Source: Pseudomonadota bacterium (lineage in GTDB: Bacteria; Pseudomonadota; Gammaproteobacteria; Burkholderiales; Gallionellaceae). From it: a stretch of DNA of 64,000 nucleotides. Where the stretch lies: assembly GCA_021782995.1 (NCBI GenBank), contig JAJXUI010000009.1, forward strand, positions 1-64,000. Direction: 5' to 3'. Position 1 is the first letter of the stretch. Each line of letters starts with the position of its first letter. Below, piece after piece: positions 1 through 64,000 of the stretch. Position numbers and translations under genes: made by a program. The notes under the pieces are model-generated. The model saw only the letters and a program-made list of their open reading frames with translations, did no database searches and was not told the DNA's origin.

Positions 1-357
1 GCGCCAGGCAGCGCCCATGCAGAAACGACCGGCGCCGTTGTCCTTCGCCGCCTGTGCAGCCCGCACCACCTCGCTGACATCCAGCATCTTGCGGTTTTCC
101 ACGCCGGTGGAATGGAAGGCTGACTGCGGGCAGTAGCCGCAATCCTCGGAGCAGCCGCCGGTCTTGATCGAAATCAGCGTGGAGAGCTGTACCTGGTTGG
201 GATCGAAATGTTCACGGTGCACCTGTTGTGCGCGGAACATCAGGTCATTGAAGGGCAGCTTGAACAGGGTCTCGATTTCTTCCACACTCCAGCGTGCTGT
301 GTCACGGGAGGTTTCTATCTGGGCTGGACGGTAGAGCTTGACAGTCTGGGTTTGCAT
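1..357 (-). CDS. bioB: Biotin synthase BioB, N-terminal part (runs off window start)
   Basis: Minus-strand translation [72 protein letters not shown] with the radical-SAM CxxxCxxC motif. Confidence 0.95.
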
Positions 358-366
358 GTTATGTTA

Positions 367-395
367 AATATAATAATATAATCAATATGTTAATA
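367..395. repeat. Copy of dispersed AT-rich intergenic motif (rc contains TGATTATATTATTATATT)
   Basis: Exact 18-mer (rc at 367-384) shared with 40076-40093. Confidence 0.6.
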
Positions 396-439
396 ATGTC
401 GACGTCAAATTAGGGTGTTAACTCAGCGTCCGCGTAAAC

Positions 440-1153
440 ATGTCAATTTTAAATCAGATTTTCCTGAATATCTGCCTAATCATTAGGCAGATACTTCCCC
501 CGCAACCTTGCCTGTTGTGCGGTTCAGCTACAACACGCCAAGGCTGGTGCGCAGCCTGTCATGCGACTTTGCCCGCTTATTCGGCAAGTAAATGCCCGGT
601 ATGTGCGCTACCCACGCCCCATGGCGAAACATGCGGACGTTGCCAGCAGCAGCCGCCTCACTTCAGCCGCACATGTGCTGCCTACGTTTACTCATTTCCT
701 CTGGACAAACTGATCCTGGCATTGAAATTTCGCGCCCAATTCCAGCTGGCTCGCCCCTTGGCTGAGGCAATGGCCCAGCAAATACAGCGTATGCCGGATT
801 GCCTGGTGGCCATGCCGCTACATCCTCATCGGCTGCGAGTACGCGGCTATAACCAGTCACAGCTGCTGGCCAGGGAGCTAGCCCGGCAACTCAGGCTGCC
901 CCTGTTTTCTTCCGCCTGCATGCGGACACGCAATACCTCCACCCAGTCCACACTGAAATGGAAAGACCGCAACAGAAACCTGCGCGACGCCTTCAGCTGT
1001 TCGGCGGCAATTTCGGGCAAGCATGTAGCCATCGTGGATGATGTGATGACTTCCGGCAGTTCGGTCAATGAACTGGCTAAATCATTGCGTGCCGCCGGCG
1101 CGACCGAAGTCAGCGTCTGGGTAATCGCACGCACACTGCCGGATGATCGATGA
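440..1153 (+). CDS. comF: ComF family phosphoribosyltransferase-like protein
   Basis: N-terminal Cys-rich zinc ribbon (CLLCGS..GWCAACH..CPVCALP..CGRCQ) and PRPP motif VAIVDDVMTSGSS. Confidence 0.9.
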   Translation: MSILNQIFLNICLIIRQILPPQPCLLCGSATTRQGWCAACHATLPAYSASKCPVCALPTPHGETCGRCQQQPPHFSRTCAAYVYSFPLDKLILALKFRAQFQLARPLAEAMAQQIQRMPDCLVAMPLHPHRLRVRGYNQSQLLARELARQLRLPLFSSACMRTRNTSTQSTLKWKDRNRNLRDAFSCSAAISGKHVAIVDDVMTSGSSVNELAKSLRAAGATEVSVWVIARTLPDDR

Positions 1154-1211
1154 CATCAGGCATCCAGCCCTGCATAAGGGCTTGATGATGTTTCACAAAT
1201 TTGAACTTCTC

Positions 1212-1238
1212 TAAAGCCTTGCACTATATTGACGATAA
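1212..1238 (+). promoter_or_regulatory. Putative FliA (sigma-28) promoter upstream of chemoreceptor gene
   Basis: TAAA (1212-1215) - 15 nt - GACGATAA (1231-1238); consensus TAAA-N15-GCCGATAA, 7/8 match in the -10 element. Confidence 0.75.
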
Positions 1239-1370
1239 CAAATTGTATTTTTATGAACTAATGCAGGAAAACCAACTTCCTGCCCGCATGACTGTTTACC
1301 CAAACGCCATGAACCTGCCGATACTGGTGGTTCTAGTGCAGGGAACATTCTTTACAGGAGTACGCTTACG

Positions 1371-3317
1371 ATGAACCTTCTCGCACCAGGCATCACGCTT
1401 TTGGGCCGTATGAAATATGCTTACAAGTTCGGCATGATCAGCCTGATATTCGTTGCGCCCATTACTGTGCTGATTTATTTCTTCATCACTGAGGTGAACG
1501 AAGGCATCGATTTTGCAAGCAAGGAAATTTCGGGGGTGCATTACATCGTTCCCGTTCGCGGCGTGCTTGAATCCATGCAGCAGCATCGTGGATTGGCTGC
1601 CGCACTGCTGAATGGCGATGCTTCATTTTCCGAAATGCTTGATGCCAAGGAGAAGCAGCTGACTGTTCTGCTTGCAAAAGTTGATGTCATTGATGCAAGC
1701 ACAGGCAAGGAACTCAGGGTCAGCGAAAAGTGGTCAGCCATCAAGAGGCGTTGGGAAAGCTTGCGCAGCAAGAACCGCAACATGAGTGCAAATGACAGTA
1801 CCCGGGAACACACCGAAATCATCCACTCGCTGATGACACTCATCAACGATGCCGCAGACAATTCAAACCTGACACTCGACCCGGATCTCGACAGCTATTA
1901 TGTCATGGATGCCATCGTCAACAGGCTGCCTGAAATCAGTGAAAGCCTGGGCCAGGTTCGGGCGATTGGTTCCATCATTGCCACAAGGTCAGCCATTACC
2001 CCCGAAGAGCGCGCCCGCATGGCAATGCTGCAGGGATCAATTGACAATGCGCTCGACGCCACTATTCACGGACTGAATCTGGCATTCAAGGTCAACCCTA
2101 AGCTCGCCAGGGAACTGGGCAGTCGCCCCGCAGAAGCCAAGGCAGCCATTGAAATCTTTTCTTCACTGCTCAAGGATAAATTCATCCATGCAGAAAAAAT
2201 CCAGATGGATCCGAAACAGTATTTTGCAAATGCCACAAGGGTCATCGACAACGTATATGGCATGCATGATGCCCTGACGCCACAACTGGACACCCTGCTG
2301 CTGCAGCGCATCGACAGATTTTCCAGCAAGCGTTTCTGGATACTCACCTTTGTTGCATTGATGCTTCTGCTTGTCGCTTATTTGTATGGTGCATTTTTCC
2401 AGTCTGTCACGCGGGTGGTAAACAGCCTGGACAAGGCTACCCAGGCCATGTCCAATGGCAATCTGGCGCTTCGCGCAGAGGTGCTGGGCAATGACGAACT
2501 GGCACGTGTTGCCATCAGTTTCAACAGCATGGCGGAAAACCTTTCCGGTATCGTGAGAGATGTCCGCTACGCCGCGAACAGCCTTGCCTCATCATCGGAA
2601 GAAGTCTCCGCTACCGCACAATCCCTGTCGCAGGCATCCAGCGAACAGGCGGCTTCGGTGGAACAAACCAGCGCCTCGATCGAACAGATGACGGCCAGCA
2701 TCAACCAGAATACGGAAAACGCCAAGGTCACGGACAGCATCGCAACGCAGGCATCGAAGCAGGCAATCGAGGGGGGCCAGGCGGTACAGGCTACTGTCAA
2801 TGCCATGCACCAGATCGCAGACAAGATCGGCATCATTGATGACATCGCCTACCAGACCAACTTGCTGGCATTGAATGCCGCTATCGAAGCCGCCCGCGCC
2901 GGCGATCATGGCAAGGGCTTTGCCGTGGTTGCCGCCGAGGTGCGCAAACTGGCGGAACGCAGCCAGGTAGCCGCACAGGAAATTGGCGAAGTCGCCCGGA
3001 ATAGCGTCGGTCTTGCCCAGAAGGCAGGGCAGTTGCTGACCGAAATGGTGCCGGCCATCAACAATACCTCAGACAGGGTACAGGAAATCAGCGCAGCCAG
3101 CGAAGAGCAGTCTGCAGGGGCCGCACAGGTCAATACCGCCATGGGACAGATGAGCCAGATCACCCAGCAAAACGCTTCCAGCTCGGAGGAACTTGCGGCA
3201 ACTGCGGAAGAAATGAGCAATCATGCCGAACAGCTGCAGCAAATCATGAGTTTCTTCCAGTTCAGCACGATTGCAAATGGCAAACCGAACAGCCCAATCT
3301 CCCAAAATCAACGATAG
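1371..3317 (+). CDS. Methyl-accepting chemotaxis protein with NIT-like helical sensor domain and HAMP
   Basis: TM helices, HAMP, signature [44 protein letters not shown]; sensor pattern [29 protein letters not shown] resembles nitrate/nitrite-sensing domains. Confidence 0.92.
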
Positions 3318-3410
3318 CCCGCACCCATCTCTCCCCGCAAAACTCCCTCATCTGATGTAGCATCATCCATCCGCTCCCAGGCAAACGTGACCGACTTCGC
3401 ATGCCTGATT

Positions 3411-3437
3411 TTAATTAAATATAATCAATAAGATATA
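3411..3437. repeat. Copy of dispersed AT-rich intergenic motif
   Basis: TTAATTAAATATAATCAATAAGATATA; rc contains TTATTGATTATATTTAATTAA. Confidence 0.5.
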
Positions 3438-3560
3438 AAATTTATAAATTTCAGGAATATTTGCCCTGTGTGCCGCGTCTTACAGTCGGATGATTGATTT
3501 TCATCTCACGCCTTGCTTCCCTTGGCGTGTATTCCCGGGTAATCCTGGGGATTTTTCATG

Positions 3561-3600
3561 CCCTTGATGATCGCTCGCACCGTATCAAGGGTATTTTTTT
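3561..3600 (+). terminator. Rho-independent terminator-like element, plus orientation
   Basis: CCCTTGAT (3561-3568) / ATCAAGGG (3584-3591) perfect 8-bp inverted repeat followed by TATTTTTTT. Confidence 0.6.
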
Positions 3601-3645
3601 GCCTGCTGATTATGCGTATGGTGGTGTTGGCTACAGGTGTGATAT

Positions 3646-4929
3646 TTACAGCGATTTGAGCTGCTGCTGTACAAAATTGCGCAATTCGTCACTCAAACGG
3701 TTGCTGTCGAGCGCGCTCTGGAATGCGGTGCGCGCCTCTTCCTTCCTGTTTTCTGCGCGCAAGGAAATGCCCAGTCCCATCTGCCACACCGCATTTCCCG
3801 GATTCAGCTGCACCGCTTTCGTGAACAGGCCTATCGCCTCCTGATGGCGTCCCATCTTTTGCAGCAACGCCGCGTGGAATGACAGATACTCGCCATCCCT
3901 GAACGCGAATTGCTGGCTGACCTGCAATGTCTCCAGTGCTGCACCGGATTCCTTCCGCTCAACCTGCAGCCTGGCAAGAAGCAATGCCAGCCGGGTCTGC
4001 TGTGCATTCGCAAGCAAACCTTCATGCATCAGTTTTTCTGCATCATCAAGCCGCTGCATTTCGATCAGCATCGACGCCATTGCCAGCCTCGCCGGCTCAT
4101 GGGACGGGTCCAGCTTGATGGCATTTTCATATCCGATCAGCGCCTCACTCACCAGCCCCTGATGCTGCAACTGCAGCGAACGCCGGTATTCATTCTCAGC
4201 CTGCTGCTGCAGGCTGATGCGGGTGGCGTGTTTTTCCACCTGACCATCAGTCGCATTCTGTGCGGCTGCCGCCTCCCGGGGCGCCACCATCTCCGGCCTG
4301 CTCACATTATCTTTCTCTGCTGCCCTGTTCCCGACCGCAACATTCAGTTGTGCCTCAAACGGGAAAGGCTTGCCTGTGCGGGCACTGCGGTCGGTCAACA
4401 GCACCTGCCATGTACCTGCCGTTTTCCCCACATTAACCTTGAGTTCCAGCATCGAGTCGTTACGGTTCAAGATTTCACGGTCTGCATACTCGACGCCGTG
4501 GTTGTCACGCAGTGACACCCTGGCAACCTGATTGAAATGCACACCATAAACAACCAGCTTGCGCGGCAGTCCTGTAGCCGGCATGATCGCCGGGGAGATG
4601 GATGAAATTTCCGGAACCGGATCGACCGCCGGGATGCTGCGGGCAGCTGGCGCATTGGCAACAGACACCTGGGCGACCACTGGCTCAGGCAAACTGGAGG
4701 CTTTGCCCGGATGCACGGCCGGTACTGAAGTTTCAGCGCGCAAATAAAGCGCTGAATACACCAGCCACACGATGCCGACCAGGAACAGCATGCCGATGGC
4801 ACCCGTCAGGATCCACAACAGAATTTCCCGCGATGAACGGTAATACACCACCCTGACCGCGGGGTCATCCAGACCGTCCGTCGCCCCCCGTTTTTCAAGA
4901 TCTTTCAACACCTGATTGATCACACTCAT
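3646..4929 (-). CDS. mshN: MSHA biogenesis protein MshN (TPR protein)
   Basis: MSVINQVLKDLEKRG start, single TM, C-terminal TPRs; last gene of the MSHA locus. Confidence 0.85.
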   Translation of the reverse strand: MSVINQVLKDLEKRGATDGLDDPAVRVVYYRSSREILLWILTGAIGMLFLVGIVWLVYSALYLRAETSVPAVHPGKASSLPEPVVAQVSVANAPAARSIPAVDPVPEISSISPAIMPATGLPRKLVVYGVHFNQVARVSLRDNHGVEYADREILNRNDSMLELKVNVGKTAGTWQVLLTDRSARTGKPFPFEAQLNVAVGNRAAEKDNVSRPEMVAPREAAAAQNATDGQVEKHATRISLQQQAENEYRRSLQLQHQGLVSEALIGYENAIKLDPSHEPARLAMASMLIEMQRLDDAEKLMHEGLLANAQQTRLALLLARLQVERKESGAALETLQVSQQFAFRDGEYLSFHAALLQKMGRHQEAIGLFTKAVQLNPGNAVWQMGLGISLRAENRKEEARTAFQSALDSNRLSDELRNFVQQQLKSL

Positions 4930-5852
4930 TTCATCACCATCCAACTGATCACCAGCTCCGCCCCCAGCAACAGGGCAAATGCCGACCATAACCATTTATG
5001 CCAGTCTGTCCTCGATTCCGGCGTATCGGCTGCTGCCTTGCCGATATGCCGCGATGTCACCTGCTTTCTGCCTTCGCCATACGCCAGCATCATGGCCTTG
5101 CTGGCGATAATATTCACCAGCCGAGGGGTGCCGCCTGTCACCCTGTGCAACCGTGCCACGGCGCCGGTACTGAACAGGGTTTCCCCAGTGTACCCGGACA
5201 CCCCCAGGCGATAACGCAGATAACGGTCCAGCTCATCCCTGTGCAGGCCTTTCAGGTGATACTGGAAACTGATGCGCTGGCGTAACTGTCGAACAGAATT
5301 CTGTTTCAATCTTTCATCCAGCTCAGGCTGGCCAAATAGCACCACCTGCATCAATTTGCGCTTTTCGGTTTCAAGGTTGGTCAGCAGGCGCAACACCTCC
5401 AGGCTTTCCAGCGGCATGGCCTGCGCTTCATCAAGGCAGACTATCACCCGTTTGCCTTCACGTGCAAATTCCAGCAACACCCTGGTGAGCTGCTTGAGAA
5501 TTTCATGTTGTTCCTGCTGGGCGTCGACGCTGGCATGGAATTCTTCTGCGAGCGCCAGCAAAAGGCTGCGCGGCTCCAGGTAGGGATTGGGCAGGAAGGC
5601 TGTCACAAAACCGTGCTGATTATCTTGCTTCTGGTTTGCATCGGCAAGATTGGCCAGGAATTTCCTGCACAGCATGGTCTTGCCGTTACCCACCTCACCT
5701 GTGATCTTGATGAAACCCTCGCCCTGCATGGCGGCCACCATCAGCGTATTCATCGCCTCCTGGTATGCTGAACAGGCAAAATAGAAACTGGTATCCGGCG
5801 TCAGGGTAAAGGGCGGTTCGCTCAGGCCGAAATGGGATAGATACATGCTCAA
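4926..5852 (-). CDS. mshM: MSHA biogenesis protein MshM (ExeA-like AAA ATPase)
   Basis: YLSHFGLSEPPFTLTPDTSFYFAC; Walker A GEVGNGKT; Walker B RVIVCLDEAQ. Confidence 0.9.
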   Translation of the reverse strand: MSMYLSHFGLSEPPFTLTPDTSFYFACSAYQEAMNTLMVAAMQGEGFIKITGEVGNGKTMLCRKFLANLADANQKQDNQHGFVTAFLPNPYLEPRSLLLALAEEFHASVDAQQEQHEILKQLTRVLLEFAREGKRVIVCLDEAQAMPLESLEVLRLLTNLETEKRKLMQVVLFGQPELDERLKQNSVRQLRQRISFQYHLKGLHRDELDRYLRYRLGVSGYTGETLFSTGAVARLHRVTGGTPRLVNIIASKAMMLAYGEGRKQVTSRHIGKAAADTPESRTDWHKWLWSAFALLLGAELVISWMVMK

Positions 5853-7522
5853 CGTGTCAGGGACTGGATACGATCCCGGCTGCGTATCAGGTCATCCGAC
5901 CAGTCCGTCTCACCCGTGATCACTGTCGGCTTGATCAGGATGACCAGCTCACGCTTCTCATTACGTCTGCTGGACTGGCCGAAAATCAGCTTGGAAAGAC
6001 CTGGCAATCCCGAATCCTCATCTACAGTTGCCTGGCGCATCAATCCGCCGATTGCCACAATCTGCCCATCGCGCGCACGCACGATGCTATCGGTTTCCGA
6101 TATCGAGCTTGAAGCCATCGGCAAAGTGTAAGTGCCTGCTGATGCACCTAGATTCAGCACCTTGTTGACCGTCGTCACCTGACCTACGGATGGATGCACA
6201 TGCAGGATGATTTCATTGTTGGCATCAATACGCGGCGTCACGTCCAGTGCAATGCCCGAAAAGAACGGCTGCAATGTGACTGATGGGGTGGTGGTGGCTG
6301 TCGAACCGACTGCAGTTGTTGTGGTGGTGACCCCGGTCACGAAAAACTCGTCAGTGCCGACTTTCAGCACGGCCTTCTGGTTGTTCAGCGTGGAAATCCT
6401 CGGGCTGGAAAGCACGTGCACACTGCCCTGTGTTTCCAGGAAATTCATCAATGCTGCAAAATTTCCGGTCTGGAAGGCAAGTCCGAACACACTGCCATTA
6501 TTCGTCGAAAGGCCACTCAGGTTGGTTCCTGGCACCGAAGTCAGCGCTGACCCCGTCAGTGAGGTTGCTGCCGCACTGGTCTGGCTCAGCGTGGTACCGG
6601 CTGCAACCTGGCCGACAGAAGTAAATGCCTTGCCATTTTCATTGTAGGAGAACGAACCCCAGTTCACACCTGTCTGCATCGAATCAGTCAAGGACACCTC
6701 GATGATTTTTGCTTCCAGCATGACCTGCCGCTCCAGGGAAACCTGGGATGCCTTCAGGTAGGCCGCCACGTTCTTCAGTTCTTCCGGCATGGCCCTTACC
6801 ACAATGACACCGGTCATCGGGCTGATCACGACACTGCGGCCCTTGTCCGTGCCGACAATGGCCTGCAATGCCTGCGTCAGCTCTGACCAGAAATTGGTAT
6901 CGATTTCCGTATTGATCCGGCTGCTGTCCAGCGACTTGCCGGAAGAACCGCCCGACGGGTTCGGCGCAGGCAGGCCACCGCTTGCCGGCACAGGCGAGGC
7001 AGTATCCCCTATGGAGCTGGATGAGACACGCAGCGATGATGTTCCCACCCGTTTACCCGTCAGGTAGTTGACCTGGAAAATCCGTGTCTGCATGCTGATG
7101 CCCTGCACATATATGCGCGAACCATCCACCTTGTAATCGTAACCATAGGTATTGCGTATGGCTTCCAGCGCCTCAAATACGGTGACATCCTTCAGGCTCA
7201 TGGAAATGCTGCCAGTCATGTCGGGTGGCACCACGACGCTATAGCGTGTGCCGGATACGATGGCTGCAAATACCTGGCTGGCAGGCGTGTTGTTGACCGA
7301 CAGATCAAAGCGCGTTTCGCGATTTTGCGCTTCTGCAGCGCCAGCCTGCTGACTCAACGGCGGCAACAAGGCATTGTTTACTGCCTCCTGCTGGCCGGCT
7401 TCCTGCTTGCGCGTCATCGCATCAAGCTCTTTCTGAATCGCATCGGCTGTCTGGTTCCTGCTTTTGGTCGTCGAGGAACACGAAACCAGCAAAGTCAGCA
7501 AACCCAAAATGAACAAGCGCAT
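5849..7522 (-). CDS. mshL: MSHA secretin MshL
   Basis: Lipoprotein signal (LVSCSS), STN-like and secretin domains (VHVLSSPRISTLNNQKAVLKVGTDEFFV). Confidence 0.92.
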   Translation of the reverse strand: MRLFILGLLTLLVSCSSTTKSRNQTADAIQKELDAMTRKQEAGQQEAVNNALLPPLSQQAGAAEAQNRETRFDLSVNNTPASQVFAAIVSGTRYSVVVPPDMTGSISMSLKDVTVFEALEAIRNTYGYDYKVDGSRIYVQGISMQTRIFQVNYLTGKRVGTSSLRVSSSSIGDTASPVPASGGLPAPNPSGGSSGKSLDSSRINTEIDTNFWSELTQALQAIVGTDKGRSVVISPMTGVIVVRAMPEELKNVAAYLKASQVSLERQVMLEAKIIEVSLTDSMQTGVNWGSFSYNENGKAFTSVGQVAAGTTLSQTSAAATSLTGSALTSVPGTNLSGLSTNNGSVFGLAFQTGNFAALMNFLETQGSVHVLSSPRISTLNNQKAVLKVGTDEFFVTGVTTTTTAVGSTATTTPSVTLQPFFSGIALDVTPRIDANNEIILHVHPSVGQVTTVNKVLNLGASAGTYTLPMASSSISETDSIVRARDGQIVAIGGLMRQATVDEDSGLPGLSKLIFGQSSRRNEKRELVILIKPTVITGETDWSDDLIRSRDRIQSLTR

Positions 7523-7974
7523 TATTCAACCTCCTTTACTCGGTCAGCGTCATGCACATCCCGCTGACCCGCTCCTATCCTGCATTCAGGCTGTTGTGCC
7601 TTCCTGTCCTTTTCCTGTTTGATCCTGAGCTCCACCGCAGGGTACAGATACATCACCCTGGTGCCAGCCGCACCCTGCAGTACCACCCTGTCTGCCATAA
7701 TCTCCACCAGCCGTTCACGTCCGAATTGCGCGCCCAGCAATACCGTTTTGCCATCAATGATGGCTGCACACCGCCTGCTAGAAATCACTACCGACTTCAA
7801 GCCCCGTGTATTCGACTGGTATCGGTGCGTATCGTCACGCGCATAACTTCCCGGGCCATAGGCCGGTCGTGTCGGGTCCTGAACCGCGACGGCCCATCCC
7901 GGCAAGAAACAGGGCAGGAGCAGCATTGCCACGGCCACGGCAGATTGCATCGCCTTGTTCAGATTTTCAGCCAT
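7522..7974 (-). CDS. mshK: MSHA biogenesis protein MshK-like
   Basis: Position between mshL and mshJ; signal peptide; PTRPAYGP motif and IDGKTVLLGAQFGRERLVEI. Confidence 0.75.
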   Translation of the reverse strand: MAENLNKAMQSAVAVAMLLLPCFLPGWAVAVQDPTRPAYGPGSYARDDTHRYQSNTRGLKSVVISSRRCAAIIDGKTVLLGAQFGRERLVEIMADRVVLQGAAGTRVMYLYPAVELRIKQEKDRKAQQPECRIGAGQRDVHDADRVKEVE

Positions 7975-8627
7975 GTCCTGTCCAGACTTAATGTATACAG
8001 TACCAGCGTCAACTCTGATATCGGGTATTTCACCGTTTTCAAATTCATTTTCGACCAGTACATCATCTGGTGCATATTCTCGAGTCGCGTCATGTACTGC
8101 TCCAGCTCCGCATAACTTCCACGCAAAGTCAGGCTTACACCATGCCTGAAGATGCGGGGCCTGGCTTCCGCGTTGCCTTCCCGGCTTTCCTGCGCTTCAT
8201 CCAGACCCGTCACCGGCAAGGATTTCAACTCCACCAGTCTCACACCCGGCAGGTTTTTCAGGATGCCCTGCAAATGTTTCGCCATGTTTTTTGGCTGGAC
8301 CAGGCGTGAACGGCTGTCATTCAGCAACAGGTTGCCTTCGGCAATTTCCTGCTTGAGGCGGTTGATTTCCAGACGCATGGGCGATCTGGAATCGGGGGAA
8401 TTATCCTGCATCACCGCATCGATCTGCGTACTGATCTGGTTCAAGGTTTTTTCCTGCTGCACCAGCTGGTCACCCAAGATGCGCTGCTTCAACACGACCG
8501 GCTCGATCAACAGGGTGTCGATCAACGAGAAAATGGCAACTGCCAGCGCGGCAAAGATCAGGATGCGTTCGCGCAAGGTCATCGCGTCATATTTTTCCAC
8601 CAGTTTGGCCATCCAGGGAAATTTCAT
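7959..8627 (-). CDS. mshJ: MSHA biogenesis protein MshJ
   Basis: KYDAMTLRERILIFAALAVAIFSLIDTLLIEP; position. Confidence 0.85.
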   Translation of the reverse strand: MKFPWMAKLVEKYDAMTLRERILIFAALAVAIFSLIDTLLIEPVVLKQRILGDQLVQQEKTLNQISTQIDAVMQDNSPDSRSPMRLEINRLKQEIAEGNLLLNDSRSRLVQPKNMAKHLQGILKNLPGVRLVELKSLPVTGLDEAQESREGNAEARPRIFRHGVSLTLRGSYAELEQYMTRLENMHQMMYWSKMNLKTVKYPISELTLVLYTLSLDRTWLKI

Positions 8628-9253
8628 TCACTTTCCCCTTTTTGCGGATCGGATCGCAGGTCAAACTCCAGGTACGGCACCTCAAGCGCCTTGCCGTTTC
8701 CATCTGCAGGATGCCGCATCACCATTGCTGTCAGCATTTTCCCCCGCATCACTTCCTCATGATTCAGGCGGACGATATATTCCGGTACCAGCTGCGGATT
8801 CATGGTCGCACCCTGCAACCGCATTTCCGTGGCATCGCCTTCTATTGCAATTCCGGTCAGCCACATGCCTTGCACGATCTGTCTTGCGAATGCCTGCATG
8901 TATGCCGAGTAGCCGGATACATTGCCAAGCGCCCCGCTTTTCAGCGCCTGTATGATTTCCCGCTGCGCAGCGGCCTCATCACTGACATTCTTCAGTTCCT
9001 GCTCAAGCGTGAGGCCGCCGCGCATGCGGGAAAATTCGGCCATGATGGCCAGCAGTTTTTTCTGGTTTTCATTGATTTGCCTGCGACCATCCTCCAGCAT
9101 TACGCCCATTTTGCTGGTCTGGTATTGCACCATGCCGTAATAGGCGAATGCACCAAGCATCACCAGTACGAGATAGACCAGAACGCTACGCGAGGAAAAT
9201 TCCGCATTGCGGCTGCGCTTTGCCTCGATATAGAGGTTGATCTGCTGGCTCAT
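8624..9253 (-). CDS. PilN-domain MSHA biogenesis protein (second MshI-type gene)
   Basis: MSQQINLYIEAKRSRNAEFSSRSVLVYLVLVMLGAFAYYG; 4-bp overlap with upstream gene. Confidence 0.8.
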   Translation of the reverse strand: MSQQINLYIEAKRSRNAEFSSRSVLVYLVLVMLGAFAYYGMVQYQTSKMGVMLEDGRRQINENQKKLLAIMAEFSRMRGGLTLEQELKNVSDEAAAQREIIQALKSGALGNVSGYSAYMQAFARQIVQGMWLTGIAIEGDATEMRLQGATMNPQLVPEYIVRLNHEEVMRGKMLTAMVMRHPADGNGKALEVPYLEFDLRSDPQKGESE

Positions 9254-10212
9254 GCGCCCCACTCCTTGTCACGCAAGGCCAGCCCCAGTGACTGCAGTGC
9301 AAGCAACTGCATTTCGTGTTGCTTCAGCTCCGGCACCGCCTGCAGGTCAATTACGCCGGCAAGGTCCATCTGCTGCACGGGCAATCCCAGGTTTTGCTCA
9401 AGCGGAGTTTCAAGACCCAGCCCTTTCGGGGCAGCCAGCAACAGCTTCTGTACTGCAAGATGGGCATACTGGCGATCAAAATGATCGAGCGAGCGTCTGA
9501 CCTCCACCTCCATTCTTTCGACTTGCTGCTGCCTGACCAGCTCGTCCGCATCCTGCAACTGGTTGATGCCGATTTCTATCCTGCGGGACAGGTAGAGCTC
9601 GGCAGCGGCGGTAAAGGTCAGGTAACTGCCATTTTCATCCACCACCAGCATCGCCAAGGCACGCCCGGGTTCCTCGAACAAGGCGGCAATATTCCGCTGT
9701 GCAAACTCAGGAACATCTATCACACGCAGGTTCAGATGCGCATTCCTGAACTTCTCTGTTCGACTGCGAAGCATCTCATTCCGCGCTGCCACCACATAAA
9801 TTGACTTGCTATTTTCCGTGCTGCCGTCACGCGATGGAATGTAAATGACATCCAGGTTGGCATCCTCCACCTTGTAATTCAACATGTCCTTCACACTCCA
9901 GCGCACTGCCGACCTGATTTCCTGATCCGGCACGTTAGGCGCATCGGTTTGCAGCAAATGGTATTCCCCCGGCTCAAGCAAGGTCGCTACAGCTTCCCGG
10001 CCAATTCCCATGATCTTGCTGGTTTTGCTGAATTCAGCGGAAAAATTCGAATCGTCCAGTACAACCTGCCTGGAGAAGCTGATAATTTTTGGTTTGCCGT
10101 CATTCCATACGGCCCTTGCGCAGCATATTGCGTCATGATGCAAAGTCACCGCAAACCCTGGATGGTCCTCGCGCTTTTTTTGAATCAATCGGGTTAATTG
10201 TGGAATTATCAT
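9250..10212 (-). CDS. mshI: MSHA biogenesis protein MshI (PilM-like)
   Basis: Actin-like PilM fold pattern EIRSAVRWSVKDMLNYKVEDANLDVIYIP..RNEMLRSRTEKFRNAHLNLRVIDVPEFAQRNIA. Confidence 0.85.
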   Translation of the reverse strand: MIIPQLTRLIQKKREDHPGFAVTLHHDAICCARAVWNDGKPKIISFSRQVVLDDSNFSAEFSKTSKIMGIGREAVATLLEPGEYHLLQTDAPNVPDQEIRSAVRWSVKDMLNYKVEDANLDVIYIPSRDGSTENSKSIYVVAARNEMLRSRTEKFRNAHLNLRVIDVPEFAQRNIAALFEEPGRALAMLVVDENGSYLTFTAAAELYLSRRIEIGINQLQDADELVRQQQVERMEVEVRRSLDHFDRQYAHLAVQKLLLAAPKGLGLETPLEQNLGLPVQQMDLAGVIDLQAVPELKQHEMQLLALQSLGLALRDKEWGA

Positions 10213-10323
10213 ATTTCACATGAAATTAATTCAATAACCCTTTGTTGTCAATAGTATTTTATGACTACGCGAGTTAATCATTAGTTGGCTACCCGCGCAA
10301 TACACCTTGCCGCATTTACGGCT

Positions 10324-12993
10324 TCAATATTGCTCACGTCGATAGATCAGCCGGTTGCCCGGGTTATACACCCCAAACGTTGCCGTTCCCGGAATCGCCG
10401 TCATCAAATAATCCGGCGCCGAGAGCGTCAGTTCAGCCCTGCCATTGTGTCCTGCACCAGGCGCAGCCAGTGTGAAACTGGCCACGCCGCCGCTCAGCTT
10501 CGATGTGCCGGGTGACTGCACACTGATATCGGCAATGGCCAGTGGCCCCTGCAATATCGTGGGCTGCACATTGCCGCCGGCACTGACCAGCTTGCTGCTG
10601 AACTGGCTTGAATTGTCATTACTGCTGGCAACCCATCCACTCGTTGCATCCTGGTAAAACTCGGCGCTTGCCGTTAGCGTCAAGGGCAACAGCTCGGAGC
10701 CATATACATTGTTGAGCCTGATGCGGCCACTGACCACCCCAACGCCCCCCTCCACCGAGCTGGATGCTGAGCTGCGCAAGGAACTGACATTATCCGTATC
10801 GGTGGCACGCAGATAGATTGCGGTAGGTATGGTCGGTGCCGCGACAAAAGCGTAGCTGGGCAGCGCACTGGTCGCCACACCGGCACTGAAACTGCCGGCA
10901 GTCATGCCTGCATTTGACAGGCTGGTCGTATTGCCTGCTGGATTCTGATTCGACGTACCCGTTGCACCCAGGGCATTCCAGGCAGTCAAGGTGACATCCC
11001 TGGAAAGTCCGGTTGTGCTGTTGTAATTGACGAGCGTGCTACCTGCAGCATTGCGCGCCGTGACTTGCACACTGAAGGGCTGGCCGGAATACACCATGCC
11101 ATTGTATGCGCTCGGGCAGGTCACCCCGCTGGCGCAAGCCATCGGCACACCGCCACTCAACACGACCGCCGTATCAAAATGGTCCGGCACAATACGCCCC
11201 ACGGACAGCATGGGCGAACACACGTAATAACCTGTAGCACTGCAATCACCGGTCGTATCTGCCGAATCAATATTCGCATAAGTTGCATCCTGCAATTGCA
11301 GGTTGAAACTGCCCACTTCGCTGTATGTGGCCGTGATTGTACTCAGGCTGCCCGTCGAAAAACTTCCGCCCAGCGTAAATGTCCCCAGTATCGATGTGCA
11401 GGCAGTGCCGCTGCAGGCACTCAGCGACGCAGTCGGCGCGCCCGAATAATTTGTTGTTACAACGGGCGTGGTCGCGGCATTCAGTGCAGATCCCCTGACG
11501 GTAAACGGCTGCCCGGCCTTGTGTATCGGGCTACCAGAAGCCGTGATTACATTCAGCGTATTCGCCGTGCCCGCAGTCTGCCAGTCCTGATCGGTCGCGC
11601 TGATGCTCAATGCAGACGGCCGAATGGCAAAGCTGTCCGTCGAACAGGAAGTCACTGTAGGCGATGTTGTCGGATAGCTGATGCGTACCCGTACATCGCG
11701 GTAGCTGTTTGCCACCGCGCCAAAACTCACGGTGGAGCGGCCATTGCTGATGGCTGCGCTGGCGAGGGTTTGTAACACTGTGTTGCTGGCCGGACAGTTA
11801 TCCGTACCATAGCCGCTGCCCGCTGCGCCCGTATTCGCCAATAGCTCCACTTTCACATTGTCATTAAAACTGCTGGCCTGCGCGCCATTGCTGATCGCCA
11901 CGACAGCCAGGTCGAATGCGCTTCCTGCAATTTTGGTTCTGATGACGCCGGTGATGGCATTGGCTGCCGTACTGGTTTCAAATGCATTGAAGCTGCCCAC
12001 GGTCAGCGTCTGAACTGTGCCGGTTGCTTCGGTATATCCGGGATTGAGTTCAGTCGCAGTTGCTCTGACGGTATTGGTATAGGTACCCGAGGCAGTGACA
12101 TACGCAGTCGCAACCACGCTGGCAGATGCCCCTGCTGCCAAGGTACCGACATTTTGCGTCAGGCTGGTGTAGGCACCGGCCGCACCGCCACATGTCGCAC
12201 CTGCAGGACAACTCGCCAGATACATGTTTGCAGGCAGGGTGTCTGTCAAAGTGACATTGGTAAGATCTTCCTTTGCGCCCCCATTCTTGACGGTAAAAGT
12301 CCAGGTAAACGTACTGCCAGCACCGATGCCAACCGAGGCAGAGCTGGGTGTTTTGGTCAGGGCCAGCGTGCCGTCGTTGCTTCCACACAAGGTATTCTGG
12401 CTATTGTTTCCCGTACCCGGCGAAATGACCCAGGGACCTGTGCCATCCGGCATGCGCGCAATGTCCTTGTTGGAAGCAGTCCCCGTGGGCGGGCCATCAG
12501 TCAGATTGCCATATGAAATTGAACAGCTGTTGAAACCGCTAAAATAACTCGTGAGCGGTGATGTCTGATCCAGGCGGAAAACGTCCACAATATCCTTGTT
12601 GGCATCCGCCAGAACCACGTTAACATCGTTATCAAGATCCTTGGGATCAAACGGAATACGGATGTAATACTGGGTCGATGCAGTACCGCAGGTGTTGTCG
12701 GCAATATTGGTATACATCGAGCCCACGTCCTGTGATGCAGGCGAGCCAGGTTTGCTTTGCTTGAACACCCACAGCTTCCAGTCGGCAAACTTGCCGGAAG
12801 CAGTGATGGCAGAAGTATCAAGTATCTTGAGCTCTATCCAGTTATCTATATAGTTGTATTCATTGATCACCACTTTTCCGCTGTAGGAAGAACATGCAGC
12901 CATTGCATTCTGTATTGAGAATGCAGCGGTCAGCAGCATTGCCGCGACACGCAGCCACCGGAAACAGCAAGTCTTTTTCATTTTTGCCTCCAT
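10324..12993 (-). CDS. mshQ: MshQ-like large secreted protein (lamin-tail-like N-terminus, DUF11, DUF6701-like C-terminus)
   Basis: Signal peptide; GKVVINEYNYIDNWIELKI; LALTKTPSSASVGIGAGSTFTWTFTVKNGG DUF11 repeat; directly downstream of mshP. Confidence 0.8.
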   Translation of the reverse strand: MEAKMKKTCCFRWLRVAAMLLTAAFSIQNAMAACSSYSGKVVINEYNYIDNWIELKILDTSAITASGKFADWKLWVFKQSKPGSPASQDVGSMYTNIADNTCGTASTQYYIRIPFDPKDLDNDVNVVLADANKDIVDVFRLDQTSPLTSYFSGFNSCSISYGNLTDGPPTGTASNKDIARMPDGTGPWVISPGTGNNSQNTLCGSNDGTLALTKTPSSASVGIGAGSTFTWTFTVKNGGAKEDLTNVTLTDTLPANMYLASCPAGATCGGAAGAYTSLTQNVGTLAAGASASVVATAYVTASGTYTNTVRATATELNPGYTEATGTVQTLTVGSFNAFETSTAANAITGVIRTKIAGSAFDLAVVAISNGAQASSFNDNVKVELLANTGAAGSGYGTDNCPASNTVLQTLASAAISNGRSTVSFGAVANSYRDVRVRISYPTTSPTVTSCSTDSFAIRPSALSISATDQDWQTAGTANTLNVITASGSPIHKAGQPFTVRGSALNAATTPVVTTNYSGAPTASLSACSGTACTSILGTFTLGGSFSTGSLSTITATYSEVGSFNLQLQDATYANIDSADTTGDCSATGYYVCSPMLSVGRIVPDHFDTAVVLSGGVPMACASGVTCPSAYNGMVYSGQPFSVQVTARNAAGSTLVNYNSTTGLSRDVTLTAWNALGATGTSNQNPAGNTTSLSNAGMTAGSFSAGVATSALPSYAFVAAPTIPTAIYLRATDTDNVSSLRSSASSSVEGGVGVVSGRIRLNNVYGSELLPLTLTASAEFYQDATSGWVASSNDNSSQFSSKLVSAGGNVQPTILQGPLAIADISVQSPGTSKLSGGVASFTLAAPGAGHNGRAELTLSAPDYLMTAIPGTATFGVYNPGNRLIYRREQY

Positions 12994-13008
12994 ACCCGTG
13001 CCATGACT

Positions 13009-13437
13009 TTACTGGCGATACCAGGCAGTGATAGAACGTTCCACCCGATCCGGGCTGCCTGTGGCCACGCCATTGCCAGCTGTAGAAGTCAGTTTATAGA
13101 TATAGACCGTTGCACCGCCTTCACTGGCGGAGGATGGCGTACACAATACTTGCACTGAAAATGGAGCAAGCCCGCCCGACATGCTGCCTGCAGCGATCGA
13201 TTTTGGATAGCCACTGCAGCCCGCACCAGAGGCTGCGGCAGCGACATCATAAGCACCCAATTCAATCCCCGCCCGTGCCGCCTGATAAGCGCGCGAACCC
13301 AGCACATCTGTGGCAAGCGACTGCTGCTGTGAAGTGAAAAAAGTCATCATCACCCCGCCCAGTGCCGCCAGCACCACCAGCAGAAAGATGGCCGTCACCA
13401 GACCGAATCCATTTTGATTTTTTATTAATATATTCAT
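13009..13437 (-). CDS. mshP: MSHA biogenesis protein MshP (PilX-like)
   Basis: MNILIKNQNGFGLVTAIFLLVVLAALGGVMMTFFTSQQQ. Confidence 0.85.
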   Translation of the reverse strand: MNILIKNQNGFGLVTAIFLLVVLAALGGVMMTFFTSQQQSLATDVLGSRAYQAARAGIELGAYDVAAAASGAGCSGYPKSIAAGSMSGGLAPFSVQVLCTPSSASEGGATVYIYKLTSTAGNGVATGSPDRVERSITAWYRQ

Positions 13438-13441
13438 GTAA

Positions 13442-14332
13442 TTACGGTATATTATTGACATGAATTTCATGATACAGGCGGATGCGCTCGTTATGCCTTG
13501 TAATCTCCAGCCAGATCTCCACCAGGCCATTACGCTGGTCCGCCGTGTTATAGACAATCCGGCAATCACTTACATTATCCGCAAGGATTGCGCTAGAACC
13601 GCCCGTCAACGGTGGTGCCTGTTGCGACGGGTTGTATCCATATCCCCAGTACCGGGTCAGCGTGCCGGCGCCATCACCATTGGCATTTGTCCCAAGATTC
13701 ATGCACCCATATGTCACCGCCTGCTCCGCGGCGGGCACCACGGCAAATCGATGATCCGCCAGCTCCGCTGCGTAAGGCCATTTTACGGTGGAAGTAAACT
13801 GCACTTTCTGCCCGGTGCCTGCACCCGCTGCAGGCACCATGCGCCTGACACTGTTGATGCTGGTGACATCCAGGTAGGGCAGGCTGCCATTAGACTGTGT
13901 GCTGCCGATGATGATGGCATCTCCGCTTGCAAGCGCAATGTCCGGCCCGATCACGGAAAAACAGGTATCCACCGCGTCAAACGACAAGGCATCACCCTTA
14001 GCCGTGCCGCCACAGACATTGCTTGAACCAGCATTGCTTGCCCGATAACGCCCGCCATCGCGGGTGGGCAGAAATTCGATATAGGTACTGGTGCCGCCCG
14101 GATTGGGCACGCGCACACTATTGGGCACCGCCGCACGAATATCACGGCCGATGCGCCGCAACGCTGTATCGGCAATATCCGACATGCGTGCACGATTCGA
14201 GCTATCCATATAGCCCTGCACCGGTGCACGAATGAACACCGCCACCATGCCCGCGAGGATGCCGGTGATGACAATCACCACGATCATCTCGACCAGCGTA
14301 AAACCCCGTTGTATGCGCGTCGTCACCATCAC
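13442..14332 (-). CDS. mshO: MSHA biogenesis protein MshO (type IV pseudopilin)
   Basis: RGFTLVEMIVVIVITGILAGMVAVFIRAPVQGYMDSSNRARMSDIADTALRRIGRDIR. Confidence 0.9.
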   Translation of the reverse strand: MMVTTRIQRGFTLVEMIVVIVITGILAGMVAVFIRAPVQGYMDSSNRARMSDIADTALRRIGRDIRAAVPNSVRVPNPGGTSTYIEFLPTRDGGRYRASNAGSSNVCGGTAKGDALSFDAVDTCFSVIGPDIALASGDAIIIGSTQSNGSLPYLDVTSINSVRRMVPAAGAGTGQKVQFTSTVKWPYAAELADHRFAVVPAAEQAVTYGCMNLGTNANGDGAGTLTRYWGYGYNPSQQAPPLTGGSSAILADNVSDCRIVYNTADQRNGLVEIWLEITRHNERIRLYHEIHVNNIP

Positions 14333-14805
14333 TCGCTCGTCCGGTAACCCTGTGCGACGGCGGTGAAATTTGAAGGGCCGTTCACCGTCACCGTGATCAG
14401 CACTGCACTTGCAGCCGGTATGCCGGCAAAGGCCGTATTGGCCACGGCCACATTCAGGTTGTAAGCATTCAGCCCGCCGATCACAGTGTTGGAAGTGAAA
14501 TCCAGGATGCCATTGTTGGTGCTGTAGCCATTGTAGTCACACACCTTCGCGGCACTGGTTCTTGCAGCATTCAGCCCCAGCGTGCCGGTACAGGTAGCCG
14601 AGGCGGTGAAGTGCTGCAGCTCGATTTCTTCCAGCATCGATTCGGCAATCGCCTGCGCCTGCTTCTGCACCAGCGCATCGGCGCTGTGGCCGGTAACAAA
14701 ATTCATTACCTGCAATATGCCGACCACCGCGACACTGACGATCACGATGAACACCACCAGCTCGACCAGCGTCGCACCTGAAAGTTTTCCCGGCTTAACG
14801 CACAT
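14329..14805 (-). CDS. mshD: MSHA pseudopilin MshD
   Basis: MCVKPGKLSGATLVELVVFIVIVSVAVVGILQVMNFVTGHSADALVQKQAQAIAESMLEEI. Confidence 0.85.
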   Translation of the reverse strand: MCVKPGKLSGATLVELVVFIVIVSVAVVGILQVMNFVTGHSADALVQKQAQAIAESMLEEIELQHFTASATCTGTLGLNAARTSAAKVCDYNGYSTNNGILDFTSNTVIGGLNAYNLNVAVANTAFAGIPAASAVLITVTVNGPSNFTAVAQGYRTSE

Positions 14806-15295
14806 ACCCCGTCTCCTGGTCGATATTGATGCTATAGCTGCCGATGGTGATGGTTGCGACCGCCGTTGTAGTACGGCCAAGGGCATCGAAGTTGAAGGCT
14901 GCCGCACCACTCATGCCGACACCACTTGGCCAGTTTGGATTGCCCGGGATTGCCAGTGGGGTATCACATCCCGCCGCACCGAATGCTGAAGCCATATCCA
15001 ACTGCATGCTGTTGCCGGTGGGAAAGCTGACGCATACCAGCCTGCGTTGCGCTATTGCTGTTTTCTGCGCATAGCGCAACGTGGAAACTGCCTGGTCATA
15101 TAAACCGCGGGTATCGAAAGTGCTGCGATCGAAAAAGCGGGGAATGGCAATGGCAGCTATGATGCCGATTATCACCATTACTGTAATCAACTCAGTCATG
15201 GTAAAACCTGTCATCAATGAAAGCTTCTTGATTCGAACCGAATCCTTATATCTGCCAGAGGAATGCATGTTGGCAAACCTTACAATAAGCAGCAC
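14795..15295 (-). CDS. mshC: MSHA pseudopilin MshC (GspH/FimT-like)
   Basis: TGFTMTELITVMVIIGIIAAIAIPRFFDRSTFDTRGLYDQAVSTLRYAQKTAIAQRR. Confidence 0.85.
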   Translation of the reverse strand: MLLIVRFANMHSSGRYKDSVRIKKLSLMTGFTMTELITVMVIIGIIAAIAIPRFFDRSTFDTRGLYDQAVSTLRYAQKTAIAQRRLVCVSFPTGNSMQLDMASAFGAAGCDTPLAIPGNPNWPSGVGMSGAAAFNFDALGRTTTAVATITIGSYSINIDQETGYVR

Positions 15296-15330
15296 ATCAA
15301 TATATGGAATATGCTGCTTAATTTTGCAAA

Positions 15331-15819
15331 CTATTGGCAGTTAGTACTTCCAGTACCTGCAATTTGCACAGTAGCCGGGCTTGTTGCAGATGAAGCAACG
15401 GTATAGATCACATTACAACCTGCAGCAGTATTTGGCGTAGTAGTAATGTTTGCAGCTGCCACTCCTAATGGTGCTACTGTAACCGGGGAGGTAGTACCGC
15501 TAATTTGATAACTATTCGTTGTGATATTTGCAGCCAAAACAATTCCAGTTGCACTCGCATCAGGATAGCCATATATCAAACTGACTGTAGAACCTTCCAT
15601 CGTGATGGATCCAGTTGCGCCTGTTTGGTTTGCCACTAAAGCAGCCGCATGAGCCAAGCTTGCAGCAGCCTGCATAGCGCCTTGCGCGCCTTTTGCCGAA
15701 GCCCAGCGCGCATCATTCTGCAAATTTACAAACTTCGGCAACGCTGTCGCAGCCAGTATGCCCAGAATCACAATCACTACAATCAACTCGATCAGCGTAA
15801 AGCCTTTTTGACGTTTCAT
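15331..15819 (-). CDS. mshA: MSHA major pilin MshA
   Basis: MKRQKGFTLIELIVVIVILGILAATALPKFVNLQNDARWASAKGAQGAMQAAASLAHAA; C-terminal Cys pair. Confidence 0.9.
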   Translation of the reverse strand: MKRQKGFTLIELIVVIVILGILAATALPKFVNLQNDARWASAKGAQGAMQAAASLAHAAALVANQTGATGSITMEGSTVSLIYGYPDASATGIVLAANITTNSYQISGTTSPVTVAPLGVAAANITTTPNTAAGCNVIYTVASSATSPATVQIAGTGSTNCQ

Positions 15820-16015
15820 TTTTTTCCTCCAGATTTCATACCATTATTGAATCCGTTACACACTGCATTAAATCTCAGCGCACATCTGCAACATTCGCAA
15901 GCCAAAACAATGCGAGCAAAGCCCGCACCTGCAACAGTGCAAGTAAAACATTAATTTCATTGCCTAACAATAGGAAAAATCTCCTATTTTCAAGCATTTT
16001 AATCATAAATCAGGG

Positions 16016-16603
16016 CTATGGCTTGATCATCCATTCATACGGCTCGACAGCGGAAACCGTCATCCCGACCAGGGATTGCCTTGCCTGACCGCCTTGTCCG
16101 GGAGTGGTGTCATACAGTGGCCGGACACGGAAACGTATCCATTTTTCAGCTGGTTTGGCTGGCCTGAAATTTTCATCATGCAGCGGCACATATACCAGCT
16201 CGCGCATGGTGACATCGTATGCCCAGTCACCCGGCTTTACCTGGTCTGCGCGACCCATCCTGATTTCGCCACTATAGTTGGCTGGTTTCTGCATCAGCAA
16301 ATCCATCGGGTTCCGATTGGGCAGCTCCCTGATCTGGCGGGTGTTGCTTTCTGCCATATAGTGCCCCATCTGCATGATCAATGCCGTCTGCAGCGCGGAA
16401 ACGGTCTGCTGCATGTTCGCGCGCTCCGCCATTTCCTGATAGCCGGCAACCCGCTTCAGGAACATGCCCGCCAGCACGGCAACGATGCAGATAACCACGA
16501 TCAACTCCAGCAGCGTGAATCCACACTGCCGAATACGGACTGCTACCGGTTTATGCAATTCTGAAGTTGCAGCCATACATCCGTGAAAATTTCCGGCATT
16601 CAT
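16016..16603 (-). CDS. MSHA pseudopilin (MshB/MshF-type)
   Basis: CGFTLLELIVVICIVAVLAGMFLKRVAGYQEMAERANMQQTVSALQTAL; between mshG and mshA. Confidence 0.75.
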   Translation of the reverse strand: MNAGNFHGCMAATSELHKPVAVRIRQCGFTLLELIVVICIVAVLAGMFLKRVAGYQEMAERANMQQTVSALQTALIMQMGHYMAESNTRQIRELPNRNPMDLLMQKPANYSGEIRMGRADQVKPGDWAYDVTMRELVYVPLHDENFRPAKPAEKWIRFRVRPLYDTTPGQGGQARQSLVGMTVSAVEPYEWMIKP

Positions 16604-16611
16604 CCCGTTTC

Positions 16612-17847
16612 CTATTTGTGTAATGCAGCACGCCCGAGATCCCAGATCGGCAGGAACACGCCCAGCGCAAGGATCAGCACCAGGATGCCGAGACCAACAA
16701 TCAGGATAGGTTCGATCTGCTGCGCAAGGGTCTTGATTTCATAATCCACCTCGCGCTCATACATGCCGGCCACCTCAAACATCAGGCCGTCCATGTCGCC
16801 AGTCTCTTCCCCCACCGCAATCATCTGCAACACGACGGGATTGAACACCTTGGCCAATATGGCCGTACGCAAGATGCTTTCGCCGCGCTCCACACCTTCG
16901 CGCATTTGCTCGACGCGCTGCGCAATAAAGGCGTTATCCACCACCATTGCCACCACATTCAATCCCTGCAGCACCGGAATGCCGCTGCGGAAAGCCAGCG
17001 CCAGGCTGCGCGAAAATCTTGATAGCGTTGATTTCATTATTATTTTTCCCGCTATTGGCAGCCCAAGCTTGTATTGATCCCACTTCAGCCGGCCTTCGCG
17101 GGTATTGATGTAACGCACAAATGCATAGGCAGCACCTACCGCTGCCAGCAACATCCCGTACCAGTATTGCACCATGAAACCGGAGAAACCCAGCAGGATG
17201 CGGGTCATCAGCGGCAATTCAGTATGGAAGCCGGCAAACACCTTGGCAAAGGCAGGAATCACCCAAAGATTGACGATGACCAGTGCAATGCCCATCGCCA
17301 CCATCACGAACATCGGATAACGCAACGCAGCCTTGATGCGCTCGTTCATGTCCTTTTCAAATTCCAGGTGTTCATACAGCTGCAGAAATACCTGGTCGAG
17401 TGTGCCGGTCATTTCCCCGACCTGCACCATGCTGATATAGAAAGGCGAGAACACTTTTGGGTGCTGGCGCATGGCATTGCTCAACTCGCGACCGCTATCC
17501 AGATTTTCGCGCAGGCCCTGCAGGGTTCTGGCCAGGACCGGATTTTCGGCAGACTCCTGCAATCCTGCCAGCGCGCGCATGATGGGCACACCGGCCTTGA
17601 GCAGGGTAAACATCTGGCGGCTGAACAGCATCAGTTCCACTGTATTCACATTCCGTTCCTGGATGCGCTGCCACCAGCTTATGCCACTGGCAGCAACAGC
17701 GATCACACTTCCCGTTTCCCGGATGTCGGTCGGAGTGATGCCCCGCTTCAGGAGTTGCTCGGCGACTGCACTGCTGTCATCCCCTTCCAGCGTGCCTTTT
17801 TCCAGTTCACCACTGGATGTGCGCCCCTGATAAGCAAATACCGCCAT
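16612..17847 (-). CDS. mshG: MSHA inner-membrane platform protein MshG (T2SS F family)
   Basis: MAVFAYQGRTSSGELEKGTLEGDDSSAVAEQLLKRGITP..MIAVGEETGDMDGLMFEVAGMYEREVDYEIK. Confidence 0.93.
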   Translation of the reverse strand: MAVFAYQGRTSSGELEKGTLEGDDSSAVAEQLLKRGITPTDIRETGSVIAVAASGISWWQRIQERNVNTVELMLFSRQMFTLLKAGVPIMRALAGLQESAENPVLARTLQGLRENLDSGRELSNAMRQHPKVFSPFYISMVQVGEMTGTLDQVFLQLYEHLEFEKDMNERIKAALRYPMFVMVAMGIALVIVNLWVIPAFAKVFAGFHTELPLMTRILLGFSGFMVQYWYGMLLAAVGAAYAFVRYINTREGRLKWDQYKLGLPIAGKIIMKSTLSRFSRSLALAFRSGIPVLQGLNVVAMVVDNAFIAQRVEQMREGVERGESILRTAILAKVFNPVVLQMIAVGEETGDMDGLMFEVAGMYEREVDYEIKTLAQQIEPILIVGLGILVLILALGVFLPIWDLGRAALHK

Positions 17848-19550
17848 CAGTCTTCCTTCTGCTCACTCAGGCTCATCACCTCAGACACGGTCGTCGCGCC
17901 CTCTACAAGCCTGAGCACGGCCTGCTCCAGCAGGGTATGCCCTTTCATGTATTCACGTGCCGCCTTCATGAAATGTGTGGCGTCATGATGTGATGCGGCA
18001 TCCACCAGGGTCTGGTTCATTTCCAGCATTTCATATACGCCGGTACGTCCCCGATAACCCGTTCCATTGCAGCTGCTGCAGCCACGGCCGCGCCGGAAGC
18101 TGGCCCAGTGCTGCCGATCCACGCCTGCATGTTCCAGCCATTCCGATTCCTGAGGCGTCGGTACATATTTTTCGGCACAGCTTTCACACACGCGCCTGAT
18201 CAGGCGCTGTGCCAATACAACCTGAACAGATGATGCCACCATGTATTTTGGCACCCCCATATCCACCAGGCGGAATAGCGTACCTGCCGTATCCCGCGTA
18301 TGCAGGGTGGACATCACCAGGTGACCCGTCATCGCCGCACGCAAGCCGATCTGCGCCGTCTCACTATCACGCATCTCGCCCACCAGGATGACATCCGGAT
18401 CCTGGCGCAATGCAGCACGCAGCACACGCGAGAATGAAAGGTCAATTTTTTCGTTCACTTGCACCTGGTTGATGCCGGGCAAGCGGTATTCGACCGGATC
18501 TTCCACTGTGATGATTTTCTGGTCTACCGTATTGATTTCACCCAGCGCCGCATAAAGTGTTGAAGTCTTGCCGCTGCCCGTCGGCCCTGTGACCAGTACC
18601 ATCCCGCTGCTGCTCCTGATGATTTCACGGAAACGCTTGAGCATTGCTGACGGCATACCGAGCTTGTCCAGCGCAAGGAAGCCGCCGCTCTGCGCCAGCA
18701 GCCGCATGACGACCGATTCCCCGTGCTGGGTCGGCATGCTCGAGATACGCACATCAACCGGCTGGTTCTTCACCCGGATATTGAAGCGGCCGTCCTGTGG
18801 CAGGCGCTTTTCCGAAATATCCAGCCCGGCCATCAGCTTCAGCCGCAGCACCAGCGCAGTTGCAATTTTGTGATCCGCTTCGGTTTGCAGGTGCAAGGCT
18901 CCATCAATACGAAAGCGGATTTTCAGGGAGGCTTCCTGTGGCTCGATATGAATATCGGAGGCGCGAACTTGCACAGCATCATCGAACACACTTTGCAGGA
19001 GTTTCACTACCGGCGCATCTTCAGATCCAGGTGCTTCAGTGACCAGCCCGAAATCAATCACGGTATCACCGAGATCCTCCGACAGCTCTTTTGCCAGGCC
19101 GGTGATTTCCTCCGTGCGGCGATAGACGCGATCGATCACTTCCAGCAGCTGGCCTTCGGTTACCACCGCAAGATCGATATCTCGCTTCAACAGACGGCTG
19201 ATCTCGTCGAATGATGCCAGATCCGTCGGGTCAGTCATGCCGACCAGCAATGCGCCATTGCGCTCTTCAAGTGCAATGGCACGGAAACGGCGCGCCTGGT
19301 TTTCCGGCATGCGCCGTACGATATCCAGGTTGATGTTGTAAAACTTGAGATTGATATACGGAATGCTCAGCTGCCGGGCGAGCGCCTCGGAAATCTGCTC
19401 TTCGGTGACAAACGCATTGTCCACCAGCACGCGCCCGAGCTTGCGGCCGGTTCGCTTCTGCTGATCAAGTGCAAAATTAAGTTGATCGTTAGAGATCAGC
19501 TTCTGTGTCACCAGCAGATCGCCCAGGCGAATTTTTTCCGGTCTTGCCAT
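17847..19550 (-). CDS. mshE: MSHA extension ATPase MshE
   Basis: MshEN-type N-terminus RLGDLLVTQKLISNDQLNFALDQQ; Walker A GPTGSGKT; tetracysteine CESC..CSSC. Confidence 0.94.
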   Translation of the reverse strand: MARPEKIRLGDLLVTQKLISNDQLNFALDQQKRTGRKLGRVLVDNAFVTEEQISEALARQLSIPYINLKFYNINLDIVRRMPENQARRFRAIALEERNGALLVGMTDPTDLASFDEISRLLKRDIDLAVVTEGQLLEVIDRVYRRTEEITGLAKELSEDLGDTVIDFGLVTEAPGSEDAPVVKLLQSVFDDAVQVRASDIHIEPQEASLKIRFRIDGALHLQTEADHKIATALVLRLKLMAGLDISEKRLPQDGRFNIRVKNQPVDVRISSMPTQHGESVVMRLLAQSGGFLALDKLGMPSAMLKRFREIIRSSSGMVLVTGPTGSGKTSTLYAALGEINTVDQKIITVEDPVEYRLPGINQVQVNEKIDLSFSRVLRAALRQDPDVILVGEMRDSETAQIGLRAAMTGHLVMSTLHTRDTAGTLFRLVDMGVPKYMVASSVQVVLAQRLIRRVCESCAEKYVPTPQESEWLEHAGVDRQHWASFRRGRGCSSCNGTGYRGRTGVYEMLEMNQTLVDAASHHDATHFMKAAREYMKGHTLLEQAVLRLVEGATTVSEVMSLSEQKED

Positions 19551-19696
19551 CGCACTTTTCCCTGTATGAATATTGAAATATCGGATACCCGCTTCTTGGG
19601 TATAATTGTTCTCCAGAATCATAATCCTATACGAATGAACTGGAAAGGCTTTCCGCTTTCCCCTGCTTCCTGCTCACACAACCAGAAGGTGATGAA

Positions 19697-20545
19697 TTGA
19701 AATACGGAATTTCCCGGCGCATGCTTACGCCTGCAGGACTTTTGTACACCCTGCTCACTCTCCTCCTTCCTGCTTTTTCGGTATTCGCCGATGACACGAC
19801 TCCAGCAAGCAAGCCCACACTGGGGGCAGTAATTTCAGAAGACTATGGCGCATATTTTTCCAGGGATCGCCTGACCCGGTTGGGCATTGCATTTGGTCTT
19901 GGCGCCGTTGCCGCAAACACGAATATCGACATGAATGTGCGCAACTGGTATCAGGACAAGGTACGCAACGACCAGACCAATTCCTGGGCCAGCGACGAAT
20001 TCAGCAATGCCGCCTTCAAGGCCAAACTGTTTGGCGAAGGGAAATACATGGTACCGGTAGCCCTGCTGGCAGCCAGTGTGAACCTGATGGACGAGGATAC
20101 TGCGGTTGGCAACTGGGGCGCCTATGCCAGCCGCGCCTATATTGTTGGCTTGCCGGCCATGTGGGGCATGCAATGGGTAACCGGTGCAGCCAGGCCCAGC
20201 GAAAACCTGCCGGAAGGTTCTAGCTGGCGGCCGATCAACATCCAGGATGGCCATGGCGTCAGCGGGCATTCTTTTGTCGGAACGGTGCCTTTCCTCACTA
20301 TCGCTTATATGAATCCAGACAATGGCTGGGTCAAATATCCGGCCTACCTGGCTTCAATGGCCGCCGGCTGGTCGCGTATCAATGACGATGCCCACTTCCC
20401 TTCACAGGTCGTGCTGGGCTGGTATATGGCATATGAAGCCGTCGATACCGTTTTCGAAAACAACGCAAAGCGCAAACCTGGCATCACTGTGGCACCCATG
20501 GCAGGTCTAGACGGTTTCGGCCTGATGGCCCGCTCAGAATGGTAA
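19697..20545 (+). CDS. PAP2-superfamily phosphatase-like secreted/membrane protein
   Basis: [42 protein letters not shown] matches the three-part PAP2 motif. Confidence 0.8.
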
Positions 20546-20546
20546 G

Positions 20547-21023
20547 ATGAGCGATACCTTCGCGCACGTCATCCTCTACGAACCGGAGATCCCCCCGAAT
20601 ACCGGCAACATCATCCGCCTGTGCGCCAATACCGGCGCCCAGCTCCATCTGATCAAACCACTGGGATTTGACCTTGAGGACAAACAGCTGCGCCGAGCCG
20701 GCCTGGACTACCATGAATATGCCAACATCAGGGTTCATGACAACCTCGCATCATGCAGGCTTGCATTACCGGACAGCCGATTCTTTGCTTTCACCACGAA
20801 AGCATCATTGCATTACCACACCGTGGCTTTTCAAAAGGGCGATGCATTGCTGTTTGGACCTGAGAGCCGTGGCTTGCCGGCAGAAGTACTCTCCTCGATG
20901 GATGCAGAGCACAGGCTGCGGCTACCCATGCTTCCCCAGAGCCGCAGCCTCAACCTGTCCAACTCTGTCGCAGTGGCCGTATACGAAATATGGAGGCAAT
21001 GTGGTTTCAATGGTGCCGCCTGA
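20547..21023 (+). CDS. trmL: tRNA (cytidine(34)-2'-O)-methyltransferase TrmL
   Basis: [59 protein letters not shown]. Confidence 0.95.
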
Positions 21024-21056
21024 AGTTTTACTACCTGCCAATTCCGGAGCCTGATC

Positions 21057-23318
21057 ATGACTGGTCGGCATTTTCAGCATGAATATCCCGGGTCACAGAT
21101 GGATGATGACTTGTTCATGCTGCTGCCAGACCCCGCGATCATTACTGATACGGATGGCGTCATATTCAGGGCAAATCCGGCATTTTATTACCTGACGGGC
21201 CATACATTTCCGGAGCTAACAGGCGTAAATATCGCAGTACTGGAACCCGCAGCCACCTTGAGCGAACCCAAGGACACAACTTCAGGACACGCTGAAATCA
21301 TCTCCCGGCAAGTGATGCTCATCCAAAAAACGGGCAAGCAACTTTCCGTACAGGCCAGCAGCAGGCATTTTTCACTTGGCAATTTTTCCGGATCCATCAG
21401 GACATATCGCCAAACAATCCACAGTACACCGTCTCACGCGCAACTCATGCTGTCGGATGAAAAATTTTCCCGGGTGTTCCACAGCAGTCCCGATCCCATC
21501 CTGATTACAGAACTGGAAAACGGCAGGATCAACGACATCAATTTGGGCTTTACAAAACTCTTCGGCTTCAGCCGCGAAGAGGCCATTGGCAAGACTACCG
21601 TAGAGCTTGGCCTCTGGCTCAACAGGCATGACCGCGAAATCAATATCAACAAGGTCAGCCAATATGGGCACTTATACAACCAGGAATTCATCCTGTATAC
21701 AAAACAGCGCAACCTGCTGACCGTATTGTCCTCAAGCGCCATATTTGCACTGCATGGCAAAACTTACATCGTCGCACATCTCCGCGATATCAGTGAACGG
21801 AAGCAAATTGAATCCGTACTGGCCAATTCCGAGGCGCGCTACCGGCAATTTGCCGACGAACTCCCTCTGGGTATCGTCATAACCCAGGATGGCATGCTGA
21901 AATACGTGAACAATGCATTGACCGACATGATGGGCTACAGCAAAAGCGAGTTCCTTAACAGCTCATTCATGAATTATATCCATGATAACGACAAGTCAAG
22001 AGTTGCAGAGAATCACCGGCGCCGCATGCAGGGAGAGAATGTCATCTCCCCATACCAGATTGCATTGGTGACAAAGTCCGGGGATACCAGACTATGCAAA
22101 ATTTACGCAAGCACGCTGGATTGGGAAGGAAAGAAATCCGGCCTTGGTGTCATCGCGGATGTGACTGACAACCTGCTGTTTGAAGAACGCCTGCAATTTT
22201 CAATCCACCAGCTGCAGGAAAAGGAAAAAGCGAAGACCCGCTTCCTGGCGGCTGCCAGCCACGACTTGCGCCAGCCATTGCATGCCATGGGACTCTTTGT
22301 CACGGCATTGCAGGAACGCGTGCAAGATGTTGAAACACGCAAGATTGTTCAGCAACTCGAAGCATCCACTGAAGCATTACGAGATCTGCTGAATTCGCTG
22401 CTGGACATCTCCAGGCTGGATGCAGGTGTGGTCCAGCCCAGAAACGATTCGTACCCGGTGCAGGAAATCTTTGACCGACTGTCGCACGACTATTTTCCGG
22501 CAGCGACAGAAAAGAAGATTTCACTGCGTTTCACCACTCACCCTTACTGGGTTAAAAGCGATGCTTCCTTGCTGGAGCAGATCCTGAGAAACCTGCTTTC
22601 CAATGCCATCCGGTACACCCGCAACGGCGGAGTTCTTCTCGGCTGCCGCATACGCGGCCAACGGCTGCGCTTTGAAGTATGGGATACAGGGATCGGCATT
22701 TCACCTGCCGAACTGGAGAATATCTTTCACGAATTTTACCAGGTGGGGAATCCGCAGCGGGACCGCAATCTTGGGCTGGGCCTTGGACTGGCCATCTCGC
22801 AGCGGTTGGCGATCCTGCTGGGCACTCACATCGAAGTGAAATCGGCACCCGGCAAAGGCTCCATGTTTGCCTTCTCGGTATCGATCAGCAAACAGGATAT
22901 GCCGTTGCAGGGTTCCACGAATTTCCCGGCCCACAGGCATTTCAGCAATTCAATCATTCTCGTGATAGATGATGAAATGGCAATTCGCGATGCCACGAGG
23001 CTGATGCTGGAAAACTGGGGATGCAAGGTGATGCTGGCCGACTCCGGAGAGGATGCAGTGGAACTGCTGCAGCACACCGGCACCCATCCCCACGCCATCA
23101 TTGCGGATTACCGCCTGCGTAACAACCGCACCGGAGCGGAAGCCATCAGCGCCATCCACCAGATTTTCGACCCCGATATTCCTGCGATCATCATTACAGG
23201 CGATACGGCACCGGAAAGACTGCGGGAAGCCAAGGAAAGTGGTTACCACCTGCTGCACAAGCCGCTTGCGCCCGCAAAACTGCGCACCTTGCTGTCACAC
23301 CTGCTGGCGTCAGACTGA
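21057..23318 (+). CDS. Multi-PAS hybrid sensor histidine kinase / response regulator
   Basis: PAS domains, HisKA AASHDLRQPLHAMGLF, HATPase LGLGLAISQRL, C-terminal REC IILVIDDEMAIRD..HAIIADYRLRNNRTG. Confidence 0.92.
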   Translation: MTGRHFQHEYPGSQMDDDLFMLLPDPAIITDTDGVIFRANPAFYYLTGHTFPELTGVNIAVLEPAATLSEPKDTTSGHAEIISRQVMLIQKTGKQLSVQASSRHFSLGNFSGSIRTYRQTIHSTPSHAQLMLSDEKFSRVFHSSPDPILITELENGRINDINLGFTKLFGFSREEAIGKTTVELGLWLNRHDREININKVSQYGHLYNQEFILYTKQRNLLTVLSSSAIFALHGKTYIVAHLRDISERKQIESVLANSEARYRQFADELPLGIVITQDGMLKYVNNALTDMMGYSKSEFLNSSFMNYIHDNDKSRVAENHRRRMQGENVISPYQIALVTKSGDTRLCKIYASTLDWEGKKSGLGVIADVTDNLLFEERLQFSIHQLQEKEKAKTRFLAAASHDLRQPLHAMGLFVTALQERVQDVETRKIVQQLEASTEALRDLLNSLLDISRLDAGVVQPRNDSYPVQEIFDRLSHDYFPAATEKKISLRFTTHPYWVKSDASLLEQILRNLLSNAIRYTRNGGVLLGCRIRGQRLRFEVWDTGIGISPAELENIFHEFYQVGNPQRDRNLGLGLGLAISQRLAILLGTHIEVKSAPGKGSMFAFSVSISKQDMPLQGSTNFPAHRHFSNSIILVIDDEMAIRDATRLMLENWGCKVMLADSGEDAVELLQHTGTHPHAIIADYRLRNNRTGAEAISAIHQIFDPDIPAIIITGDTAPERLREAKESGYHLLHKPLAPAKLRTLLSHLLASD

Positions 23319-24308
23319 ACCGGGGAACTCGCTGACTGGCACCCGGCTGAGCAGATCTTCTACCACATTGCCGACTTCGGCATGCTCGTACAGCAACCTG
23401 TAGACCGCTTCGCAGATAGGCAGGTCGACGCCCGCCTGGCTGACAAGCTGATGTACCGCTTTCACGCTGTATACACCTTCAGCAACATGACCGAGTTCAC
23501 GCAGAATGTCAGGCAGTGCAAGCCGCCTCGCAAGCATCAGGCCCACCTTGCGATTACGCGACAGATCTCCCGTACAGGTCAGGATGAGATCACCCACACC
23601 GGAAAGTCCGCCCAGGGTTTCCGCCTTGCCGCCCAGCCGGATACCGAGGCGCGTCATTTCGGAAAGGCCGCGTGTCAGCAAGGCTGCCCTGGCGTTGTAA
23701 CCAAATCCCATGCCATCGGAAATCCCGGCAGCTATGGCAAGCACATTTTTCACTGCACCACCGACCTCAACACCAATCACATCATTGCTGGCATAGATGC
23801 GCAGCCGCGGATTATGCAGTGCCAGTGCCGCCTGCCTGGCAAATTCCATATCGTTTGCAGCCAGCACCAGCGCAGTCGGCAACCCTTGCGCCACTTCCTG
23901 TGCAAAACTTGGCCCGGACAGGACGGCTCGCGGAAATTCGGCAGGCAGAACTTCTGCCACAACCTGATGCGGCATCATGCCGGTTTTTTCTTCAAAGCCT
24001 TTACACAACCAGACCACAGGGAACGGGCCGGCCATTTTTGCAAGCTGTGTCACGGTGTCACGCAAGGCGGATATGGGGGTTGCAATCACAACCATTTCCA
24101 CGTTCTGCAGCGCTTGTGCAAAACCGGATTCAAGTGCAATGCTGTCAGGCAGGTTGACGTCGGGCAGGTAACGCTGATTCTGCCTGCTTTCGCGCATTTC
24201 AGCGATCTGCCGAGAATTTCTCGCCCACAGGGTAACCTGGTGGCGTTGCGCGAGGCTGATCGCCATCGCGGTGCCCCATGCACCGGCGCCCAAAACGGTA
24301 ATTTTCAT
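23310..24308 (-). CDS. gpsA: Glycerol-3-phosphate dehydrogenase [NAD(P)+]
   Basis: MKITVLGAGAWGTAMAISLAQRHQVTLWARN..CKGFEEKTG..SGPSFAQEVAQGLPTALV. Confidence 0.97.
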   Translation of the reverse strand: MKITVLGAGAWGTAMAISLAQRHQVTLWARNSRQIAEMRESRQNQRYLPDVNLPDSIALESGFAQALQNVEMVVIATPISALRDTVTQLAKMAGPFPVVWLCKGFEEKTGMMPHQVVAEVLPAEFPRAVLSGPSFAQEVAQGLPTALVLAANDMEFARQAALALHNPRLRIYASNDVIGVEVGGAVKNVLAIAAGISDGMGFGYNARAALLTRGLSEMTRLGIRLGGKAETLGGLSGVGDLILTCTGDLSRNRKVGLMLARRLALPDILRELGHVAEGVYSVKAVHQLVSQAGVDLPICEAVYRLLYEHAEVGNVVEDLLSRVPVSEFPGSV

Positions 24309-24357
24309 AATCTGTGAAACAGGTTGTTCCGGAAAAAAATGTCTCTGCAAGCAGGCT

Positions 24358-24828
24358 TCATTCGGCGCCCCAGACATCCACCGACCGCATGTAGCCTGTC
24401 GAGCCATCCTGATGGCGCGCCTTGATCCAGCCACCGCCATTCACGCCCAGCGATTCCATCAAAACATGGTGGGCAACCTGATACAGCACCGGTGCATTCA
24501 TGTCAGGTGCCTTGCGTACCGCGGCCAGCGGAACCGTTACGAGAACAAAATGCCTGTCGCTTACCGCGCGGCGCTCGATCCAGGCCAGCGTGCCCGCGCT
24601 ATCGCGTACCTTGATCCATCCCTGAAGGTTGACGACTGTTTCCAGCGGCGTAAACCTGCCAATGACATATAGCTTTTTGGCCTTGGTGGAGTTGGCGTCG
24701 TACAGGATCGCCGTACTGTCAGAAACGGAAACATACTCGGCAGCATTTGCCGCTACCGTTCCAGCCAGCAGCAAAAACATGCACGCCAGTCTCGAATTCA
24801 AATGCACTCTCACCCCCATCCGCTGCAA
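24358..24828 (-). CDS. SH3-domain secreted protein
   Basis: Signal peptide and SH3_3/3b-like repeats (SVSDSTAILYDANSTKAKKLYVIGRFTPLETV..GGWIKARHQDGSTGYM); between gpsA and secB. Confidence 0.75.
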   Translation of the reverse strand: MQRMGVRVHLNSRLACMFLLLAGTVAANAAEYVSVSDSTAILYDANSTKAKKLYVIGRFTPLETVVNLQGWIKVRDSAGTLAWIERRAVSDRHFVLVTVPLAAVRKAPDMNAPVLYQVAHHVLMESLGVNGGGWIKARHQDGSTGYMRSVDVWGAE

Positions 24829-24831
24829 AGC

Positions 24832-25299
24832 TCAATGCCTGGTCGCAGCTTCAGCCTGAGCCTTTCTCTGCTGATACATCGCATCGAAATTGACTGGCGT
24901 CATCAATACCGGCGAAAACCCTGCACGCACGGAAGCATCAGTCACCAGTTCACGCAGGTAGGGATACACGATATTCGTGCAGACCACCTCCAGCACAGGT
25001 TCCAGCTCTTCTGACGGAATGTTCTGCACCCGGAATATTCCAGCCTGCTTCGCCTCGATGACGAACACCACCTTATCCTTGCCCGGCAACTTTGCAGTTA
25101 TGGTCACCATCAGCACCACTTCATAGATGCCCTTGTCTATCGCCGAATATTCGGTATTGATGTCTATATCCACCTGCGGGCTCTCACGCTCCAGAAAGAT
25201 GCTGGGCGCATGTGGCACTTCCACAGACAGATCCTTGACATAAAGTTTTTCAATATTGAATGATGGTACCGCCTGCGTCTCAGTTGCTGCTTCGCTCAT
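24832..25299 (-). CDS. secB: Protein-export chaperone SecB
   Basis: FNIEKLYVKDLSVEVPHAPSIFLERESPQVDIDINTEY. Confidence 0.96.
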   Translation of the reverse strand: MSEAATETQAVPSFNIEKLYVKDLSVEVPHAPSIFLERESPQVDIDINTEYSAIDKGIYEVVLMVTITAKLPGKDKVVFVIEAKQAGIFRVQNIPSEELEPVLEVVCTNIVYPYLRELVTDASVRAGFSPVLMTPVNFDAMYQQRKAQAEAATRH

Positions 25300-25331
25300 T
25301 ATCTTCCCCGTAATGCTTGTAATAGTATCAA

Positions 25332-25589
25332 TCAGCCATTCAGCAAAGGCACAAGACCGCCCTGGCTGTCCAGTTCCGCCATATCGTCAAAGCCACCGAC
25401 ATGCTGTTCGCCAATATAGATTTGCGGCACTGTACGGCGGCCAGTTTTTGCAATCATGATGTCGCGTTGCTCAGGGTTCAGGTCAATGCGGATTTTCTCG
25501 ATTTCAGTGACGCCGCGCTTCTTCAGCAAGGCTTCAGCACGCACACAATACGGGCACACCTCCGTGCAGTACATCGTTACTTTTGCCAT
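25332..25589 (-). CDS. grxC: Glutaredoxin 3
   Basis: VTMYCTEVCPYCVRAEALLKKRGV..RTVPQIYIGEQHVGGFDD. Confidence 0.95.
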   Translation of the reverse strand: MAKVTMYCTEVCPYCVRAEALLKKRGVTEIEKIRIDLNPEQRDIMIAKTGRRTVPQIYIGEQHVGGFDDMAELDSQGGLVPLLNG

Positions 25590-25590
25590 G

Positions 25591-26010
25591 TCATTTCTCC
25601 AATGGTAGATTCGATTTCTGCCACCCCGTCACGCCGCCAACCAGGTTGTGGGCCTGGGTAAATCCGTTCTTGGAAAGCAAGGAACAGGCCATGGCAGAAC
25701 GGTTGCCACTGCGGCAGACCACGACGATGGGCTGGTCGCGGTAACGTTCCAGCTCACCGATGCGCTGTGCAAGCTTGCCGAGCGGAACCCATTTGGCATT
25801 GATGAGATGGCCGGACTTAAACTCGGATTCTTCGCGCACATCCAGCACCAGCGCATTCCTGTGGTTGATCAGTTCGATCGCCTTGAGGGTATCGACATCC
25901 ATGATGCCGCGAATGCGATTGCCAAAAAAAGACCATAACAACATCAAACCGCTCAGGATGGTTACCATGACCATCCCGAAATTGTTAATCAGATACTGTT
26001 GCACGTTCAT
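25591..26010 (-). CDS. Rhodanese-like domain protein
   Basis: ALVLDVREESEFKSGHLINAKWVPLG..PIVVVCRSGNRSAMACSLLSKNGFTQAHNLVGG. Confidence 0.93.
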   Translation of the reverse strand: MNVQQYLINNFGMVMVTILSGLMLLWSFFGNRIRGIMDVDTLKAIELINHRNALVLDVREESEFKSGHLINAKWVPLGKLAQRIGELERYRDQPIVVVCRSGNRSAMACSLLSKNGFTQAHNLVGGVTGWQKSNLPLEK

Positions 26011-27808
26011 ACTCCTGTTTACTCTGAATTGCGAATTTTAGCAGACCAGCGAAATGTGCTGGGTCTTTCTGCGCCAGAAGGGACAACTCGTTCTGGTAAT
26101 AGGGAAAATCTTTCGGAAAAGCCCAGATCGAACAATTCATTATCTGTTCGGCCTCACTGAACCTGCCAGCTTGCGCCAGCAATAATGACCGATTGTATAT
26201 GGCTGTATTTACAGGATAACTCATGGCAACCCGCTCATTCCAGGCAAGTTTGCCCACCAGGTCCTGAGGATTGATCTCGATATAGCTGTTGAGATATAGC
26301 TCCGTCATCGGGCGCAACAGGGGCATATCAATCATTTCGCGCAAATGTGCGCGAAACTGCCGCTCCTTGTCTGCCGTTATGCCGGAATGAGCGTGTTGCA
26401 GAATGAGACTTTCCAGCTGTCGATATCCATAGATCGATTGCCACAACATGCCCGCCCCGAACAGCAGCAAAAACACCAAGGCGTACCGTCCGGCAACCTT
26501 TAATTTCAGGGTGTATGCGCGGGTATCCAGCGCCCCCAGCAGCAATGCCGCAATGCCGGTGAAATAGGCATACCACAACGGGTACTCGAGCATGCTATGG
26601 ATGCCGATGACCAGCAGTATGCCCATTCCCCACCAGATTTCGGTATCCAGCCTGGCAGTCCATATGGAGCGGAACCAGCCGAGGAACGCGAGCACGATGA
26701 CCAGCACGCCAGCCAACCCCGTTTCCGCTGCAAACTGCAGCAGCAGGTTATGCGCATTGTTGTACAGCCCGCTGATCTGCATGTTTTTCAGCTCAGGCCC
26801 AAGCAGGAAATGCTGCCAGGCAAACTGTTCCCAGCCAGCCCCAAGCAAGGGGAAGCGTGCAAATATCAGCAATGCCTCTTTCCACAGGTAGAGTCGTATG
26901 CTGCCACTGGTTTCGCCGGACATCATGCGTTGCATGGTGGTCACACTGCCCGCCGTACCGTGGAACACCTGAAGTTGCACTACCCAGTGCATCATAAAGA
27001 AGGCAACCACCAGCAACAGCATGTAACGGAACAATCCTGCACTGCCACCCGCCTTTCTTTCCTGGCTCCAGGCGAACAGCGCCAGCGCGGCCATATATAA
27101 CCATGAGCTGCGCGAACCACTGAGCACCATGACAAACAGCAAGGGCGCTGCAAATGCGACAACCTGCCAGGTCTGCATATGCCGTCGCAGGTAAGCCAGC
27201 GAGATCAGCCCCAGCATCAGGTAGTCGGCAAAATGATTGGGTTGCGCAAGGTTGCCATATACGGCGATGCCGGTTTTCGCTGTAATTACCGGATCAAGCA
27301 GGGTATGCCAGCGATAATGCTGAATGACCCCCGACAATGCACTCAACTCGCTTCCGGCAAGCAGGAAGACGGAAAGGACCAATGCGAGCCGTTGCATGCC
27401 GAATATCTGGCGCAACTGCTTTCCCACTACCATCAACAGGAATATCCACAACATATACAGGATGAACAGCGTGGCCTGCTCGAAATAGGAAATTTTCCCT
27501 ACGGCATACTGGACCAGAATGACCACAATGAGGCCGACGGGCAACAGCACGACAGGGGGAATCCGGGGAGCCAGCCAATATTTTCCGAGCAATAGAAAGC
27601 ATGCCGCCAGCACGCCCAGCAGCATTGCCCCCCACTCCTGGTAAAACGTGGTAAGCGGATATTGATGGTAATAATACAGAAACGGCAAAACCCACATCAA
27701 CCCGATAACAAACAGGCCGATGTGGGCTGCAGAAAACCGCTGATGAACGGCTTTTAAGAAAGAGGGTGATCTAAAAAACGTCACAAGCGTAGGCAGAACT
27801 AGCCGCAC
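25985..27808 (-). CDS. PglL/Wzy-type O-oligosaccharyltransferase (pilin glycosylation ligase-like)
   Basis: Multi-TM protein with Wzy_C signature GAGWEQFAWQHFLLG..YNNAHNLLLQFAAETGLAG and PglL-like C-terminal soluble domain. Confidence 0.8.
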   Translation of the reverse strand: MRLVLPTLVTFFRSPSFLKAVHQRFSAAHIGLFVIGLMWVLPFLYYYHQYPLTTFYQEWGAMLLGVLAACFLLLGKYWLAPRIPPVVLLPVGLIVVILVQYAVGKISYFEQATLFILYMLWIFLLMVVGKQLRQIFGMQRLALVLSVFLLAGSELSALSGVIQHYRWHTLLDPVITAKTGIAVYGNLAQPNHFADYLMLGLISLAYLRRHMQTWQVVAFAAPLLFVMVLSGSRSSWLYMAALALFAWSQERKAGGSAGLFRYMLLLVVAFFMMHWVVQLQVFHGTAGSVTTMQRMMSGETSGSIRLYLWKEALLIFARFPLLGAGWEQFAWQHFLLGPELKNMQISGLYNNAHNLLLQFAAETGLAGVLVIVLAFLGWFRSIWTARLDTEIWWGMGILLVIGIHSMLEYPLWYAYFTGIAALLLGALDTRAYTLKLKVAGRYALVFLLLFGAGMLWQSIYGYRQLESLILQHAHSGITADKERQFRAHLREMIDMPLLRPMTELYLNSYIEINPQDLVGKLAWNERVAMSYPVNTAIYNRSLLLAQAGRFSEAEQIMNCSIWAFPKDFPYYQNELSLLAQKDPAHFAGLLKFAIQSKQEYERATVSD

Positions 27809-27897
27809 AAGTTATGAAAATGCGAAATTTACACTAAAGTAAATGAGCAATTCGCTATTTGTGCAGCTCCGTCAAGCCAGGCGCAATCGAATGTTGA

Positions 27898-28107
27898 TTA
27901 GCAGCTACCCTTGATACCAAATTTGCCGAGGATATTCACCAGCGGGCAGAAACGGGTAAATCCGCTCTGGAACAGGTTAAGGCCAACAAATGCGGTGAAA
28001 AACAGGAAGTATTTACTGACAAACAAAGGGCTGGACTCAACCCCCAGGGACAGGGACAGCAACACCATGAAACCTGCCACAATTCTTACAACTCGTTCTG
28101 CGTTCAT
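27898..28107 (-). CDS. DUF2892 / YgaP-like membrane protein
   Basis: MNAERVVRIVAGFMVLLSLSLG..FFTAFVGLNLFQSGFTRFCPLVNILGKFG. Confidence 0.88.
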   Translation of the reverse strand: MNAERVVRIVAGFMVLLSLSLGVESSPLFVSKYFLFFTAFVGLNLFQSGFTRFCPLVNILGKFGIKGSC

Positions 28108-28152
28108 TTAAACATCTCCTTGAATACATTAAATAATTATCACAAACAACCC

Positions 28153-28185
28153 CGCCAAGGGCTGTAATATTATACAGACTTGGCG
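28153..28185. terminator. Imperfect stem-loop downstream of RND permease gene
   Basis: CGCCAAGggCTGTA-ATATTA-TACAGaCTTGGCG inverted repeat. Confidence 0.55.
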
Positions 28186-28186
28186 C

Positions 28187-31100
28187 TTATTTGTACTTCT
28201 TGTACAGCGCCGCGTAATACAGCACCGGAATCACCACCAGCGTCAGGATGGTCGACACCAGGATGCCGAAAATCAGCGCGATTGCCAGACCATTGAAAAT
28301 CGGGTCATCCAGGATGAAGAAGGCTCCCGCCATCGCGGCCAATCCTGTCAACAGGATGGGCTTGGCACGTGCACTTGCCGCATCGATCACGGCATGTTGC
28401 AAGTCCACCCCTTCGGACAATTTCAGGTTGACGAAATCGACCAGCAGGATGGAGTTCCTCACGATAATGCCTGCCAGCGCGATCATGCCTATCATCGACG
28501 TTGCGGTGAACTGCGAACCCAGCAGCGCATGCCCCGGCATCACGCCGATCACGGTCAGCGGAATCGGGGCCATGATGATCAGCGGGGTCAGGTAGCTCTT
28601 GAACTGCGCCACCACCAGCAGGTAGATCAATATCAGCCCGACCGCATAGGCAATGCCCATGTCCCTGAAAGTTTCAAAGGTCACCTGCCATTCGCCATCC
28701 CATTTCAGCGAGTATGCCGAATACGGGTTGCTTGGCATGGTGAAATACCAGTTGTGCAGCTTGCCACCTTCTTCCAGCTTCATGCCATCCAGTTTGCTGT
28801 CGATGTCAAACATGCCATACAGCGGGCTATCCAGCTTGCCGGCCATATCCCCCACCACATACACCACCGGCATCAGGTCCTTGTGGTAAATGGGGTAATC
28901 ACGCTGCGCCTGCGAAATCTGCACCAACTCGGACAAGGGCACCAGCACACCATCCCGTGCACGCACTTTCAGTTTCAGTACCTCACCCAGTGAACTGCGG
29001 CTCCTTTCCGGCAAACGCATGCGCAACGGCAGGGCATATTTCGCCGTGCTGTCATGCAGCGAGGTCACATCCTGGCCAGACAGGGCAACATGCACGGTAT
29101 CCACGATATCCTGCGGGGCAACCCCGAGCAGCGCCGCCTTGCTCTGCAGTACATGCAGCACCGTTTTTGGCGCAGCTTCGGTCACCGTGTCATCGATCGC
29201 CACAATATCCTTGGTCGCGACAAACTTTGCTTTCACCTTGCCTGCCACCTTGCGCGCACCCTCATAATCCGGGCCATATATTTCCGCCACGATAGGCGAC
29301 ATCACCGGCGGGCCTGGTGGAACCTCCACCACCTTCACCTTTGCGCCCCACTTCTTGCCGATTTCCTCGATCGGCGCACGCACGCTGCTTGCCACTTCAT
29401 GGCTGGTGCGATGGCGATTGTGCTTGTCCTGAAGATTGACCTGCAGATCCCCCTGTTCAGATGCCGAACGCAAATAATACTGACGTACCAGGCCATTGAA
29501 ATTGATCGGCGAAGCCGAGCCCGCATAGCCCTGGTAATCCGTCACCTCCGGCACCGTGGAAAGATAGGCACCGATTTCATGCAAAACAGCAGATGTCTGC
29601 TCCAATGCCGTTCCGGTAGGCATGTCGACGATGATCTGGAATTCTGATTTGTTATCGAATGGCAGCATCTTGAGCACCACCAGCTTCACGCCGGCCAGGC
29701 CTACCGACAGCAACAGGCCTATACCTATTCCCAGCCACAATTTCTTGCGCGCTGCCTTGCCATGCTCACCATTGAGGAAAGGCGACAGGCGGTCACGGAA
29801 GAAATGCGCCAGTTTCGAATCGCGTTCGTCATGCACTTCACCGTGATGCGCCGGCGAGAAGCGGTAAGCCAGCCAGGGCGTGATGACAAAGGCAATCGCC
29901 AGCGAAATCACCATGCCCATGCTGGCATTGATCGGGATCGGACTCATATATGGCCCCATCAGGCCCGACACGAATGCCATCGGCAACAAGGCAGCAATGA
30001 CGGTCAAGGTGGCCAGAATGGTGGGGCCGCCTACTTCATCCACCGCTTCGGGTATGATCTCGGACAGCGGCTGGTGGCTGGCCAGTGCCCGGCGACGATG
30101 GATGTTTTCCACGACCACGATCGCATCATCCACCAGGATACCAATCGAGAAAATCAACGCAAACAGCGACACGCGGTTCAGCGTGAATCCATACGCCCAG
30201 GAGGCGAACAGGGTGACGAACAATGTCAGTGTCACTGCAATACCGACAATCAGGGCTTCACGCCGCCCCAGCGCAATCCACACCAGCGCAATCACCGCGG
30301 AAGTGGCGAAAATCAGCTTGTGGATCAGCTTCTGTGCCTTGTCGTTGGCAGTTTCGCCATAGTTGCGTGTTGTAGTCACCTGCACATCTGAAGGTATCAC
30401 CGTGCCCTTCAGCTCTTCCATGCGGCTGATCAGGTTGTCCGCCACATCTACTGCATTCTCACCGGGCTTCTTGGTTACGGTCACGGTCACCGCACTGAAC
30501 TCACCCTGGGCCGTAATTCCCTTGTCAGAAGCCGCTTTGCCGGTCCCCATCCAGACATAGCTCGATGGCTGGTCTGCCCCATCCTGTACATCGGCCACAT
30601 CCTGCAGGTAAACCGGTTTTCCATTGAACACTCCCACCACCAGATGACGGGCTTCATCGGCCGTACTGAGGAATTCGCCGGTCTGGATCATCACTTCACG
30701 GTTCGACTGCGTCAGCATGCCGGAATTGTTGGATACATTGACCACCTGCAACGCAGCACGCACATCCTGAATCGACAGCTGATAGGCATTCAACGCTTCC
30801 GGATTCAGCAACACGCGTGCCATGCGCTGGGTACCACCGATGGTATAGACTTCGCGCGTACCCTTGACACGCTTCAGTTCCGCCTCGATGGCATGCGCCA
30901 CCTGGGTCAGCGCCAGTCCGCCGCCCACCTCCTGATTACGCCACAGCGTAAAGGCTGCAATCGGCACATCATCAATACCACGCGCCTTGATCAGCGGCTT
31001 CATCACGCCCAGCGTGGGGGGCAACCAGTCGGCATGCGAGTTGATCACGTCATATAACTTCACCATCGACGGGATATGCTGCTGTCCCACCTTGAACTGT

Positions 31101-31441
31101 ATGGTAAGGATAGCCATGCCAGGCTGGGAGACAGAATATACATGCTCAACGCCGGCGATCTGCGACAACACCTGCTCGGCAGGTGTTGCAACGGTGCGCG
31201 CCACATCCTGGCTGGATGCGCCGGGATAGGCAATCATGACATTGGCCATTGTTACATTGATTTGCGGCTCTTCTTCGCGCGGCGTCACCAGCACGGAAAA
31301 GATGCCCAGCAACAACGCCACCAGTGCAAGGAGTGGCGTCATTTGCGAGCGCAAGAAAGCCTTGGCAATACGTCCGGAGATTCCCATGATCGTTATTCCT
31401 GAACTGTTTGATTTAATTATATTATCTTGATTATCCCGCAA
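28187..31441 (-). CDS. RND-family efflux permease (likely start 31387, MGISGRIAKAFLRSQMTP)
   Basis: AcrB-type sequence: VRTVATPAEQVLSQIAGVEHVYS..FSIGILVDDAIVVVENIHRR..MIGMIALAGIIVRNSILLVDF. Confidence 0.95.
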   Translation of the reverse strand: MRDNQDNIIKSNSSGITIMGISGRIAKAFLRSQMTPLLALVALLLGIFSVLVTPREEEPQINVTMANVMIAYPGASSQDVARTVATPAEQVLSQIAGVEHVYSVSQPGMAILTIQFKVGQQHIPSMVKLYDVINSHADWLPPTLGVMKPLIKARGIDDVPIAAFTLWRNQEVGGGLALTQVAHAIEAELKRVKGTREVYTIGGTQRMARVLLNPEALNAYQLSIQDVRAALQVVNVSNNSGMLTQSNREVMIQTGEFLSTADEARHLVVGVFNGKPVYLQDVADVQDGADQPSSYVWMGTGKAASDKGITAQGEFSAVTVTVTKKPGENAVDVADNLISRMEELKGTVIPSDVQVTTTRNYGETANDKAQKLIHKLIFATSAVIALVWIALGRREALIVGIAVTLTLFVTLFASWAYGFTLNRVSLFALIFSIGILVDDAIVVVENIHRRRALASHQPLSEIIPEAVDEVGGPTILATLTVIAALLPMAFVSGLMGPYMSPIPINASMGMVISLAIAFVITPWLAYRFSPAHHGEVHDERDSKLAHFFRDRLSPFLNGEHGKAARKKLWLGIGIGLLLSVGLAGVKLVVLKMLPFDNKSEFQIIVDMPTGTALEQTSAVLHEIGAYLSTVPEVTDYQGYAGSASPINFNGLVRQYYLRSASEQGDLQVNLQDKHNRHRTSHEVASSVRAPIEEIGKKWGAKVKVVEVPPGPPVMSPIVAEIYGPDYEGARKVAGKVKAKFVATKDIVAIDDTVTEAAPKTVLHVLQSKAALLGVAPQDIVDTVHVALSGQDVTSLHDSTAKYALPLRMRLPERSRSSLGEVLKLKVRARDGVLVPLSELVQISQAQRDYPIYHKDLMPVVYVVGDMAGKLDSPLYGMFDIDSKLDGMKLEEGGKLHNWYFTMPSNPYSAYSLKWDGEWQVTFETFRDMGIAYAVGLILIYLLVVAQFKSYLTPLIIMAPIPLTVIGVMPGHALLGSQFTATSMIGMIALAGIIVRNSILLVDFVNLKLSEGVDLQHAVIDAASARAKPILLTGLAAMAGAFFILDDPIFNGLAIALIFGILVSTILTLVVIPVLYYAALYKKYK
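31409..31434. repeat. Copy of dispersed AT-rich intergenic motif, between adaptor and permease genes
   Basis: TGATTTAATTATATTA (31409-31424), exact 16-mer shared with 53578-53593. Confidence 0.6.
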
Positions 31442-31500
31442 CAGCTTATACGACAGGACTTATGTCCCGCCGTTATCGCCAGCAGAAATTGATCCGATGC

Positions 31501-32538
31501 CTAGTGAACGCCAACCGTCATGCCGGCCTTCACAGGATCCAGTGCAATGGTTTCACCTGAATTCAGGCCGCCCAGCACCTCGATCTCATTCTCGCCGGTT
31601 TCCTCGCCGAGTCGGATCTGGCGCAATCTGGGCATCCCTTTGTCATCAACCACATATACCGCGACAACTTCGCTGCGGCGCAATACCGAAGTGGCGGGAA
31701 TCAGCAGTTTTTTGGCTTTACCTACAACAAAATGCGCACGCACAAACATGCCCGGATAGACGCCCTTTTCTCTTGGCGGCAGGTTGATGCGCACCTGGGT
31801 ACTATGCGTGCGGATATCGGCAGAGGGTTGCACCGTAACGGATGCTGCCGATATCCAGCGCTTGAGGGAAGTCAGTTCGACTTTCACTTTGGGACGTGAG
31901 CCGATCTGGCCCAACTCATATTGCGGAACATTCACGATGACACGCATCTGGCTGGGATCAAAGCCGACCATCATCGGCTTGCCAACGGTAACCAGCTCGC
32001 CAATCTCCACCAGACGGGAAGCCACGACCCCGCTGAATGGGGCAATGACAGAGGTATAGGCATGGGCAAGTGCAGACTGGCTTTCACTGGCCTGGCTGGC
32101 TTCGGACTGGGCCTGCGCCATGTCGTAATCTGCCTTGGCCTTGTCCAGTGCAGACTGGCTGATATATTTCTGCTCGAATAACTGGACTGAGCGCTCGTAA
32201 TTGGCCTTGGCCTGGGTCAATGCGGCCTGTGCCTGCATCACCTGAGCCTGGCTGCCTGCCAGCGCCTGCGAGGTTTCACGCTCATCGATACGCAAGATGA
32301 CCTGGCCTTTGCTGACCGTATCCCCTACATCAAAATTGATTTCCTTGATACGACCGGAAATCTGTGCAGAAACGGTAGATTGGCGTACGGCTTCCACCAC
32401 GCCTTCTACACTGTATGTCTGTGCGACTTCACGATATTCCGCCTTGGCAGTCGCCAAAGCATCAGCAGCCCATACAGGATGGGCAAAAATAACAGGGACG
32501 ACAGCCGCCCCTGCAGCCAGCAACATCTTGAATTTCAT
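31501..32538 (-). CDS. RND efflux periplasmic adaptor (HlyD/AcrA family)
   Basis: Signal peptide; VRQSTVSAQISGRIKEINFDVGDTVSKGQVILRID; VIAPFSGVVASRLVEIGELV. Confidence 0.94.
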   Translation of the reverse strand: MKFKMLLAAGAAVVPVIFAHPVWAADALATAKAEYREVAQTYSVEGVVEAVRQSTVSAQISGRIKEINFDVGDTVSKGQVILRIDERETSQALAGSQAQVMQAQAALTQAKANYERSVQLFEQKYISQSALDKAKADYDMAQAQSEASQASESQSALAHAYTSVIAPFSGVVASRLVEIGELVTVGKPMMVGFDPSQMRVIVNVPQYELGQIGSRPKVKVELTSLKRWISAASVTVQPSADIRTHSTQVRINLPPREKGVYPGMFVRAHFVVGKAKKLLIPATSVLRRSEVVAVYVVDDKGMPRLRQIRLGEETGENEIEVLGGLNSGETIALDPVKAGMTVGVH

Positions 32539-32553
32539 AGCGAACCCCCTTTG

Positions 32554-32588
32554 AATATTAGCAAAATCTAATATTAGAATACACTAAT
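32554..32588. promoter_or_regulatory. Tandem palindromic operator for ArsR-type repressor
   Basis: AATATTAG-CAAAAT-CTAATATT (32554-32575) overlapping ATTAG-AATACA-CTAAT (32573-32588), just upstream of adaptor start codon. Confidence 0.75.
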
Positions 32589-32613
32589 ACACCAAGACGT
32601 GCAACCGCTCAAC

Positions 32614-32970
32614 TCATGCTGTACAGAACACGTCCCGCATCAATTCAACCAGTTTCAGCGTACGTTCATCGCTGATCCTGTAAAACACCCGGTTGGCATC
32701 TTTACGCGTACAAAGCACACCTTTGTCGCGCAAAATCGCCAGATGCTGTGAAATATTGCTTTGAGATGTCCCAACATCATCCACAATGTCCTGCACGCTG
32801 ACTTCCTGGTCACCCAGTACGCACAGAATTTTCAGACGCAATGGATGAGCAATCGACTTGATCGCCATCGAAGCCTGCAGTATGTCTTCGTCCCTGTCTA
32901 TCAACTTCTTTGTCGCTATCGCTTCCAATCTACTTCTCCAAAAACTGCATCTTAATGTTTGATGCCACAA
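32614..32970 (-). CDS. ArsR-family regulator, SqrR/BigR-like Cys placement
   Basis: winged HTH AHPLRLKILCVLGDQEVSVQDIVDDVGTSQSNISQHLAILRDKGVLCTRKDANRVFYRI..DVFCTA. Confidence 0.9.
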   Translation of the reverse strand: MWHQTLRCSFWRSRLEAIATKKLIDRDEDILQASMAIKSIAHPLRLKILCVLGDQEVSVQDIVDDVGTSQSNISQHLAILRDKGVLCTRKDANRVFYRISDERTLKLVELMRDVFCTA

Positions 32971-33022
32971 AATACGCTAAAATATCAGCGGTCTCTGATA
33001 AAGACCATAATAATTTAGCAAC

Positions 33023-33039
33023 TGATTATATTTTGATAC
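33023..33039. repeat. Copy of dispersed AT-rich intergenic motif
   Basis: TGATTATATTTTGATAC upstream of gpmI. Confidence 0.45.
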
Positions 33040-33076
33040 TTTTATATCCAAAAAGCCAGCCAGAAAGCTTTAACTA

Positions 33077-34606
33077 ATGAATATCAAGCCTGTACTCCTG
33101 CTCATCCTCGACGGCTTCGGGTATCGCGAAGACCCGGACCACAACGCCATCGCCTTGGCCAACAAGCCGAATTTCGACCGCCTGTGGCAGGAGTACCCGC
33201 ATACCTTGATCCATGCCTCCGAAAAGTCGGTCGGCCTGCCCAGCCACCAGATGGGCAATTCCGAGGTCGGGCATCTGAATATCGGCGCCGGACGCATCGT
33301 ACAGATGGAACTGGGCAAGGTGGATGTGGATATCGAGGAAGGCAGGTTTTTCAGCAACCCCGCCCTGCTGGAGGCCGTTACCAAAGCCAAGGCCAACAAC
33401 AGTGCCTTGCATATCATCGGCCTGCTTTCACCCGGCGGCGTGCACAGCAATGAAGAGCACATCCTGGCGATGGTAGAAATGGCTGCACGCAATGACCTGA
33501 AAAAGGTTTACGTGCATGCACTGCTGGATGGGCGCGACACTCCGCCGAAGAGCGCAGAAGGCTCTCTGAAAAAATTGCAGACCAGGCTTGCAAGCCTGGG
33601 TGTTGGTCAGATTGCCACCATCATCGGCCGCTTCTATGCACTGGACCGGGACCAGCGCTGGGAGCGCGTGCAACAGGCATATGACCTGATCACTCAAGGC
33701 AAGGCGGGCAACAACGCACCGGATGCCATTACCGGTCTTAAAGAAGCCTACGCGCGCGAGGAAACCGATGAATTCGTACATGCCACCCGCATTGGCGACT
33801 ACACCGGCATAAAGGACGGAGATACGGGCGTGTTCATGAACTTCCGCGCCGACCGCGCGCGCGAGCTCACTTGCGCACTGACCAAAAAAGAAGGCTTCCC
33901 CGGCTTCCAGCGTGAATATTTCCCCAAGCTGGCCTACTTCGCCACCTTGAGCAGTTACGGCGACGAGCTGTCCTACCTGCCGGTGGCCTACAAGCCAACC
34001 AAAATCAGCAACTGCTTCGGCGAATACATTTCCAGCCTCGGCCTGAACCAGCTGCGCATTGCCGAAACCGAAAAATATGCCCATGTCACCTACTTCCTGA
34101 ATGGCGGCAGGGAACAGCCCTTCCCCGGGGAAGACCGCATCCTGGTCCCCTCACCCAAAGTCAGCACTTATGACCTGAAACCGGAAATGAGCGCGTTTGA
34201 AGTCACTGACAAGCTGGAAGCAGCCATCGGCAGCGGCAAATACCAGGCCATCATCTGCAACTATGCCAATGGCGACATGGTCGGCCACAGCGGCAACCTT
34301 GAGGCCGCGATCAAGGCCATCGAAACACTCGACACCTGCATCGGCCGCGTCGTCAACACGATGATCGCGCATGGCGGAGAAGTACTGATCACCGCCGACC
34401 ACGGCAATGCCGAACAGATGCTGGACCGCAATACCAACCAGGCACACACCGCGCATACGCTGAACCTGGTGCCGTTCATGTATATCGGGCGCAAGGCCAC
34501 AATGGCATCCACGGGCGCGCTGCAGGATATCACCCCCACCATGCTGACCCTGATGGGACTGCAATTGCCCCCCGAAATGACAGGTAAATCCCTCGTCCAT
34601 CTGTGA
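33077..34606 (+). CDS. gpmI: 2,3-bisphosphoglycerate-independent phosphoglycerate mutase
   Basis: VLLLILDGFGYREDPDHNAIALANKPNFDRLW..GLPSHQMGNSEVGHLNIGAGR. Confidence 0.97.
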   Translation: MNIKPVLLLILDGFGYREDPDHNAIALANKPNFDRLWQEYPHTLIHASEKSVGLPSHQMGNSEVGHLNIGAGRIVQMELGKVDVDIEEGRFFSNPALLEAVTKAKANNSALHIIGLLSPGGVHSNEEHILAMVEMAARNDLKKVYVHALLDGRDTPPKSAEGSLKKLQTRLASLGVGQIATIIGRFYALDRDQRWERVQQAYDLITQGKAGNNAPDAITGLKEAYAREETDEFVHATRIGDYTGIKDGDTGVFMNFRADRARELTCALTKKEGFPGFQREYFPKLAYFATLSSYGDELSYLPVAYKPTKISNCFGEYISSLGLNQLRIAETEKYAHVTYFLNGGREQPFPGEDRILVPSPKVSTYDLKPEMSAFEVTDKLEAAIGSGKYQAIICNYANGDMVGHSGNLEAAIKAIETLDTCIGRVVNTMIAHGGEVLITADHGNAEQMLDRNTNQAHTAHTLNLVPFMYIGRKATMASTGALQDITPTMLTLMGLQLPPEMTGKSLVHL

Positions 34607-35790
34607 GCCTGACTGCCCGCACAGTTTTCCTGCTCTGTTTGTTGCCAGCCTGCCTGCCACCGGCGCAGGCCGACCAGCAAGCTGACCTGGAAAGACTGCG
34701 CGACCGCATTACTGCGCTGCAAAAGGACATGGACAAGACCGGCGACAGCCGCTCAGAATCCGCCGACGCATTGCGCGAATCCGAGCGTGCCATCAGCAAT
34801 AGCCAGCGCGCCCTGCACAGGATCGAAGCCAGCTTGCGCAACACATCACAGGAACTGGCGCGCCTGAAGCAGCAATCGGCGACTATCAATTCTGAAATCC
34901 AGCAACAGCAAATCCTGCTGGCAAAATTACTGCAACAGCAATATATCAATGGCGGCAACGAGTATTTCCGCCTGCTGCTTGACAACAAAGACCCGAACCA
35001 GACCGCCCGCAACCTGCAATATTATGAATATATAGCCAAAACAAGAGCTGCATGGTTGAACCACATGCGTAACAGCGTGATGCAACTGAACCAGTCCACG
35101 CTCCAGCTGCAGAAAAAAAACGCCGAGCAGGCCGCACTGAAACACGAGCAGGCCGCACAAATCCTTGCGCTGCAGAAGGAAAAGAATTCACGCAAACAGG
35201 TTCTGGCTGTGATCTCCCAGCAGCTTCGCCAGCAACGCAGGGAAATGGGCAAACTGCAACGCGATGAAAGCCGCCTGTCACGACTGGTGGGAAAACTGGC
35301 GCATATCGTCACCGAACCCCGACAACCCGGCAAGCCTGCCGACGGTTTCACGCCAACATTGAACTCTAAGGCCGGCGCGTTTGTCTCATTGCAGGGCAAG
35401 CTGCCGCTGCCGGTAAAGGGGCGTATCACGAACCACTTTGGCAACAAGCGCCCCGACAGTCCCGTACTATGGAAAGGGCTGTTCCTGCAGGCCGCAGCCA
35501 GCCAGCCGGTGAATGCCGTGGCCAGCGGCCGGGTCATCTATTCTGACTGGTTGCGAGGTTTTGGTAACCTGCTGATTATTGATCATGGTTCAGGCTATAT
35601 GAGCCTGTATGGAAACAATGAGGCCGTATACAAACAGGTAGGGGATGCAATCTCCGCCGGTGAAGTCATTGCGTCGGTAGGCAACAGCGGCGGAAATGAT
35701 AATTACGGTTTATACTTTGAACTTCGTCACGAGGGGATTCCGCTGGATCCTGAAAAATGGATCAGCAGGAAATCCACCCGGAAACGCTAA
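34603..35790 (+). CDS. envC: Murein hydrolase activator EnvC (M23 domain)
   Basis: Coiled-coil N-terminus and LytM-like PVKGRITNHFGNKRPDSPVLWKGLFLQ..GNLLIIDHGSGYMSLYGNN. Confidence 0.9.
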   Translation: MSLTARTVFLLCLLPACLPPAQADQQADLERLRDRITALQKDMDKTGDSRSESADALRESERAISNSQRALHRIEASLRNTSQELARLKQQSATINSEIQQQQILLAKLLQQQYINGGNEYFRLLLDNKDPNQTARNLQYYEYIAKTRAAWLNHMRNSVMQLNQSTLQLQKKNAEQAALKHEQAAQILALQKEKNSRKQVLAVISQQLRQQRREMGKLQRDESRLSRLVGKLAHIVTEPRQPGKPADGFTPTLNSKAGAFVSLQGKLPLPVKGRITNHFGNKRPDSPVLWKGLFLQAAASQPVNAVASGRVIYSDWLRGFGNLLIIDHGSGYMSLYGNNEAVYKQVGDAISAGEVIASVGNSGGNDNYGLYFELRHEGIPLDPEKWISRKSTRKR

Positions 35791-35808
35791 CCTTGGAAAT
35801 GGATTGAT

Positions 35809-37218
35809 ATGCGCAGTCATCTGGAAAAAATCGGTTTGATCGGATTGGGTTTGGTCGCAGGCATACTGGTCAGCCTGCATTATGCGGCCGTTGCAGAAAA
35901 GGACGATGCCGTCACCGCCCTGCCAGTCGAGGAGCTTCGCAGCTTCGCCGAGGTATTTGGCCGTATCAAGAGTGATTATGTCGAACCGGTCAGCGACAAG
36001 AAGCTGATTACCGAAGCCATCTCCGGCATGCTGAGCGGACTGGATCCGCACTCCACCTATCTTGACTCGGAAGCTTTCAGGGATCTGCAAGTCGGCACCC
36101 AGGGAGAGTTTGGTGGACTGGGCATCGAGGTCGGCATGGAAGATGGCCTGGTCAAGGTCATCTCGCCGATTGAAGACACGCCTGCTTTCCAGGCCGGCAT
36201 CAAGAGCGGCGACCTGATCATCAAACTGGATGACACCCTGGTGAAAGGCCTGACGCTGAATGATGCGGTCAAGAAGATGCGCGGCAAACCCGGCAGCAAC
36301 ATCCAGCTGACAGTACTGCGCAAGAATGAAACCAGGCCACTGCAGTTCACCATCACGCGCGCCGTGATCAAGGTGCAAAGTGTCAAATTCAAACTGGTAG
36401 AGCCCGGCTATGCCTATGCACGCATCACGCAGTTCCAGGAACATACCGCCGAAAATCTGGCGGCTGACCTGCAGAAAATGCTGAAAGAAAGCAACAACAG
36501 CCTGAAGGGCCTGGTGCTCGACCTGCGCAATGATCCCGGCGGCCTGCTCACCGGCGCTGTCGGTGTCGCTTCTGCCTTCCTGCCCAAGGATGCTCTGGTG
36601 GTGTATACCGAAGGCCGCACTGAAGATGCCAAGATGCGCCTGACCGTGTCTCCGGATGACTATCTGCGGGGGACCGGCAAGAGCGACTACCTGAAAGACC
36701 TGTCGCCCGCATTCAAGACCGTGCCGATGGTGGTACTGATCAACGGCGGCTCTGCGTCCGCTTCCGAAATCGTGGCCGGCGCATTGCAGGACCACAAGCG
36801 TGCCGTGATCATGGGAACGCAGTCCTTTGGCAAGGGCTCGGTGCAAACCATCCTGCCGCTGGGCAACAATACCGCGATCAAGCTGACCACAGCGCGTTAC
36901 TACACCCCGAGTGGCCGTTCGATCCAGGCAACCGGCATCGTGCCTGACATTACCGTGGAGGATCCGGCCACCGCAGGCCAGGACAAGGGCCTGCAACTGC
37001 GCGAGGCAGACCTTGAACACCATTTGACGAATGACAGCGAGAAAGAGCAAACTCCTTCTGCACCCGCCAAAGTGATAGATGCCCCCAAACCGGCAACACC
37101 CAAGGACAAGGATGGCAACGCCAAACCCGCCATCACGGAATTTGGCTCCAAGGGCGATTACCAGATGAACCAGGCGGTCAACCTGCTGAAAGGAATGTAT
37201 ATCCTGAAAGGGAAGTAA
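35809..37218 (+). CDS. ctpA: S41 C-terminal processing peptidase
   Basis: PDZ + S41: GLVLDLRNDPGGLLTGAV..LINGGSASASEIVAGALQDHKRAVIMGTQSFGKGSVQ. Confidence 0.95.
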   Translation: MRSHLEKIGLIGLGLVAGILVSLHYAAVAEKDDAVTALPVEELRSFAEVFGRIKSDYVEPVSDKKLITEAISGMLSGLDPHSTYLDSEAFRDLQVGTQGEFGGLGIEVGMEDGLVKVISPIEDTPAFQAGIKSGDLIIKLDDTLVKGLTLNDAVKKMRGKPGSNIQLTVLRKNETRPLQFTITRAVIKVQSVKFKLVEPGYAYARITQFQEHTAENLAADLQKMLKESNNSLKGLVLDLRNDPGGLLTGAVGVASAFLPKDALVVYTEGRTEDAKMRLTVSPDDYLRGTGKSDYLKDLSPAFKTVPMVVLINGGSASASEIVAGALQDHKRAVIMGTQSFGKGSVQTILPLGNNTAIKLTTARYYTPSGRSIQATGIVPDITVEDPATAGQDKGLQLREADLEHHLTNDSEKEQTPSAPAKVIDAPKPATPKDKDGNAKPAITEFGSKGDYQMNQAVNLLKGMYILKGK

Positions 37219-37220
37219 GC

Positions 37221-37625
37221 ATGCCCAAACCGGAAGAACCGCTAACTTACCAAGACCTGTATTTTGCCGAGGAGCCGGCCGGGCAACTTGAGAAGGCATT
37301 TGCGCTGCTTTCCGGGCTGGACCGCATGCACGCCGAAAAAACCGCAGAACCGAACTGCCTGCGCATCAGCTACAGCCTGCGCGATTACTCCCTGGAAGGA
37401 CTGGAAAGTGCGCTGAAACAGTCTGGCTTCTGCTTCAAGGAAAGCCTGCTCAACAAGATCAGCCGCCGGCTGATCTATTACTGTGAAGATGTGCAGTACC
37501 ACAACCTGAGCACACCCGAACATCTCACCAAGTCGCAAACCCATGTGGTGTTTGCAAAAGTCTATGAAAACCATCCGCATGGTGATCATGACGACACGCC
37601 AGAAGAACTGCGCGAATACAAATAA
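37221..37625 (+). CDS. Conserved hypothetical protein between ctpA and moeB
   Basis: Complete ORF tightly packed in co-directional operon; family not recognised. Confidence 0.8.
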   Translation: MPKPEEPLTYQDLYFAEEPAGQLEKAFALLSGLDRMHAEKTAEPNCLRISYSLRDYSLEGLESALKQSGFCFKESLLNKISRRLIYYCEDVQYHNLSTPEHLTKSQTHVVFAKVYENHPHGDHDDTPEELREYK

Positions 37626-37646
37626 TATAATTTAATCAATAAGTTA
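37625..37646. repeat. Copy of dispersed AT-rich intergenic motif
   Basis: ATATAATTTAATCAATAAGTTA immediately before moeB. Confidence 0.55.
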
Positions 37647-37649
37647 CAA

Positions 37650-38402
37650 ATGAACGATCAGCAACTGCTGCGCTATAGCCGTCACATCATGTTGCCGGAA
37701 ATCGGCATTGAAGGTCAGGAAAAACTCAATACTGCACATGCCCTGATCATCGGCGCGGGCGGCCTGGGCTCACCTGCCGCGCTATTTCTGGCCGCCAGTG
37801 GGGTAGGCACGCTGACCATCTGCGACAACGACACGGTGGACCTGACCAACCTGCAACGGCAGATCCTGCATCGCACCACCAGCATCGGCAAGCACAAGGT
37901 GGATTCGGCAAAAAGTGCAATTGCCGACATCAATCCGGAAATCAAAGTTGTCCCGCTGCAGGAACGCATCTCCGCGCAACGCATGGATGAACTGGTGGCA
38001 ACGGCCGATGTGGTGCTGGATTGCAGCGACAACTTCAACACCCGTTATGCGCTCAACCGTGCTTGCGTAAAACTACGCAAGCCCCTGGTATCTGGCGCAG
38101 CCATCCGCTTTGCCGGACAGGTTTCGGTATTTGACATGCGCGACAGTGCGAGCCCTTGCTATCACTGCCTGTATCCGGAAAGTGCGGAAAACGAGGATAC
38201 GCGTTGCGCCGAGATGGGCATCTTTGCACCGCTGGTCGGCATCGTCGGCAGCATGCAAGCGGCCGAAACACTGAAGCTGATCACGGGTGCGGGACAAACC
38301 CTGAATGGCAAGCTGCTGCTGATCGATGCCCTGCTAAGCGGTATCCGTACCATCAAAATGCCCAGGGACAAAAACTGTACGGTATGCGGCGGCCGCCACT
38401 GA
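37650..38402 (+). CDS. moeB: MoeB/ThiF family adenylyltransferase
   Basis: RYSRHIMLPEIGIEGQEKLNTAHALIIGAGGLGSPAALFLAASGVG..VDLTNLQRQILH. Confidence 0.93.
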   Translation: MNDQQLLRYSRHIMLPEIGIEGQEKLNTAHALIIGAGGLGSPAALFLAASGVGTLTICDNDTVDLTNLQRQILHRTTSIGKHKVDSAKSAIADINPEIKVVPLQERISAQRMDELVATADVVLDCSDNFNTRYALNRACVKLRKPLVSGAAIRFAGQVSVFDMRDSASPCYHCLYPESAENEDTRCAEMGIFAPLVGIVGSMQAAETLKLITGAGQTLNGKLLLIDALLSGIRTIKMPRDKNCTVCGGRH

Positions 38403-38426
38403 CCCATTGCGGTAACCTGATGCCGC

Positions 38427-40058
38427 ATGACACACATGCCAGACCCGTCCGGGTGTGATTACCTGATCGTCGGCGCCGGCTCTGCCGGCTGCGTGCTGGC
38501 CAACCGCCTGTCTGCAGATCCCGCCAGTCGGGTCTGCCTGCTGGAAGCCGGCCCGCCCGACCGCAATCCCCTCATCCATATTCCGCTCGGATTGCTGTGG
38601 ATGATGCTGAGCAAAACCCTCAACTGGCGCTATTACACCGAACCGCAGCAGCATCTTGATCAACGCCGCCTGTTCTGGCCGCGCGGCAAGACACTGGGCG
38701 GCAGCAGTTCCAGCAATGCGATGATCTACACCCGCGGTCACCCTGCCGACTACGACCACTGGGCAGCGCTGGGCAATCGCGGCTGGTCTTATGCGGATGT
38801 GCTGCCGCTGTTCAAACGTGCGGAGAACTTCGAGCCCGGCAGCGATGCGTTTCACGGCACGGGTGGCCCGCTCAATGTGGCCCGCCAGCGCAGTCCCAAT
38901 CTGCTGAGCCGCATTTTCGTCACCGCGGCCAGGCAGGCGGGCTTACAGGCCAATGACGATTTCAATGGCGCAACTCAGGAAGGCGTCGGCCTCTATCATG
39001 TCACACAGAAAAACGGCGAGCGCTGGAGTGCGGCTCGCGCCTACCTGCATCCGGTGCGCAGCCGCAGCAACCTGCAGATATTCACAGGCGCCCATACCAC
39101 CCGCATCCTGCTGGAAAACGGCCGCGCCTGCGGCGTGCAATATTTGCGCAACGGCAAGCTGCACACCCTGCGTGCGAGGCGCGAAGTCATCCTGTGTGGC
39201 GGCGCAGTCAATTCCCCGCAATTGCTGATGCTGTCGGGCATAGGGCCGGCAGCCATGCTCAGCCGGCACGGCATCGCCATCCAGCATGCGCTGCCAGGCG
39301 TGGGGCAAAACCTGCAGGACCATCTTGACGTGATGATCGTGCAGCACTGCACGCAACCCGTCTCGCTGGGCATCTCGCCGCGCAACCTTGCAGCACAGCC
39401 CTGGCACATGCTCAATTACGCCATGTTCCGCCGCGGACCGTGGACCACCAATTCTGCAGAAGGCGGCGGTTTCATCCGCAGCGATGCCGCACAGTCCTGC
39501 CCCGACCTGCAACTGCATTTCACGCCCGCCCATCTCGACGAGCACGCACACACGCCGAAACATGCCGCCGACACCCTGCTCGGCCACGGCTATGCACTGC
39601 ACATCTGCCCATTGCGCCCGCAAAGCCGCGGCCATATCGGGCTGAAAAATGCCGACCCTTGCGCCGATGCGTTGATCGAACCCAATTACCTGTCACATCC
39701 TGCAGACAGGCTGGCGATGATCTCTGCAGTGAAAATGGCTCGCAGCATCTTGGCACAACCTGCATTCTCCCCCTATCGCGGCACAGAAATCTTTCCCGGC
39801 AGCCAGGTGCAGAACGACGATGAGATCGCTGCATTCGTCCGTCGCAAGGCGGGCACCATTTACCATCCTGTCGGCACCTGCAAGATGGGGCATGACGCAA
39901 TGGCAGTCGTGGATGACAGATTACGGGTGCACGGCATCGCCGGTTTGCGCGTGGCCGATGCCTCCATCATGCCTACCCTGGTCGGCGGCAATACTCATGC
40001 CCCAACGGTGATGATCGCAGAAAAAGCCTCCGACATGATCCTGCAGGACAACACATGA
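38427..40058 (+). CDS. GMC family FAD-dependent oxidoreductase (choline dehydrogenase-like)
   Basis: DYLIVGAGSAGCVLANRLSADPASRVCLLEAG..RGKTLGGSSSSNAMIYTRG..GTCKMGHDAMAVVDDRLRVHGI. Confidence 0.95.
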   Translation: MTHMPDPSGCDYLIVGAGSAGCVLANRLSADPASRVCLLEAGPPDRNPLIHIPLGLLWMMLSKTLNWRYYTEPQQHLDQRRLFWPRGKTLGGSSSSNAMIYTRGHPADYDHWAALGNRGWSYADVLPLFKRAENFEPGSDAFHGTGGPLNVARQRSPNLLSRIFVTAARQAGLQANDDFNGATQEGVGLYHVTQKNGERWSAARAYLHPVRSRSNLQIFTGAHTTRILLENGRACGVQYLRNGKLHTLRARREVILCGGAVNSPQLLMLSGIGPAAMLSRHGIAIQHALPGVGQNLQDHLDVMIVQHCTQPVSLGISPRNLAAQPWHMLNYAMFRRGPWTTNSAEGGGFIRSDAAQSCPDLQLHFTPAHLDEHAHTPKHAADTLLGHGYALHICPLRPQSRGHIGLKNADPCADALIEPNYLSHPADRLAMISAVKMARSILAQPAFSPYRGTEIFPGSQVQNDDEIAAFVRRKAGTIYHPVGTCKMGHDAMAVVDDRLRVHGIAGLRVADASIMPTLVGGNTHAPTVMIAEKASDMILQDNT

Positions 40059-40067
40059 TAAAACTTG

Positions 40068-40102
40068 TATATAACTGATTATATTATTATATTATTATAT
40101 TT
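40068..40102. repeat. Copy of dispersed AT-rich motif with ATT trinucleotide run
   Basis: TATATAACTGATTATATTATTATATTATTATATTT between convergent genes. Confidence 0.6.
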
Positions 40103-40940
40103 ATCGATTATCGGGCACCAAAAAGCCCCGCTCCAGATATTCGACAAAGCGCTTGCGGTAAGCCTCGCTGCGCAGTGCAGCAATATGTTGTCCGCCTTGC
40201 ACCACCCACATTTCCTTCGGCTCCCTGGCCGCTGCAAACAAAGCCTCACCATGATGCAGCGGCACCACAGGATCACTGTCGCCATGGATGATCAGCAGCG
40301 GAATCGGGCTGACCTTTGCCACGTTCTTCAGGGGGCTGTAATCGTTGTCGATCGTGAATGACAGCGGCCACTGCAAGGGCCAGGTCAGCCAGAAGGCCGC
40401 CAGTTTCTCACGCGCAATGGCTCGGTAATCGGAAAATGCGCTTTCCTCGATCAGCGCACGGATATATTCGCGGTAAGGGCTGTGCGCCACGTTATAAATC
40501 GCCAGCGCCCCGCCCAGGCTCTGCGCAAATATCGCGATGCGTTTATGGTCGATATCTTTCCGCTGCAACAGGTATGCCATCGCCGCATCGATGTCCTTTT
40601 CAGCCCCCGCCAGCGAGGGTGTACCCTCGGAACCGCCATAGCCGCGGTAATCCAGCAGCAGCACGTTGTAATGTTGCGCAGGCAGCCAGTACACATTGCC
40701 GATATGCGTGCTGATGTTTTCTGCGTTGCCGTGCAGATAGAGGATCGTGCCCTTTGCTTCTCCCGCTGCCGGCAGGAACCAGGCAAACAGCTTGACGCCA
40801 TCGCCACTGGTGATCTGCACGTCTTCGTATTTCAGTCCCAATTGATCCGGCGATGAATATTGCTTCGCATGTGGCTGGAAAAATAACGAAGTACATCCGG
40901 CCAGCGCCAGGCACAGCGCAGTCACTAGCCATTTATTCAT
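40101..40940 (-). CDS. Lipoprotein alpha/beta hydrolase (BEM46/YqiA-like)
   Basis: Lipobox ALAGC; GTILYLHGNAENISTH; FAQSLGGALA; HGDSDPVVPLHHGEAL; ATGA overlap with upstream DUF4105 gene. Confidence 0.88.
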   Translation of the reverse strand: MNKWLVTALCLALAGCTSLFFQPHAKQYSSPDQLGLKYEDVQITSGDGVKLFAWFLPAAGEAKGTILYLHGNAENISTHIGNVYWLPAQHYNVLLLDYRGYGGSEGTPSLAGAEKDIDAAMAYLLQRKDIDHKRIAIFAQSLGGALAIYNVAHSPYREYIRALIEESAFSDYRAIAREKLAAFWLTWPLQWPLSFTIDNDYSPLKNVAKVSPIPLLIIHGDSDPVVPLHHGEALFAAAREPKEMWVVQGGQHIAALRSEAYRKRFVEYLERGFLVPDNR

Positions 40941-42865
40941 TCGAAAAATTCCTGCCACACGATATTGGCATCCGTCCAGGCCTGATCAAATTCCGCTTTT
41001 CGCAGCAATTCGATTTTCAGCGCAGAATTTTTGCCGATCGTGAAACGCTGCAATATGCCTGCTTCGCCGACGGTATGCAGTTCCCCCAGGAAGAATCGCT
41101 GCATGCGCGCCCTGACATTGATATTCCAGCGCCCGCCTATCTCTTTCATGATGCCGATTTCCGGGCCCGCGCCCAGTGCGTAACTTCCATGATATTGCGA
41201 TGCCGTTTCTAACGATGAATCCAGCATGACATAGGTCTGTGCCTGCCGGTTATCCATTGAGGGTGCATCCCAGGCATACCCGACGCCCGCATTGAGATGC
41301 ATGATCAGCGGATCATTGTCTGCAGACATCCGCTTCCTCAGCCATCCCATGTCCACTTTCCAGGAAACAGGCTGGAAAAAGTCATTGCGCGATGCGAGCG
41401 AAAAAATATCGATAGGCGTGAATTCCTCCACGCGCAACCCACCCTCTTCTCCGTAATGGCGGAGACGCAGATTGAAAAACTGTATTTCCGCTCCTGGCAC
41501 ATAACCCGCAACGGGATCATTCAATTCATGATATGCAGGACGCCACTCGATTTCCTGGTAGGGAACCCCGTCCCGGTTCCCCCCACCCAGGCCTGCACGC
41601 AATGATGGATGCCCCTGTTCCGGCCGGCTTTCCGGTTCAAGCACTTGAGATATGCCCGAGTCAGCCTGAAGACTGCTGCGTGCAAGCTGGAGTTTCCGCA
41701 TACGACTGGCAAGCTCAGGTTTTTCGCCCTGCCCGGCTTGCATATAGGTCAAATAATCTTCACCCAGCTCCATGATCTCAGCCTGATCCTGCTGAGGAAG
41801 CCTGACAATTTCCGCATCATCAGCCTCCCGCGCACCTTTGCTCAGGCCCAAGGCCAAATTGCGCATTTCAGGCTTCATGACCTTCAGGAGGTGATTGATC
41901 TGCGTCGCATTGGCAGGGCGAAATACCACCTGCTTGACCAGCCCGGGCTGCTCAGTCACTGCCCGTACCGTTTCGGAAGGAATGGCATACCAGCGGAACT
42001 TGTCCGTCAGCTCCAGTCCGGGGCGCGCCACTTCCAGCAAGGACAACAAATGGTATGCGCAGTTTTCATCAAAAAAGTAGTAATCAAAATAGGTCGGCGC
42101 CAGCTCCCACACATGGCGCATCATGCGCTCGACTTCCACTTCATCAAGATTCAGCCGGTATTCCCAGATATCACGATTCTCCATATCGCTGTATTCTCGC
42201 ACCTTCAGATAATACGGCATGATCTGGAATATGCCCGGATACCCCCCGGTCAGCCCCTGAACTGCAAACAGCAATCCATTGGTTTCGCTGGTGCCTGCGG
42301 TATAACCGACGGTATAGGCGAGCAATCTCGTACGCTCGTCCTGGTCTTTTGCATCAATGCGCAACAAGGTATGACCATACATGGATGCCCGGCTATTGAT
42401 ATAGGCCGCCGGGAACACCAGGGTGACTTCTTGCGGGTTGATCGCCTGATGCCACTTCTCATACCGTTTGCACTCATGCGGCCTGAGCCTGGCCGGATCA
42501 AAATGCAATTGCTCATTCAGCCAGTAATACCGGGCGATGAACCTGCACTGTGGATTTTGCAGCGAGCCCGTTTCTTCCTGATCGGAAAAAAATGCTGCGA
42601 GTGTAGCGTCCAGCTCCTGGCCGGCATCATGCATGCCATTCTTCGAATTGAAAAAATCCGGATCATCCGCAAGGCTTCTTGAACCAGGCCAGAAGGGGTA
42701 GGGTTTGTAATGAAGCAGATTCAACCACTCAAGTCGCGACGCGAGGCCTAGCGCATGCGACCGACTGATCAGCTCCTGCAAATAGGGATTGGCATTCTCC
42801 GCCAGGGCGAGTGAACTGTTTACCAGCAGACAAGCCGTCAACATTGCATAATTCAGAAACTTCAT
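40937..42865 (-). CDS. DUF4105 (Lnb N-terminal periplasmic domain-like) protein with beta-barrel-like C-terminus
   Basis: Signal peptide; INSRASMYGHTLLRID and YYFFDENCAYHLLSLLEVARPGLELTDKF motifs; C-terminal alternating strands ending WQEFFE. Confidence 0.85.
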   Translation of the reverse strand: MKFLNYAMLTACLLVNSSLALAENANPYLQELISRSHALGLASRLEWLNLLHYKPYPFWPGSRSLADDPDFFNSKNGMHDAGQELDATLAAFFSDQEETGSLQNPQCRFIARYYWLNEQLHFDPARLRPHECKRYEKWHQAINPQEVTLVFPAAYINSRASMYGHTLLRIDAKDQDERTRLLAYTVGYTAGTSETNGLLFAVQGLTGGYPGIFQIMPYYLKVREYSDMENRDIWEYRLNLDEVEVERMMRHVWELAPTYFDYYFFDENCAYHLLSLLEVARPGLELTDKFRWYAIPSETVRAVTEQPGLVKQVVFRPANATQINHLLKVMKPEMRNLALGLSKGAREADDAEIVRLPQQDQAEIMELGEDYLTYMQAGQGEKPELASRMRKLQLARSSLQADSGISQVLEPESRPEQGHPSLRAGLGGGNRDGVPYQEIEWRPAYHELNDPVAGYVPGAEIQFFNLRLRHYGEEGGLRVEEFTPIDIFSLASRNDFFQPVSWKVDMGWLRKRMSADNDPLIMHLNAGVGYAWDAPSMDNRQAQTYVMLDSSLETASQYHGSYALGAGPEIGIMKEIGGRWNINVRARMQRFFLGELHTVGEAGILQRFTIGKNSALKIELLRKAEFDQAWTDANIVWQEFFE

Positions 42866-42921
42866 TCATTTCCCATATGAGCAATAAATCAGTTAAGCAG
42901 ACAATCAAAAGCACAAATAAA

Positions 42922-42948
42922 AAAGCCCAGTGTTTCACACTGGGCTTT
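42922..42948 (-). terminator. Rho-independent terminator downstream of DUF3015 gene
   Basis: AAAGCCCAGTGT-TTC-ACACTGGGCTTT perfect 12-bp stem; T-rich tract on minus strand. Confidence 0.9.
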
Positions 42949-42966
42949 CATACACCTAATCGCCCA

Positions 42967-43461
42967 TTAAACGGCTTCAGCGTACTTGGACAACGTGCTG
43001 TCTGCAGCCATGACCTGCTTCAGGCCGAATGCAATCTGATCGGCAGAAGCTTGGTCACCCACGAAAATTTTTGCGAAATTTTCCTTGGTTACGCGATTGA
43101 AAGTGGCGCGATCAGCTTCATTCACACCAATCAGCGATGCCAGTGAATCCAGCGTTTCGCCGCTACCCCTGGACATATCCATCGCCAGCTTGGATTTGTT
43201 ACCGTCGATATAAACAGCCATTTTCCAGCTGGATGAAACTACGCCATCCTGCGAACAGCCTGACGTGCCGGATGTTACGGCAAAAGTATTGTAGAACGTG
43301 CTGTTGGTTGTCATCGCCAGTACCTGCGGTGCAACACCCTTCTTGCCATTCCACAGCATGGAGCCGACACCACAGCCACCTGATGCATCAGCAGCAAATG
43401 CCGAAACTGGAATCAAGGCAGACAACGCCACAACTGACACAATATGTTTCATTTTCATCAT
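42967..43461 (-). CDS. DUF3015 family secreted protein
   Basis: Signal peptide; GGCGVGSMLWNGKKGVAPQVLAMTTNSTFYNTFAVTSGTSGC. Confidence 0.88.
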   Translation of the reverse strand: MMKMKHIVSVVALSALIPVSAFAADASGGCGVGSMLWNGKKGVAPQVLAMTTNSTFYNTFAVTSGTSGCSQDGVVSSSWKMAVYIDGNKSKLAMDMSRGSGETLDSLASLIGVNEADRATFNRVTKENFAKIFVGDQASADQIAFGLKQVMAADSTLSKYAEAV

Positions 43462-43762
43462 AGTTCATCTCCAAATGTAACGTTACGAAAAGATGCTGCT
43501 GTTTACCCGGGATTACTGTTGGAGGATTTTCCAACGCCCCTGATTTATATAGTGTGCTTCATGGCGCTGTCAAATGTTTCATTTACCCTTGTTGTTTTTT
43601 TATTTGAACCTTTGATTTTTACAAGCAAATTATTAGCCTGCATGCCGGTTATCCTTTACCGTGGCAACCAAAAAATAATTCAGGTACTTGCAAAGAACGC
43701 GGATACTGGCTAAAGTTTGCAGGTAAAACCGTTCAACCAATTGCAAATCTCGTGAGGATACA

Positions 43763-44158
43763 ATGAAACAACGCCTAATCCGCTTCATCAGCAGCCTGCT
43801 GATCACCAGCATGTTGAGCATGAGCATCTGGATGCCTGGTGCACAGGCTGCCATGATCACCACCGAACAGGTCATGAACCAGCAGCTTGCTGAACAAAAC
43901 CGCGACAAGGTTCGCGCCTTCTTTGACCGTGAAGACGTACGCAACCAGCTGCAAGCCCAGGGTGTCAGCGCCGACTCGGCCAAGGCACGTGTGGATGCCC
44001 TGACGGACAATGAGGTCGCCAGCATTGCCGGCCAGATCGACACCCTGCCAGCAGGTGGTACCGATATTCTCGGTTTCATCCTGCTCGTATTCATCATCCT
44101 GCTGTTTACCGATATCCTCGGCCTGACACACGTGTTCCCGTTCACACGGCATCGCTAA
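43763..44158 (+). CDS. PA2779-family (DUF6627-like) small membrane protein
   Basis: Signal peptide, MITTEQVMNQQLAEQNRDKVRAFFDREDVRNQLQAQGVSADSAKARVDALTDNEVASIAGQIDTLPAGG then C-terminal TM FILLVFIILLFTDILGLTHVFPFTRHR. Confidence 0.88.
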   Translation: MKQRLIRFISSLLITSMLSMSIWMPGAQAAMITTEQVMNQQLAEQNRDKVRAFFDREDVRNQLQAQGVSADSAKARVDALTDNEVASIAGQIDTLPAGGTDILGFILLVFIILLFTDILGLTHVFPFTRHR

Positions 44159-44167
44159 GCGCTGAAA

Positions 44168-45139
44168 ATGAAGCACCTGAATAACGCCCGCCTCCTGGTG
44201 GGCGTTTTCTATCTGGCCATCCTGTCTGCATGCAGCACCCCGCAGACCAGCCTGTTATTGCAGCAGCGGCCTTCCACCTTGCCACCGCACCTGGAGCTCA
44301 CCGAGGTTGCCTACTTCCCGCAAGAGGAAAACCAGTGCGGACCCGCCTCCCTGGCCATGGTACTCGCTACGGCAGGCCTGCCCATCCAGCCGGAACAACT
44401 GAAAGACGAGCTTTACATTCCGGATCGCAAGGGCAGCCTGCAGGTGGAAATGCTGGCGGCAGCACGCCGCCAGGGGATGCTTGCCTATCAGCTGGAACCA
44501 CACCTGGAATATGTACTGAACGAGGTCGCGGCAGGCAACCCGGTGATCGTGCTGGAAAATCTCAGCCTGCAGTGGTTTCCCATGTGGCACTATGCGGTCG
44601 TCATCGGTTATGACCTGGACAAACAGGAAATCATCCTGCGCTCCGGCGCTGAAAGGCGCGATGTGATGACGCTATCGACATTCGAACATACCTGGTCGCG
44701 CAGCCAGTACTGGGCAATGCTTGCACTTCCCTTATCACGCATCCCGCAAACTGCAACACCCGGCAATTACATCCAGAGCCTGCAGGCACTTGGCCACAGC
44801 AGACCCCAGGCCAGCCTGCAACCCGCCTTCGAGGCCGCGCTGCAACGCTGGCCTGACGACCTTGCCGTACAAATTGCCGCCGGCAACGAGGCTTACAACC
44901 GTAATGACTTTGCAAATGCGCAGCGGATTTTCCGCATCGCCACCTCCAGCCACCCTGACTCAGCCGCCGCCTTCAACAATCTTGCACAAACGCTCAGCGA
45001 CATGGGGCAATACGAAGAGGCCCTCAGGATCATCCACCAGGCCGTGCAGATAGGCGGTCCGCTCAAATCCATCATCGTTGCAACACAGGCTGAAATCGAG
45101 CGCAAAAAACGTGCAGCAGAAGCTGCAGACGTCAAGTAA
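44168..45139 (+). CDS. PA2778-family C39-like cysteine peptidase lipoprotein with TPR
   Basis: Lipobox LSAC; NQCGPASLAMVLATAGL (Cys) and MWHYAVVIGYD (His); C-terminal TPR. Confidence 0.88.
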   Translation: MKHLNNARLLVGVFYLAILSACSTPQTSLLLQQRPSTLPPHLELTEVAYFPQEENQCGPASLAMVLATAGLPIQPEQLKDELYIPDRKGSLQVEMLAAARRQGMLAYQLEPHLEYVLNEVAAGNPVIVLENLSLQWFPMWHYAVVIGYDLDKQEIILRSGAERRDVMTLSTFEHTWSRSQYWAMLALPLSRIPQTATPGNYIQSLQALGHSRPQASLQPAFEAALQRWPDDLAVQIAAGNEAYNRNDFANAQRIFRIATSSHPDSAAAFNNLAQTLSDMGQYEEALRIIHQAVQIGGPLKSIIVATQAEIERKKRAAEAADVK

Positions 45140-45178
45140 AATCAGGCACCTGCCATCTGCTGAAAGGTCACTGAATCC

Positions 45179-46513
45179 ATGCAATCCGTCCCCGCACCGT
45201 CCTCCCCGGATTTTGTCGCATGGTTCCGCTCGGTCGCACCCTACATCAATGCTTTCCGCGGCAAGACCTTCATCGTGGCATTTGGTGGCGAGGTGGTGGA
45301 AGACGGCAAATTTGTCGAACTGACGCATGACCTGAACCTGCTGGCCAGCCTCGGTGTACGGCTGGTGCTGGTACACGGCGCACGGCCGCAGATTGAAAAG
45401 CACCTGCAGCATAACCAGATCGAAGACCGTTATCACCATGGTATCCGCCTGACCGACACAGCCACCATGCGCTGCGTCAAGGAAGCAGTAGGCAGGGTGC
45501 GCTTTGAAATCGAGGCGCTGCTTTCGATGGGGCTGATCAATTCACCGATGGCCAATGCCGACATCAGGGTGGCCGGTGGCAACTTCATCACCGCACAACC
45601 GATCGGCGTGATCCATGGCGTGGACATGCTGCATACCGGTAGCGTGCGCAAGGTGGATATCTCCGCGATCAGAGACAGGTTGGCATTCAATGAAGTGGTA
45701 CTCCTTTCCACACTCGGTTTTTCGCCTACCGGGGAAATCTTCAACCTCACGCTGGAAGATGTCGCCACCGCAACAGCCATTGCACTGGATGCCGACAAGC
45801 TGATTTTCCTGATGGATACCGATGGCGTCATGGACGAGAAGGGCGGGCTGATGCACGAGCTGACCATCGACATGGCGCGCAACATCGTAGCCGGCAAGCA
45901 GTCTCTGCCTGATGATGTCTCATTGTTCCTGCCCTGCGCCATCCGTGCCTGCGAGGCCGGTGTGGCGCGCACCCACCTGATCAGCCGGCATGTGGACGGC
46001 GCAGTGCTGCAGGAACTGTTTTCCGACAGCGGCATCGGCAGCATGGTGGTGGAAAGCAGCCTGAACATCCTGCGACCTGCCGGCATCGACGATGTAGGCG
46101 CCATCCTGCAGATCCTTCAGCCGCTGGAAGATGAGGGCATCCTGGTAAGGCGTGGTCGCGAGCTGCTGGAACGCGAGATCGAACGTTTCGTCGTGCTGGA
46201 ACACGACCACATCATCATCGGCTGTGCTGCACTGTATCCTTTTGCAGATGAAAAAACCGCCGAACTGGCCTGCCTGGCCATACTGCCGGCATACCGTCGG
46301 CACGGCTACGGCGATACGCTGCTCAGTTACATCAGCAATGAAGCGCGTGCGCACGACCTGAACAGACTGGTCGTGCTGACGACACGCACGGCGCATTGGT
46401 TTGTCGAGCGCGGCTTCATTGAAGCCGATGTGTCACAACTGCCAGAACAGAAAAAGCAGCTATACAACTACCAGCGCATGTCCAAGGTCTTCATCAAGCA
46501 GCTCAAACAATAG
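45179..46513 (+). CDS. argA: Amino-acid N-acetyltransferase
   Basis: [50 protein letters not shown]-terminus. Confidence 0.95.
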
Positions 46514-46578
46514 GTTTGGGTTTCGCCCGGCAAAACTGTCATAATGACTGCTTTCGGAATTCCGCATGGAGCATCAAT

Positions 46579-46851
46579 ATGAACAGAATGGTTAATTGCA
46601 TCAAACTGGGCCGCGAAGCAGAAGGCCTGGATCGCCCGACCTATCCCGGCCCCCTGGGACAGCGCATCTATGAAAACGTATCCAAGGAAGCCTGGCAGGG
46701 CTGGATACGCGTGCAGACCATGCTGGTGAATGAGAACCGCCTGAATCTGGCAGACCCGCAGGCACGCAAATTTTTAGCCACCGAAATGGAAAAATATTTT
46801 TTTGGTGAAGGCGCTGCGATGCCTGCCGGTTACGTCCCTCCGAAAAGCTAA
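46579..46851 (+). CDS. yggX: Oxidative damage protection / Fe(2+)-trafficking protein YggX
   Basis: [63 protein letters not shown]. Confidence 0.96.
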
Positions 46852-46910
46852 ATTCACCCAAATTCAGCAAAAACATCAGTAAATCAACAGAAAATCCTGA
46901 TACCCCGCTC

Positions 46911-46941
46911 AAACTGCTATTACTTTGACATATAGCAGTTT
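46911..46941. promoter_or_regulatory. 10-bp inverted repeat upstream of prk (operator candidate)
   Basis: AAACTGCTAT (46911-46920) - 11 nt - ATAGCAGTTT (46932-46941). Confidence 0.55.
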
Positions 46942-46948
46942 GCCCATT

Positions 46949-46977
46949 TTGCCCGGGATAAGGCGTTCTGTTAGAAT
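46949..46977 (+). promoter_or_regulatory. Putative sigma-70 promoter for prk
   Basis: TTGCCC (46949-46954) - 17 nt - TAGAAT (46972-46977). Confidence 0.45.
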
Positions 46978-47022
46978 GGCTGGATAAATTTCTTCCTATT
47001 TCTAAACTTTCAAGAGGTTTTT

Positions 47023-47913
47023 ATGTCTCGCAAGCATCCAGTTATCGCGGTGACCGGTTCTTCCGGCGCTGGTACAACCACCGTCAAGCGCGCATTTGAA
47101 AATATTTTCCGCCGTGAAAAGATCAAGGCCGCAGTGGTAGAAGGCGACAGCCTGCATAGCCTGGACCGCATGGCTTTCCGCGCCGCTTCCGCAGAGGCCG
47201 CCAAGGCCGGCAATCATTCATTCAGCCATTTCGGCCCCGAAGCCAACCATTTCGACAAGATCGAAGAAACATTCAAGCTGTACGGCGAGTCCGGCATGTG
47301 CAAGCGTCGCTACTATGTCCACAGCGACGAAGAGGCCGTACATCACAACAAGCATTTCAACATGACCGACCTCAAGCCCGGTGTATTCACGCCCTGGGAA
47401 GATATCGAAGCCAATACCGACCTGCTGTTTTATGAAGGCCTGCACGGCCTGGCCAGCAACGACAAGTACGATGCCAGCAAATATGTCGACCTCGGCATCG
47501 GCGTCGTGCCTATCGTCAACCTGGAATGGATCCAGAAGATCCATCGCGACCTGGCCGAACGCGGTTATTCCGCCGAAGCAACCGTGGACACCATCCTGCG
47601 CCGCATGCCGGATTACATCAAATACATCACGCCCCAGTTCTCACGCACCCACATCAACTTCCAGCGCGTGCCGACTGTAGACACCTCCAATCCCTTCATC
47701 GCCCGCGACATCCCGACACCGGATGAAAGCTTCGTCATCATCCGCTTCCGCGATCCGAAAGGCGTCGATTTCCCCTACCTGCTCAACATGATCCCTAATT
47801 CATTCATGTCCCGCGCCAACACACTGGTGGTACCCGGCGGCAAGATGAGCTTCGCCATGGAAGTCATCCTGGCGCCGATCATGCACGATATGATCGAAAA
47901 CAAGAAGAAGTAA
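47023..47913 (+). CDS. prk: Phosphoribulokinase (class I, proteobacterial)
   Basis: MSRKHPVIAVTGSSGAGTTTVKRAFENIFRREKIKAAVVEGDSLHSLDR..FYEGLHGLA. Confidence 0.97.
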   Translation: MSRKHPVIAVTGSSGAGTTTVKRAFENIFRREKIKAAVVEGDSLHSLDRMAFRAASAEAAKAGNHSFSHFGPEANHFDKIEETFKLYGESGMCKRRYYVHSDEEAVHHNKHFNMTDLKPGVFTPWEDIEANTDLLFYEGLHGLASNDKYDASKYVDLGIGVVPIVNLEWIQKIHRDLAERGYSAEATVDTILRRMPDYIKYITPQFSRTHINFQRVPTVDTSNPFIARDIPTPDESFVIIRFRDPKGVDFPYLLNMIPNSFMSRANTLVVPGGKMSFAMEVILAPIMHDMIENKKK

Positions 47914-47955
47914 ACGGAGCATATTCGTTCAGCCGGAAGGCCGGACGATGCCGCT

Positions 47956-47990
47956 AAAGAAAGAGCCCGCACTGCGGGCTCTTTCTTTTT
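47956..47990 (+). terminator. Rho-independent terminator downstream of prk
   Basis: AAAGAAAGAGCCCGC-ACT-GCGGGCTCTTTCTTT perfect 15-bp stem, T tract. Confidence 0.95.
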
Positions 47991-48015
47991 CAGTTCCTGC
48001 CCTGGCACCCGCCAC

Positions 48016-48780
48016 TTACAGTCCAAGCGCTTTTTTAACAACAGCCTGCAGGTTCTGCGCCAGATTCTGATCGCGCAGGATATTCGCAGCGAAAGACACT
48101 TGCGCCGGCACCCCGCCCTCATTGCTGCTGACCAGGATGGCCGGCATCTTGCTGTGCCGGACATGAGATTCCCTTACCGCCGCCATCAACGCAATGCCGC
48201 CCAGCTCTTTCAGTTCACGGCCAACTATGACCAGGTCGAAATGCTCATGCATCAACCTCCCCAATGCTGCCAGGCCGTTATCCATGAAGACGAGCTGGAC
48301 CGGCAACCTGTCCAGCACTTCACGGTAAAGCTCTGTCATCAGCCGCGAGGACTCGACGATGAGTATGGATTTCCGGTTTTTCAGTACCGATTTTTTGAGT
48401 CCGTCCAGGCTCTTTTCGATTTCCCTGTAGTCAGACTGGGCCATTTTCTGTATGTCCGCCACTTTCAGAATCAGGTCCACATGGGCCAACGCAAGGGAAA
48501 CCATATCGCGGCCAAATGCCTTTCTTTGCCTGGCATCTGTCAGCAGGTTTTCCAGCTGGTGGCAAATGGTTGTGACGATATTCAGGCCATGTGTCCCGCC
48601 TGACCCCTTGAGGCTGTGAACACCGCGATACAGCTCATTGAAAATTTCAGCATTACCCGGCGATTTTTCAAGTTCGAATATTTGCCTTTCAAACGCATTG
48701 CAGCGATCCGGTATCTCGCTGATGAAATCCTGACGGAGCTTATCCAGCAGGGCATGCAATGTATCGTCATTTTCTGTCAT
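48016..48780 (-). CDS. Hpt domain protein with degenerate receiver domain
   Basis: Hpt YRGVHSLKGSGGTHGL; receiver-like ILIVESSRLMTELYREVLDRL..FDLVIVGRELKELGG lacking phosphoacceptor Asp. Confidence 0.85.
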   Translation of the reverse strand: MTENDDTLHALLDKLRQDFISEIPDRCNAFERQIFELEKSPGNAEIFNELYRGVHSLKGSGGTHGLNIVTTICHQLENLLTDARQRKAFGRDMVSLALAHVDLILKVADIQKMAQSDYREIEKSLDGLKKSVLKNRKSILIVESSRLMTELYREVLDRLPVQLVFMDNGLAALGRLMHEHFDLVIVGRELKELGGIALMAAVRESHVRHSKMPAILVSSNEGGVPAQVSFAANILRDQNLAQNLQAVVKKALGL

Positions 48781-48822
48781 GACATCATCCTGTTCAAAAG
48801 CATGCCTTCATGAGCTGCCTAT

Positions 48823-49200
48823 TTACGCCTCCCAGATGGCTCTGACCTGACTTGCCAGGTTCATCGGGTCAAACGGCTTGGCGATGACATCCCGCGCACC
48901 AATGGCCTTGTACTGCGCCACCTCCTGCGGCTGCACCTTGGCGGTCATGAAAGCTACCGGTGTATTGGCCAGCGCGGACAGTTCACGCAAGGCTTTCAGG
49001 GTGCTCGGACCATCCATGCCAGGCATCATCACATCCAGCAGGATCATGTCCGGCGCAAAAGCCACGGCCTCCCGCAAGGCTTCCTCGCCTGAAGAACAGA
49101 TCTTTACCGTATAACCACCGACCATTTCCAGCGCCAGTTTGGCGACAGCCTGGATATCCGGCTCGTCTTCCACGTACAAAATTCGCGTCAAAGTACCCAT
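48823..49200 (-). CDS. Single-domain response regulator
   Basis: [41 protein letters not shown]. Confidence 0.95.
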
Positions 49201-50915
49201 CAGTCCTCCATACGATGATTGATCGTTGCCCCTTCACTGCCAGCAGCATAGCCGATGACGGGGAAACAGAAATGGAAATTTGCCCCCTCACCGGCATGCG
49301 ATGTGAAGCCGATCTCGCCCCCCATCGCCTGCACCAGTTCACGCGTAATGGCCAGACCCAGGCCAGTACCGCCTATCTGCCGGCTATCCGATGAATCTGC
49401 CTGCGCAAATTTCTCGAATATGCGGCCATGGAATGCTTCGGGTATGCCCTGCCCTTTATCCTTTACTTCGACACACGCCATGCCGTTGACCAGGCTCAAA
49501 CCGACTTCGACATTGCCTTGGTCCGGGGAAAACTTGATTGCATTGGACAGCAGGTTGGACATGACCTGCATGAAACGCTGCCGGTCTACATGGATGACAA
49601 TCTGCGGCAAGTTTCCGGCAACCGTGATGCCGACTTTCCGCTCACTGCCATAAGACTGGTTCATCGCAACTGCCTGCTCAACCAGCGCAACAATGTTTTC
49701 ATCGCGAAACTCGAAAGTCATCTTGCCAGCCGACAGCTTTTCTATATCCAGCAGGTCATTGATCAGCAGGGACAAACGCTGGCTGTTACGGTTGACCATG
49801 GACAGCATCTCTTGCATCGGCTGCGGAATCCTCCCCAGAACCCCGCCCTCGATCAGCCCCATCGCGCCGGCAATTGCCGTCAGCGGCGTGCGCAGTTCAT
49901 GGCTGACGACGGACACAAATTCACTCTTCATGCGTTCAACGCGGATACGTTCAGTGATGTCATGGAACCACCCCAGCACCGCCTTGCTGCCTTCATAGGT
50001 GATGGGCAGGTAGGACGCCAGCACCCACTTGATCTCCTCCTGGCCATCTGCCGGCACCTTCAGCTCCACCAGCTTGTCGAAAATCTCCTCCCCCTTGCCG
50101 AGCTTTTCCAGGATATCTTCATAGTCCTGACGGTTGACATAGTATTCTGCGGGATCAACGCCCTGCACATTTTCCCGCGTCCTGTTGATCAGCACATGAT
50201 ACTGGCGGTTGGAAAAAATCACATCATGCCCGCCTGCGCGGGCAATCCGGGCTGCTGTCGGACAGGTATCCAATATATTGCGGAAACGCTCTTCGCTGGA
50301 CACCAGGGCCTGGTTCTGTTCATGCTCAAGCGTACGCAGCCTGAAATTCTCGCGCAAATTACGCAACATGCGCGCTGAAGCCGCAGCCATGTAAAATATG
50401 AACAGGGTGATCATCACGGCCATGGTTTGCTGGGTCTTGCTGCCAACCAGCAGGAAACTGCCCATCAGCGGCAACAGCATGAACAGCAGGAAACCCATCG
50501 CGCTGATCCTGTCTGCAGACAGCGTGGACATTGCAGCCGCACTGATACCCGCATAGACAAAAGCCATATAGGCCTGCATCGTGACATCATCCGGAAACAG
50601 ATACAACGCACCCGCCCCCCAGACCGCAGCGGTGAACAGCGCGGTGACCCGATAGCCATTCAGCCAGTATCTTGCCGGATGAGGATGGCCTTTTCGCTGC
50701 AGCCTGAAATACATAATCCCCCGCGCAAGCAGGGACAGGATCAGCGAGACCAGCCAGACTACAGCATGACCTTCGCTGATAGAATGATTCATCAGCACCA
50801 GCAACAGCAAGGACAGCAGCAGGTTAAGGATCAATGCCAGCAGCAGCCCGTCATAAAGCTGCTTTACCTGCTCACCTTGCCAAGCCAGAACTTCCTTGTT
50901 GTCCTCGATTAGCAA
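49200..50915 (-). CDS. Membrane sensor histidine kinase with PAS domain
   Basis: TM region; SVVSHELRTPLTAIAGAMGLIEGG; HATPase GTGLGLAITRELVQAMGGEI. Confidence 0.95.
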   Translation of the reverse strand: MLIEDNKEVLAWQGEQVKQLYDGLLLALILNLLLSLLLLVLMNHSISEGHAVVWLVSLILSLLARGIMYFRLQRKGHPHPARYWLNGYRVTALFTAAVWGAGALYLFPDDVTMQAYMAFVYAGISAAAMSTLSADRISAMGFLLFMLLPLMGSFLLVGSKTQQTMAVMITLFIFYMAAASARMLRNLRENFRLRTLEHEQNQALVSSEERFRNILDTCPTAARIARAGGHDVIFSNRQYHVLINRTRENVQGVDPAEYYVNRQDYEDILEKLGKGEEIFDKLVELKVPADGQEEIKWVLASYLPITYEGSKAVLGWFHDITERIRVERMKSEFVSVVSHELRTPLTAIAGAMGLIEGGVLGRIPQPMQEMLSMVNRNSQRLSLLINDLLDIEKLSAGKMTFEFRDENIVALVEQAVAMNQSYGSERKVGITVAGNLPQIVIHVDRQRFMQVMSNLLSNAIKFSPDQGNVEVGLSLVNGMACVEVKDKGQGIPEAFHGRIFEKFAQADSSDSRQIGGTGLGLAITRELVQAMGGEIGFTSHAGEGANFHFCFPVIGYAAGSEGATINHRMED

Positions 50916-50950
50916 CCTAGTACCCTCTCAAAATTCCGCGTTTGCGAATT

Positions 50951-50989
50951 TCAATAATAATCAATATATTCAATTAGATAATATATTTT
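50951..50989. repeat. Divergent copy of dispersed AT-rich intergenic motif
   Basis: TCAATAATAATCAATATATTCAATTAGATAATATATTTT between divergent kinase and uvrD. Confidence 0.4.
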
Positions 50990-51038
50990 CTCAATCGTTT
51001 TGTCGATACGTTACCGCGCGCTATGGGATAATGCAAAC

Positions 51039-53204
51039 ATGAATGCAACGTATCTTTCCGGCCTCAATCCCCCGCAACAGCAAGCTGTCACCTTACCCCA
51101 CCAGTCCGCATTGATCCTCGCCGGCGCAGGTAGCGGCAAGACGCGCGTACTGACCACGCGCATCGCCTGGCTGATCAGCAATGGCCATGTCAGCCCGCAT
51201 GGCATCCTCGCCGTGACCTTCACCAACAAGGCCGCAAAGGAAATGCTGACGCGGCTTTCCGCGATGCTGCCGATCAACACACGCGGCATGTGGATAGGCA
51301 CCTTCCACGGCCTGTGCAACCGCATGTTGCGCGCACATTACCGTGAAGCGAGCCTGCCGCAGACTTTCCAGATCCTTGACTCCGCCGATCAGCTGGCAGC
51401 GATCAAGCGCGTGATGAAAGGCATGGGGATAGATGACGAAAAATACCCGCCTCGAGAAGTGCAATATTTCATCAGCGGCAACAAGGAACAGGGACTGCGC
51501 GCCAGCGATGTGGAGGCCTACGACCCCTATACCCGTCGCAAGGTGGAAATCTTTGCCGAATATGACAACCAGTGCCAGCGCGAAGGCGTGGTGGATTTTG
51601 CGGAATTACTGCTGCGCAGTTACGAATTGCTGGCGCGCAACGCGCAGATCCGCGAACATTACCAGGCGCGCTTCCGCCATATCCTGGTGGACGAATTCCA
51701 GGACACCAATCCGCTGCAGTACCGCTGGCTGAAACTGCTGGCCGGCAAGGACAATGCGATTTTCGCGGTCGGCGACGACGACCAGTCGATTTATGCCTTC
51801 CGTGGCGCAAATGTCGGCAACATGCAGGAACTGCTGCGCGATTTCCATATCGACCAGGTGATCAAGCTGGAGCAGAACTACCGCTCGCACGCCAACATCC
51901 TCGAAGCGGCGAACGTGCTGATCAGCAATAACCGCAACCGACTCGGCAAGAACCTGTGGACTTCGGAAAACAAGGGCGAACCGCTGCGGGTGTACGAAGC
52001 ACCCACTGATGTGGAGGAAGCCAATTTCATCGTAAGCGAAATCCGCAGCCTGCAGGAAGAGGGTGTCCACCTCAAGGAAATGGCCCTGCTGTACCGCTCC
52101 AATGCGCAGTCGCGCGTGCTGGAACATGCGCTGGTGTCGGCCGGATTGTCGTATCGAGTTTATGGCGGCCTGCGCTTCTTCGAGCGCCAGGAAATCAAGC
52201 ACGCGCTGGCCTACCTGCGCCTGATGGAAAACAGCGATGACGACAACGCGCTGTTGCGCATCATCAATTTCCCCACGCGCGGTATCGGCGCACGCAGCAT
52301 CGAGCAACTGCAGGAAACGGCGAAGATGAACAACACCACGCTGTTCGACGCTGCCGCGCGCAGCGGCGGCAAGGTGTCGGCCTTTCTCGGGCTGATCGAA
52401 GCCATGCGCAGTGCCACGCGCGATTTGCCGCTGCCGGAAATCCTCGACCATGTGCTGAATGAAAGCGGGCTGATTGCGCATTACCAGAACGAAACCGGCG
52501 CCAAAAAGCGCGAAGCCGAAGAACGCCTGGAAAACCTCAACGAACTGCTGAACGCGGCCACATTGTTTGTGCATGAGAACGAGGACGACAGCCTCACTGC
52601 CTTTCTCACCCATGCCTCGCTCGAAGCGGGCGAACACCAGGCCGGCGACAGCGAAGATGCGCTGCACCTGATGACGGTGCATGCCGCCAAGGGTCTGGAG
52701 TTTCACACCGTGTTCATCACCGGGCTGGAGGAAGGCCTGTTCCCGCACCAGAACAGCCAGAATGCGGAAGACGGTCTGGGCGAGGAACGCCGCCTGATGT
52801 ATGTGGCAATCACCCGCGCGCGCCGTCGCCTCTATCTCACCTTTGCGCAGAGCCGCATGCTGCACGGGCAAACGCACTACGCTATGGTTTCCAGCTTCCT
52901 GCGCGAGCTGCCGGACGAACTGCTGCACTGGATCACGCCGCGCATCGTGCCGCGCGCAAGTTCAATTCCGGCGTGGATGCAAGGCACCGCATTTGCCGAT
53001 GACTACGCTGCCGTCGCCTCGGGCAGCAGCAAAAAGGAAAGCACTGGCTGGCGCATCGGACAGAATGTGGCGCACGCCAAATTCGGCGAAGGTGTCATCC
53101 TCAATATTGAAGGCAGCGGCAACGAGGCAAGGGTACAGGTGAAATTCCACAAGGCCGGCACCAAAATCCTGTCGCTGGAATATGCCAAACTCACTGCTGT
53201 CTGA
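51039..53204 (+). CDS. uvrD: DNA helicase II UvrD
   Basis: LNPPQQQAVTLPHQSALILAGAGSGKTRVLTTRIAWL..VGDDDQSIYAFRGANVGNM. Confidence 0.95.
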   Translation: MNATYLSGLNPPQQQAVTLPHQSALILAGAGSGKTRVLTTRIAWLISNGHVSPHGILAVTFTNKAAKEMLTRLSAMLPINTRGMWIGTFHGLCNRMLRAHYREASLPQTFQILDSADQLAAIKRVMKGMGIDDEKYPPREVQYFISGNKEQGLRASDVEAYDPYTRRKVEIFAEYDNQCQREGVVDFAELLLRSYELLARNAQIREHYQARFRHILVDEFQDTNPLQYRWLKLLAGKDNAIFAVGDDDQSIYAFRGANVGNMQELLRDFHIDQVIKLEQNYRSHANILEAANVLISNNRNRLGKNLWTSENKGEPLRVYEAPTDVEEANFIVSEIRSLQEEGVHLKEMALLYRSNAQSRVLEHALVSAGLSYRVYGGLRFFERQEIKHALAYLRLMENSDDDNALLRIINFPTRGIGARSIEQLQETAKMNNTTLFDAAARSGGKVSAFLGLIEAMRSATRDLPLPEILDHVLNESGLIAHYQNETGAKKREAEERLENLNELLNAATLFVHENEDDSLTAFLTHASLEAGEHQAGDSEDALHLMTVHAAKGLEFHTVFITGLEEGLFPHQNSQNAEDGLGEERRLMYVAITRARRRLYLTFAQSRMLHGQTHYAMVSSFLRELPDELLHWITPRIVPRASSIPAWMQGTAFADDYAAVASGSSKKESTGWRIGQNVAHAKFGEGVILNIEGSGNEARVQVKFHKAGTKILSLEYAKLTAV

Positions 53205-53222
53205 AACAGCAAGGAAAATGTC

Positions 53223-53576
53223 ATGCGCAAATCTTTCACCGAAATCACCCACGACATCAAAACCCGGCTGATGCCGTTTCGCAAGGAAGCGAAAGAGCCG
53301 ATGGCAGGTTTCGATGCAATGGCCAAAGCGGCGATGAGCGACGGAGTTCTCAGCAGCCTGCAGAAGGAACTGATCGCGACCGGCATCGCGGTCGCCGCGC
53401 GTTGCGATGGCTGTATCGGCTTTCATGTGAAATCACTGGTGCGCCTCGGCGCCACGCGCGAACAGGTGAATGAAATGCTGGCCGTCGCAGTGTATATGGG
53501 CGGAGGCCCGTCGCTGATGCATGCGGCAGATGTGTTGCGTGCGTATGAGGAATTTACCGAAAATATAATTAAATAA
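53223..53576 (+). CDS. Carboxymuconolactone decarboxylase (AhpD-like) family protein
   Basis: VAARCDGCIGFHVKSLVRLGATREQVNEMLAVAVYMGGGPS. Confidence 0.9.
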   Translation: MRKSFTEITHDIKTRLMPFRKEAKEPMAGFDAMAKAAMSDGVLSSLQKELIATGIAVAARCDGCIGFHVKSLVRLGATREQVNEMLAVAVYMGGGPSLMHAADVLRAYEEFTENIIK

Positions 53577-53593
53577 CTGATTTAATTATATTA
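53563..53593. repeat. Perfect AT-only 12-bp inverted repeat spanning both stop codons of convergent genes; motif copy
   Basis: ATATAATTAAAT-AACTG-ATTTAATTATAT (53563-53591); TGATTTAATTATATTA 53578-53593. Confidence 0.8.
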
Positions 53594-54356
53594 ATTCATC
53601 AACCTGCGCAGGCTTCACTTCATTGAAAATATCGCGATAGGCGACATAGACTGACGTCAGCATCAGTGGCAACAGGAAAATCAGCCCGAGGTCATAGGGC
53701 ACCAGACTCAGCACAAACGTGATGACCTGCATGATCAGGCTGTAAACGGTAAACGGCAGGAAGTTGCGCAGGGACGCACGCAGACTGACACGCAAGGCAT
53801 CGAAAGGTGCAACACGATCGAAATACACCAGCATCGGTGCAAACTGCATCGACAGCATCAGCACGAAAAACAGCGCAAAACTGATCAGCACCGTGAAGCG
53901 CAATCCCGACTCTGGCGCCAGCATCGCATTCAGCAAAATCATCGCATCATGGTCGGCCTGGAAATTTTCCAGAATTGCGCTCAGCTCGCGCCCTCCCAAT
54001 GCCGCCGAAACAATGGATATCGCAAACATCCCGAGCAACATCATCGAACCCAGCGAAAACAGCGCGGAAGGACGCGTGGTAAAACCGGCAAAAATATCAA
54101 GCGGCTGGATTTTCTCGCTGTATTCCAGCGCGCGGCATACCTGCATATAGCCGGCAATCAGCGCCGGCATCGCCAGCACGGCAAGGAAAATACCGCCAAA
54201 CGGGATCAGCATCGCCGCCATCACCCCCGTTGCAAACACCATCGCCAGCGATATCGCATGCAACGGGCTGCGTGTGATCAATTTATACCCATGCGAAATC
54301 CACAGCCAGCCATGGCTCGCGGGATGTTTTTCGATGACGAGCTGGCGCACGATCAT
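53586..54356 (-). CDS. BPSS1780-like membrane protein
   Basis: GWLWISHGYKLITRSPLHAISLAMVFATGVMAAMLIPFGG; multi-TM. Confidence 0.75.
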   Translation of the reverse strand: MIVRQLVIEKHPASHGWLWISHGYKLITRSPLHAISLAMVFATGVMAAMLIPFGGIFLAVLAMPALIAGYMQVCRALEYSEKIQPLDIFAGFTTRPSALFSLGSMMLLGMFAISIVSAALGGRELSAILENFQADHDAMILLNAMLAPESGLRFTVLISFALFFVLMLSMQFAPMLVYFDRVAPFDALRVSLRASLRNFLPFTVYSLIMQVITFVLSLVPYDLGLIFLLPLMLTSVYVAYRDIFNEVKPAQVDELI

Positions 54357-55309
54357 GCCGGCACCATCAAATTGATGATGCTGCCCCTGGCTGCAATATG
54401 ATTTTTCAGGATCTGGCGGAACTGGTCCGGGTTGTGCGCATTCACCAGTTCGCCATCGCGCGGCAGGTGCAGGTCATACATTCGGGATATCCAGAAGCGC
54501 AGTGCAGCAACGCGCAGCGCCACTTGCCACATGTCCGCCTCTTCCCGGGTAAATGGCCGCACCGCATGGTAAGCCTCCACCAGGGCGCGCGTCTTCTCCG
54601 CATCCAGCTGCCAGTTTGCCCCCATGCACCAGTCGTTGACCGTAATCGCCACGTCATACAGCAGGCTGTCGTTGCAGGCGAAATAGAAATCGATCAAACC
54701 ACCCACACGTTCGCCATCCAGCAGCACATTGTCGCGGAACAGGTCTGCATGCACCACGCCTTGCGGCAACACGGCCAGCGCATGCTTTTCGTGAAATGCC
54801 ACTTCCGACTGCAGCAATGCCGCATCCTCCGCACCGATGAATTTCGTGACGGCCTGTGCCGCCGCGGCCCGCCATGCGGCACCACGCGGATTTTCCATGC
54901 GTCCATCAAACCCCTGCCCTGCCACATGCATCTGCGCGAGCATCGCGCCTACTGCAGCACAATTTGCCACCGAAGGCTGCATTTGAGATTTGCCGCTGAG
55001 GCGGCTGACGATGCAGGCCGGCTTGTGTTTCAGCTCACCGAGGAAACTGTCCTGCTTGTCCGCCACCGGGCTGGGGCAAGGGATGCCATGGCGAGCCAGG
55101 TGCGACATCAGGTTCAGGTAATATTTCAATTCATGCGGTTTGAGTTTTTCAAACAGCGTCAGCACAAAGCGGCCATTGCTGGTCGTGACAAAATAATTGG
55201 TGTTCTCGATGCCTGATGCAATGCCCTGCAATTCAAGGAGCGTGCCCAGTGAATAGTTGCCGAGCCATGCGGAAAATTCCTGCTCGGTGACGCTGGTAAA
55301 AACGGCCAT
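54353..55309 (-). CDS. thrB: Homoserine kinase (ThrB, APH-type)
   Basis: MAVFTSVTEQEFSAWLGNYSLGTLLELQGIASGIENTNYFVTT..GVVHADLFRDNVLLDG. Confidence 0.95.
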   Translation of the reverse strand: MAVFTSVTEQEFSAWLGNYSLGTLLELQGIASGIENTNYFVTTSNGRFVLTLFEKLKPHELKYYLNLMSHLARHGIPCPSPVADKQDSFLGELKHKPACIVSRLSGKSQMQPSVANCAAVGAMLAQMHVAGQGFDGRMENPRGAAWRAAAAQAVTKFIGAEDAALLQSEVAFHEKHALAVLPQGVVHADLFRDNVLLDGERVGGLIDFYFACNDSLLYDVAITVNDWCMGANWQLDAEKTRALVEAYHAVRPFTREEADMWQVALRVAALRFWISRMYDLHLPRDGELVNAHNPDQFRQILKNHIAARGSIINLMVPA

Positions 55310-55323
55310 GCAATACTTTCTTG

Positions 55324-55695
55324 TTAAAAACGGAACAGCAACCAGAATGGCGGACGCATATCGGCAGCATCAGGCCCATCCATGCGGGTGAACTGGCCAT
55401 TGCCGCGCTCATCCACCAGGTAATAGGGTGGACCTACCTTGGGGGTTACCTTGATCTTGAACAGCCGGCCGGCGACGCGGTATTCCTCGACCACCATGTC
55501 CTTCTTCTGCACGATGGTCACTTGCGGCTCGAGGTCTGCATCTGCCGCCGGCTTGCTGACCGGCGGAGGCGGCGGCGCTTCATCTGGCTGCGACTTGCCC
55601 TGGTCTGCAGCCCAGGCTGGAAAAGCCAGGCTGGCTGCCAGGCTGGCTGCCAGTATCGGGCTGATATAACGCATAGCATGGCTCCAATATTTCAT
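55324..55695 (-). CDS. DUF2782 family secreted protein
   Basis: EPQVTIVQKKDMVVEEYRVAGRLFKIKVTPKVGPPYYLVDERGNGQFTR. Confidence 0.88.
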   Translation of the reverse strand: MKYWSHAMRYISPILAASLAASLAFPAWAADQGKSQPDEAPPPPPVSKPAADADLEPQVTIVQKKDMVVEEYRVAGRLFKIKVTPKVGPPYYLVDERGNGQFTRMDGPDAADMRPPFWLLFRF

Positions 55696-55731
55696 AGATG
55701 CGTATTTTAGCCGATACGCCTGAAAAAGGCT

Positions 55732-56463
55732 TTACTGCTTCAGTGCCACGATTCGTATATGGATCTCCAGTTCATCACGCACGCGCAATGCACCGCCCAG
55801 GATGGAAAAGGGCCGCAAGCCCAGTGCCGACTGCAATACGCTGAAACGGGAAGTAATCACGATCCGTTCCGCATCGTATTGAACCTGCGCCGGGAATTGC
55901 AGCGGCTGGATTTTGCCGTGCAGCATCACCAGCGCCGACACCCGTGGCGCCTCCCGCGCCCCTTGCAGGCTGACTGACTCGACGATGATCTGCGGAAATT
56001 GCGCGGCATCGAGCATTCCCCCGCCCATCATGTTGTGGCGTGTGCCTGCGCGTGCAGCCTCTGACACCGCCGCCGCAAATTCCGCCCCCTCCTCTGCGCG
56101 CGGACCAGGCAGATCTACAGCAAAAGACTGCAGCGGGATCAGCAGGCGAAAGCCGCTGTCAGCAAGGCTGTCCGCCACATACACATCACCCGTTGCACTG
56201 CCGGTGATCACGTGGTTATGTCCCAGCCGCGCCAACGGACCATCCCGATAGACCAGCAGGCGGATTTCACTGCGCGCGCTGTCGATCACATAGCGCTGCC
56301 CACCCGTGTGAAACGCAGTCGGCATCGTCTGTACACCTGATACCGTTTGCACCTGGCCACACCCGGAAAAACTGAGCATAATCAGCAGCATGCTGCAGCA
56401 AGCAATTGCTGCATGCACCTTATGACAACTGGCATTTGCCGTGCAGATTTGCATTTTGATCAC
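55732..56463 (-). CDS. YceI-like family protein
   Basis: RYVIDSARSEIRLLVYRDGPLARLGHNHVITG..RHNMMGGGMLDAAQFPQIIVES. Confidence 0.8.
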   Translation of the reverse strand: MIKMQICTANASCHKVHAAIACCSMLLIMLSFSGCGQVQTVSGVQTMPTAFHTGGQRYVIDSARSEIRLLVYRDGPLARLGHNHVITGSATGDVYVADSLADSGFRLLIPLQSFAVDLPGPRAEEGAEFAAAVSEAARAGTRHNMMGGGMLDAAQFPQIIVESVSLQGAREAPRVSALVMLHGKIQPLQFPAQVQYDAERIVITSRFSVLQSALGLRPFSILGGALRVRDELEIHIRIVALKQ

Positions 56464-56587
56464 TCAAAATCCGGAATATGGATCACGCCCGGACAGATTT
56501 CGGAAATGCGCGGGGTCAAGACTTGCATCAAGCAGTTAAAAGCGCCATGCAGAATGCAGACACGCTACTGCAGTGCGCCTGACCACC

Positions 56588-57121
56588 CTAGGCAAAATTC
56601 AGCTCCAGGAAAAATTCCGCGCCGCCCGCGGCAATCGGCAGGATGATGGTCTTGCCTGAAACAGGGTGGACAATGTCATGCCCCTCGCCGGTCAGCATGT
56701 GCGGCAGCTGCATGTCAAAATCATGCCCCTTTTCAGACAGGATTTGCTTGGCGCCGCCCACCAGCATATTGGTCAGTTCACCCGCGAGATCCTCCACTTC
56801 CTTGTTCAGCGTGAGGAATTCCTCGCCCAGCATGCTGGTGGATATGGCACGTACCGCTGGCATGGTCAGGGTCAGCGCAACGCTGCCGCTGACGCCTGAC
56901 GCATTCATCGCAATCAAACCGCTCACCACACCGGCAGCACCGGTGCCCTGTTTAAGCTCCGGAACGCCGGGATTGATCTCCAGCATCACCATGGTCGAAA
57001 AAATCGTATACAGCGAATGCAGCAGCGCGTTCGTCACCAGGAAATCCATGGGTTCTTCATCTGGCATGGCATCTGTTTCCACCCCGTTGCCAAGCCCTTT
57101 GGGTTTACGCGCCATTTTCAC
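56588..57121 (-). CDS. cheX: Chemotaxis protein CheX-like
   Basis: ASGVSGSVALTLTMPAVRAISTSMLGEEFLTLNKEVEDLAGELTNMLVGGAKQILSEKG. Confidence 0.88.
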   Translation of the reverse strand: MKMARKPKGLGNGVETDAMPDEEPMDFLVTNALLHSLYTIFSTMVMLEINPGVPELKQGTGAAGVVSGLIAMNASGVSGSVALTLTMPAVRAISTSMLGEEFLTLNKEVEDLAGELTNMLVGGAKQILSEKGHDFDMQLPHMLTGEGHDIVHPVSGKTIILPIAAGGAEFFLELNFA

Positions 57122-57261
57122 TTTCCTCCGGCAACTCTCAAAATTTCATTCTCTCATGCCGCCAGGACACGCATAAGCCGGAAACAACAGGGATTCATCG
57201 ACCTGATTCCAGTATCGCCGCAGGAAACGCATCAAACCGGCAATATTGCGGCAGTTTCCCG

Positions 57262-57882
57262 TCAATGCTTGTGGTCTGCGCCTGCAAGCAGCTTTTCGAT
57301 GCGACGGTCCGGCACCAACCACATCATTGCCACTGCCACATAAAAGAGCTGGGCCAGCCACTGGTTGAAAAACGCCAGCGGAATGGCGACCACATAAAGT
57401 GCCACGGAGATATTGCCTTTGAAATCTTTGCCTATGGCCCTCGCAAGCACGGAATCCTTTCCTTCGCAGGAGACGATCGTATGTGCCAGTATCCAGTAGG
57501 CAATCGAGGCCATCAGCAATACCATGCCATACAATGCGGCAGGTACCGGTGCAAAGTGGTTCTCCCCCATCCAGCCGGTCACGAACGGCAACAGCGACAA
57601 CCAGAACAACAGATGCAGGTTGGCCCACAGCACCGGTCCACTCACCTGGCGTGCCGCATGCAGCATGTGGTGGTGATTGTTCCAGTAGATTCCGAGATAG
57701 ACAAAACTCAGCACGTAGCTGAGAAATACCGGGAGTAATGGTGCCAATGCAGCAAAATCTTCACCATGCGGCACTTTCATCTCCAGCACCATGATGGTAA
57801 TGATGATCGCCAGCACGCCATCGCTGAAGGCTTCCAGACGGGTCTTGTTCAATTTGAATTCCTCAATTCCGGCAACGTTCAA
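57262..57882 (-). CDS. TMEM175-family (DUF1211) putative potassium channel
   Basis: NKTRLEAFSDGVLAIIITIMVLEMKVP..YWNNHHHMLHAA. Confidence 0.93.
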   Translation of the reverse strand: MNVAGIEEFKLNKTRLEAFSDGVLAIIITIMVLEMKVPHGEDFAALAPLLPVFLSYVLSFVYLGIYWNNHHHMLHAARQVSGPVLWANLHLLFWLSLLPFVTGWMGENHFAPVPAALYGMVLLMASIAYWILAHTIVSCEGKDSVLARAIGKDFKGNISVALYVVAIPLAFFNQWLAQLFYVAVAMMWLVPDRRIEKLLAGADHKH

Positions 57883-58595
57883 AGGTTGAGCTGCTTTTCG
57901 ATTTCTTCTTCGGAAGGCTGGAAGCCGCGTGTCTCGAAATGATTGAAGATCGCATTCACCACTTCACGCGGCTCGTCGATCACATGCAGCAGGTTCATGT
58001 CTTCCGGCGAAATCATTTTCTCCACCAGCAGCGTATTGCGTATCCAGTCCACCATGCCACCCCAGAACTTGCTGCCGACCAGGATGATCGGGATGCGCCG
58101 GGTCTTGCCGGTCTGCACCAGCGTCAGCGCCTCCATCAGCTCGTCCAGCGTGCCGAAACCGCCAGGCATCACCACATAGGCGCTGGCAAATTTCACGAAC
58201 ATCACCTTGCGCGTGAAAAAGTGCTGGAAGGTCTGGCTTACGTTCTGGTAGGGATTGTTGTGCTGCTCGTGCGGCAGCTGGATATTCAGCCCCACGCTCG
58301 GTGACTTGCCGTAGAACGCCCCCTTGTTGGCCGCTTCCATGATGCCGGGCCCGCCACCGGAAATCACCGAAAAGCCGGCATCGGACAGCAGGCGGGAGAT
58401 TTCCTCGGTCAGCTGGTAATAGGGGTGGTCATGCGGGGTGCGCGCGCTGCCGAAGATGCTGACCGCCGGGTGGATGTCGGCCAGACGCTGGGTCGCCGCC
58501 ACGAACTCTGACATAATGCCGAATACGCGCCAGGCCTCCTTCGAATGCATCAACTCGGGGAAGGGGGAATTGGGCAGGCTGGACTGATTATTCAT
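57879..58595 (-). CDS. TIGR00730/LOG family Rossmann-fold protein
   Basis: SIFGSARTPHDHPYYQLTEEISRLLSDAGFSVISGGGPGIMEAANKGA..VVMPGGFGTLDELMEALTL. Confidence 0.95.
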   Translation of the reverse strand: MNNQSSLPNSPFPELMHSKEAWRVFGIMSEFVAATQRLADIHPAVSIFGSARTPHDHPYYQLTEEISRLLSDAGFSVISGGGPGIMEAANKGAFYGKSPSVGLNIQLPHEQHNNPYQNVSQTFQHFFTRKVMFVKFASAYVVMPGGFGTLDELMEALTLVQTGKTRRIPIILVGSKFWGGMVDWIRNTLLVEKMISPEDMNLLHVIDEPREVVNAIFNHFETRGFQPSEEEIEKQLNL

Positions 58596-58628
58596 CTTGG
58601 AATCCCATACTTAGTAAATGATATTGAA

Positions 58629-61346
58629 ATGAAAACCTTGTTGCTGGTTGATGGCTCATCTTACCTGTATCGCGCCTATCATGCGATGCCCGATTTACGC
58701 AGCCCCGCAGGCTTGCCGACTGGCGCCATCCATGGCGTGCTCAACATGCTGCGCAAATTGCGCGCCGACTTTCCGGCAGATTATAGCGCGGTGGTATTCG
58801 ATGCCAAGGGCAAGACTTTCCGTGACGACATCTATCCAGAATACAAGGCCCAGCGCCCGCCGATGCCGCCAGACCTGGCTGCACAGATAGCGCCGCTGCA
58901 CCAGGCCGTCGCCGCTGCCGGCTGGAATATCCTCGAAATTTCCGGCGTGGAGGCTGACGACGTGATCGGCACACTGGCGGAACAGGTCAAACAGGGCGGC
59001 GGCCGCTGCATCATCTCCACCGGCGACAAGGACCTGGCACAGCTGGTCAATCACCAGGTCACGCTGATCAACACGATGAGCAACGAAACGCTTGATGAAA
59101 ATGGCGTGCTGGAAAAATTCGGCGTGCCGCCGGATCGCATCATCGATTACCTGACCTTGATCGGCGACACGGTCGACAACGTGCCCGGCGTGGAAAAGTG
59201 CGGCCCCAAGACGGCCGTGAAATGGCTGACCCAGTATGGCAGCCTGGATAACGTGATCGCGCACGCCGATGAAGTCAGCGGCAAGGTCGGCGAAAACCTG
59301 CGAAGTGCGCTGAACTGGCTGCCAACCGGAAAAACATTAATCACCGTGAAATGCGATGTACCGCTGGACGTGCATTACGACCAGCTCGCGGCACCACCTC
59401 AGGACACGGAAATTCTTCGGGAGTTATTAAAGGGCTTCGGCTTCCGCACCCTGCTGCGCGAACTGATACCGGATGAGGCTCCGGCACCGGTCTCCACCTC
59501 GACCGATAGCCCGCAACAATCCGTGCTGTTTGCTGCTGCACCGGCAACAAAATCCTATGAGTGTGTGCTGACCGATGCCGATCTCGACAAGTGGCTGCAT
59601 ATCATTGAAAAAGCCGAGCTGACTTCAATCGACACTGAAACCACCGGCCTCGACAGCATGACCGCACAGCTGGTCGGCATCTCGCTAGCCATTGAGCCGC
59701 ACCATGCCTGCTATATCCCCGTTGCCCATCATTACCCCGGCGCGCAAACCCAGCTCAATCGCGAGCATGTGCTGGCAAAACTGAAATCCTGGCTGGAAAG
59801 CACCCAGCACAAGAAACTGGGACAGAACCTCAAATACGACCAGCATATCTTCGCCAATCACGGCATCGCACTGCGCGGTGTCGCCGAAGACACCCTGCTG
59901 CAATCCTATGTACTGGAAAGCCACCGCCCGCATGAACTGGGCAATCTTGCGCTGCGTCACCTGGGGCTGAACACCATCAGCTACGAAGATGTCGCCGGCA
60001 AAGGCGCGAAGCAGATTACCTTCGATCAGGTTGACCTGGAGAAGGCGACTCAGTATTCCGCTGAAGATTCCGACATTACGCTGCAAATCCACCACACCCT
60101 GCTGCCGCAACTGCAGGGTCAGCTGGAAAAGGTGTATCGCGACATCGAACTGCCCGCACGTGAAGTGCTGTTCAGGATGGAGCGCAACGGCGTGTTGCTG
60201 GACAGTCATCTGCTGATGACGCAAAGCCATGAACTGGGCGAAAAGCTGCTGGCACTGGAACAGCAGGCCTATGAACTGGCCGGCCAGCCTTTCAACATGA
60301 ATTCGCCCAAGCAGCTGCAGGAAATCCTGTTCGACAAACTGGGCATGCCGGCGAAAAAGAAAACCGCCACCGGCGCACGCTCCACCGATGAAGAAGTGCT
60401 GCAGGAACTGGCACTGGATTACCCGCTGCCCAAACTGATCCTCGAATACCGGGGCATGGCCAAGCTGAAATCCACCTATACCGACAAGCTGCCGCAGATG
60501 GTCAACCCTGCTACCGGCCGCGTGCACACCAACTATGCGCAGGCGGTAGCGGTCACCGGCCGTCTCGCGTCGAACGATCCCAACCTGCAGAACATCCCGG
60601 TGCGCACCGCGGAAGGCCGCCGCATCCGCGAAGCCTTCATCGCCCCGCATGGCAGCCATATCATCTCAGCCGACTATTCGCAGATCGAGTTGCGCATCAT
60701 GGCACACCTCTCCGGCGACACCGGCTTGCTGAATGCCTTTGCCAACGGGCAGGACATCCATCGCGCCACTGCCGCGGAAATTTTCGCCGTGGAACCGGAT
60801 GCGGTCAGCAGCGAGCAACGCCGCTATGCCAAGGTGATCAACTTCGGCCTGATCTACGGCATGTCCGCCTTCGGCCTTGCCAGCCAGCTGGGTATCGAGC
60901 GCAGCGCGGCACAAGCCTACATCGAACGCTACTTTGCGCGTTACCCCGGCGTGGCCAACTACATGCAGACCACCCGTGATGCCGCCAAACAACAAGGCTA
61001 TGTCGAAACTGTGTTCGGCCGCAGGTTATGGCTGCCGGAAATCAATGGCGGCAACGGCATGCGCCGCCAGGCCGCAGAACGCGCCGCGATCAACGCACCC
61101 ATGCAGGGTACGGCCGCCGACCTGATCAAGCTGGCCATGATCGCCGTGCAGAACTGGCTGGAGTCAGCAAATTTGCAAACCAAACTCATCATGCAGGTGC
61201 ACGATGAACTGGTGCTGGAAGTGCCGGACAAGGAGCTGGCGCTGGTGAATGAAAAACTGCCCGGCCTGATGTGCAATGTGGCACAGCTGAAAGTGCCGCT
61301 GGAAGTGGGTGTAGGTACCGGTGCAAACTGGGAAGCGGCACACTGA
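58629..61346 (+). CDS. polA: DNA polymerase I
   Basis: MKTLLLVDGSSYLYRAYHAMPDLRSPAGLPTGAIHGVLNML..SADYSQIELRIMAHLSGD..MQVHDELVLEVP. Confidence 0.98.
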   Translation: MKTLLLVDGSSYLYRAYHAMPDLRSPAGLPTGAIHGVLNMLRKLRADFPADYSAVVFDAKGKTFRDDIYPEYKAQRPPMPPDLAAQIAPLHQAVAAAGWNILEISGVEADDVIGTLAEQVKQGGGRCIISTGDKDLAQLVNHQVTLINTMSNETLDENGVLEKFGVPPDRIIDYLTLIGDTVDNVPGVEKCGPKTAVKWLTQYGSLDNVIAHADEVSGKVGENLRSALNWLPTGKTLITVKCDVPLDVHYDQLAAPPQDTEILRELLKGFGFRTLLRELIPDEAPAPVSTSTDSPQQSVLFAAAPATKSYECVLTDADLDKWLHIIEKAELTSIDTETTGLDSMTAQLVGISLAIEPHHACYIPVAHHYPGAQTQLNREHVLAKLKSWLESTQHKKLGQNLKYDQHIFANHGIALRGVAEDTLLQSYVLESHRPHELGNLALRHLGLNTISYEDVAGKGAKQITFDQVDLEKATQYSAEDSDITLQIHHTLLPQLQGQLEKVYRDIELPAREVLFRMERNGVLLDSHLLMTQSHELGEKLLALEQQAYELAGQPFNMNSPKQLQEILFDKLGMPAKKKTATGARSTDEEVLQELALDYPLPKLILEYRGMAKLKSTYTDKLPQMVNPATGRVHTNYAQAVAVTGRLASNDPNLQNIPVRTAEGRRIREAFIAPHGSHIISADYSQIELRIMAHLSGDTGLLNAFANGQDIHRATAAEIFAVEPDAVSSEQRRYAKVINFGLIYGMSAFGLASQLGIERSAAQAYIERYFARYPGVANYMQTTRDAAKQQGYVETVFGRRLWLPEINGGNGMRRQAAERAAINAPMQGTAADLIKLAMIAVQNWLESANLQTKLIMQVHDELVLEVPDKELALVNEKLPGLMCNVAQLKVPLEVGVGTGANWEAAH

Positions 61347-61406
61347 TTAGACAGATATATATACCAAGCCTATAGTGAAATTTCATACAGAAAAATGTAC
61401 AGAATT

Positions 61407-61664
61407 ATGAACACTATTCATGCCGAAATCAGAATAGGAATCACCGAGCTACGTGAGTCTCCTGCCCGCATCCTGAAACGCGCTGAGGAAGAAGACCAGG
61501 CAATTGCAATCCTTAGCCACAATAAGCCGGCTGGCTATATTGTTTCGCCGAAGATGATGGAAGCCATGCTGGATTCAATCGCCGATCGAATTGCAGAAAA
61601 TAAAGCAAATTCAATGACTTCAAGCATTAATACTGCGCGAAAAATTACGCTGGATGCGCTGTGA
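61407..61664 (+). CDS. Phd/YefM-type antitoxin, apparently orphan
   Basis: MNTIHAEIRIGITELRESPARILKRAEEEDQAIAILSHNKPAGYIVSPKMMEAML; no toxin ORF downstream. Confidence 0.82.
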   Translation: MNTIHAEIRIGITELRESPARILKRAEEEDQAIAILSHNKPAGYIVSPKMMEAMLDSIADRIAENKANSMTSSINTARKITLDAL

Positions 61665-61683
61665 AAGTACCTGCTGATTTTTG

Positions 61684-61718
61684 TGTGAGTTTGCACTAGC
61701 GAAAAGTAAAAACTCACA
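61684..61718. repeat. Inverted repeat downstream of antitoxin gene
   Basis: TGTGAGTTT (61684-61692) / AAACTCACA (61710-61718), 17-nt loop. Confidence 0.6.
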
Positions 61719-62094
61719 TCAAGCGTATCGTTATGCCACCCGACAAATTTGACCTGAATATTCATCCTGCCGCAGAAAAGGGATGGACCAGGCTGGATGG
61801 CAGCATCACAGACATCAACGGTTGCGATACCCGCCTTGCAGCATCTAGTGCTTTTCCGGCTTTTCCGATCTGGCGCCAGGCACAACAGCAGCGGACTCGT
61901 TCTGCCACTGTATGCAGAATTGTGCTTCCACATGGCGAAAACAGCGGATTTCACCATCATCCGGGAAAGGCCACCACCATGCTTGCCCGGCCGGCTTGAA
62001 CAGGCTGCCAACTGCTGTATCATGTTCTGCCACTTCATTCCATGTTGAAGACACCAAACCGAATACCTGCAGGCCACAAAGGGAATCCCTATTC

Positions 62095-63657
62095 ATGATC
62101 GAACCAGACCTGCCTGACAACGAGGACGAAAGACTGCAGGCACTTCATGCACTGAGCGTGCTGGACACGCCACCTGAAGTGCGCTTTGATCGACTGACTC
62201 GCCTGGTGAAGTCCCAGTTTCATGTTCCCATTGCCCTGGTCAGCCTGATTGATTCCAATCGCCAGTGGTTCAAATCAAGGCAAGGACTGGAGCCCAGCGA
62301 AACACCACGCAATATTTCCTTTTGCGGTCATGCCATCCTGCATGAAGAAATCATGCATGTGCAGAATGCGCTTGAAGATCCCCGATTCTTTGACAACCCG
62401 CTGGTGACCGGCGATTTGAGCATCCGCTTTTATGCAGGCGCCCCACTGCATGCGCCAGGAGGATCGAGAATCGGCACGCTATGCGTAATCGACAACAAGC
62501 CACGCGACATGACAGAGGATGAACGTCTCCTGCTCAGGGATATTGCAGACATCGTTGAACAGGAACTTGCACTCGCGCATCAACTGGAGGAAACACGCAG
62601 TACCGCGCTTTTGCTGAATTCCATCATTGAACACCTGCCTGCCATGCTCATACTCAAGCGCGCCTCCGACCTGCGCGTTCAGATATTCAACAAGGCAGGT
62701 GAAAAGATGCTGGGATACTCACGCGAGGACGTTATCGGAAAGTCAGTACTTGACGCCCTTCCGCAGGAGCAGGCTGATAATGCCTCCCGGAGTGACTGGA
62801 AGGTGCTCAACGAAACCGGATTCGAGGATATTCCGGAAGAAGTCATGAATACACAGGATGGCCATCAAGTCATCCTGCACACGATCAAGGTTGCCATTCG
62901 GGATGAGCAAGGCAAGCCCAGATATCTGCTGGGAATATCCGAGGACATCACCCAGCGCAAACAACTGGAGAAGCTGAAAAGCGAATTCATCTCCACGGTG
63001 AGTCACGAATTACGCACCCCATTGACTTCAATCAGGGGGTCGATCGGTTTGCTTGCCGGCAAATTTTCCGACAGCCTGCCGGAGGATGCGCGCAAGCTGC
63101 TGGAAATATCCCTGCGCAACAGCGACCGACTCACACACCTGATCAACGACCTGCTGGATCTCGAAAAAATCGAATCCGGGAAAATGCGTTTTGAATATGC
63201 CTCAATCGACCCCATCGGGCTGGCGCGCAGGGCAATAGAGGATAATGAAGGTTACGCCAGCAAGCTGAACATCCGTCTTGCGCTTGATACAGACCTGACC
63301 CAGGGCAGCATCCTGGGTGATCATAATCGGCTGCTGCAAGTGCTGGCCAACCTGATTTCCAACGCCGCCAAGTATTCCCCGCCAGCCGGTACGGTCAGTG
63401 TTGCTGTACACCGTGAGCAAAATGCTTTCATCTTCAGTGTCCACGATGACGGGCCCGGCATTCCGGAAAGCTTCAGGAGCCGCATCTTCCAGCGATTCGC
63501 CCAGGCCAACAGCTCCGACACCCGGGAAAAGGGCGGTTTCGGCCTGGGTCTCAGCATCAGCAAAGCCATCATCGAACGCCATGGCGGCACCATCGGTTAC
63601 CAGAGCCAGCCTGGCCAGGGTACGACATTCAGCTTCAGGCTGCCGGAATACCTTTAG
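62095..63657 (+). CDS. GAF-PAS sensor histidine kinase
   Basis: LPDNEDERLQALHALSVLDTPPEVRFDRLTRLVKSQFHVPIALVSLID (GAF); STVSHELRTPLTSIRGSIGLLAG; GFGLGLSISKAIIERHGG. Confidence 0.95.
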   Translation: MIEPDLPDNEDERLQALHALSVLDTPPEVRFDRLTRLVKSQFHVPIALVSLIDSNRQWFKSRQGLEPSETPRNISFCGHAILHEEIMHVQNALEDPRFFDNPLVTGDLSIRFYAGAPLHAPGGSRIGTLCVIDNKPRDMTEDERLLLRDIADIVEQELALAHQLEETRSTALLLNSIIEHLPAMLILKRASDLRVQIFNKAGEKMLGYSREDVIGKSVLDALPQEQADNASRSDWKVLNETGFEDIPEEVMNTQDGHQVILHTIKVAIRDEQGKPRYLLGISEDITQRKQLEKLKSEFISTVSHELRTPLTSIRGSIGLLAGKFSDSLPEDARKLLEISLRNSDRLTHLINDLLDLEKIESGKMRFEYASIDPIGLARRAIEDNEGYASKLNIRLALDTDLTQGSILGDHNRLLQVLANLISNAAKYSPPAGTVSVAVHREQNAFIFSVHDDGPGIPESFRSRIFQRFAQANSSDTREKGGFGLGLSISKAIIERHGGTIGYQSQPGQGTTFSFRLPEYL

Positions 63658-64000
63658 CACAACACCCTGCCGCGGCATTCGGCTACACCACACATTTTGC
63701 GCACAATTGGCCTGGCTCCATGCGGCCAGATTTCCCGCCTCAGGCAACATCTGCCCGCATACCGGGCACACAGTCACGCAGGCTGCCTGTCCGTGGTATT
63801 GGCATTCACAGCCTTCCTCATCGCCGAGCTCCGGCACAGGCCGCGCATGCATGCCTTGCATGACATGCTGATGGACACGCGATCCGGCTTGACGCACAGG
63901 TTGCAGGGTTGAAGTTGAACCACACCGTGTACTGCCATGAACTGAATCAGGCCGCGCTCGCCGAGTCGCTTTACCGGAGCTTGCTTCGCCTGCAATAATG

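Follow-up and report, generated by a model that had tools for sequence, protein, structure and literature searches.

C39 peptidases are best known from ABC exporters, in which they form the domain that cuts off leaders, and the classical C39 leaders are N-terminal. In the window, i.e., the whole 64-kb stretch of DNA that was analysed, a lipoprotein with C39-like motifs is encoded immediately behind a small membrane protein that carries a Pro-Ala-Gly-Gly sequence in front of a hydrophobic C-terminal tail, which raises the question of whether such an enzyme may act in the cell envelope on a co-encoded substrate, outside any ABC exporter. A sequence-only reading of the locus had proposed a cognate peptidase/substrate pair of this kind; the proposal is partly supported, on the strength of the pairing of the two genes, of a catalytic Cys that tracks the partner and of the register of a P-A-G motif, and its literal Gly-Gly has to be relaxed.

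Locus and pairing across genomes

The first gene (43763..44158, forward strand) encodes a PA2779 family protein (DUF6627) of 131 aa, which matches NF033919 with 136 bits (curated cut-off 40) and PF20332/DUF6627 with 109.6 bits (cut-off 27). The second gene (44168..45139, forward strand), the ORF of which starts 9 nt past the PA2779 stop, encodes a PA2778 family cysteine peptidase of 323 aa, which matches NF033920 with 330.9 bits (curated cut-off 150) as well as PF13529, PF03412 and TPR. Both ORFs were confirmed as the sequence-only reading had described them, namely the small protein with IDTLPAGG and a 32-residue hydrophobic tail and, 9 nt on, the lipoprotein with C39-like Cys and His motifs and TPRs. 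The match of the two ORFs to both families is not due to chance. Both window proteins are clear members of families that themselves carry names only, and a search of the open literature turned up no published work on the function of either one; beyond the names, the present analysis adds the pairing statistics, the PAG[GA] register, the tail classes, the catalytic loss and the embedded hairpin. The PA2779 domain has no other significant homology in Pfam, a search for distant relatives returned one locus only, and no Rfam match was found within the 64-kb window. The divergent neighbours are both uncharacterised, namely an Lnb_N/DUF7840/DUF7843 protein (40937-42865, reverse strand) and, adjoining it, a DUF3015 protein (42967-43461, reverse strand). 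In P. aeruginosa, PA2779 is divergent to PA2780 (bswR); one clone has lost the annotated start codon of PA2778.

In all genomes checked (~130), PA2779 was accompanied by PA2778, nearly always as its direct neighbour, and no PA2779 without PA2778 was seen among them. Out of 398 Pseudomonadota genomes sampled across the phylum, 40 encode PA2779 above cut-off, corresponding to 42 loci, and in 42/42 PA2779 immediately precedes PA2778 in the same orientation. Within the order of the window, for which 300 genomes were sampled, PA2778 was present in 60/60 further PA2779-positive genomes tested and in 0/12 PA2779-negative genomes, while all Pseudomonadaceae genomes checked with a full-length PA2778 also have PA2779 (32/32). 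Conservation around the pair does not extend to any third gene, the widest neighbour cluster being made up of frames that run antisense to the two genes themselves. Judged by gene content, PA2779 and PA2778 are an obligatory two-gene pair. The pair has no conserved exporter or transporter neighbour, and no other C39 domain was found in the host genome (G000, 85% complete), which fits the earlier suggestion that this is not an ABC-exporter bacteriocin system.

Some genomes encode an additional, orphan PA2779 at a great distance from PA2778, all orphans having been found only in PA2778-encoding genomes. Those of the Pseudomonadaceae (L226-L232) are paralogues with a different hydrophobic tail and may be second substrates; the orphans of L228 and L231 adjoin genes that we take to be scpA/scpB-like. 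In some Burkholderiales (L177, L179, L180 and L170), a single PA2778 is preceded by PA2779 copies in tandem, which differ in their tails.

At the level of the active site, 124 of the 126 paired loci have a PA2778 with both Cys and His, i.e., 124/124 of the intact ones, the two exceptions being broken or truncated genes. Among the unpaired PA2778 relatives that Pseudomonadaceae without PA2779 often retain, and which are shorter than paired PA2778, the catalytic Cys is replaced in 36/36 examined, mostly by Ser or Gly, and the His by Arg or Gln in most of these 36; PA2779 is absent from 48/48 genomes checked with such relatives, the intermediate G403 included. On the tree, three changes are required to explain the unpaired state, and well-supported branches force at least two of them, the unpaired lineages being G403, the g226 pair beside a paired congener, and one large clade. 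This sequence comparison indicates two to three independent losses of the Cys in Pseudomonadaceae lineages without PA2779, and it appears that PA2778 retains its catalytic Cys only in the presence of PA2779, as would be expected if PA2779 were a substrate or an obligate co-factor. Since the only frequent solitary relatives of PA2778 are the Cys-less pseudo-peptidases of the Pseudomonadaceae, the pairing is strengthened, and the co-occurrence that a cognate pair should display was upheld. Of note, the Cys-less relatives (L104-L109, L144-L168, L234-L238) are widespread in Pseudomonas, lack TPRs and are mostly intact lipoprotein genes; they are a candidate pseudo-peptidase family with a function of its own. 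Their assignment as FapD was rejected, as they lack the Cys and lie outside fap operons.

The P-A-G site and the tails of PA2779

PA2779 is composed of a signal peptide (~residues 1-29), a helical domain with a proposed role in docking (~residues 30-95), the PAGG sequence (residues 96-99) and the hydrophobic tail (residues 100-131), with helices modelled by AF2 at residues 34-54, 57-65, 70-79, 82-93 and 102-118. In the window, the C-terminus reads IDTLPAGG and then the 32-residue tail TDILGFILLVFIILLFTDILGLTHVFPFTRHR (44060..44155, forward strand). Based on motif conservation and fixed spacing, the codons of P96-A97-G98-G99 (44048..44059, forward strand) are proposed to specify a C39-type processing site.

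Across 129 non-redundant PA2779 homologues (L062 being entered with its real site), the site is PAGG in 76 (59%), PAGA in 37 (29%), PAAG in six and PAGS in three, the rarer forms being PVGE/PTGE (three), PAGQ (one), PVAG (one) and sites without Pro (two). Position by position, P is found in 127, A in 125 and G98 in 122 (Ala in seven), and the next residue is mostly G or A. With only ~59% PAGG, the Gly-Gly, taken literally, is not an invariant feature, and on this point the sequence-only reading has to be amended; in the alignment, it is P-A-G that is near-invariant, and P-A-G-[G/A/S] holds in a fixed register. As far as the residues go, this form is mostly compatible with the site preference of C39 enzymes, which sometimes cut at GA (PMC5557850). 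The spacing from E84 to P96 is 12 residues in 117/118 measured cases, and length variation among the homologues occurs only after the motif, directly behind it. The helix before the site follows the pattern [LM][ST]xxE[LIVA]xx[LIVF] in 120/129 homologues. Double-glycine leaders have the form LSxxELxxIxGG, with the GG directly behind the motif. The complete motif with an adjacent G[GAS] is found in 1/129 PA2779 homologues, PAG[GA] lying ~8 residues further on, so that PA2779 is not a double-glycine leader in the strict sense, and the likeness of its helix to the LSxxELxxI of these leaders is suggestive only.

Behind the same domain and PAG[GA] motif, the homologue alignment distinguishes three unrelated tails, namely (i) class 1, including the window tail and corresponding to a conserved TDILGxTxVFPFTR type, (ii) a generic TM with a basic end, and (iii) a hydrophobic end without basic residues (class 3). 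The class 1 tail is strongly conserved and therefore more than a disposable anchor; unrelated tails take its place in Burkholderiales and among orphan paralogues. As for Cys residues in the tail, a pair (LC...C, ~10 apart) is present as such in 30 homologues (L063-L066, L074, L078, L206-L225 and L103), both being absent elsewhere and never one without the other; a disulfide or a metal site there would raise the question of which membrane side holds the tail end.

The PA2778 peptidase, the model of the pair and a hairpin in the first codons

The window PA2778 exhibits a lipobox LSAC (lipid Cys, Cys22), a C39 domain (~43-195) with the Cys motif ENQCGPASLAMVL and the His motif MWHYAVVIGYD, and C-terminal TPRs (~200-320). 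Both PF03412 and PF13529 score over cut-off in PA2778, and its model matches the ComA peptidase domain (3k8u) in Foldseek with a target-normalised TM of 0.82 at 2.8 A. On this model, the C39 fold is confirmed, with the oxyanion Gln (Q52), the Cys (C57) and the His (H141) present; at the position of the third catalytic residue, the Asp of C39, paired PA2778 have Ser/Thr (S159 in the window), rarely Gly/Ala. No Asp follows the lipid Cys and the predicted destination is the outer membrane. The Pfam domain search found no cell-wall binding domain in PA2778.

PA2779 and PA2778 are in frame across the stop and the 9-nt spacer, a natural match by which the read-through chain can be folded as a surrogate complex. 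For the fused window pair, AF2 gave a pLDDT of 90.9 and a pTM of 0.84 from 134 aligned rows, of which 18 were fused alike. For L183, a Burkholderiales pair whose tail is of another kind, it gave a pLDDT of 87.9 and a pTM of 0.82. Single-chain fusion of this sort may inflate model confidence. With PA2779 unplaced, pTM would by our estimate from the pTM formula reach at most ~0.66 (ordered PA2778 ~283/458 residues, d0 = 7.65 A, unplaced residues at >=20 A); both values are above this ceiling and PA2779 should thus be placed on PA2778 in the model, it being from the pTM that we infer a docking of the two proteins. As such, the co-folding advised in the sequence-only reading turned out positive in an indirect manner. 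A direct coupling analysis run on 118 pairs (Neff 93) yielded noise, with no signal that could be interpreted.

Within codons 6-13 of PA2778 (44183..44206, forward strand) lies an intrinsic-terminator-like hairpin, AACGCCCGCC-TCCT-GGTGGGCGTT, then TTCTATCT, which in the window scan corresponds to a 10-bp GC-rich stem followed by a T-rich stretch (RNA fold z = -2.8). Downstream of the PA2779 stop, the hairpin is found in 28/108 non-redundant pairs, against an expectation of 0.9 in dinucleotide shuffles (at most 4/108 over 100 runs) and of 0-2 when the windows are shifted; when the T rule is dropped, 54 hairpins are observed against 6.7, and 49/54 start within the PA2778 ORF. Resampling of synonymous codons with the protein kept fixed yields 2.4 expected against 28/107 observed (maximum 7 in 100 runs), an excess from which it follows that codon choice maintains the hairpin. 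The signal-peptide string N-A-R-x-x-A-G-V recurs, with a codon-level palindrome AACGCCCGC...GCGGGCGTT, and homologous hairpin positions occur across families (L062, L067, L100, L171 and others). In the Cys-tail lineage, mostly Pseudomonadaceae, the hairpin is nearly absent (1/29). The hairpin would likely result in plenty of PA2779 and little PA2778. Expression data from P. stutzeri DSM4166 rank PA2779 within the top 3% of expressed genes under all conditions tested (PMC10155442), a datum from the Cys-tail lineage, where the hairpin is largely absent.

Proposed mechanism, rival explanations and known systems

The mechanism that we infer, as regards docking, cleavage, cut position, expression ratio and functional fragment alike, is that PA2778 cleaves PA2779 at PAG[GA] in the envelope, outside any ABC exporter, a candidate that we consider reasonably probable. 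Both proteins would be Sec-exported, PA2779 as the dedicated substrate of PA2778 reaching the inner membrane and exposing its helical domain to the periplasm, and PA2778 becoming a lipoprotein, predicted in the outer membrane. The helical domain, including the amphipathic leader-like helix, would dock on the C39 domain and offer P-A-G-[G/A] at a fixed distance to Cys57/His141, and the cut would part the hydrophobic tail from the domain in the periplasm. In many lineages, the hairpin in the first PA2778 codons would stop most transcripts after PA2779, leaving substrate in excess over enzyme. That the whole constitutes an exporter-free maturation system, in which interchangeable C-terminal peptides would be cut at PAG[GA] and the ratio set by the embedded terminator, is put forward tentatively. 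With the pair, exporter-free C39 enzymes gain a candidate substrate that is encoded beside the enzyme and for which a cut site is predicted, in a module spread across the Pseudomonadota, including P. aeruginosa, the namesake of the families. As such, a function hypothesis is now available for two uncharacterised families, and the hairpin, placed as it is in the signal-peptide codons, offers a testable example of overlapping coding by which the enzyme-substrate stoichiometry would be set.

Against PA2779 as a substrate stand the Ser/Thr in place of the C39 Asp, the ~4/129 sites with GE or GQ, a site that precedes a C-terminal tail, unlike the N-terminal C39 leaders, and a predicted outer-membrane location of PA2778 as opposed to the inner membrane for the intact PA2779 tail. 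The main rival to cleavage, which we regard as rather unlikely, holds that PA2779 is a partner tethered to the membrane, which activates, inhibits or recruits a PA2778 with its target elsewhere, PAG[GA] being a helix-breaking hinge; this would account for the obligate pairing, the docking-level pTM and the loss of the Cys upon partner loss, and the conservation of the class 1 tail itself also speaks for it, but a hinge needs neither a near-invariant P-A-G nor a fixed spacing across three unrelated tails, and the tandem and orphan PA2779s with other tails resemble several substrates for one enzyme. Removal of the tail by a rhomboid-type intramembrane protease, with PA2778 as a downstream chaperone or second-step peptidase, draws on the resemblance of PA-/-GG before a TM to GlyGly-CTERM/rhombosortase and rhomboid sites, e.g., A-/-GGV (PMC3237569); it is nonetheless improbable, since the near-perfect co-occurring partner is PA2778, without a conserved third gene beside the pair, and class 3 tails end without basic residues. 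It is very improbable, too, that PA2778 works as an isopeptidase or amidase on the cell wall or on some other component of the envelope, aided by PA2779 as a co-factor: a lipoprotein with TPRs and a model matching the pseudomurein endoisopeptidase PeiR (target-normalised TM ~0.5) would suit this role, yet the ComA peptidase is closer (TM 0.82) and a cell-wall binding domain is lacking.

Among known systems, ComA/PCAT exporters share with the pair the C39 fold (3k8u, TM 0.82), the Gln-Cys-His residues and a Gly/Ala-rich site after an amphipathic helix, whereas here there is no ABC transporter, the substrate would be Sec-routed, a hydrophobic C-terminal tail stands behind the site and the C39 Asp is replaced by Ser/Thr; as a stand-alone lipoprotein, PA2778 is not a peptidase-containing ABC exporter. 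FapD, from the Pseudomonas Fap amyloid system, is like PA2778 a Sec-exported, stand-alone C39 protein outside an ABC exporter. It is periplasmic, with a catalytic Cys needed for FapC secretion (PMC5557850), from which it follows that exporter-free periplasmic C39 enzymes exist. Unlike PA2778, FapD keeps the C39 Asp (GDP), has neither TPRs nor a PA2779 partner and is encoded amid the fap amyloid genes, and no significant similarity was found between FapD and the window PA2778 by pairwise BLASTP. In Pseudomonas, another periplasmic C39 protein was observed beside a probable outer-membrane protein (L243, L245), away from the N-rich amyloid genes that form the context of L244/L246. The GlyGly-CTERM/rhombosortase system resembles the pair in its small-residue motif followed by a TM helix, often with a basic end, and in a near-perfect enzyme-target co-occurrence where single targets adjoin the enzyme (PMC3237569); rhombosortase, however, is an intramembrane serine protease, while PA2778 is a soluble-domain cysteine peptidase with a single family of small proteins as its candidate target, the co-encoded enzyme being a C39 rather than a rhomboid-family protein. 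Most likely, the pair works like a C39 leader peptidase; it is neither an ABC-exporter peptidase nor FapD nor a rhombosortase.
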